Assembly: GCF_000420245.1 (NCBI RefSeq)
Contig: NZ_ATUO01000024.1
Coordinates: 1 to 32,611, forward strand
From: Psychromonas hadalis ATCC BAA-638
GTDB taxonomy: Bacteria; Pseudomonadota; Gammaproteobacteria; Enterobacterales; Psychromonadaceae
Reading direction: 5' to 3'
Length of the DNA: 32,611 bases
Positions 1 to 32,611 of the stretch are shown here, one piece after another (position 1 is the first letter of the stretch; each line of letters opens with the position of its first letter). A model generated the notes under the pieces. That model was not told the origin of the DNA, did not search any database, and saw nothing but the letters and a program-made list of their open reading frames with translations. Position numbers and translations under genes: made by a program.

Positions 1-2
1 AA

Positions 3-68
3 AAAGTACAGTTTACTGTTACTCAAGGTCAAAAAGGTCCTCAAGCAGAAAACATCGTAGCGCTTTAA
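3..68 (+). CDS. Cold-shock protein (CspA family), C-terminal fragment
   Basis: Only the last 21 codons are in the window, in the frame that ends with TAA at 66–68. The residues read KVQFTVTQGQKGPQAENIVAL, the typical last strand and tail of CspA-family single OB-fold RNA chaperones, where a conserved QGPQAxNV-like segment closes the domain. These proteins bind single-stranded RNA and melt structure at low temperature or in growth transitions. The fragment is followed after about 45 bp by an intrinsic terminator, so it ends its transcription unit. Which csp paralogue it is cannot be said from the tail alone. Confidence 0.85.
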   Translation, partial: KVQFTVTQGQKGPQAENIVAL

Positions 69-112
69 TTTAGCTATTGATGGGCTTTCATTAGCCTATT
101 CTGATTGAATAG

Positions 113-141
113 AAGGTAATCCTAAGGGGTTGCCTTTTTTT
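113..141 (+). terminator. Intrinsic terminator of the cold-shock gene
   Basis: A 9-bp stem (AGGTAATCC paired with GGGTTGCCT, two G–T wobbles) with loop TAAG is followed by a run of seven T. It sits 45 bp after the cold-shock stop codon on the same strand. Confidence 0.8.
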
Positions 142-166
142 ATGCCTGTTAGAAAGTCATGAACTA

Positions 167-328
167 ATACCGATTACATTAAGTATGTGATCTAAATTTT
201 ACGCAGGGAAAACAGCTTAATTCAAGGCGTAAGTTGACGTAAATGGTTGTTCCCTTTGCGAAACTTACAACGTAGAAGTGAGTTGTTTTAACCAGTAAAA
301 TAGATCAGCTATTTATTGTAATTGGTAT
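167..328 (+). repeat. 162-bp palindromic repeat, copy 1 (forward)
   Basis: This non-coding element begins ATACCGATTACATTAAG and ends ATTGTAATTGGTAT. It matches 5266–5427 over its full length, with the same 162-bp size and most bases identical. Its two ends are imperfect inverted repeats of about 28 bp, so it looks like a small non-autonomous (MITE-like) element. No ORF is visible inside. The copy in reverse orientation begins two bases further on. Confidence 0.85.
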
Positions 329-329
329 A

Positions 330-462
330 ATACCAACCCGGCTAAGTAACTGATCGTTTTTACTGGTTTAAATGACCGTTTTTCTTATTACTCAATCATG
401 CGCCTTGACCTTAGTCATTTATCCTACGTAAAACCAGATCATTATATTAAGCGGAATGGTAT
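330..462 (-). repeat. Palindromic repeat, copy 2 (reverse, internally shortened)
   Basis: The segment begins ATACCAACCCGGCTAAG and ends GGAATGGTAT. Read on the minus strand it aligns with the 162-bp element: the TTTTACTGGTT-like block, the GCGCCTTGACCTTAGTCATTT block and the CCTACGTAAAACCAGATCA block come in the expected order. About 30 bp of the middle are missing and divergence is higher than in copy 1. It lies two bases from copy 1, giving a back-to-back pair between the cold-shock gene and the histidine kinase. Confidence 0.7.
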
Positions 463-467
463 AACAG

Positions 468-2042
468 CTAATCCAACGGTAAAATAACGGTAAAGGTACT
501 GCCTTTTCCTATCTCACTGGAAACTTGAAACTCACCTTTATGCTGGTGAATTATCGAGTAACTAATAGATAATCCCAGTCCAGTTCCCTTACCCAACGCT
601 TTTGTTGTATAAAAAGGCGTAAATATATCATCTAATTTGCTTGGCTCAATGCCACTGCCACTGTCAGAAACTTCAATATAAAGTTTACCTTGTTGCTCGT
701 GTGCTTTAATGAATACGATTTTTTCTTCACTCTCTTCAACAGCATCTTTCGCATTAATGAGTAGATTAACTAAAACTTGCTCTATCTGTGTTTTATTACA
801 TAAGATAGAGGGTAATGAGGGGGGAAGTACTTGTCTTAGTTCAACATCTTCTTGATTATATTGGTTAATGACAATATTGATAACACTCTCAAAAATAGTG
901 GCAGGTACCTCTTTTTTATAGTTATCCTGCTCACTGTCGCGGCCAAAACTGCCCACCTGTTTGACTATTTTTTCAATACGTTCAACTTGCGCTAAAATTG
1001 AGCGAAAGCTCTCATCTACTGAGCGGTAGTCTTGTTTTTGTAAACTCTCTTGGCACATGTCAGCATGAATACAGATAACTTGAAGTGGTTGATTAATTTC
1101 ATGAGCAATCCCTGTTGCAATCTCTCCCAGTGAAGATAGCTTGTTGGATTGTACTAATTTAGATTTACTGGCCGTAAAATCTTTGTTGATTGCATTTAAG
1201 TGCGCCGTTTGTGCGATAAGTTGTCTTTTAGTTTCTTTGATAACAAACAAAAAGAAAGTGAGTAGTGCAAACAAAATAGAGATAACGAGACCTAAAAAGG
1301 GAACATATTGGTAAAAGATGTGTAGATGTACAGGCCACACCATTAATGTCCATTTATGGCCAAGAAGGGGAATTTCAAATTGTTCTTTGATATGATTAAT
1401 GGGGACTTGGGTTGGTAATACATGGTGAATCATACGCCCCTCTTCAGAAAGAGAAAAAGGATGCGTTATTTGAAATGTCGCCACTTGCTGTCTAAGTAAG
1501 TTGGAGATATTGAGCTGTGCATCAAGATAAGCGAATAGTTTCCCTTCTATAAAGATCGGTGCTTGTAAGTAGGTAACGACAGTTTCATTTTCCAATATAA
1601 AATGTGAACTCATGAATATATTTTGAAGGTTGGTTATGTCGCCATTTTTTGGGAGTGTTGATAAATGCCGCGCTTGGCGAATGATCGTTGTATTTGTTTT
1701 AACATCGAGTTGTTTATTCTTATCGATGCTTGGTTTTTTTTCATCGTTTACTAAGTAGATGCTGAGTTGAGTTAAGTTTGGATGGCGTATCGCTAAACTG
1801 GTGATCTCTTTTGACCAATTGTCATTTATCTGCTCTATTGATTGCCAGCGGTTAGCAATCATGGTGATTTGTTGGGCATGATGCAGAATAGTTTGTTGCA
1901 CAAGATGAGAGATAGATTGGCTTTGAATCTTTATTTCCAATTGTTGATTGTAAAACTCTGTACTTTGAACATGCTTACTAACCCAATAGGTCGCGAATAA
2001 ACCAATAAGAAAGATGAAAATACTATATAAATTCGATTTCAA
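468..2042 (-). CDS. Membrane sensor histidine kinase (DctB-like)
   Basis: A 524-residue inner-membrane two-component sensor. An N-terminal membrane segment (about 6–21) and a second at about 247–267 enclose a periplasmic sensory region of roughly 225 residues, probably Cache-like. There is no clear HAMP domain; a helical linker leads to the H-box GEIATGIAHEINQPLQV with phosphoacceptor His314. The catalytic ATPase domain follows, with N-box (NLLINAKDAVEE), G1 (DSGSGI), F-box (FTPFYTTKALGKGTG) and G2 (GLGLSIS). This order is that of DctB-type kinases which sense carboxylates and pair with NtrC-type regulators, but the ligand cannot be read here. The start is a TTG preceded by AAGGGA. No response regulator gene lies next to it in the window; the gene is divergent from the PLP enzyme at 2154. 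Confidence 0.9.
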   Translation of the reverse strand: MKSNLYSIFIFLIGLFATYWVSKHVQSTEFYNQQLEIKIQSQSISHLVQQTILHHAQQITMIANRWQSIEQINDNWSKEITSLAIRHPNLTQLSIYLVNDEKKPSIDKNKQLDVKTNTTIIRQARHLSTLPKNGDITNLQNIFMSSHFILENETVVTYLQAPIFIEGKLFAYLDAQLNISNLLRQQVATFQITHPFSLSEEGRMIHHVLPTQVPINHIKEQFEIPLLGHKWTLMVWPVHLHIFYQYVPFLGLVISILFALLTFFLFVIKETKRQLIAQTAHLNAINKDFTASKSKLVQSNKLSSLGEIATGIAHEINQPLQVICIHADMCQESLQKQDYRSVDESFRSILAQVERIEKIVKQVGSFGRDSEQDNYKKEVPATIFESVINIVINQYNQEDVELRQVLPPSLPSILCNKTQIEQVLVNLLINAKDAVEESEEKIVFIKAHEQQGKLYIEVSDSGSGIEPSKLDDIFTPFYTTKALGKGTGLGLSISYSIIHQHKGEFQVSSEIGKGSTFTVILPLD

Positions 2043-2153
2043 CTTAGTCCCTTAACTCTGTATAATCCTTAAAAATAGAATATTTATAATATATCAAAAC
2101 TAAAAAAATAATCGATTTAAGCTAACGCTTTTAAAAAACCGCAAGGAATCAAG

Positions 2154-3380
2154 ATGTCAGAGCAAGGTTTTACAACAAAAATAGTGCATTCAGACCGTTT
2201 ATTAAATTTGGAGTATGGTGCAGTACACGCTCCTATTCATAACTCAGTACCCTATGGCTTTGATGATGTACAAGGTTTGATTGATGTTTTCCAAGGTAAG
2301 CCTGGTCATGCGTATGCGCGTCAATCAACGCCTACTATTGATGCATTGCAACATAAAATTCAGCAGATGGATAACGGTGTTGCAACACTTGTGTTCGCAT
2401 CGGGTATGGCCGCTATTGTAACTACCTTTTTAACCCTATTAAAATCTGGTGATCATCTGATTTGTAGCCGTTTCTTGTTTGGTAATACCAATAGTATTAT
2501 GGGGACGCTACAGAGTTACGGGATTGAAGTGACCTTAGTTGATGCCACTAATATAGATGAAGTAAAAGCCGCACAAAAAGAAAACACTCGTATGGTGTTT
2601 GTTGAAACTATTGCTAACCCAGTAACACAAATCAGTGCGTTAGAAGCGATTGGTGATTTTTGTGAAGCACAAAAACTCGTTTATGTGATTGATAACACCC
2701 TGACTTCAAGTTATCTCTTTGATGCAACCAGTGTTAAAGCAAGCTTAATTATTACCTCTCTTTCTAAGTATGTAGCGGGTCATGGCAATGCATTGGGTGG
2801 CTCTGTCACTGATTCTGGCCTATTTGACTGGGAAACTTATCCAAATATTTTTGCAGGTTACCAAAAGGGTGATAGCAAAATGTGGGGCATTAGTCAGATC
2901 AAGAAAAAAGGTCTGCGTGATATGGGTGGCTGTTTAAGTTCGCAAGCAGCGCATCTTATCTCTGTGGGCAGTGAAACAATGGAACTACGCATGGATCGCC
3001 AATGTGATAATGCGCTTGCTCTGGCCGAATTTTTAGAGAAACATCCAAAAATTGAAAAAGTTTATTACCCAGGTCTTAAAAGTCATCCACAATATGATGT
3101 TGCTAAGCGCCTCTTCAAAGCGTTTGGGGCTATCTTAAGCTTTGATCTTATTGAAGGTGAAGATTGTTGTGTATTATTAAATAAACTAAACATTGTTATC
3201 AATGCAACTCATCTAGGTGATAATCGCACACTGGCATTGCCTGTAGCACCGACTATTTATGGAGAGATGGGACTCGAAACACGTCAAAAAATGGGTATCA
3301 GTGAAAGCATGGTGCGTTGCTCAATTGGCATCGAAAATAAAGCGGACTTGCTTAAAGATTTTGAGCAAGCATTAGCTTAA
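2154..3380 (+). CDS. Cystathionine gamma-synthase-family PLP enzyme
   Basis: A 408-residue PLP-dependent enzyme of the Cys/Met metabolism family (cystathionine gamma-synthase, cystathionine lyase, methionine gamma-lyase, O-acetylhomoserine sulfhydrylase). Visible family marks: the YAR segment Tyr54–Arg56 that contacts the cofactor phosphate of the neighbouring subunit, the FASGMAA loop (81–87), Asp180 for the pyridine nitrogen, and the Schiff-base lysine Lys205 in SLSKYVAGHG. The length is normal. It is well preceded by AAGGA. The exact reaction is not decided by sequence reading; the insert around IFAGYQKGDSKMWGISQIKKKG is unlike classical MetB and points to the looser 'cystathionine gamma-synthase family protein' group, so I give no gene symbol. 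It stands alone and is followed by a long hairpin. Confidence 0.88.
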   Translation: MSEQGFTTKIVHSDRLLNLEYGAVHAPIHNSVPYGFDDVQGLIDVFQGKPGHAYARQSTPTIDALQHKIQQMDNGVATLVFASGMAAIVTTFLTLLKSGDHLICSRFLFGNTNSIMGTLQSYGIEVTLVDATNIDEVKAAQKENTRMVFVETIANPVTQISALEAIGDFCEAQKLVYVIDNTLTSSYLFDATSVKASLIITSLSKYVAGHGNALGGSVTDSGLFDWETYPNIFAGYQKGDSKMWGISQIKKKGLRDMGGCLSSQAAHLISVGSETMELRMDRQCDNALALAEFLEKHPKIEKVYYPGLKSHPQYDVAKRLFKAFGAILSFDLIEGEDCCVLLNKLNIVINATHLGDNRTLALPVAPTIYGEMGLETRQKMGISESMVRCSIGIENKADLLKDFEQALA

Positions 3381-3400
3381 TGATGATTGTTAAATGAATA

Positions 3401-3530
3401 AAAAAGAGACGTTAAGGAATCGTTACATAATAACTTGCGCTAAATTGTTTTCAAAAAGCCTGAAATGACTGGTTATTTTGAAAAAAAGCGCAAGTAATTT
3501 TGAAGCCGATCCTAAGTCTCTTTTTTATTT
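3401..3530 (+). terminator. Long nested hairpin ending in a T-tract
   Basis: The outer arms AAAAAGAGAC…TTAAGGAATCG (from 3401) and CCGATCCTAAGTCTCTTTTTT (to about 3526) pair imperfectly. Inside them ACTTGCGCT (3433–3441) pairs exactly with AGCGCAAGT (3487–3495), and TTTTCAAAA (3449–3457) faces TTTTGAAAA. The 3' arm runs into T6, so the whole could act as terminator of the PLP enzyme gene, but at about 125 nt it is far longer than a normal terminator and may be a repeat element. Confidence 0.65.
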
Positions 3531-3706
3531 TAGGAGGTTTATGAAAAAAATTATAATAATACTGACGTTACTCATGAGTGTTAATAGTTGAGCAGATACC
3601 GACTACGCTGAATTCGGACGTTCTTTGGGAAATTACCAAGCATGCTGATGTTGCTACCTCTATCAATGATAAATAGATGTTTCGTTATTATCAGCAGATG
3701 TTTAAT

Positions 3707-3741
3707 GATACACGATACACGATACACGATACACGATACTC
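3707..3741 (+). repeat. Heptamer tandem repeat (GATACAC)4 + GATACTC
   Basis: Four perfect copies of GATACAC (3707–3734) are followed by one variant GATACTC. A 7-bp period is not a multiple of three, so changes in copy number would change the reading frame of any ORF crossing it. Confidence 0.95.
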
Positions 3742-3864
3742 GTTATTAGCTAGTGGCAATGAGCAACTGTATTTAGTGTGGGATAAAAGTAAAAAGACAC
3801 GGTTGAAAATAGATGAACTGAGTTTACAGAAAATGTGTTTAGGTCGCTTTGATGGGCTTTCGCG

Positions 3865-3895
3865 AAAAAAGCCACTCCGTAAGTGGCTGTTTTAG
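3865..3895 (-). terminator. Bidirectional terminator, mainly for the RRM gene
   Basis: A perfect 7-bp stem AGCCACT (3870–3876) / AGTGGCT (3882–3888) with loop TACGG on the minus strand is followed there by TTTTTT. It lies just after the stop of the minus-strand RRM gene. On the plus strand the hairpin is followed by only GTTTT, a weaker signal. Confidence 0.8.
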
Positions 3896-3905
3896 CGGTT
3901 ATTGC

Positions 3906-4337
3906 TTAATAATCGTCAGACTCTTTTACTTTGCCATAAATATTGGCGGCATTACCGGTATTGTCAATTTGACTTTCATCAGTAGATTCTTTCGCTACTG
4001 CTACAGGCGTTGGTTTTTGTTTAAATTGCACTGATTCTGATTTTTCCTCGTCTACTTTTTTATCAACAAGCACATTGTCTGTTACTTTTGATTCTGTTTT
4101 TGATTCTGCTTTTTTCACACGAATAATATTACCCGCCAATTTAAAGCCATTGAGCTTTTTCATTGCTGCTTTTGCATCGCCTGCTTTAGGCATCTCAATA
4201 AAACCAAAACCTTTTGATTTACCTGTTTTTTGATCTAACACTAAGCTACAAGATTGCACTTTTCCATGCTCACTAAACAAGCTAACTAATTTTTCTTCAC
4301 TGGTTGCGGTTGCTAAATTACGCACTAATAATTTCAT
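3906..4337 (-). CDS. RRM-type RNA-binding protein
   Basis: A 143-residue protein with one N-terminal RNA recognition motif and a charged tail. RNP2 is KLLVRNL (residues 2–8) and RNP1 is KGFGFIEM (about 42–49), with the aromatic residues needed for RNA stacking. The C-terminal half is rich in Lys, Glu, Ser and Val and looks disordered. I start it at ATG 4337 because the RRM begins there directly; an upstream in-frame ATG at 4382 would add 15 residues without domain content. Small single-RRM proteins of this kind occur in cold-adapted marine bacteria and cyanobacteria and are often cold-inducible, which is an inference here. It has its own terminator downstream. Confidence 0.85.
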   Translation of the reverse strand: MKLLVRNLATATSEEKLVSLFSEHGKVQSCSLVLDQKTGKSKGFGFIEMPKAGDAKAAMKKLNGFKLAGNIIRVKKAESKTESKVTDNVLVDKKVDEEKSESVQFKQKPTPVAVAKESTDESQIDNTGNAANIYGKVKESDDY

Positions 4338-4394
4338 AAAATACTCTATATAGATTGAATAATGACGCGTGGATCTTAGCATAATTTAGTTAGC

Positions 4395-5222
4395 TTAAAA
4401 CAGATAACGCGCATGAAATGTTAGATGATCTTCAATAAAACTACTGATGAAAAAGTAGCTATGATCGTAACCGACTTGCATTCTTACTTTGATAGGATAT
4501 TGGCTGAACTCGCGGAGTGTTTCTGGCTTTAATTGCTCCACAAGAAAATGGTCAGCATCACCTTGATCAATTAAAATGGGTAGCGTAGAGACTGCTGTTT
4601 TTAATAGTTCGCTGGCATCATATTGTTTCCAACTCTGTTTATCATTGCCTAAATAAGCACGAAATGCTTTTTTCCCCCACGGGCTGTTTATTGGATTACA
4701 GATTGGGCTAAATGCAGAAATGGACTGGTATTGTTCACTATTTTTGAGGCCAATAGTCAGTGCGCCATGGCCACCCATACTATGCCCTGATATCGACTTC
4801 ACCTTGCTGACTGGAAAATGTTGCTCAATCAGTGCGGGTAGTTCTGTTTTGATGTAGTCATACATCTGATAATGGTCAGACCACGGTTTTTCTGTGGCAT
4901 TAACATAAAACCCTGCACCTTGGCCTAAATCATAACTCTCATCGTTTGCAACACTTTCTCCTCGTGGGCTTGTGTCTGGTGCTACAATGGCAATACCTAA
5001 TTCTGCTGCTTTACGAAAAACGCCTGCTTTTTGCATGAAATTTTCATCGCTACAGGTGAGTCCTGAAAGCCAATATAATACCGGGACAGGGTTTTGTTTA
5101 TTGGCATTGGGCGGTAAAAAAATAGCAAAACGCATTTCACAATTAAGTGTTGGTGATTGGTGCTTATACTGTTTGTGCCAACCTGAAAATACTTTGGTTT
5201 GACTCATGTTTTCAATGTTCAT
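4395..5222 (-). CDS. fghA: S-formylglutathione hydrolase
   Basis: A 275-residue cytosolic alpha/beta hydrolase of the esterase D family, hydrolysing S-formylglutathione to formate and glutathione, the second step of glutathione-dependent formaldehyde detoxification. The nucleophile elbow GHSMGG carries Ser148; Asp224 (in IDQGDADHF) and His254 (in GYDHSYFF) complete the triad. Cys57 in GLTCSDENF is the conserved family cysteine. Length is normal. ATG 5222 is preceded by AGGGGAAG, favouring it over the ATG five codons later. It lies downstream of adhC in the same direction, but a 162-bp repeat copy fills most of the 241-bp gap, so cotranscription may be affected. The same family is named frmB or yeiG in E. 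coli. Confidence 0.95.
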   Translation of the reverse strand: MNIENMSQTKVFSGWHKQYKHQSPTLNCEMRFAIFLPPNANKQNPVPVLYWLSGLTCSDENFMQKAGVFRKAAELGIAIVAPDTSPRGESVANDESYDLGQGAGFYVNATEKPWSDHYQMYDYIKTELPALIEQHFPVSKVKSISGHSMGGHGALTIGLKNSEQYQSISAFSPICNPINSPWGKKAFRAYLGNDKQSWKQYDASELLKTAVSTLPILIDQGDADHFLVEQLKPETLREFSQYPIKVRMQVGYDHSYFFISSFIEDHLTFHARYLF

Positions 5223-5265
5223 ACTCTTCCCCTAAAACTTTTTTTATTTTTGGAAGTTAAATGTT

Positions 5266-5427
5266 ATACCAATCTGATTAAGTAGGTGATCTAAATTTTA
5301 CGCAGGGAAAATGACTTAATTCAAGGCGTAAGTTGACGTAAATGGTTGTTCCCTTTACGAAGCTTACAACGAAGAAGTAAGTTATTTTAACCAGTAAAAT
5401 AGGTCAGCTATTTATTCTGATTGGTAT
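5266..5427 (+). repeat. 162-bp palindromic repeat, copy 3 (forward)
   Basis: The element runs from ATACCAATCTGATTAAG to CTGATTGGTAT. Its two ends pair as an imperfect inverted repeat of about 28 bp: ATACCAATC(T/A)GA(T/A)TAA(G/A)TAG. It is nearly identical to 167–328. It sits between adhC and fghA, inside what is normally one operon. Confidence 0.9.
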
Positions 5428-5463
5428 TAATCTGCTTAGACTAACGTAATATTTCAAATGACT

Positions 5464-6663
<1,200 letters not shown>

Positions 6664-6703
6664 CTATATTTTCCCTATTGATAATCCACTGAAATTGAAA
6701 ATC

Positions 6704-6725
6704 ATTATTACATATGTGTAATAAT
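6704..6725. promoter_or_regulatory. Palindromic operator between adhC and the LysR gene
   Basis: ATTATTACA–TATG–TGTAATAAT is a perfect inverted repeat with 9-bp arms and a 4-bp spacer. It contains the T-N11-A form used by LysR proteins and lies in the divergent promoter region, 24 bp before the LysR start codon. Assignment to the adjacent regulator is an inference from position. Confidence 0.65.
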
Positions 6726-6749
6726 TAGAAGAGAGAAGAGGAGAGTGAT

Positions 6750-7628
6750 ATGAACAGTTGGCAAGGGGTGAGTGAATTTGTTGCGGTCGCTGAAAGTGAG
6801 AGTTTTACTGAGGCAGCTAAAAAATTAAAAACATCGGTGGCGCAAGTGAGTCGTCGTGTTTCAGCATTAGAGGAGAGTTTAGCGGTAAAATTGTTGCTAC
6901 GTACCACGCGTAAAGTTTCACTCACCGAAGTGGGTAGAAGCTATTTTTTACAATGCAAACAACTGGTTGATGGGCTAGAGGAAGCTAATTTAGCCGTGAG
7001 TCAGATGCAAACCAAACCCAAAGGGCGCTTAAAAATAACTGCGCCAGTGACCTATGGTGAAAAATATTTAGCGCCACTGTTACATCAATTTTTAACACGT
7101 TATCCGCAATTAGAACTAGAACTAATTTTGACCAATCAGCAACTTGATCTCGTTGAACAAGGAATGGATCTGGCTATTCGTCTTGGGCATTTACAAGATT
7201 CAACGTTAATTGCCAAACGATTATCACAAAGGCAACTTTATGTCTGTGCAACGCCACAATATCTTGAACATGCAGGTGAGCCTCATACACTCTCTGAATT
7301 GGTTAATCATCAGTGTTTACTGGGTTCACTTGATTATTGGCGTTTCAAAGAACAGGGGAAAGAGCGTACAATGCGTGTCTCTGGGAGAGTAAAATGTAAT
7401 AGTGGTTTTGCACTACTTGATGCTGCTAAACAACATCTTGGCTTAGTACAGCTACCTGACTATTATGTGCAACAAGCATTACACAGCGGTGAACTTGTTG
7501 AAGTGCTCAGTGATTATCGAGACGATAAAGAGGGGATCTGGGCGGTTTATCCGCTGAATCGAAATTTATCCTTGAAAATGCGTTTATTAATTGATTTTTT
7601 AACGGATGCTTTACCTGCTGGATATTAA
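6750..7628 (+). CDS. LysR-family regulator, likely of the formaldehyde pathway
   Basis: A 292-residue LysR-type transcription factor. The N-terminal winged helix-turn-helix spans about 3–62 (VAESESFTEAAKKLKTSVAQVSRRVSALE…LLLRTTRKVSLTEVG), followed by the linker helix and a periplasmic-binding-like effector domain from about 90 to the end (GRLKITAPVTYGEKYLAPLL). The start is preceded by GAGAGGAG-like sequence. Divergent orientation to adhC suggests it controls adhC and possibly fghA, in line with LysR genes beside adhC/fghA in many proteobacteria. The inducer is unknown. Confidence 0.92.
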   Translation: MNSWQGVSEFVAVAESESFTEAAKKLKTSVAQVSRRVSALEESLAVKLLLRTTRKVSLTEVGRSYFLQCKQLVDGLEEANLAVSQMQTKPKGRLKITAPVTYGEKYLAPLLHQFLTRYPQLELELILTNQQLDLVEQGMDLAIRLGHLQDSTLIAKRLSQRQLYVCATPQYLEHAGEPHTLSELVNHQCLLGSLDYWRFKEQGKERTMRVSGRVKCNSGFALLDAAKQHLGLVQLPDYYVQQALHSGELVEVLSDYRDDKEGIWAVYPLNRNLSLKMRLLIDFLTDALPAGY

Positions 7629-7813
7629 TGCTTATTTGAATTTGTTATAGTGCGCACTGTTTTAACACATTATTAATTTGATTGACGGTAGCATTACCCA
7701 AGCAATCAAAGATCGAATGAGGCTTGGTTGATGTAGATTATTTTATAGATAACGTATTAAGAGTAGTTCCATGAAACTATTCACATAAATGATCATAAAG
7801 ATCACCTTAGATA
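7629..7813. other. Intergenic stretch before the TIR element
   Basis: No ORF, RNA gene or convincing terminator is visible here. It has a short palindrome GTGCGCAC near 7650 and could hold the original prfC promoter, now separated from prfC by the inserted element. Confidence 0.3.
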
Positions 7814-8076
7814 TATACCCATGTTACTTCAAAATGCTTTGTCAGGCACAAGCTCGATAATCAGAGCAAGGCGCAACACGAGGTAATGGTTGTTCCCTTT
7901 CCGATTGTTGCAACGCAGGGCTTATTTTCGAGCTTGCGCCCCGTAGGGCAAGGCAACTTGCACCAATCTACGTCGTTATAAAATTTCGACTTAGAATGAC
8001 TAGGCTTCAATTTTATGCCTAGTATCTCGGTACAATTTACCTTGCTGACTTTGCATCTCGAAGTAACATGGGTATA
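7814..8076. mobile_element. 263-bp MITE-like element with 24-bp terminal inverted repeats
   Basis: The left end TATACCCATGTTACTTCAAA and the right end (reverse complement TATACCCATGTTACTTCGAG) match over 24 bp with two mismatches; the outer 17 bp are perfect. The ends carry TA, which would fit a TA target duplication. No ORF of useful length lies inside. The middle holds an arm pair around AAGCTCGATAATC and CGAGCTTGCGC. It ends 20 bp before the prfC start codon. It is a different family from the 162-bp repeat, although both contain ATGGTTGTTCCCTTT in the interior. Confidence 0.85.
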
Positions 8077-8096
8077 AAATAATAGAGAATTATAAA

Positions 8097-9683
8097 ATGG
8101 CAGACGCTAAATTTCTTGAAGCCGTCAACTGTAGACGCACATTCGCAATCATCTCTCACCCCGATGCAGGTAAAACCACCATCACCGAAAAAGTCTTACT
8201 TTTCGGAAACGCACTGCAAAAAGCGGGTACAGTAAAAGGTAAAAAATCAGGTCAACATGCTAAATCGGATTGGATGGAAATTGAGAAAGAGCGTGGTATC
8301 TCAATCACCACCTCAGTGATGCAGTTTCCCTACAAAAATGCCATTGTTAACCTACTTGATACCCCCGGACATGAAGATTTCTCAGAAGATACTTATCGTA
8401 CATTAACGGCCGTTGATTCTTGTTTGATGGTCATTGATTCGGCAAAAGGGGTTGAAAATCGTACCATTAAATTAATGGAAGTCACTCGTTTACGTGATAC
8501 CCCTATCATCACTTTTATGAATAAATGTGACCGTGATATTCGTGATCCCATCGAGTTAATGGATGAGGTCGAAGCGGTGTTAAATATCGCTTGTGCACCT
8601 ATTACTTGGCCGATTGGCATGGGGAAAGAGTTTAAAGGTGTTTACCATCTATTAAATGATGAAGTTATTTTGTACTCAACGGGGCAAGGTCATACCATTC
8701 AAGAACGTCGCGTGATTAAAGGGTTAGATAACCCTGAATTAGATACGATTTTACCGCTACATATTGATGACTTACGTGAAGAGTTGGAGCTAGTATTAGG
8801 TGCATCGAACGAATTTGATTTAGAGATGTTTTTAAGCGGCGAATTAACCCCTGTCTATTTTGGCACTGCACTGGGTAATTTCGGTGTTGATCATGTATTA
8901 GATGGCTTGATTGACTGGGCACCAAAACCGTTAGCACGTGTTGCAAAGCAGCGCGTTGTAGAGCCGACAGAAGAGGACTTCTCTGGTTTTATCTTCAAAA
9001 TTCAAGCCAATATGGATCCCAAACATCGTGATCGTATCGCGTTTATGCGTATTTGCTCTGGGAAATATGAGAAAGGCATGAAAATGCTTCATGTGCGCAC
9101 GGGTAAAAAAGTAAGCATTTCTGATGCCGTTACCTTTATGGCGGGTGACCGAACCGCAACAGAAGAAGCCTATCCGGGTGATATTATTGGCCTACATAAT
9201 CACGGTACCATTCAGATTGGTGATGCGTTTACCTTAAATGAAGAGCTAAAATTTACCGGTATTCCCAACTTTGCACCTGAAATGTTCCGCCGTATACGTC
9301 TGCAAGATCCGCTTAAACAGAAGCAACTGTTAAAAGGGTTGATGCAACTCTCTGAAGAGGGCGCTGTACAGGTGTTTCGCCCATTGCGCAGTAATGATTT
9401 GATTGTGGGTGCGGTGGGTGTGTTGCAGTTTGAGGTGGTAGTACAACGCCTTAAATCAGAATACAAAGTGGACGCTATTTACGAAGGTATTAATGTTGCC
9501 ACTGCATTGTGGGTTGATAGTGAAGATGATCAAAAAATGGCGGAGTTTGAGAAAAAAGCTTACGATAACTTAGCCCTTGATGGCAGTAACAACTTAACCT
9601 ATGTCGCGCCGACCATGATTAACTTGAACCTCGCCATTGAACGTTATCCTGCGGTGAATTTCCGTAAAACACGTGAACATTAA
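8097..9683 (+). CDS. prfC: Peptide chain release factor 3
   Basis: A 528-residue translational GTPase that removes RF1/RF2 from the ribosome after termination and helps quality control after miscoding. The G1 loop is SHPDAGKTT (20–28), G2 lies in [14 protein letters not shown]3 is DTPGHEDF and G4 NKCDRD, followed by the RF3-specific domains II and III. Length matches the family (about 529). The start codon is only 20 bp beyond a MITE-like element, so its promoter either lies in the element or before it. A strong terminator follows. In enterobacteria prfC and yjjV are near neighbours, as here. Confidence 0.97.
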
Positions 9684-9705
9684 AAGTTGGCTCTGTATTA
9701 ATATT

Positions 9706-9729
9706 AAAGCGTCTTTGGACGCTTTTTTT
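9706..9729 (+). terminator. Intrinsic terminator of prfC
   Basis: An 8-bp perfect stem AAAGCGTC / GACGCTTT with loop TTTG leads into T7. It begins 22 bp after the prfC stop. Confidence 0.9.
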
Positions 9730-9761
9730 ATAACTTAAATCTGATAAACAGAGGAGATGAT

Positions 9762-10535
9762 ATGTTTATCGATAGTCACTGCCACCTTGATTTCGCCTGT
9801 TTTAGTGATCAGTTTGATTCCCTATTAACACAGTTAAATCAGCAACAGATAACAAAGCTGGTTATTCCCGCGACACAAGCGAGTGGTTGGTCTGCCATCA
9901 TGCAACTCGCAAACTCGCATTCTGCACTTTATTATGCATTGGGGCTTCATCCTCACTTTTTAGAAAATTTTCAAGTACAAAATTTAACACAATTACATTC
10001 ACAGCTTTCAATATGTGATAAAAAATGTATCGCCCTTGGTGAGATTGGGTTAGATAAATTTGCCCCGGCGAGCTTCGTTCAGCAAGAGTTTGTATTTGTT
10101 GAGCAACTAAAAATAGCACAACAACTTAAACTGCCTATTATTTTACATTGTGTTAAAAAACAAAATCGTGTTTTGGAACTATTAAAACAGCAATTTTTTA
10201 CTCAGGGCGGTGTTTATCATGCTTTTTCTGGTAGCTTGGAAATGGCGCATGCGTTTATTAAGTTAGGCTTTAAGTTGGGTATTGGCGGTGTTATTACTTA
10301 TCCTAATTCAACTAAAACACGAGAAACGGTTGCAAACCTACCGATCGAATCCATTTTATTAGAAACTGATGCACCTGATATGCCGCTTTATAATCAATCG
10401 ACTAAAATTAATACACCACTTAATATTCTGCCTATTTTTAATTGTTTAGCCGAACTTCGCAAAGAGTCAAAATCGTTACTTGCCAAGCAACTTTATGAAA
10501 ATAGCTGCTCAATTTTTTCGTTAAATAATGACTAA
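9762..10535 (+). CDS. yjjV: TatD-family metal-dependent hydrolase (YjjV-like)
   Basis: A 257-residue TIM-barrel hydrolase of the TatD DNase family. Metal ligands are in the expected places: His6 and His8 (DSHCHLD), Glu94 (GEIGLD), His129 (LHCVK), His153 (YHAFSG) and Asp203 (ETDAPDMPL). Family members act as metal-dependent 3'–5' exonucleases or deacylase-like hydrolases; the substrate of YjjV is not settled. GAGGAGA precedes the ATG. The gene lies between prfC and greA; the link to prfC supports the YjjV rather than TatD or YcfH assignment. Confidence 0.85.
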   Translation: MFIDSHCHLDFACFSDQFDSLLTQLNQQQITKLVIPATQASGWSAIMQLANSHSALYYALGLHPHFLENFQVQNLTQLHSQLSICDKKCIALGEIGLDKFAPASFVQQEFVFVEQLKIAQQLKLPIILHCVKKQNRVLELLKQQFFTQGGVYHAFSGSLEMAHAFIKLGFKLGIGGVITYPNSTKTRETVANLPIESILLETDAPDMPLYNQSTKINTPLNILPIFNCLAELRKESKSLLAKQLYENSCSIFSLNND

Positions 10536-10597
10536 CTTATAAATTCAGCGTAAAATAATCGCCTTTTATAAACAGTTTAAATTTAAGGTGATATTTC

Positions 10598-11077
10598 ATG
10601 GTGCAATACCCGATGACAGCCAAAGGCGCTGATGCGTTACGTAAAGAGCTTGAGCAATTAATGAATGTACTCCGCCCTGAAATTGTGGCCGCAATCGCTG
10701 AGGCGCGTGAACATGGCGATCTTAAAGAGAATGCGGAATACCACGCAGCGCGTGAGCAACAAGGCTTTTGTGAAGGGCGTATTCAAGATGTCGAAGCGAA
10801 ACTTTCAAATGCACAAATTATCGATGTCAGTAAATTGACTAATAATGGCAAAGTTATTTTTGGTACGACGGTAACAATCGTCAATGTAGAGACTGATGAA
10901 GAGGTGACTTATAAAATAGTGGGTGATGATGAGTCTAATATTAAATTAAATCTTATCTCCGTTAATTCACCGATAGCGCGTGGCTTAATTGGTAAGATGT
11001 TAGATGATGAAATTACCATCAAAACACCGGGTGGCGCAATTGAGTATGAGATCATCAATGTACAATACGTTGTATAA
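10598..11077 (+). CDS. greA: Transcription elongation factor GreA
   Basis: A 159-residue RNA polymerase secondary-channel factor that stimulates cleavage of backtracked RNA. The N-terminal antiparallel coiled coil (about 1–77) carries the acidic tip residues Asp41 and Glu44 in [11 protein letters not shown]; the C-terminal FKBP-like domain follows ([21 protein letters not shown]…). Length is normal for GreA (158). AAGGTG precedes the ATG. A degenerate copy of the palindromic repeat begins right at the stop codon, and a bidirectional terminator lies 250 bp beyond. Confidence 0.96.
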
Positions 11078-11300
11078 TAGCAATCAGAATAAGTAGCAGA
11101 ACAATCTTGCTGGTTAAAATAAATTATTTCATCGTTGTGATTTTCGTAAAAGGAACAAGCATAAAAGAATCAAAGTTTTTATTTTAATGATGCCGAAAGA
11201 GGATTAACGGAGCTAATCTCTCGAAAGGCGTCAACTTATGCCTTGAACTAATCTATTTTCCCTGCGCAATGGAAACTCTCATACTTAATCCAATGGGTAT
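11077..11300 (-). repeat. Palindromic repeat, copy 4 (reverse, with a ~65-bp internal insertion)
   Basis: On the minus strand the segment aligns with the 162-bp element: ATAGCAATCAGAATAAGTAG, CTGGTTAAAATAA, TTCGTAAAAGGAACAAGCAT, GTCAACTTATGCCTTGAACTA and ATTTTCCCTGCGCAATGG come in the right order. About 65 bp (roughly 11164–11228) without a counterpart in the other copies interrupts it. The first base coincides with the last base of the greA stop codon. Confidence 0.7.
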
Positions 11301-11324
11301 AATAATTTAGGTGTATTTTGAATA

Positions 11325-11354
11325 CAAAAAAGCCCAGAACATCTGGGCTTTTTA
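11325..11354. terminator. Bidirectional terminator between greA and yhbY
   Basis: A perfect 8-bp stem AGCCCAGA / TCTGGGCT with loop ACA is flanked by A6 on the left and T5 on the right. It serves the convergent genes greA and yhbY. Confidence 0.9.
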
Positions 11355-11377
11355 ATTATGAGTCAAGAAAGAAAAAG

Positions 11378-11674
11378 TTACTTACGCGGTAAGTCGACTT
11401 TCTTCTCTTCACTTTGGCGATATAACACCACAATGTGACCAATTTTTGCGACATTAATTGCTTGGGTTTCACGTACAATCGCATCAATAATTAATTGTTT
11501 CATTTCACGATCGTCAGTGGCTATTTTAACTTTGATTAACTCATGAAAATTAAGAGCATTCTCAATTTCAACAAGTACACCTTCAGTGAGGCCATTTTGA
11601 CCCAGTAATACAACAGGTTTTAGCGCGTGGGCTAAACCTTTTAAGTGTTTTTTCTGTTTATTTGATAAGTTCAT
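11378..11674 (-). CDS. yhbY: Ribosome assembly RNA-binding protein YhbY (CRM domain)
   Basis: A 98-residue single-domain CRM protein which binds pre-50S particles through 23S rRNA. It follows the E. coli protein almost word for word in MNLSNKQKKHLKGLAHAL and in the VVLLGQNGLTEGV loop, with the conserved GxxG-type RNA loop (GQNG), and ends DLPRK. I place the start at ATG 11674, which matches the family N-terminus; an in-frame ATG at 11710 would add 12 unsupported residues. It is divergent from rlmE, the usual arrangement in gammaproteobacteria, where both act in large-subunit biogenesis. Confidence 0.93.
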   Translation of the reverse strand: MNLSNKQKKHLKGLAHALKPVVLLGQNGLTEGVLVEIENALNFHELIKVKIATDDREMKQLIIDAIVRETQAINVAKIGHIVVLYRQSEEKKVDLPRK

Positions 11675-11772
11675 ACAAATTCTTTCATTTAGGGGTTGAA
11701 AACGACTCATTCTACCCTTAAATAATAACTTTTACTATTCTATTCATCACTAACCTAAACGAGAATATCTCC

Positions 11773-12441
11773 ATGGGCAAAAAAGTCAACTCAATCGCAT
11801 CAAAACCGGGTGTATTAAAAAAAAGCAGCTCGGGTAGTTCAAAGCGTTGGATGCAAGAGCATGTTAATGATTTCTATGTAAAAGAGGCAAATCGTCTTGG
11901 TTTACGATCACGTGCCGTATTTAAACTCGAAGAGATCAATAAAAAAGATAAATTAATCAAATCGGGCATGACCGTGGTCGATTTAGGTGCTGCACCGGGC
12001 AGTTGGTCACAATGGTGTGTTGATAATGTGGGTTCAAGAGGTAAAGTTATCGCCTGTGATATTTTAGCGATGGATTCTATCGCTGGTGTTGATTTTTTGC
12101 AGGGTGATTTCCGTGAAGAAGAGGTGCTAAATACACTATTAAAACGCATTGGTGATAACAAAGTCGATGTGGTGTTGTCTGACATGTCACCTAATATGAG
12201 CGGTAATGCGGCCATGGATCAGCCAAAATCGATGTACCTTGTTGAATTGGCGTTGGATATGTGTGGTGATGTATTGGTGAAAGAGGGCGCTTTTATTGTT
12301 AAAGTATTTATGGGCGCAGACTTTGATGCTTACATGCAGGCAGTAAAAAAACAGTTTAAAGTGGTGAAAACGCGCAAACCAGAATCATCACGCGCACGCT
12401 CGCGTGAGGTATATTTAGTCGCAACAGGATTTAAAGGGTGA
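11773..12441 (+). CDS. rlmE: 23S rRNA 2'-O-ribose U2552 methyltransferase
   Basis: A 222-residue SAM-dependent methyltransferase modifying U2552 in the 23S rRNA A loop, late in 50S assembly. The SAM motif is [14 protein letters not shown] (68–81). The catalytic K-D-K-E set is Lys51, Asp137 (LSDM), Lys177 (VKVF) and Glu212 (SREVY), each 13 positions beyond the E. coli numbers because the N-terminus is longer by a Ser/Lys-rich stretch. It is followed by ftsH, as in E. coli, where the pair is heat-shock controlled; I see no clear sigma-32 promoter. The gap to ftsH contains two hairpins. Confidence 0.96.
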
Positions 12442-12456
12442 TTTTGTCATTTTATG

Positions 12457-12496
12457 GCCACTATATAGTGGCGACTACTTTTAAACTGTAGTAGTC
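12457..12496. other. Two tandem hairpins in the rlmE–ftsH gap
   Basis: GCCACTATATAGTGGC (12457–12472) is a perfect 16-bp palindrome. Directly after it GACTAC (12473–12478) pairs with GTAGTC (12491–12496). Neither is followed by a T-run, so they are not classical terminators; they may bind a protein or shape the intercistronic mRNA. Confidence 0.55.
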
Positions 12497-12535
12497 TAAT
12501 GAACGAAATTTATTAATTAACATGAGGTTTACATC

Positions 12536-14458
12536 TTGAACGATATGGCAAAAAACCTAATATTATGGCTAGTTATCGCGGTAGTATTAATGTCCCTATT
12601 CCAAGGGTTTGGTACAGAAAGTGACAAACAAACTGCAATTGATTATACAACTTTTAATAAAGAAGTGAGCCAAGGACAAATTCAGCAAGTCCAAATTGAT
12701 GGTCCAGTGATCACAGGGGTGAAAAGTAATCAAAGCACCTTTGTTACTTATATCCCTGCACCCGATTTGGATCTAATGAACTACCTTATTAAATACAACG
12801 TAAAAGTGGAAGGTACGCCACCAGAAGAGACCAGTTTCTTAGCCTCTATTTTTGTTTCGTGGTTCCCAATGTTGTTGCTTATTGGTGTATGGATTTTCTT
12901 CATGCGTAATATGCAAGGTGGCGGTAAAGGTGGCGCGATGTCATTTGGTAAGAGTAAAGCCAAATTGATGGGCGAAGACCAAATAAAAACTACCTTTGCT
13001 GATGTCGCAGGCTGTGATGAAGCCAAGGAGGATGTAAAAGAGTTAGTTGATTATCTTAAAGATTCAACTAGGTTCGAAAAGTTGGGTGGTCGTCTTCCAA
13101 CAGGTATTTTATTGGTGGGTCCGCCGGGTACGGGTAAAACCTTACTTGCCAAAGCGATTGCTGGTGAAGCCAAAGTACCTTTCTTTGCTATTTCAGGATC
13201 TGATTTTGTTGAGATGTTTGTTGGTGTGGGTGCATCACGTGTACGTGATATGTTTGAACAGGCTAAAAAATCAGCGCCATGTATCATCTTTATCGATGAG
13301 ATTGATGCGGTGGGTCGCCAGCGTGGTAGTGGTGTTGGTGGTGGTAACGATGAACGTGAACAAACATTAAATCAGTTGCTCGTTGAGATGGATGGTTTTG
13401 AAGGTAATGAAGGTGTTATTGTTATCGCCGCGACTAATAGACCTGATGTATTAGATTCCGCATTGCTTCGACCTGGTCGTTTTGACCGTCAAGTGGTGGT
13501 TAGCTTACCTGATGTGCGTGGCCGTGAGCAGATTTTAAATGTATATATGCGCAAAGTACCATTAGCTGATGATGTGAAAGCAAATGTTCTTGCGCGTGGT
13601 ACACCAGGTTTTTCTGGTGCGGATTTAGCAAATCTTGTTAATGAAGCTGCATTGTTTGCTGCTCGTTCAAATAAGCGCACGATTAACGCGGAAGATTTTG
13701 AACAAGCGCGTGATAAAATATTAATGGGTGCTGAGCGTCGTAGTTTAGTGATGCGCGTAGAAGATAAAGAATCAACGGCATACCATGAAGCGGGCCATGC
13801 CATTGTTGCGAAATTAGTGCCACAGCATCACCCGATTCATAAGGTGACAATTATTCCACGTGGTCGTGCATTAGGTGTGACACAATTTTTACCAGAAGGT
13901 GATCAAATTAGTCAAAATCGTCAAGAGCTAGAAAGTAGTATTTCAGTTGCTTACGGTGGCCGAATTGCAGAAGAGCTGATTTACGGTAAAGATAAAGTTT
14001 CAACGGGGGCATCACAAGATATTAAACAGGCTTCCTCTATTGCGCGTTCAATGGTAACCGAGTGGGGTTTTTCAGAAAAATTGGGGCCTATTTTATTAAC
14101 AGCAGAGCCAAATTCATTACGTTCAAATACCGTTTCTCATGAAACCGGTAAACTGATTGATGATGAAGTTCGCATGTTTATTGAAATAAACTATCAACGC
14201 GCTTATAAATTACTCTCTGATAACCTTGATATTTTACATGCAATGAAAGATGCTCTAATGAAGTTTGAAACCATTGATGCACTTCAGGTTGATGATTTGA
14301 TGGCACGTATTGAAGTGCGTCCACCAAAAGATTGGAGTGAAGATAAATCTGAGTCTGGAAAAAAAAAGCCAGAAGAAAATGCTGAAAGCGCTGAGCCTGT
14401 CGCTACAGATGTTGAAGTCGAAGATAAAAAAGAAGATAAAAAAGAAGATAAAGAGTAA
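12536..14458 (+). CDS. ftsH: ATP-dependent zinc metalloprotease FtsH
   Basis: A 640-residue hexameric inner-membrane AAA+ protease that degrades misassembled membrane proteins and short-lived regulators such as sigma-32 and LpxC in E. coli. Membrane segments at about 7–23 and 104–123 flank a small periplasmic domain. The AAA module has Walker A GPPGTGKT (195–202), Walker B IIFIDEID (250–257) and the SRH around 301–318; the zinc motif HEAGH is at 417–421. The start is TTG, eight bases after GAGG; an internal ATG three codons on is too far from that site. The C-terminus ends in a charged repeat [12 protein letters not shown] not shared by the E. coli protein. Confidence 0.97.
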
Positions 14459-14482
14459 TATTTTCTTCAATAGTAATTTATA

Positions 14483-14511
14483 AAAAAACCTAAGCTTGCT
14501 TAGGTTTTTTT
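14483..14511 (+). terminator. Intrinsic terminator of ftsH
   Basis: CCTAAG and CTTAGG form the core stem around a CTTG loop, extended by A6 against T7. It lies 25–50 bp after the ftsH stop and before folP. Confidence 0.88.
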
Positions 14512-14539
14512 ATAGGTGAAATAAATAGGTGAGAGTAAG

Positions 14540-15370
14540 ATGCAACTACAAAGTGGCGATAGGGTTCTAGATTTAAGTACACCACAGGTGATGGGTATTT
14601 TAAATGTGACCCCTGATTCTTTTTCTGATGGTGGTAACTTTGCAACGATTGATAATGCATTATTACAAGCAACAAAAATGGTTGAGCAGGGCGCAAGTAT
14701 TATTGATATTGGCGGTGAATCAACAAAGCCGGGTGCGGTTGATGTGGTTGCTGAACAGGAGCTAGAAAGAGTGATTCCTGTGATTGAAAAAATAGCACAA
14801 AATCTAGATTGCATGATCTCTATAGATACCAGTAAAGCGATTGTGATGAGGGAAGCGGTGCAAGCAGGGGCGCATATTCTTAATGACGTGCGCGCATTAC
14901 AGGAAGAAGGCGCACTGCAAGCTGCCGTAAAAGCACAGGTTCCAGTTTGTTTGATGCACATGCAAGGTGCGCCACGGTCGATGCAAGTTGCGCCTCAATA
15001 CGATAATTTGCTCGATGATGTTAAATGTTTTTTACTGCAACGTGCTGATTTTTGTATAAAAGCAGGTATTAAAAAAGAGCATATAATTTTAGATCTGGGT
15101 TTTGGTTTTGGAAAATCATTGGCGCATAATTTTGAATTGCTGGGCGCAATGAAACAATTTGTTAAACTAGGTTATCCGCTGTTAACGGGGGTTTCACGAA
15201 AATCAATGTTTGGTCATTTGCTAAACCGTGATATAAATGAGCGTCTCGCAGGGAGTTTAGCGGGGGCAATAATTGCAATACAGCAGGGATCGCAAATAAT
15301 TCGAGTACATGATGTCGCCGAAACGGCTGATGTCATTAAGATTTTACAAGCAGTAAATGTTTTTAACTAA
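14540..15370 (+). CDS. folP: Dihydropteroate synthase
   Basis: A 276-residue TIM-barrel enzyme joining 6-hydroxymethyl-dihydropterin pyrophosphate with p-aminobenzoate to give dihydropteroate in folate synthesis; it is the sulfonamide target. Seen motifs: MGILNVTPDSFSDGG with the metal-binding Asn, GGESTKPGA in the flexible loop, the DTSKA strand, the NDV segment (DPPS family core) and the GVSRKSMFG loop with the Lys/Ser that contact pterin and pABA. It is followed 18 bp later by glmM, the usual operon partner in this group, so the two are surely cotranscribed. Confidence 0.96.
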   Translation: MQLQSGDRVLDLSTPQVMGILNVTPDSFSDGGNFATIDNALLQATKMVEQGASIIDIGGESTKPGAVDVVAEQELERVIPVIEKIAQNLDCMISIDTSKAIVMREAVQAGAHILNDVRALQEEGALQAAVKAQVPVCLMHMQGAPRSMQVAPQYDNLLDDVKCFLLQRADFCIKAGIKKEHIILDLGFGFGKSLAHNFELLGAMKQFVKLGYPLLTGVSRKSMFGHLLNRDINERLAGSLAGAIIAIQQGSQIIRVHDVAETADVIKILQAVNVFN

Positions 15371-15388
15371 TCAATAAGAAGAACCCCT

Positions 15389-16720
15389 ATGAAAAAAAAA
15401 TATTTTGGTACTGATGGTATTCGTGGAAAAGTTGGCGAATCTTTAATTACCCCTGAGTTTGCTTTGAAATTAGGTTGGGCAGCTGGACGCGTGTTAGCAA
15501 AGTCTGGTTCTAAAAAAGTATTAATTGGTAAAGATCCACGCATTTCAGGATATATGCTAGAGGCCGCATTACAAGCTGGCTTAACCGCCGCTGGTTTGCG
15601 TCCTGTGTTGATGGGGCCGATGCCTACTCCCGCTGTTGCTTATTTAACGCGTACTTTTCGTGCCACAGCGGGCATTGTGATTAGCGCTTCCCATAATCCT
15701 TATTATGATAACGGTATTAAATTCTTTTCCGATGAGGGTATTAAACTCTCTGAAGAGATTGAATTACAGATAGAAGCGGAAATTGATAAACCCCTTAAAT
15801 GTGTAGACTCAAGTGAACTCGGTAAAGCGTATCGCATTAACGATGCGGCGGGTCGCTACATTGAATTTTGTAAAAGCACCTTTCCCAATAAATATAACTT
15901 AAGCGGTCTTAAAATTGTGGTGGACTGTGCTAATGGGGCGACTTACCATATTGCGCCGTTAGTGATTAGTGAATTAGGCGCCAATGTAATTGCCATGGGT
16001 GTTGAGCCGAATGGGCGTAATATCAATCTAAATTGCGGTGCAACCAGTATGCAGGCGCTTTCTGAGCGTGTTGTTAAAGAGAAAGCGGATTTTGGCATCG
16101 CGTTTGATGGCGATGGTGACAGGGTGATGATGGTGGATCACACTGGGTATGTGCTTGATGGTGATGAGCTTCTTTATATTATCGCACGCAATAAATTACG
16201 TACGGGTGAGCTAAAAGGGGGGGCGGTAGGGACGTTAATGTCTAACCTCGGGCTTGAGCAAGCATTAAAAACATTAGGTATCCCATTTGTTCGCTCAGAT
16301 GTAGGTGATCGCCATGTAATGGAGCTGATGAAAAAAAATAACTGGTGTATTGGTGCTGAGAATTCAGGGCATGTTATCTGTTCAGATTATCTGCCCACGG
16401 GTGATGGTATTGTTTCAGGCTTACAGGTGATTAGTGCAATGCAAGGCAGTCGTATGACGTTACATGAGCTGCGTCAAGGCATGAAAAAATACCCGCAAGT
16501 GATGCTAAATGTCCGTTTTAATAATGAAATTGATCCCTTACAAGATAAAGATGTATTAGCTGAGTTGAAAATAGTAGAAGCATTACTGGAAGATAAAGGT
16601 CGGGTATTGTTGCGTAAATCAGGCACTGAGCCCGTTTTTCGCGTGATGGTCGAGGCAGACGAGAAAGAGAGTGTTGTGCAAGGCTATGCACAACGAATAG
16701 CGGATAAAGTGAAAGCTTAA
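15389..16720 (+). CDS. glmM: Phosphoglucosamine mutase
   Basis: A 443-residue alpha-D-phosphohexomutase which converts glucosamine-6-phosphate to glucosamine-1-phosphate, leading to UDP-GlcNAc for peptidoglycan and LPS. The active-site phosphoserine is Ser101 in [13 protein letters not shown]; the Mg site is DGDGDR with Asp240, Asp242 and Asp244; the sugar-binding loop is GAENSGH and the phosphate-binding loop is [11 protein letters not shown] near the C-terminus. The start FGTDGIRG matches the family. A weak hairpin (16723–16746) lies just after the stop. Confidence 0.97.
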
Positions 16721-16827
16721 TTGTCTATTTTGTTTGAAAAGTAGACGAATAAACTATTAAAACAATAAAAGATTAAAATTGTCCGTTTATTGCCTTGTGG
16801 TTTAATGTTGTTTTCAGTATTATTCGC

Positions 16828-16847
16828 CCGCTCTGTTGTGAGAGCGG
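16828..16847 (+). other. Stem-loop upstream of secG
   Basis: CCGCTCT and AGAGCGG form a perfect 7-bp stem with loop GTTGTG, followed by ACAAGTTTT. It lies about 20 bp before the secG start region. The T-run is short; it may be a weak terminator/attenuator or an mRNA 5' hairpin. Confidence 0.5.
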
Positions 16848-16869
16848 ACAAGTTTTAAAGGAAAACTTT

Positions 16870-17190
16870 ATGTACGAAATACTGTTAATTGTTTATTTGA
16901 TTGTTTCAATTATTCTTGTTGGTTTTGTGTTAATTCAACAGGGTAAGGGAGCAGGTATGGGTGCGTCATTTGGCTCTGGTGCTTCAAATACAGTATTTGG
17001 TGCAAGTGGTGCGGGTAATTTTATGACACGCACAACCGCTGTTCTTGCGATTGCTTTTTTTGTGTTAAGTTTGTTGCTTGGTAACTTATCAAGCAATAAA
17101 GCATCTGCGGATAAAACGTTCTCTGATCTAACGATTGAAGAAACAGTGGCACCAGTAGAAGTTGATACCTCAACTCAAATACCTGAGTAA
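16870..17190 (+). CDS. secG: Protein translocase subunit SecG
   Basis: A 106-residue inner-membrane subunit of the SecYEG channel. Two membrane segments are visible, about residues 2–22 (EILLIVYLIVSIILVGFVLI) and 53–72, linked by the conserved GxGAGMGASFGSGASNTVFGASG loop, with an acidic C-terminal tail. I start it at ATG 16870, 7 bp after AAAGGAAA, since this gives the family N-terminus; an open frame extends upstream to 16795 but would put polar residues before the first membrane helix. It is followed by tRNA-Leu(GAG), the same order as in E. coli. Confidence 0.94.
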   Translation: MYEILLIVYLIVSIILVGFVLIQQGKGAGMGASFGSGASNTVFGASGAGNFMTRTTAVLAIAFFVLSLLLGNLSSNKASADKTFSDLTIEETVAPVEVDTSTQIPE

Positions 17191-17206
17191 AAGAATTTAA
17201 AAATTT

Positions 17207-17291
17207 GCGGATGTGGTGAAATTGGTAGACACGCAGCCTTGAGGGGGCTGTGGCTTAGGCCGTGAGAGTTCAAGTCTCTCCATCCGCACCA
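17207..17291 (+). tRNA. tRNA-Leu (anticodon GAG)
   Basis: A complete 85-nt class II tRNA. Acceptor stem GCGGATG / CATCCGC with A73 and encoded CCA (17289–17291); anticodon stem CAGCC / GGCTG around the loop TTGAGGG with GAG at 17241–17243; a long variable arm TGGCTTAGGCCGT; T arm GAGAG-TTCAAGT-CTCTC. It corresponds to E. coli leuU, also located after secG. Confidence 0.97.
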
Positions 17292-17296
17292 TTTTT

Positions 17297-17332
17297 AAAA
17301 CCCAAAGTAATCTGATTACTTTGGGTTTTTTT
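17297..17332 (+). terminator. Terminator after tRNA-Leu
   Basis: A perfect 13-bp stem AACCCAAAGTAAT / ATTACTTTGGGTT with loop CTG leads into T7. It closes the secG–tRNA transcript. Confidence 0.93.
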
Positions 17333-17357
17333 ATGCCTTTTAAATGGCCGATAAAGA

Positions 17358-17386
17358 TTGCTTACAGAAAGGAATCTGTTTATAAT
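17358..17386 (+). promoter_or_regulatory. Strong sigma-70 promoter before the rimP–nusA operon
   Basis: TTGCTT (17358–17363), a 17-bp spacer, and a perfect TATAAT (17381–17386) are followed by CCGCGCC, a GC-rich discriminator typical of stable-RNA and ribosomal promoters under stringent control. The nearest gene start is more than 200 bp away with two terminators between. Confidence 0.8.
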
Positions 17387-17392
17387 CCGCGC

Positions 17393-17512
17393 CATTAAGC
17401 GAACTGTTTAATTTATTAACAGTTTGGCCATTCAGATCAAGTATTACTAATATTGGTCTCGCTTGTTGTAAGCAAGCAATTGAATGAAGCTCCAATTTAT
17501 TGGGGCTTTTTT
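17393..17512 (+). ncRNA. Candidate ~120-nt small RNA or leader
   Basis: The unit runs from the expected start site of the strong promoter at 17358–17386 to an intrinsic terminator (AAGCTCCAA / TTGGGGCTT, loop TTTA, T6; 17487–17512). No ORF or tRNA fold is visible. The interior has two further hairpins: AACTGTT/AACAGTT (17402–17424) and GCTTG/CAAGC (17461–17477). In E. coli a tRNA-fMet gene (metY) sits at this place. It may be an independent sRNA or the attenuated leader of rimP–nusA–infB. No family recognised. Confidence 0.5.
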
Positions 17513-17555
17513 GTTATTTGTTACTTTGAAAACATTCAATGTGACAAAAATTATT

Positions 17556-17576
17556 AGGGCTAAATGCCCTTTTTTT
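17556..17576 (+). terminator. Second terminator upstream of rimP
   Basis: AGGGC / GCCCT with loop TAAAT leads into T6. It lies 44 bp beyond the terminator ending at 17512 and 30 bp before the rimP start codon, so the operon is preceded by two terminators in series. Confidence 0.75.
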
Positions 17577-17607
17577 GTTTTTGTAATAGCGATATAAGGG
17601 GAGTGGT

Positions 17608-18066
17608 TTGGCAAGTTTAGAACAACGATTAACTGATATGTTTACGCCAAGCGTAGAAGATTTAGGTTATGAATTAGTGGGTATTGAATATATCCGCGCA
17701 GGTCAGCACTCAACACTACGTGTTTATATCGACCAAGAAGCGGGCATTTTAGTTGATGATTGCGCAGCTGTTAGTCGTCAAATCGGTGCATTGATGGATG
17801 TTGAAGATCCAATCACTAATGAGTATACATTAGAGGTTTCATCGCCGGGTTTAGAGCGTCCTCTTTTTAACGCGCAGCACTACGCAACATTTGCGGGTGA
17901 AACGGTAAAAATTCAACTGCGTATGCCTATTCAAAACCGTCGACGATGGAAAGGTATTATTGACAGCGTTGAAGGTGAAATAATTTGTGTAAACGTTGAT
18001 GGCACACTTGAGCGTTTTGCGCTGAGTAATATCCAGAAAGCGAATATTGTTCCGAAATTTGATTAA
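17608..18066 (+). CDS. rimP: Ribosome maturation factor RimP
   Basis: A 152-residue cytosolic factor for 30S subunit maturation. It has the alpha/beta N-terminal domain (about 1–85, with [21 protein letters not shown] and [13 protein letters not shown]) and the C-terminal SH3-like domain ([21 protein letters not shown]). The start is TTG, shortly after AGGGGAG; the N-terminus [11 protein letters not shown] then matches E. coli RimP. First gene of the rimP–nusA–infB operon, with a 15-bp gap to nusA. Confidence 0.96.
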
Positions 18067-18081
18067 TTAAGGCGATGAAAG

Positions 18082-19584
18082 ATGAATAATAAAGAGATTT
18101 TATTAGTCGTAGAAGCGGTCTCTAATGAGAAAGGACTTCCACGTGAAGCGATTTTCGAAGCATTAGAAAGTGCATTAGCGATTGCAACCAAAAAGAAATA
18201 TGAAATTGAAATTGAAGTACGTGTCGCGATTGACCGTGAAACAGGTGATTTTGAAACATTCCGTCGTTGGTTAGTGCTTGCACCAGGTGCCGAGATGGAA
18301 AATCCATGTTCAGAAATGACCTTTGAAGCTGCGGAATATGATAACCCTGAGATTCAAATCGGTGAGTTTATCGAAGATGGGATTGATTCTGTTAAATTTG
18401 ACCGTATCGCAACACAAACGGCTAAACAGGTTATCGTGCAAAAAGTACGTGAAGCAGAGCGCGCACAAGTTGTTGAGCAATATGCAGAGCAAAAAGGTGA
18501 ATTAATCACGGGTATCGTAAAACGTATGAACCGTGAAAATATTCTTCTTGATCTCGGTGGTAATGCTGAAGCGGTTATTTTCCGTGATGAGATGTTACCG
18601 CGTGAAAATTTCCGTCCGGGTGACCGTTTACGTGGTCTGTTATATGATGTACGCCCAGAAGCGCGTGGCGCACAACTGTTTATGACACGTACTCAACCTG
18701 AAATGCTGATTGAGCTTTTCCGTTTGGAAGTGCCAGAAATTGCAGAAGAGATGATTGACTTGATGGCGGCTGCCCGCGATCCTGGTTCACGTGCAAAAGT
18801 TGCCGTGAAATCAAATGATCAACGTATCGACCCTATTGGTGCATGTGTCGGTATGCGTGGCGCACGAGTACAAGCTATCTCAAGTGAGTTAGGTGGTGAA
18901 CGTGTTGATATTATCCTGTGGGATGAGGATGCTGCAACATTTGCAATTAATGCAATGTCACCTGCTGAAGTTGCCTCTATTGTTGTTGATGAAGATACCC
19001 ACAGTATGGATATCGCTGTTGAAGAGGATAACCTTGCACAAGCGATTGGCCGTAACGGACAAAATATCCGTTTAGCGTCTGAGCTAATAGGTTGGACTCT
19101 CAATGTAATGACTGTTGCTGAACTAAAAGCGAAACATCAAGCGGAAGCGGACAGTGTTATCACGGTATTTACCGATGCACTTGAAATTGATGACGATTTT
19201 GCGGGTGTATTAGCTGATGAAGGTTTCACTTCACTTGAAGAGATCGCTTATGTGCCAATTACTGAGCTACTGGACATCGAAGGATTTGATGAAGAGATGG
19301 TTGAAGAGTTACGTACTCGCGCTAAAGATGTATTAGCCACCAAAGCACTGGCTGCAGAAGAGAGTCTAGAAGGCGCGAAACCTGCTGCTGATCTACTTGC
19401 ACTTGAAGGCTTAGAAGCTCACCTTGCGTTTGTATTCGCAAGTAAAGGTATTATTACACTTGAAAATCTTGCGGAGCAAGCGGTGGATGACCTCATTGAG
19501 ATTGAAGAGTTAACTGAAGAAAAATCGGGTGAGCTTATAATGGCTGCACGTAACATCTGTTGGTTTAGTGAAGATGCTGAATAA
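18082..19584 (+). CDS. nusA: Transcription termination/antitermination protein NusA
   Basis: A 500-residue RNA polymerase-associated factor for pausing, intrinsic termination and rRNA antitermination. The N-terminal polymerase-binding domain (about 1–125) is followed by S1 (about 135–200, [22 protein letters not shown]), KH1 and KH2 (about 230–345, [17 protein letters not shown] and [17 protein letters not shown] with their GxxG loops) and two acidic repeats (about 365–430 and 440–497), the second of which binds the alpha C-terminal domain in E. coli. Length is close to the E. coli 495. It has a 20-bp gap to infB. Confidence 0.97.
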
Positions 19585-19604
19585 GCACAGATAGGAGAAA
19601 AATA

Positions 19605-22238
19605 ATGTCAGATATTTTATTAAATGAGCTTGCAAAAGAGCTAAACAAAACCGCTGAAGTATTAGTTAAACAGTTTGCAGATGCAGGTATAAACAAAAAT
19701 GCGTCAGATAAAGTGAGTTTAAAAGAGAAAGAAGCATTAACCACTTACCTACAAAAGCAACATGGTGGTGAGCAGAAGAAAAAGATGACCCTGCAACGTA
19801 AAACAAAAACGACGTTAAAAGTAAAAGGTCAATCGGTGAATGTTGAAGTACGTAAGAAGCGTACTTACGTAAAACGCACCGATACTGAAGTTCAAGCTGA
19901 AAATGAAGCAAAGGCTGCTGAATTAGCTGCTGATCAAGCTAAGTTGCAAGCTGAAATTGCTGTGAAAAAAGTAGCCGCTGAGAAATTACAAGCTGAAAAA
20001 GTAGCCTCTAAAAAAGAAGCTGATGCAAAAGCGAAGAAAGCAGCCGCTGCTAATAAAGAGAAACAAGCTTCTGTCAAAGTTGAAAAAACAGCAGAGCAAA
20101 TTGCCGCTGAAAAAGAAGCGTCAGAACTACTGAAAAAAGCGGATAAAAATGCTTCTGCAAAAGCGGAAAAAGAAGCAGCTGAGCAAGCTGAAGTTGCTAA
20201 AAAATTAGCAGAAGAGAACTCTGAGCGTTGGGCTAAAGAGGAAGAGGAGCGCAAAAAAGCAACCGCAGCACAAGATTACCATGTTACCTCTTCAAAAGAA
20301 GCGCAAGCAGCTGAAGATGTTTCTGATTCTAAAGCGGAAGGTCCAAGTCGTCGCAAGAAAAAGAAAAAAGCAGCACAAGCTGTTCAACCAACACATGGTC
20401 GTCGTGGCCGTCGTGGTAGAAAATCACGTGTTGCTATCCCTTCTGCGCTACAACAAGCATTTGAAAAACCAGCTGCACCTGTTGAACGTGATGTCAGAAT
20501 CGGTGAAACAATTACCGTTGCTGAGCTTGCTAACAAAATGGCAGTGAAAGCGGTTGAAGTCATTAAAGTGATGATGAAGATGGGCGCAATGGCGACTATC
20601 AACCAAGTGATTGACCAAGAAACAGCCACTATTGTTGCTGAAGAGATGGGTCATAAAGTTATCTTAACCAAAGAGAACGAACTTGAAGAAGCTGTACTTG
20701 CTGATGCTAAAGTCACCGGTGGAGAGAAAAAATCTCGTGCACCTGTTGTTACTATCATGGGTCACGTTGACCACGGTAAAACATCACTACTTGATTATAT
20801 CCGCCGTGCAAAAGTAGCAGACGGTGAAGCGGGTGGTATTACTCAGCACATTGGTGCTTATCATGTAGAAACTAAAAAAGGCATGATCACCTTCCTTGAT
20901 ACACCGGGACATGCGGCCTTTACCTCAATGCGTGCACGTGGAGCAAAAGCGACCGATATCGTGGTATTAGTTGTGGCTGCAGACGATGGTGTAATGCCAC
21001 AAACGATTGAAGCGATTCAGCATGCGAAAGCGGCGGGTGTGCCATTAATTGTTGCAGTAAACAAAATTGATAAAGAAGCAGCTGACCTTGATCGTGTTAA
21101 AACTGAGCTTTCTCAGCATGACGTTATCTCAGAAGAGTGGGGCGGAGAGAATATTTTTGCACACGTTTCTGCAAAAGTGGGTACGGGTATTGATGATCTA
21201 TTAGATAGCATTTTACTACAAGCTGAAATGTTAGATTTAGAAGCGATTTCAACCGGTCCTGCATCGGGTGTTGTTATCGAATCTCGTCTTGATAAAGGGC
21301 GTGGTCCAGTGGCTTCTATCTTGATTCAAGAGGGCGAGCTTAAACAGGGCGATATCGTACTTTGTGGTTTAGAGTATGGCCGTGTTCGTGCTATGCGCGA
21401 TGAAGATGGCAATCCGATTGACGTTGCTGGTCCATCGATTCCAGTGGAAGTACTAGGTCTTTCTGGCGTACCACTTGCGGGTGATGAAGCGACTGTTGTT
21501 AAAGATGAGAAAAAAGCACGTGAAGTGGCTTTATATCGTCAAGGTAAATTCCGTGACATTAAACTAGCACGTCAACAAAAATCAAAACTTGATAACATGT
21601 TTGCTAACATGGAAGCGGGTGAAGTTTCTGAGCTTAACATCGTACTTAAAGCGGATGTACAAGGTTCATTGGAAGCGATTTCTGACTCACTAAACAAGCT
21701 ATCAACGGATGAAGTGAAAGTAAACATCATCGGTCGTGGCGTGGGTGGTATTACAGAAACTGACGCTTCATTGGCATCGGCTTCTGGCGCTATCGTGATT
21801 GGTTTCAACGTACGTGCTGATGCATCTGCGCGTCGTTTGATTGATAACGAAGCGGTTGATTTGCATTATTACAGCATCATCTATGATTTAATCGATGAAG
21901 TGCGCGCTGCAATGAGTGGTTTACTTGCACCTGAATTCAGACAAGAGATCACCGGTGTTGCTGATGTGCGTGATGTATTCAAATCACCAAAAATTGGTTC
22001 CATTGCGGGTTGTATGGTGACTGAAGGTAAGATCAAACGTAACAATCCTATTCGTGTACTACGTGATAACATTGTTATCTACGAAGGTGTACTTGAGTCG
22101 CTACGTCGCTTTAAAGATGACGCAGAAGAAGTACGTATGGGCATTGAATGTGGTATCGGTGTGAAGAACTACAACGATGTACGTGTTGGTGACCAAATAG
22201 AAGTGTTTGAAATTATTGAAGTTCAACGCACTCTTTAA
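19605..22238 (+). CDS. infB: Translation initiation factor IF-2
   Basis: An 877-residue GTPase bringing fMet-tRNA to the 30S P site and promoting subunit joining. The N-terminal IF2-associated domain ([24 protein letters not shown]) is followed by a long Ala/Lys/Glu-rich helical linker (about 90–250) and the basic [10 protein letters not shown]…[10 protein letters not shown] patch. The GTPase domain has GHVDHGKT (386–393), DTPGHAAF and NKID, followed by domains II–IV. A GGAGA ribosome site lies 5 bp before the ATG. E. coli infB makes shorter forms from internal starts; I cannot confirm this here. Confidence 0.97.
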
Positions 22239-22264
22239 TTTAAACCAACATTTAAATTAAGATT

Positions 22265-22292
22265 GGAGGCTGATGCCTCCTTTCTTGTTTTA
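22265..22292 (+). terminator. Weak terminator after infB
   Basis: GGAGGC / GCCTCC is a perfect 6-bp stem with loop TGAT, followed by TTTCTTGTTTTAT. The interrupted T-tract suggests partial termination with some read-through into rbfA. Confidence 0.65.
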
Positions 22293-22363
22293 TATTTTAA
22301 CAAATTACATTAACCATTCAGCGCTACGCTTTGAGTCGTTACAAATAGATAGGAAAGATTATT

Positions 22364-22816
22364 ATGGCAAATGATTATAGCCGCACCTCACGTGTTGCGC
22401 AGCAAGTTCAAAAAGAGCTAGCGCGTATTTTGCAACAAGAAGTGAAAGATCCACGTATTGGCATGGTGACTATTTCTGGTGTGGATATCACCCGTGATTT
22501 AGCTTACGCAAAAGTATTTGTGACCTTCTTAACCATTGGTGATCAAACCAATGATGAATCATTGGAAGGATTAAACTCTGCAGCGGGTTATGTGCGCCGT
22601 TTACTCGGTAAAGCGATGCGTTTACGTATCGTCCCTGAAGTACGTTTCTGTTTTGATGATACGTTAACAGAAGGTTTGCGTATTTCTGAACTTGTCAGTG
22701 GTGCAGTTAGAAATGATAAAGTAAAAATGGCTGAATCGGGTCGTATCTATGAAGAAGATCAAAGCAACGAAGAAGCGTCGCAAGAGTCAAATGCTGCAGA
22801 CAAGGAAAACGCATAA
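22364..22816 (+). CDS. rbfA: 30S ribosome-binding factor RbfA
   Basis: A 150-residue cold-shock-associated assembly factor that binds the 16S rRNA 5' helix region of immature 30S particles. The single KH-type domain is clear: [46 protein letters not shown] then [18 protein letters not shown]. An acidic tail of about 30 residues follows. The stop codon TAA shares its last A with the ATG of truB, implying translational coupling. Confidence 0.96.
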
Positions 22817-23748
22817 TGGCAAGGCGTGGTAAAGGTCGTAGCATTAATGGTGTCCTTCTATTAGACAAACCCACTGGTATCAGCTCTAACCATGCATTGC
22901 AACGTGTTAAACGCATCTTCTTTGCCAATAAAGCGGGCCATACCGGTGCGCTTGATCCACTGGCAACGGGTATGTTACCCATCTGTTTAGGAGAAGCGAC
23001 CAAGTTTTCTCAGTTTCTTCTTGAGTCAGACAAACGTTATATCGTTACCGCAAAATTGGGTGTTCGCACCGATACCAGTGACTCACAAGGCGATGTCGTT
23101 TGTGAAAAACCGGTATCAGTGACGCAAGCGCAGTTAGATATCGCACTGGATACTTTCCGTGGCGATATTATGCAGATACCATCAATGTATTCTGCATTAA
23201 AGTTTGAAGGTAAACCTTTGTATAAATATGCGCGTGAAGGGATCACGATCGATCGTCCTGCTCGGCCCATTACCGTCTATGAAATCAATCAATTACGCTT
23301 TGAAGGTGATGAGATTGATCTGGATATTCATGTTAGCAAAGGGACTTATATTCGCACCATTACCGATGACTTAGGTGAACTGCTTGGCTGTGGGGCACAC
23401 GTTTCGATGTTACGCCGTACTCAAGTTGCCGATTATCCTTATGATAAAATGGTAACGATTGAGCAGTTAGATAGCTTAATAGAGCAAGCAAAAGAGCAAG
23501 GTATCAGCCCTTATGAATTGCTTGATCCGCTATTACTTGAGATGGACACCGCAGTCAAAGACTATCCTGAAGTGAACATTACCGATGAGATGGGTGATTT
23601 CATCTTACACGGCCAACCCGTGCAAGTATTTGGCGCGCCCGACGACACTTTAGTGCGTATTACGGTGGGTGAGGCACATACTTTTATTGGTATGGGTGAG
23701 ATGAACGATGATGGGCTTATCGCACCAAAGCGTTTGGTCAATCTTTAA
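22816..23748 (+). CDS. truB: tRNA pseudouridine(55) synthase
   Basis: A 310-residue enzyme forming the universal pseudouridine 55 in the tRNA T loop. The catalytic aspartate is Asp47 in the [12 protein letters not shown] motif; the KPTGISSN (18–25) and [16 protein letters not shown] motifs and the [12 protein letters not shown] segment are also present. A PUA-like C-terminal domain completes it. Length is that of the family. In most gammaproteobacteria rpsO follows directly; here about 8.4 kb of other genes intervene. Confidence 0.97.
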
Positions 23749-23792
23749 TAAGTTACGGAAACAAGACAACGTTTATATACGATTTCAACAAG

Positions 23793-23823
23793 CTGTGCTT
23801 TTAACCGCAAATATAAAGCACAG
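23793..23823. other. Perfect 9-bp hairpin after truB
   Basis: CTGTGCTTT (23793–23801) pairs exactly with AAAGCACAG (23815–23823), loop 13 nt. It lies 45 bp after the truB stop without a T-run. It might be a processing or pausing site, or mark the junction of the accessory segment. Confidence 0.5.
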
Positions 23824-23871
23824 TGAACGCGTGTTCCTGTAAAATTATTACCTTTAATTTAAGACACTATT

Positions 23872-24081
23872 ATGACTAAACTCGACTTTTCAGCAATTAA
23901 TAAATCTTCTGCAAAATCGTTTAATGCACAGAAAAACATGATCAAAAAAATAGGAAAAGGGCAAACAGTACTCTGCACTACCTGCAAGCAACCACTGCAA
24001 TTAACGGTTTCAAGCAACCATGAAAGCGGACTAAGTTGCTCAAAAGGCTGTACTAACATTGCTCTCGAAGTGGAACTTTAA
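23872..24081 (+). CDS. Small four-cysteine protein, possibly zinc-binding
   Basis: A 69-residue hypothetical protein. A basic N-terminal half (LDFSAINKSSAKSFNAQKN) is followed by two cysteine pairs, CTTC and CSKGC, separated by about 20 residues, which looks like a small zinc ribbon (QTVLCTTCKQPLQLTV…GLSCSKGC). I do not recognise a family. There is no strong ribosome site (weak AAG). The last four bases overlap the end of the convergent LysR gene. The clean Cys spacing and high Lys/Ser content speak for a real gene. Confidence 0.6.
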   Translation: MTKLDFSAINKSSAKSFNAQKNMIKKIGKGQTVLCTTCKQPLQLTVSSNHESGLSCSKGCTNIALEVEL

Positions 24082-25007
24082 TATTGTTGTAAACTTATCA
24101 TTATTTCGCAGATAATACTTTTTACCCATTGATGATAATGGCTTTTTTGATGGCTATTATGCTGATAATAGAGGATATCACCACTGGTATTAAACTCACT
24201 TCTATCTACATCTAATAATGTTAAATAGTCTAGATCCTCGATATTGAGAAACTTTGAGGTTGGGCAGATACAGTCACTATTTTTGAGAATATTTAAAATA
24301 GTTGAAACTGATTGTGAACGTATTGAGACACTTGTTTCATAACCTTTACTTTTGTAAAATTGCTCAATTAATAAATTTTTTCCATTCCAACCTGGGACTA
24401 AATAAATAGCAAGTGGATAGCGTTGTAGTTTACTAATATTACAGGCTTGTTTACTGAGTGGATGATCTTTTCTGGCAATTATTTGATAGCTATCTTCTGC
24501 TATTTTCGTTGTAATGATGCCTTTAATTGTGATCGGGATTTGATAATTTATAGCGAGATCTAACTCACCTGATACTAATCTATTAATACTTTGTTCATCC
24601 CAATTCTCTAAATGCAGCGTAATATTTGGTGCAAGTTGACTTAATGTCTGGTGCAGACGTTCTACTAATGAATAAGTCATAAAAGGGTTCAGTGCTATTT
24701 TTAATATTGCATGGTGATTAAATGGATCAAAGGGAGAAAGCTCTGCCACCAATGTTGATAGTTGATCAAAAATAATGGGCAGACCTTGGCAAAGGATCTC
24801 ACCTTTCTCTGTTGGTTTTAAGCCATGGCGAGTACGTACAAATAGCTCATCATCAAAATGGTCACGCAAACGGCGCAGTGCACGGCTCACAGCCGGTTGG
24901 GTCATATTAAGGCGTTTTGCAGCCGTCACTGTTTTTCTTTCTTCTGCGATTACTTTAAATATTTTTAATAAATTTAAATCAAGCTGATTCAACATATTTT
25001 TACTCAT
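24078..25007 (-). CDS. LysR-family regulator beside the glycosyltransferase unit
   Basis: A 309-residue LysR-type regulator. The N-terminal HTH lies at about 7–66 (LDLNLLKIFKVIAEERKTVTAAKRLNMTQPAVSRALRRLRDHF), followed by the effector-binding domain with typical NPFMTYSLVERL and DLAINYQ segments. It is divergent from the three-gene unit that starts at 25131, with a 123-bp gap that contains a perfect TTATAAC-N6-GTTATAA palindrome, so it is likely to control that unit and itself. The inducer is unknown. The HTH region and the DELFVRTRHGLKPTE stretch place it in the NodD/LeuO-like branch, tentatively. Confidence 0.9.
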   Translation of the reverse strand: MSKNMLNQLDLNLLKIFKVIAEERKTVTAAKRLNMTQPAVSRALRRLRDHFDDELFVRTRHGLKPTEKGEILCQGLPIIFDQLSTLVAELSPFDPFNHHAILKIALNPFMTYSLVERLHQTLSQLAPNITLHLENWDEQSINRLVSGELDLAINYQIPITIKGIITTKIAEDSYQIIARKDHPLSKQACNISKLQRYPLAIYLVPGWNGKNLLIEQFYKSKGYETSVSIRSQSVSTILNILKNSDCICPTSKFLNIEDLDYLTLLDVDRSEFNTSGDILYYQHNSHQKSHYHQWVKSIICEIMISLQQY

Positions 25008-25027
25008 AATGATCTCGATTTTTTTAT

Positions 25028-25047
25028 TTATAACTATTTTGTTATAA
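25028..25047. promoter_or_regulatory. Palindromic operator between the LysR gene and the TackOD1-like gene
   Basis: TTATAAC-TATTTT-GTTATAA is a perfect inverted repeat with 7-bp arms. Its position 21 bp upstream of the LysR start and about 84 bp before the divergent gene suits LysR binding. Confidence 0.55.
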
Positions 25048-25069
25048 CTGGTATATAAAACAAGCTCTT

Positions 25070-25087
25070 TGTGAGATGTGCGTCACA
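25070..25087. promoter_or_regulatory. CRP-like palindrome with non-standard spacing
   Basis: TGTGA-N8-TCACA lies 44 bp before the start of the three-gene unit. The CRP consensus has a 6-bp spacer, so this is either a poor CRP site or one for another factor. Confidence 0.35.
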
Positions 25088-25130
25088 GTATATTATCTTT
25101 TATTAATATCAAAATGAATAAGAGGTATAG

Positions 25131-26468
25131 ATGGATATATATGGTTATCAGTTGAAAGACTCCAATCAACAGTTAAAAAATATAATTTCCTTCACTTCCA
25201 TCACTGAGTTAAAAGAGATGGTTAATATTGTTGTGATCATCGGGAGCGGTGAAACTGAGCAAGATAGTTTTTTAATGCAACTTCATCGTTTACCACACAG
25301 CTGGTCTTGGAAAATTTATACACAACAAGCAAGTTTATTCACGCCGCATCTGAGTGATGGTTTAATCAGTAATACTGATCTTGATAAAGCCATCGAAACA
25401 CACCAACAACAGTTTACTCTGATGGGGAAAAAACCAAAAGATAAATTGCTCGCTTGGTTATGGATGGACAGCCATCGTCAATTAGTGCCCTATAAGTCTC
25501 TTTTTAGCGCACAGATTTATAGCTATCCATTACTGGAGTCGTATATTGATCCGCACAGTAATCAATATTCTTACTTAACTGATTTCTTAAAAAAGGGATA
25601 TTTAGTAAAAACACAATTTGTCGATCGTGTGCGCAGTTGCTCTCATTGTGACAGTAACCACCTTAATTATGTAGAAGCTTGTCCTGCTTGCCATAGTAAC
25701 CATATTCACAGCAAAAATTCACTGCACTGCTTTACTTGTGGTTTTGTTGATCATGAAGATAGATTCAAAAAAGATAATCGATTAAGTTGCCCCAAATGTC
25801 TCACACAGCTTAAACATATTGGTGTTGATTACGATCGTCCACTGGAGGTACATGAATGCCTTGATTGTAATCATGACTTTATTGAAGCAGACACCGTTGT
25901 TAACTGCTTCAATTGTGCTAAAACGCATCAAATAGATAACCTTGTTATTGAGCACGTCAGTGTATTTAATCTTACCGAAAATGTCACAAATTACTTGTTA
26001 AGCAATACCTTCAATGATGCTCCCTCATTATTGTTAAAGGAATCAATTGAGCCTAGTTATTTCATCAGTCTATTATCATGGACAAATCGTTTAGCATTGA
26101 ATAGTGGTAACAGTGCATTACTACTGAATTTATCATTAGCTGGGCGACAAACATATATTAAGCTGCATGGAGAAGTGGCACTAAGTAAGTTAATTGAGGA
26201 GTTAAAATCTCGCATGTATCAGATATTTAAAGATACTGATGTGAGCTGTTTATATCAAAAAAATAAGTTATTGCTATTGTTACCGATGACCGATGCACAA
26301 TCATTGAATTTTTATCAGGTGAAATTAAATGAAATTCTGGCGCTGGTTAGTGTTGATATACTTTCTTTAGAGTTAGATGCATGGCAATTACCTATTACTG
26401 ATATGGAGAATAACGGTGCAGCTATCAACATGGAAGCTTGGTTAAGTAAGGCATTAAAAAATGTTTGA
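25131..26468 (+). CDS. TackOD1-like zinc-ribbon protein with degenerate GGDEF-like domain
   Basis: A 445-residue soluble protein with three visible parts. Residues 1–160 form an alpha/beta region of unknown fold. Residues 168–265 hold six CxxC pairs (Cys170/173, 184/187, 200/203, 220/223, 243/246, 259/262), enough for three zinc sites; this is the pattern of the TackOD1 metal-binding domain. Residues about 325–405 resemble a nucleotide-cyclase (GGDEF) fold: SALLLNLSL in the first strand, then GEVALSKLIEELKSRMYQIFKDTDVSCLY, then QKNKLLLLLPMTDAQ where an active enzyme would have GGDEF. The catalytic signature is lost, so no cyclase activity is expected. GAGG precedes the ATG. It overlaps the glycosyltransferase gene by 8 bp, so the two are coupled; a regulatory or assembly subunit of that synthase is likely. 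Confidence 0.75.
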   Translation: MDIYGYQLKDSNQQLKNIISFTSITELKEMVNIVVIIGSGETEQDSFLMQLHRLPHSWSWKIYTQQASLFTPHLSDGLISNTDLDKAIETHQQQFTLMGKKPKDKLLAWLWMDSHRQLVPYKSLFSAQIYSYPLLESYIDPHSNQYSYLTDFLKKGYLVKTQFVDRVRSCSHCDSNHLNYVEACPACHSNHIHSKNSLHCFTCGFVDHEDRFKKDNRLSCPKCLTQLKHIGVDYDRPLEVHECLDCNHDFIEADTVVNCFNCAKTHQIDNLVIEHVSVFNLTENVTNYLLSNTFNDAPSLLLKESIEPSYFISLLSWTNRLALNSGNSALLLNLSLAGRQTYIKLHGEVALSKLIEELKSRMYQIFKDTDVSCLYQKNKLLLLLPMTDAQSLNFYQVKLNEILALVSVDILSLELDAWQLPITDMENNGAAINMEAWLSKALKNV

Positions 26469-27774
26469 TTTTATTAATATTAGTCATGCAATTATTGAAT
26501 CACTTGGGCAAAATTTAGACTCTCTATTTATCTTTTTACCAGTATTTATTTTGATTGAACTGCCACTGGTGATCATGGGCTATTTAGGTTTAATGCACTG
26601 GGCATGGCGTAAAAAGCCAGTACAACTTAAGCGTACACCCTCTATCAGCTTTGTTATCACCTGTTACGGTGAGGGCCGAGATATTTTGCAAACAATTGAT
26701 ACGCTCATTGAGCAAGTTTACCCTGGAGATATAGAGGTTCTGCCTGTTGTAGATGGTGCGATTCAAAACAAAGATACCTATCAGGCTGCGCTTGAAGGGG
26801 CGAGAAAGCATCAAGGAAAAATACTACGGCGTGTGCGAGTTATCCCTAAATGGCAACGTGGTGGACGCGTTTCAACGTTAAATGCAGGGCTTGCCGCTGC
26901 ACGTAATGAGATTGTTATTAATGTCGATGGAGATACCTCTTTTGATAACGATATGTTATTGCATATGATCAATGAATTTCAAGATGAAAATGTGATGGCG
27001 AGTGGCGGGGCATTGCGGGTGCGTAATGATAAAGTGAACCTGCTAACCCGCATGCAATCGTTAGAATATATGATCTCTATGCAGGCCAATAAAACAGGCA
27101 TGTCAGAGCTTGGGCTGTTAAATAATATCTCTGGGGCATTTGGCGCTTTTCGTAAAGAGACTCTAAAACGTGTTGGTGGTTGGGATACCCATACGGCCGA
27201 AGATTTAGACCTAACCATGCGTTTAAAGCAGTACAAAACACGTAATCCCGAAAAAAAAATAGTATTTACTCCTCTTGCAGTAGGCCACACCGATGTGCCT
27301 GTTACCTTAAAAGATCTGACCCTGCAACGTTTACGTTGGGATGGGGATCTGCTATTTTTATACCTACGTAAACATAAAAAAGGATTGACACCTGCTTTGT
27401 TGGGCTGGAAAACATTTTTGTATACCCTTATTTATGGGGTGATTCAAAATACTTTATTACCTATATTGGTGTTGATATTTACCCTCTATTTTCTCTTCGC
27501 ATATCCATTTTATTTGCTGTTGTCGGTATTATTTGTTTTATATCTTCTATATTTAAGCTTTTTTTTACTTAACTATATTGTCTATCTAGTCTTAATTTCT
27601 GAGCGTCCTAGGCAAGATATAAAACTGTGTGGCTGGGTTTTTTTATACCCTTTTTATACCTACATGCTCCGTTTTATCACCGCATTTTCAGTGATCAATG
27701 AGATTGTGCGTAGAAGTCATGAAGAGTCCACGATGGCGCCATGGTGGGTATTAAAACGTGGCAATAAATTTTAG
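26461..27774 (+). CDS. Membrane processive glycosyltransferase, family 2
   Basis: A 437-residue inner-membrane GT2 enzyme of the cellulose/hyaluronan/PgaC-type synthase group. An N-terminal membrane helix (about 22–45) leads to a cytosolic GT-A domain with Asp98 (VVDG), the DGD metal motif at 156–158, the acceptor-site acidic pair Glu247-Asp248 (TAEDLDL) and the QRLRW motif (289–293) that marks processive synthases. Three to four membrane helices follow between 315 and 415. It overlaps the upstream gene and precedes a membrane fusion protein, similar to Alg8–Alg44. The sugar and the polymer cannot be read from sequence. Confidence 0.88.
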   Translation: MFDFINISHAIIESLGQNLDSLFIFLPVFILIELPLVIMGYLGLMHWAWRKKPVQLKRTPSISFVITCYGEGRDILQTIDTLIEQVYPGDIEVLPVVDGAIQNKDTYQAALEGARKHQGKILRRVRVIPKWQRGGRVSTLNAGLAAARNEIVINVDGDTSFDNDMLLHMINEFQDENVMASGGALRVRNDKVNLLTRMQSLEYMISMQANKTGMSELGLLNNISGAFGAFRKETLKRVGGWDTHTAEDLDLTMRLKQYKTRNPEKKIVFTPLAVGHTDVPVTLKDLTLQRLRWDGDLLFLYLRKHKKGLTPALLGWKTFLYTLIYGVIQNTLLPILVLIFTLYFLFAYPFYLLLSVLFVLYLLYLSFFLLNYIVYLVLISERPRQDIKLCGWVFLYPFYTYMLRFITAFSVINEIVRRSHEESTMAPWWVLKRGNKF

Positions 27775-27831
27775 TTATATCGACAGATAGCCCCGATTTT
27801 GAGTCTTCAACGTGTTAATAAATTTTAAGAG

Positions 27832-28875
27832 ATGATGATGAAAGTGAATTTTAAGTTACATAAACAGAGAAACCCGTCACAAGAGTCTGGTGTAAAGGTG
27901 AGTTACGGACAAACGAAACGACTGGGTTACCGAATACGTTGGTTTTTGATCCTGTTTTTAGTGTTAAGCCCTGTGGTGATGATCACTTATAAATTGGTTT
28001 ATCCCAACTTAGTGGATCAAGCACCTGCTATTTTAAGTTTTACCCCTATTGATATGGTTGCCCCTAAAGCGGGATTGATTAACATAAAAGTACGAAGTGT
28101 TGGAGACAGCGTAAAAAAAGGGGAGGTTTTGTATCAAATACAAGACAGATCCTTAGAGGCAGAGATCACTTTTTTAGAAACGGAAGTAGCGAAGTTTAAC
28201 GCGGATAGTTCTCAGCAGAAAACACGGTTGTTATATCAAGAGAAAGTAAGCATTGCTTATAAAAATTTAGTGGAGATGAAGAAGGTCTATAAACGTTATT
28301 TACATTTTTCTAAAATTGGGCAACTTTCAGCGATCGATTTTGCAGCGATTGTTAACCTTTATAATAACGCTGAAAAAGCGCTTTCTAGCGCTAAAGTTGA
28401 ACTGCAGGTGCATCAAACTAACTATTCATTGACGGGGCAATATGCAGATAGCTTACGTGCGGTAAAAAAAGCATTAGTAGTAAAAAAGGGAGAGCGTGAC
28501 GAGTTAACGGTTTATAGCCCTTATGATGCGTTTATTATTGAGATCAGTGTGATTTCAGGGCAGATGGTTAGCCAAGGTCAGTCACTGATGATGATTTCTG
28601 ATGCTAAAAAACAGCCTGAAGTGATTGCTTATTTGGATGCAAAATATATATTAAATAGCCAAGTAGGGCGAAAAGTGACTATTGAGTTTCCTGATGGTCG
28701 TGATTATGCAGGTATTATTGCACACCCGACGGAGCTGGCTTCTAAAATCCCATCACAGCTCTCTAAACCCTTTGAAGCACAAAAATCGATGATGAAAGTG
28801 GTGGTACATTTTGTAAAAGAGAGGCCAGCCGATTTTGAGTTGATGGAAGGGTTACCACTTAGCGTACTCTTTTAA
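27832..28875 (+). CDS. HlyD-type membrane fusion protein
   Basis: A 347-residue periplasmic adaptor with one membrane anchor at about 36–54. A biotinyl/lipoyl-like half (VAPKAGLINIKVRSVGDSVKKGEVLYQI), a helical hairpin (about 105–210) and the matching half (VYSPYDAFIIEISVISGQMVSQGQSLMMI) follow, then a beta-barrel domain. The pattern recalls the C-terminal part of Alg44 and EmrA/HlyD adaptors. It could connect the glycosyltransferase to an exit path; no outer-membrane porin is encoded beside it. Three ATG codons in a row open the gene right after AAGAG, so the third (27838) has the better spacing. It ends in a convergent hairpin before sdaA. Confidence 0.88.
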   Translation: MMMKVNFKLHKQRNPSQESGVKVSYGQTKRLGYRIRWFLILFLVLSPVVMITYKLVYPNLVDQAPAILSFTPIDMVAPKAGLINIKVRSVGDSVKKGEVLYQIQDRSLEAEITFLETEVAKFNADSSQQKTRLLYQEKVSIAYKNLVEMKKVYKRYLHFSKIGQLSAIDFAAIVNLYNNAEKALSSAKVELQVHQTNYSLTGQYADSLRAVKKALVVKKGERDELTVYSPYDAFIIEISVISGQMVSQGQSLMMISDAKKQPEVIAYLDAKYILNSQVGRKVTIEFPDGRDYAGIIAHPTELASKIPSQLSKPFEAQKSMMKVVVHFVKERPADFELMEGLPLSVLF

Positions 28876-28883
28876 TTAAAGTT

Positions 28884-28916
28884 GGCTCAGAACAATGATG
28901 TGAACTGAGCCGATTT
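28884..28916. terminator. Convergent terminator hairpin
   Basis: GGCTCAG (28884–28890) pairs with CTGAGCC (28905–28911), loop 14 nt, with GATTTTATT after it. It lies between the HlyD-type gene and the convergent sdaA. The T-tract is modest. Confidence 0.55.
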
Positions 28917-28927
28917 TATTGTAACTT

Positions 28928-30298
28928 TTACGTGCAGGTATAAGCAATCTTTATCGCGAGCCCTCCTTGTGATGTTTCGCGGTATTTTGCGTTCATGTCT
29001 TTACCTGTTTCATACATGGTTTCAATCACCTTATCCAGTGAAACACGTGGTTTTGAATGACGACGCATCGCCATGCGTGATGCATTAATTGCTTTCATTG
29101 CCGAGATTGCATTACGTTCAATACAGGGTACTTGTACTTGCCCTGCAACAGGGTCGCAGGTTAAGCCTAAATGGTGTTCCATTGCAATTTCAGCTGCTTC
29201 GGTTACCTGTTCTGGGCTTCCCCCCATAATTTCTGTTAAGCCCGCTGCTGCCATTGAGCAAGAAACGCCAATTTCACCTTGGCAACCCACCTCTGCGCCA
29301 GAGATAGAAGCGTTTGCTTTGAATAACCCACCAATGGCAGCCGCCGTTAAAAAGAAACGTTGATAGTGATCAGGCTCTACCTTGGTCACAAATTTATCGT
29401 AATATGAGAGCACCGCAGGAATAATGCCAGCTGCACCATTTGTAGGGGAGGTTACCACTCGTCCGCCAGCTGCATTCTCTTCACTTATTGCCAGTGCATA
29501 CATATTGACCCAATCGATAAGGATCAGAGGGTCGGCAACAATATCACTATTAATAGCTAATTGACGATGCAATGCAGGTGCGCGACGTGGCACACGCAAT
29601 GGCCCTGCTAACACTCCTTCTGTTGCACAACCTCGCTTTATCCCTTCAACCATGGTTTGCCAAATTTTTTCAAAGCGTAAATCAATATGTTGTTTACTAT
29701 GAGTATTTAACTCATTTGTCATCATTAGTGTGCTGACACTAATGTTGTTATCTATGCATAACTCCAGCAGTTGTTGTGCATTTTTGAAGGGGTAGGTTAC
29801 ATTTTCTTGGTTTGTTTGCTTATCGTGGAAATGGTTATGTTCAACAATAAAGCCACCTCCTGTAGAATAATAGGTCTGTGAAAACAGTTCTTTATCACCT
29901 TTAAAGGCGTGTAGCACGAGACCATTTTCATGCAGAGGCAGTGCTTCATTAATAAAGTTGATTGCACCACGTGGGAAAATTACTGTATGGCTTGCTAAAT
30001 CAATAGGCAGTTGCTCTGTTTGTTCTACCTGTTTAATAAAGATTGGGATCATATCCAGATCGACATGCTCAGGCTCAAAGCCTGCAAGTCCTAAAATAAT
30101 GGCTACGTCACTATTATGTCCTTTCCCCGTTAAAGAGAGTGAGCCATGGAGATCAACACTGATGGCGGTGATATCCGTTAACTTAACCTGTTCTTTAAGG
30201 GCTTCAATAAATTGTTTAGCGGCTTTCATTGGCCCTAATGTGTGTGAGCTTGAGGGCCCAATACCAATTTTGAAAATATCAAAAACGCTGTACATCAT
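28928..30298 (-). CDS. sdaA: L-serine dehydratase (iron–sulfur type)
   Basis: A 456-residue cytosolic enzyme converting L-serine to pyruvate and ammonia with a [4Fe-4S] cluster. The N-terminal [16 protein letters not shown] (12–27) is the family signature. The likely cluster ligands are Cys339, Cys381 and Cys392, four positions before the E. coli SdaA residues, with Cys347 between. The [18 protein letters not shown] segment is typical. The start has two ATGs after AAGGAAAAA; the second (30295) matches E. coli better. It lies downstream of sdaC in one transcription unit, with a perfect 12-bp hairpin in the 47-bp gap. It may equally be the sdaB paralogue. Confidence 0.94.
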
Positions 30299-30310
30299 TT
30301 TTTCCTTAAG

Positions 30311-30338
30311 ATGAGCAAGAGAATTATCTCTTGCTCAT
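30311..30338 (-). other. Perfect 12-bp intercistronic hairpin (sdaC–sdaA)
   Basis: ATGAGCAAGAGA and TCTCTTGCTCAT are exact reverse complements around a 4-nt loop. No T-run follows on either strand. It lies 12 bp before the sdaA start codons, next to the ribosome site, so it could tune sdaA translation or stabilise one part of the mRNA. Confidence 0.85.
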
Positions 30339-30345
30339 TAGTTAA

Positions 30346-31650
30346 CTAAGCAAGTAATTTAAAAACAATTGCTGATATCGCGATGAGGCCCATGCTGGTA
30401 ATAAATACATTTGCAATAGTGCCTTGATACTTTGCCATCGCAGGTACACGTTTAATGGCGTACATCGGCATTAAAAATAGAATGGTTGCAATAATAGGTC
30501 CTCCTAAGTTTTCAATCATGCCCAGTACACCAGGGTTTAATACTGCCACTAGCCATAGCGTAGTGATCATAAAACCGATGGTGAATTGGTTTACTTTTTT
30601 AAGGCTTACCTCTTTTCCCATTGCTTTTGCTTGTTTTAGTATAATGCCATTGAGACCTTCACGTGCTCCTAAATAGTGACCAAAAAATGAAGAAACAATA
30701 GCAACAAACGCCACAATAGGGCCAAAATAAGCGATAAGTGGGCTACCGTGTACGTTTGCAAGATATGACAATACAGGTAAGTTCTGCGCTTTTGCTTCTC
30801 CTAACATCTCTGGTGTTAAGCTTAGAACCACTGAGAAAACAAAGAACATGACAAAGCCTAATAACATGGCTGATGTGCGTTTTAAAATAGCATCTGATTT
30901 TTTAACCGCATGCTCACCATATTGTTCACGTTGTTTTGTAGCAAAGCTACTCACTGCGGGTGAATGATTAAAAGCAAAGACTAAAACAGGAATAGTTAAC
31001 CAAAGTGTGGTAGTGAAATCAATGGCGCTAGGTACTTGACTTACGGCCGATAAATTCCAATCTGGTATTAAAAAAAGTGATATCGCAAACAGAATAATCA
31101 CCAGTGGGTAAACCAGAAATTGGGTTACTTTAAGCATGAGTTTTTCACCCATCAGCATTACTGCCATCATACCCATAATAAGAATTATCGATAATAACCA
31201 GCGTGCAGGGGAGGCCATACCGAGCTGATGTACCATAAAGCTATCAACGGTATTAGTGATGCTGATGCCATAAATAAGCAAGATAGGGTAGATAGCAAAA
31301 AAGTACAGCAGGGTGATTAGTTTCCCTGCTCCCTTGCCAAAGTGCTCTTCGACCACATCGGTAATATCAGCGTTGGGGTTATTAGAGGATAAAACAAAAC
31401 GTGAAAGGTTACGGTGCGCCCAGTAGATCATCGGCCCCACTAAAACAGCCATTGCAACGAGAGGCCAAAAACCACCAAGACCGGCATTAATGGGTAAAAA
31501 CAGAATGCCAGCACCGACGGCGGTGCCAAATAGACTTAACATCCAAGTGGTATCTTGTTTATTCCAACGAGTTGCATCTAGTCTTTCGATTGCTGGGGGG
31601 GGGGTGGTGCCTGCTGTGAAGTCAGGGTTTTCGATGATTTCTTTGTTCAT
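30346..31650 (-). CDS. sdaC: Serine transporter (HAAAP family)
   Basis: A 434-residue inner-membrane proton symporter for serine with about 11 membrane helices, beginning [29 protein letters not shown], the family's first helix with its GxGILFLP motif. Later helices contain [13 protein letters not shown] and [13 protein letters not shown], both typical of SdaC. I use ATG 31650, which has AAAGG at good spacing; an upstream in-frame ATG at 31677 would add nine residues. It feeds serine to sdaA, the next gene. The region upstream contains two tiny ORFs. Confidence 0.94.
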
Positions 31651-32117
31651 AATAAAGCCTTTAAACATAACCTCCATTTAAAGTATTTATTACTTTTTTA
31701 GAGGTATTTGTGAGTTGTATTCACCTCTAATTCAATTCCGTTCGTACTAAAGAGTAAAAGCATTTTGTGCATTGAGGCCTGATTTAATCTCATTAACCCT
31801 ACTGTGTACACGACTTTTTTGGCGTTATTACAGTTTGTTACATTCGTAATAAATAGTGAGATGTGACGCATGTTTTTGAGATGGATTCTCCTTTTCAAAT
31901 GGTTAATGCGTGTTGTTCTTGTGATTTTTTTGATGTTTTTTAATTGTTGCGGAGAACTGTCTAAATTCATTCCATTTTGTAAGTATTACTTGGAGGATAA
32001 GCATCATTGTCGTAGGTAAATGTAGGCACTGTTAATGTTTGTATTGTGCTCTTTAGTTGCTGTTGGTTAAGCATTTCATTTTTTCCTCCATCGTGATGAA
32101 ATTAACGGTGAAAGAGT
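31651..32117. other. Gene-poor region upstream of sdaC
   Basis: No recognised gene is seen in about 470 bp. A 90-codon minus-strand frame (31698–31970) has no family features and a Lys/Asn/Thr-rich content that looks accidental. An inverted repeat TTATTAC…GTAATAA (about 31824–31851) may be a regulatory site for sdaC. At its right end lie a strong ribosome site and two tiny overlapping ORFs (see 31967–32079). Confidence 0.4.
31967..32079 (-). CDS. Candidate small ORFs upstream of sdaC
   Basis: On the minus strand GGAGG (32089–32085) is followed at 5 bp by ATG 32079, which opens an 8-residue frame (MKCLTNSN, stop at 32053), and at 10 bp by ATG 32074, which opens a 35-residue frame beginning MLNQQQLKSTIQTLTVPTF and ending at 31967. 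The longer one ends in ATGA overlapping a further ATG. Removing one A from AAAA near 31980 would extend it as WNEFRQFSATIKKHQ, so it may be a broken ~56-residue gene. No homology recognised. Confidence 0.35.
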
Positions 32118-32146
32118 TTGCTTACTGAGTTAATACTCCGTAGAAT
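32118..32146 (+). promoter_or_regulatory. Sigma-70 promoter of rpsO
   Basis: TTGCTT (32118–32123), a 17-bp spacer and TAGAAT (32141–32146), followed by CCGCGG. It closely resembles the promoter at 17358–17386 in -35 box, spacing and discriminator. Confidence 0.8.
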
Positions 32147-32197
32147 CCGCGGTTCACTTTGTCGCTGAATTAGTGATCGGCGATAATAATTAAAATA

Positions 32198-32213
32198 GGT
32201 TATTCACATAACC
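32198..32213 (+). promoter_or_regulatory. rpsO leader hairpin before the ribosome site
   Basis: GGTTAT and ATAACC form a perfect 6-bp stem with loop TCAC, ending 10 bp before the GGAG ribosome site (32224–32227). In E. coli S15 represses its own mRNA by binding a leader structure that overlaps the ribosome site; this hairpin could be part of a similar control. Confidence 0.5.
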
Positions 32214-32233
32214 ACAAAATATCGGAGTATGTT

Positions 32234-32503
32234 ATGTCACTAAGTGCACAACAGAAAGCTGAAATTGTAGCTAAATTTGGTCGCGCAGAAGGCGATACTG
32301 GTTCACCTGAAGTTCAAGTTGCATTGTACACAGTACAAATCAACCACCTTCAAGGTCATTTTAAAGAGCACATCCACGATCACCATAGCCGTCGTGGTCT
32401 ATTACGCATGGTTTCTCAGCGTCGTAAATTGCTTGACTACCTAAAGCGTAAAAATATTCCTGCTTACACAGCACTTATCGCTGAACTTGGTTTACGTCGT
32501 TAA
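32234..32503 (+). CDS. rpsO: 30S ribosomal protein S15
   Basis: An 89-residue primary-binding protein of the 16S rRNA central domain and part of bridge B4. The sequence follows the family throughout: [42 protein letters not shown], the [23 protein letters not shown] rRNA-binding part and the C-terminal [13 protein letters not shown] lies 6 bp before the ATG. It has its own promoter at 32118–32146. Normally truB precedes and pnp follows; pnp would lie beyond the window. Confidence 0.98.
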
Positions 32504-32525
32504 TTTCGATTTAAATCTTGTTAAC

Positions 32526-32551
32526 AAAAAGAGCCTAAGGGCTCTTTTTTT
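32526..32551 (+). terminator. Terminator/attenuator after rpsO
   Basis: GAGCC / GGCTC with loop TAAG, flanked by A5 and T7, lies 22 bp after the rpsO stop. In E. coli a partial terminator stands at the same place between rpsO and pnp. Confidence 0.88.
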
Positions 32552-32611
32552 GTTTGTGCAATTTAAAAATATTAGCGCCAGCAATTACTCCCATCGCTGA
32601 ACTTGGTCTAT

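Follow-up and report, generated by a model that had tools for sequence, protein, structure and literature searches.

A three-gene module (the triad) in a 32,611-nucleotide contig of Psychromonas hadalis ATCC BAA-638 (NZ_ATUO01000024.1, called the window here) appears to encode a compact synthase-dependent polysaccharide secretion system whose switch is gated by c-di-GMP in most of its family, a reading to which we assign a probability of about 55%. In the model that we propose, a GT2 glycosyltransferase (GT) would polymerise a sugar and thread the chain through the inner membrane, and a HlyD-type protein would bridge the periplasm and deliver the chain to a TolC-like channel, which some relatives encode in the operon and which this genome probably supplies from another locus. 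The first protein of the triad, the switch protein, would act in the cytosol, where its degenerate GGDEF domain would, in most of the family, bind c-di-GMP at the former product-inhibition site (I-site); the signal would then be relayed to the synthase, probably via a TackOD1 module. It is likely that the first protein is a regulator of the synthase, as predicted in an earlier note on this DNA.

Table 1 Coordinates of the triad, its domains and the surrounding insertion in the window
Feature	Position	Strand	Basis
Approximate insertion, ~4.85 kb: LysR gene and triad	24076..28925	.	Comparison with three congeners
LysR-type regulator, 309 aa, divergent from triad	24078..25007	-	Pfam HTH_1 and LysR_substrate
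Switch protein, 445 aa: receiver-like domain, TackOD1 and degenerate GGDEF	25131..26468	+	
Receiver-like domain, residues 1-98, without a conserved phospho-Asp	25131..25424	+	Predicted model, VIA, Foldseek
TackOD1 zinc module, residues 98-281	25422..25973	+	PF18551, E 5.4e-62
Degenerate GGDEF domain, residues 295-445	26013..26465	+	Foldseek, VIA, profile
I-site position: KDTD (367-370) in window copy, RxTD in family	26229..26240	+	
GT2 glycosyltransferase, 437 aa, processive-synthase motifs	26461..27774	+	
HlyD-type membrane fusion protein, 347 aa, single predicted membrane helix at about residues 38-56	27832..28875	+	

The three ORFs fill positions 25131–28875 on one strand (Table 1). Their tight order, TackOD1 protein, GT2 and HlyD adaptor, is as the earlier note had read it and is borne out by the ORFs and by Pfam, and the translational overlap that it saw between the first gene and the synthase measures 8 bp (26461 start versus 26468 end). 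Its statement that no PilZ domain is visible also holds, with no Pfam match in the three proteins or elsewhere on the contig. Three congeners, drawn from the 23 remaining genomes of the genus, are collinear with the window as far as about position 24075 and from about 28926 onwards; they lack the ~4.85 kb in between, and the LysR gene is missing from this site in all three. The earlier note had missed this insertion and its divergent LysR gene, as well as the N-terminal receiver-like domain, the I-site in relatives and the TolC-like gene of some relatives. Elsewhere, one triad is carried on a mobilizable plasmid, and phage records gave no match to the triad. The module looks like a horizontally moving machine for sugar-polymer production and export.

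By the earlier note, the idea of one conserved system would fail if the three genes were not found together in other genomes or if the first protein's partner genes varied freely. Our gene-order survey did not refute it and supports such a system through near-constant adjacency of the TackOD1 and GT genes, in 23/24 loci of the order, 79/80 species-level loci, 9/9 further loci of the phylum and 6/6 plasmid loci, with the adaptor beside the pair in nearly all loci surveyed. Of the two loci that depart from this pattern, one has a broken gene and the other is cut by the end of its contig. The species-level set comprises the best 80 of at least 561 confirmed relatives and so favours close relatives; the order and phylum surveys took genomes over the family cut-off, leaving out weak matches (4 and 3 genomes), and the six plasmid loci come from 9 of 18 plasmid records. 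In these counts some species stand under two handles. Among the matches listed, the triad is present in Vibrio, Aliivibrio, Aeromonas, Shewanella, Pseudomonas, relatives of Halomonas and some alphaproteobacteria. Among the flanking clusters listed, no gene family other than the TolC-like gene in the operon keeps a constant position, and that gene is also the only polymer-related one to recur beside the triad. As a pointer to the sugar, galE was discarded, being present at one locus only. Some loci have GGDEF or EAL genes nearby; in Aliivibrio (L077), for example, a CHASE-GGDEF gene is located 60 bp upstream. These genomes hold many genes of this kind, so their presence was not counted as support.

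The description of the first protein as TackOD1-like with six CxxC pairs proved accurate: PF18551 scores 209 bits against a curated cut-off of 32, and the pairs can be counted by eye on the sequence. Its receiver-like part is modelled at pLDDT 90 and is closest in VIA to the PleD receiver (best Z 9.9), with weak Foldseek matches (best E 0.012) and an aspartate at the phospho-acceptor position in only 11/52 sequences. BcsE is absent from the VIA list for this part, which we do not take as evidence. At the C-terminus lies a domain of GGDEF fold (Foldseek E 4.2e-7, VIA Z 14.4, profile E 2.9e-8) from which the GG(D/E)EF motif is gone, in agreement with the dead cyclase fold proposed earlier; public records label the switch protein of this system 'diguanylate cyclase'. 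The Pfam match to PelD_GGDEF is weak (E 0.05), Pfam shows no BcsE family hit up to E 1, and no membrane helix is predicted.

The degenerate domain changes fast across the family, and its best-kept positions are those of the I-site. We aligned 107 relatives with the window copy, excluding split copies by length; among the 94 sequences distinct in their C-terminal part, R367 is kept in 90, D370 in 91, K/R398 in 93 and R324 in 91, and R367, D370 and R324 rank as the top-conserved positions of the domain, barring a tie with W317. No GG(D/E)EF occurs in the aligned C-terminal segments of these 94. Nine further phylum loci, outside this count and read by eye, show R-x-x-D in eight and GG(D/E)EF in none. 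As a control, 47 GGDEF stretches of this genome carry RxxD in 20/29 canonical versus 2/18 degenerate cases; this control is small, and two of its 18 degenerate rows are blank at the site. Because the seed of its profile consisted of 19 domains that carry both RxxD and GG(D/E)EF, strongly degenerate domains are possibly misaligned. Conservation of RxxD might instead have structural reasons. The earlier suggestion of nucleotide sensing gains ground for the family, in which the I-site is kept, and is weaker for the window copy, in which K367 and N324 replace two family-conserved arginines and make its response to c-di-GMP uncertain. Judged from its sequence, the c-di-GMP step is doubtful for the window's own protein, and three alphaproteobacterial copies (L073, L074 and L076) are without an I-site. 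Runaway decay of the window switch protein was considered and rejected, because its identity to the others lies within the range of pairs with equal GT identity.

The altered I-site and the unkept receiver aspartate would also suit a protein whose receiver-like and GGDEF-like parts are free of ligand and which serves as a structural or assembly subunit, with control exerted on transcription, in this genome through the divergently encoded LysR protein. The arrival of the LysR gene with the insertion fits such an arrangement, and the LysR protein may control the triad. However, ligand-free domains sit poorly with I-site residues that outlast the rest of a fast-changing domain, and the divergent LysR gene has no fixed place in the other loci of the flank survey; we consider this account unlikely.

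The earlier note had further raised metal or redox sensing by the first protein, and our analysis turned up nothing in favour of it. Within the same secretion system, the zinc sites could be sensors in view of the CxxC pairs and of nine cysteines (173, 184, 187, 203, 220, 223, 243, 246 and 259) and His 199 that are invariant in 94/94 distinct sequences, and a zinc-sensing diguanylate cyclase figures among the references in the accessible portion of PMC8461298. Yet invariant ligands are equally compatible with structural zinc, no metal-handling theme recurs in the fetched flanks, and a metal or redox sensor would leave the kept I-site without a role, making this version improbable.

The second gene encodes a GT2 enzyme (best Pfam E 1.5e-18) with the DGD, ED and QRLRW motifs recognised earlier. 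Residues D98, D156, D158, D248, Q289, R290, R292 and W293 are identical in all 99 distinct GTs, and E247 is kept in 94. The ED...QRxRW pattern is typical of processive synthases. The best NCBIfam match is PgaC/IcaA, with NodC among the top, and the protein reaches the cut-off for none of the named synthase models that it matched; its PDB matches include hyaluronan and chitin synthases, the best by E-value being an archaeal-type GT2 of unspecified role. That the GT glycosylates a lipid or small molecule whose export the adaptor aids would agree with the sub-cut-off scores, the top PDB match and the recurrence of a TolC-like gene as the sole polymer-related neighbour, but is very unlikely given the kept processive pattern, the PgaC/IcaA and NodC matches and the hyaluronan and chitin synthases among the structures.

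The third protein is a HlyD-type adaptor, as first proposed (Pfam HlyD_3, E 3.5e-11). Among the best 80 of at least 561 relatives, the adaptor directly follows the GT in 56 loci (including L096, where the GT is split and the adaptor follows the second piece), a ~2-kb gene in 21 and a 277-aa gene in one (L126); two loci (L116 and L125) are cut by contig ends. The ~2-kb gene was TolC-like in 4/4 loci scanned, one match being just under the cut-off, so that in some relatives a TolC-like gene sits between GT and adaptor. The sole adaptor match lies upstream in L055, L070, L172 and L173 (under the Pfam cut-off in L070), and the gene following the GT in Methylocystis is annotated as hypothetical. 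The window's insertion holds no outer-membrane channel gene; 12 other stretches of this genome match OEP genes.

We tentatively suggest that TackOD1 may be a gate specialised for GT2 synthases, to which interchangeable sensors are attached, in a modular mobile machine whose input is swapped between lineages. The sensors would possibly be a degenerate GGDEF for c-di-GMP in gammaproteobacteria, a Response_reg receiver in Palleronia and none beyond bare TackOD1 in Halorussus. In Palleronia, the receiver on the TackOD1 protein matches Pfam Response_reg and histidine-kinase genes adjoin; in the haloarchaeon Halorussus, the bare TackOD1 gene lies two genes ahead of a GT2 gene. A universal link between TackOD1 and GT is opposed by Haladaptatus, with no GT annotated within 12.5 kb around its TackOD1 protein, and by the archaeal TackOD1 proteins placed in type IV pilus loci in the available part of PMC5847659.

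A literature search that excluded most subscription journals and all preprints yielded no description that we recognised as this operon; within the literature covered, TackOD1 and PF18551 are named in one paper. If our reading is right, a matrix-polymer system found from Vibrio to alphaproteobacteria has been overlooked, partly because of the 'diguanylate cyclase' label. It would also provide a new kind of c-di-GMP receptor, a role for the TackOD1 domain and a surface trait able to move between genomes.

Several known systems resemble the triad in part. BgsB is the adaptor partner of BgsA, which gives a GT-plus-adaptor layout. In the sections of PMC5567048 available, BgsA of Sinorhizobium is a c-di-GMP-activated GT that binds c-di-GMP itself, unlike the separate switch proposed for the triad, and the likeness is one of description only. 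Archaeal TackOD1 proteins share the Pfam domain of the switch protein in a context of receivers and type IV pilus loci, and the same portion of PMC5847659 calls their function obscure. As to synthase-dependent exopolysaccharide systems, the window has a GT2 with processive motifs and a periplasmic partner, and its operon lacks an outer-membrane exit. The parallel that the earlier note drew with Alg8–Alg44 and PgaC–PgaD stands as an analogy of families and motifs, and stops short of membership, the GT scoring 154.1 bits against a cut-off of 422.3 for PgaC/IcaA, its closest NCBIfam model. Alg8–Alg44 likewise pairs a GT2 synthase with a membrane-fusion partner (PMC8461298, accessible portion), but Alg44 carries a PilZ domain that Pfam does not find in the window's adaptor.

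The closest likenesses concern the switch. As presented in the available text of PMC7439463, BcsE of Escherichia coli cellulose secretion has a degenerate receiver–GGDEF tandem with RxxD that senses c-di-GMP for a GT2 synthase; the switch protein is likewise cytosolic with a degenerate receiver–GGDEF tandem, the Foldseek match being weak for the receiver part, and the BcsE receiver is among the best Foldseek matches of its N-terminal model (prob 0.89, E 0.087). BcsE differs by a separate N-terminal domain of its own and by the lack of TackOD1, and its synthase also has PilZ. PelD, according to the accessible portion of PMC8461298, is the c-di-GMP receptor of a PilZ-free polysaccharide operon, with a degenerate GGDEF, RxxD and an extra arginine, and the switch protein family keeps RxxD and a further arginine in a domain of the same kind. 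PelD is, however, a membrane protein with GAF that works with PelE, PelF (GT4) and PelG, whereas the switch protein has no predicted membrane helix and a GT2 as partner. Like these degenerate-GGDEF receptors, the switch protein has the fold without GG(D/E)EF, and RxxD is present in the family and not in the window copy. By analogy with PelD and BcsE, gating by c-di-GMP would be the best explanation for the switch proteins of this family.

We read the triad as a probable polysaccharide system of the synthase-dependent kind, whose switch protein (445 amino acids) is undescribed. ORF reading of the window placed all three genes where the earlier note had put them, and its domain assignments held, with matches to TackOD1 (Pfam PF18551, E 5.4e-62), GT2 families and HlyD for the first, second and third proteins, respectively. 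The first two genes share 8 bp, in agreement with the translational overlap that it had described. No PilZ match was found on the window contig (C24; the 3.98-Mb genome is in 351 contigs), and a search of the same contig gave no standard GGDEF match. With 47 GGDEF and 7 PilZ stretches (one PilZ below cut-off) in the rest of the genome, this organism is rich in c-di-GMP signalling. All 99 distinct GTs kept QRxRW and the catalytic acidic residues. The best NCBIfam match of the window GT was PgaC/IcaA, well under the family cut-off, and its PDB matches were weak, hyaluronan and chitin synthases among them; the adaptor matched no PDB sequence at E 0.01. Literature searches returned no description that we recognised of this operon, and among the papers searched TackOD1 was named in one, an excerpt of which calls its function obscure (PMC5847659).

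Positions of the triad, its surroundings and two loci from other organisms
Feature	Record	Position (nt)	Strand	Remark
Small ORF with CxxC pair	window	~23870-24081		between truB and insertion; also in three congeners
Insertion	window	24076-28925		~4.85 kb, LysR gene and triad
LeuO-like LysR gene	window	24078-25007		divergent from triad
Switch protein gene	window	25131-26468	+	receiver-like, TackOD1, degenerate GGDEF
GT2 gene	window	26461-27774	+	
Adaptor gene	window	27832-28875	+	HlyD-type
galE-like gene	L073, Rhodobacteraceae plasmid	12445-13455		directly 3' of adaptor
TackOD1, DUF2334 and GT2 genes, in this order	L179, Halorussus halophilus plasmid (haloarchaeon)	5950-8911		TackOD1 bare

The distribution of TackOD1 is patchy: it was over cut-off in 5/60 relatives, 24/394 genomes of the order and 15/398 of the phylum; all 14 control genomes lacked it. 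We fetched 24 loci of the order, nine new loci of the phylum, the best 80 of at least 561 species-level relatives, and plasmid loci (6 counted). The earlier note would have given up the idea of one system if the genes were not together elsewhere; TackOD1 and GT genes adjoined on one strand in 23/24, 9/9, 79/80 and 6/6 of these loci, respectively, the exceptions being a congener with a broken TackOD1 gene (L026) and a locus at a contig end (L125). The adaptor lay directly 3' of the GT in 21/24 order, 56/80 species-level, 3/9 phylum and 5/6 plasmid loci (two rows of the species-level counts were reassigned by reading gene order). Elsewhere it followed a gene of about 2 kb (21/80 species-level and 3/9 phylum loci) or one for 277 amino acids (one of the 80), or lay upstream (2/24 order and 2/9 phylum loci); in 1/80, 1/9 and 1/6 loci, at contig or record ends, it was not found. 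The product of the 2-kb gene, about 700 amino acids, matched outer membrane efflux proteins in all four loci scanned, one just under cut-off, and the 277-amino-acid protein had no Pfam match. On pKAM345_3, a 29-kb mobilizable plasmid of Aeromonas caviae (L071, L249), the order is switch, GT, TolC, HlyD, spanning the record start. The galE-like gene on the Rhodobacteraceae plasmid is a possible hint at the sugar. Aliivibrio fischeri emors.2.1 has a pair of triads (L080 and L085) on a single contig, separated by about 14 kb. One triad gene was split or broken in each of several loci (the GT in L062, L096 and L079, the switch gene in L110 and L113, and also L006/L007 and L026, congener G017), which reflects either loss of the system by mutation in places or assembly errors.

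In three congeners, truB and sda adjoin with one small ORF between them; compared with these, the window has an insertion at this site. TackOD1 occurs in 2/24 genomes of the genus, one of the two broken. The nearest relative of the window GT is a Vibrio protein (64% identity), and that of the switch protein is from Aliivibrio (37%). Pairwise distances of the three triad proteins were correlated (r 0.86, 0.93 and 0.91; 86 loci; 0/999 permutations), as expected if the genes were inherited jointly, and species descent alone would produce the same. The LysR gene within the insertion is a possible transcriptional regulator of the triad.

An AlphaFold2 model of the switch protein (51 relatives in the input; mean pLDDT 89, pTM 0.68) has the predicted layout receiver-like, TackOD1, GGDEF-like. 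Its C-terminal 150 residues adopt a GGDEF fold (Foldseek E 4.2e-7; VIA Z 14.4 over 142 residues, 2.9 A) and match a GGDEF sequence profile (E 2.9e-8). Folded as a separate model (pLDDT 90), the first 104 residues match receiver domains: nearly all 50 VIA rows were receivers, led by PleD (Z 9.9, 104 residues, 3.1 A), and Foldseek gave weak values (0.012 for a receiver, then 0.087 for BcsE) and nothing at E 0.001. Alignments of the full-length model with the receiver-GGDEF cyclases PleD, DgcR and WspR cover 230-246 residues; their rmsd is high (7.6-16 A), as expected if two domains are placed differently. Because only 11/52 sequences have D at the receiver Asp position, this domain is mostly degenerate.

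Excerpts of PMC7288161 and PMC8041772 attribute product inhibition of diguanylate cyclases to RxxD plus a further arginine (R359, D362 and R390 in PleD), with another arginine from a neighbouring domain (R313 in PleD). The RxTD of the switch proteins lines up with RxxD in true GGDEF domains, and the alignment of 94 distinct sequences had R367 in 90, D370 in 91, K/R398 in 93 and R324 in 91 (window numbering), with no GG(D/E)EF seen in the aligned segments. The 31 residues from 367 to 398 equal the PleD spacing. We infer that R324 may be the counterpart of R313, cautiously because the position of such arginines varies (excerpt of PMC8041772). As a control, the genome's own GGDEF stretches had RxxD in 20/29 canonical versus 2/18 degenerate domains, those two nearly canonical, so retention after loss of catalysis is unusual. 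Against the I-site reading, three alphaproteobacterial copies lack the site and the window copy has K367 and N324 instead of arginine. This lysine is unique to the window copy (the other three non-arginine residues are P, G or D), yet no wider decay of its switch protein was seen. Across the family, the switch protein is built like a c-di-GMP receptor, a putative role that is doubtful for the window copy.

TackOD1 may be the part that communicates with the synthase, as suggested by its persistent pairing with the GT, by variable sensors and by the bare TackOD1 near a GT2 gene in Halorussus. Sensors vary by lineage (that of Palleronia matches Response_reg, and three alphaproteobacterial copies lack the I-site), while TackOD1 and GT stay together. 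Across 398 relative pairs with GT identity 0.58-0.66, TackOD1 had a mean identity of 0.47, against 0.35 in the GGDEF part and 0.25 in the receiver part. Against a universal TackOD1-GT rule, the stretch fetched around a Haladaptatus TackOD1 had no GT, and archaeal TackOD1 proteins are pilus-linked according to an excerpt of PMC5847659. Among known systems, Alg44 carries PilZ at the place where the adaptors of the window, L133 and L150 (the three loci compared) have a similar N-terminal cytosolic tail. PelD (excerpt of PMC8461298) and BcsE (excerpt of PMC7439463) retain RxxD after loss of catalysis, like the switch protein family.
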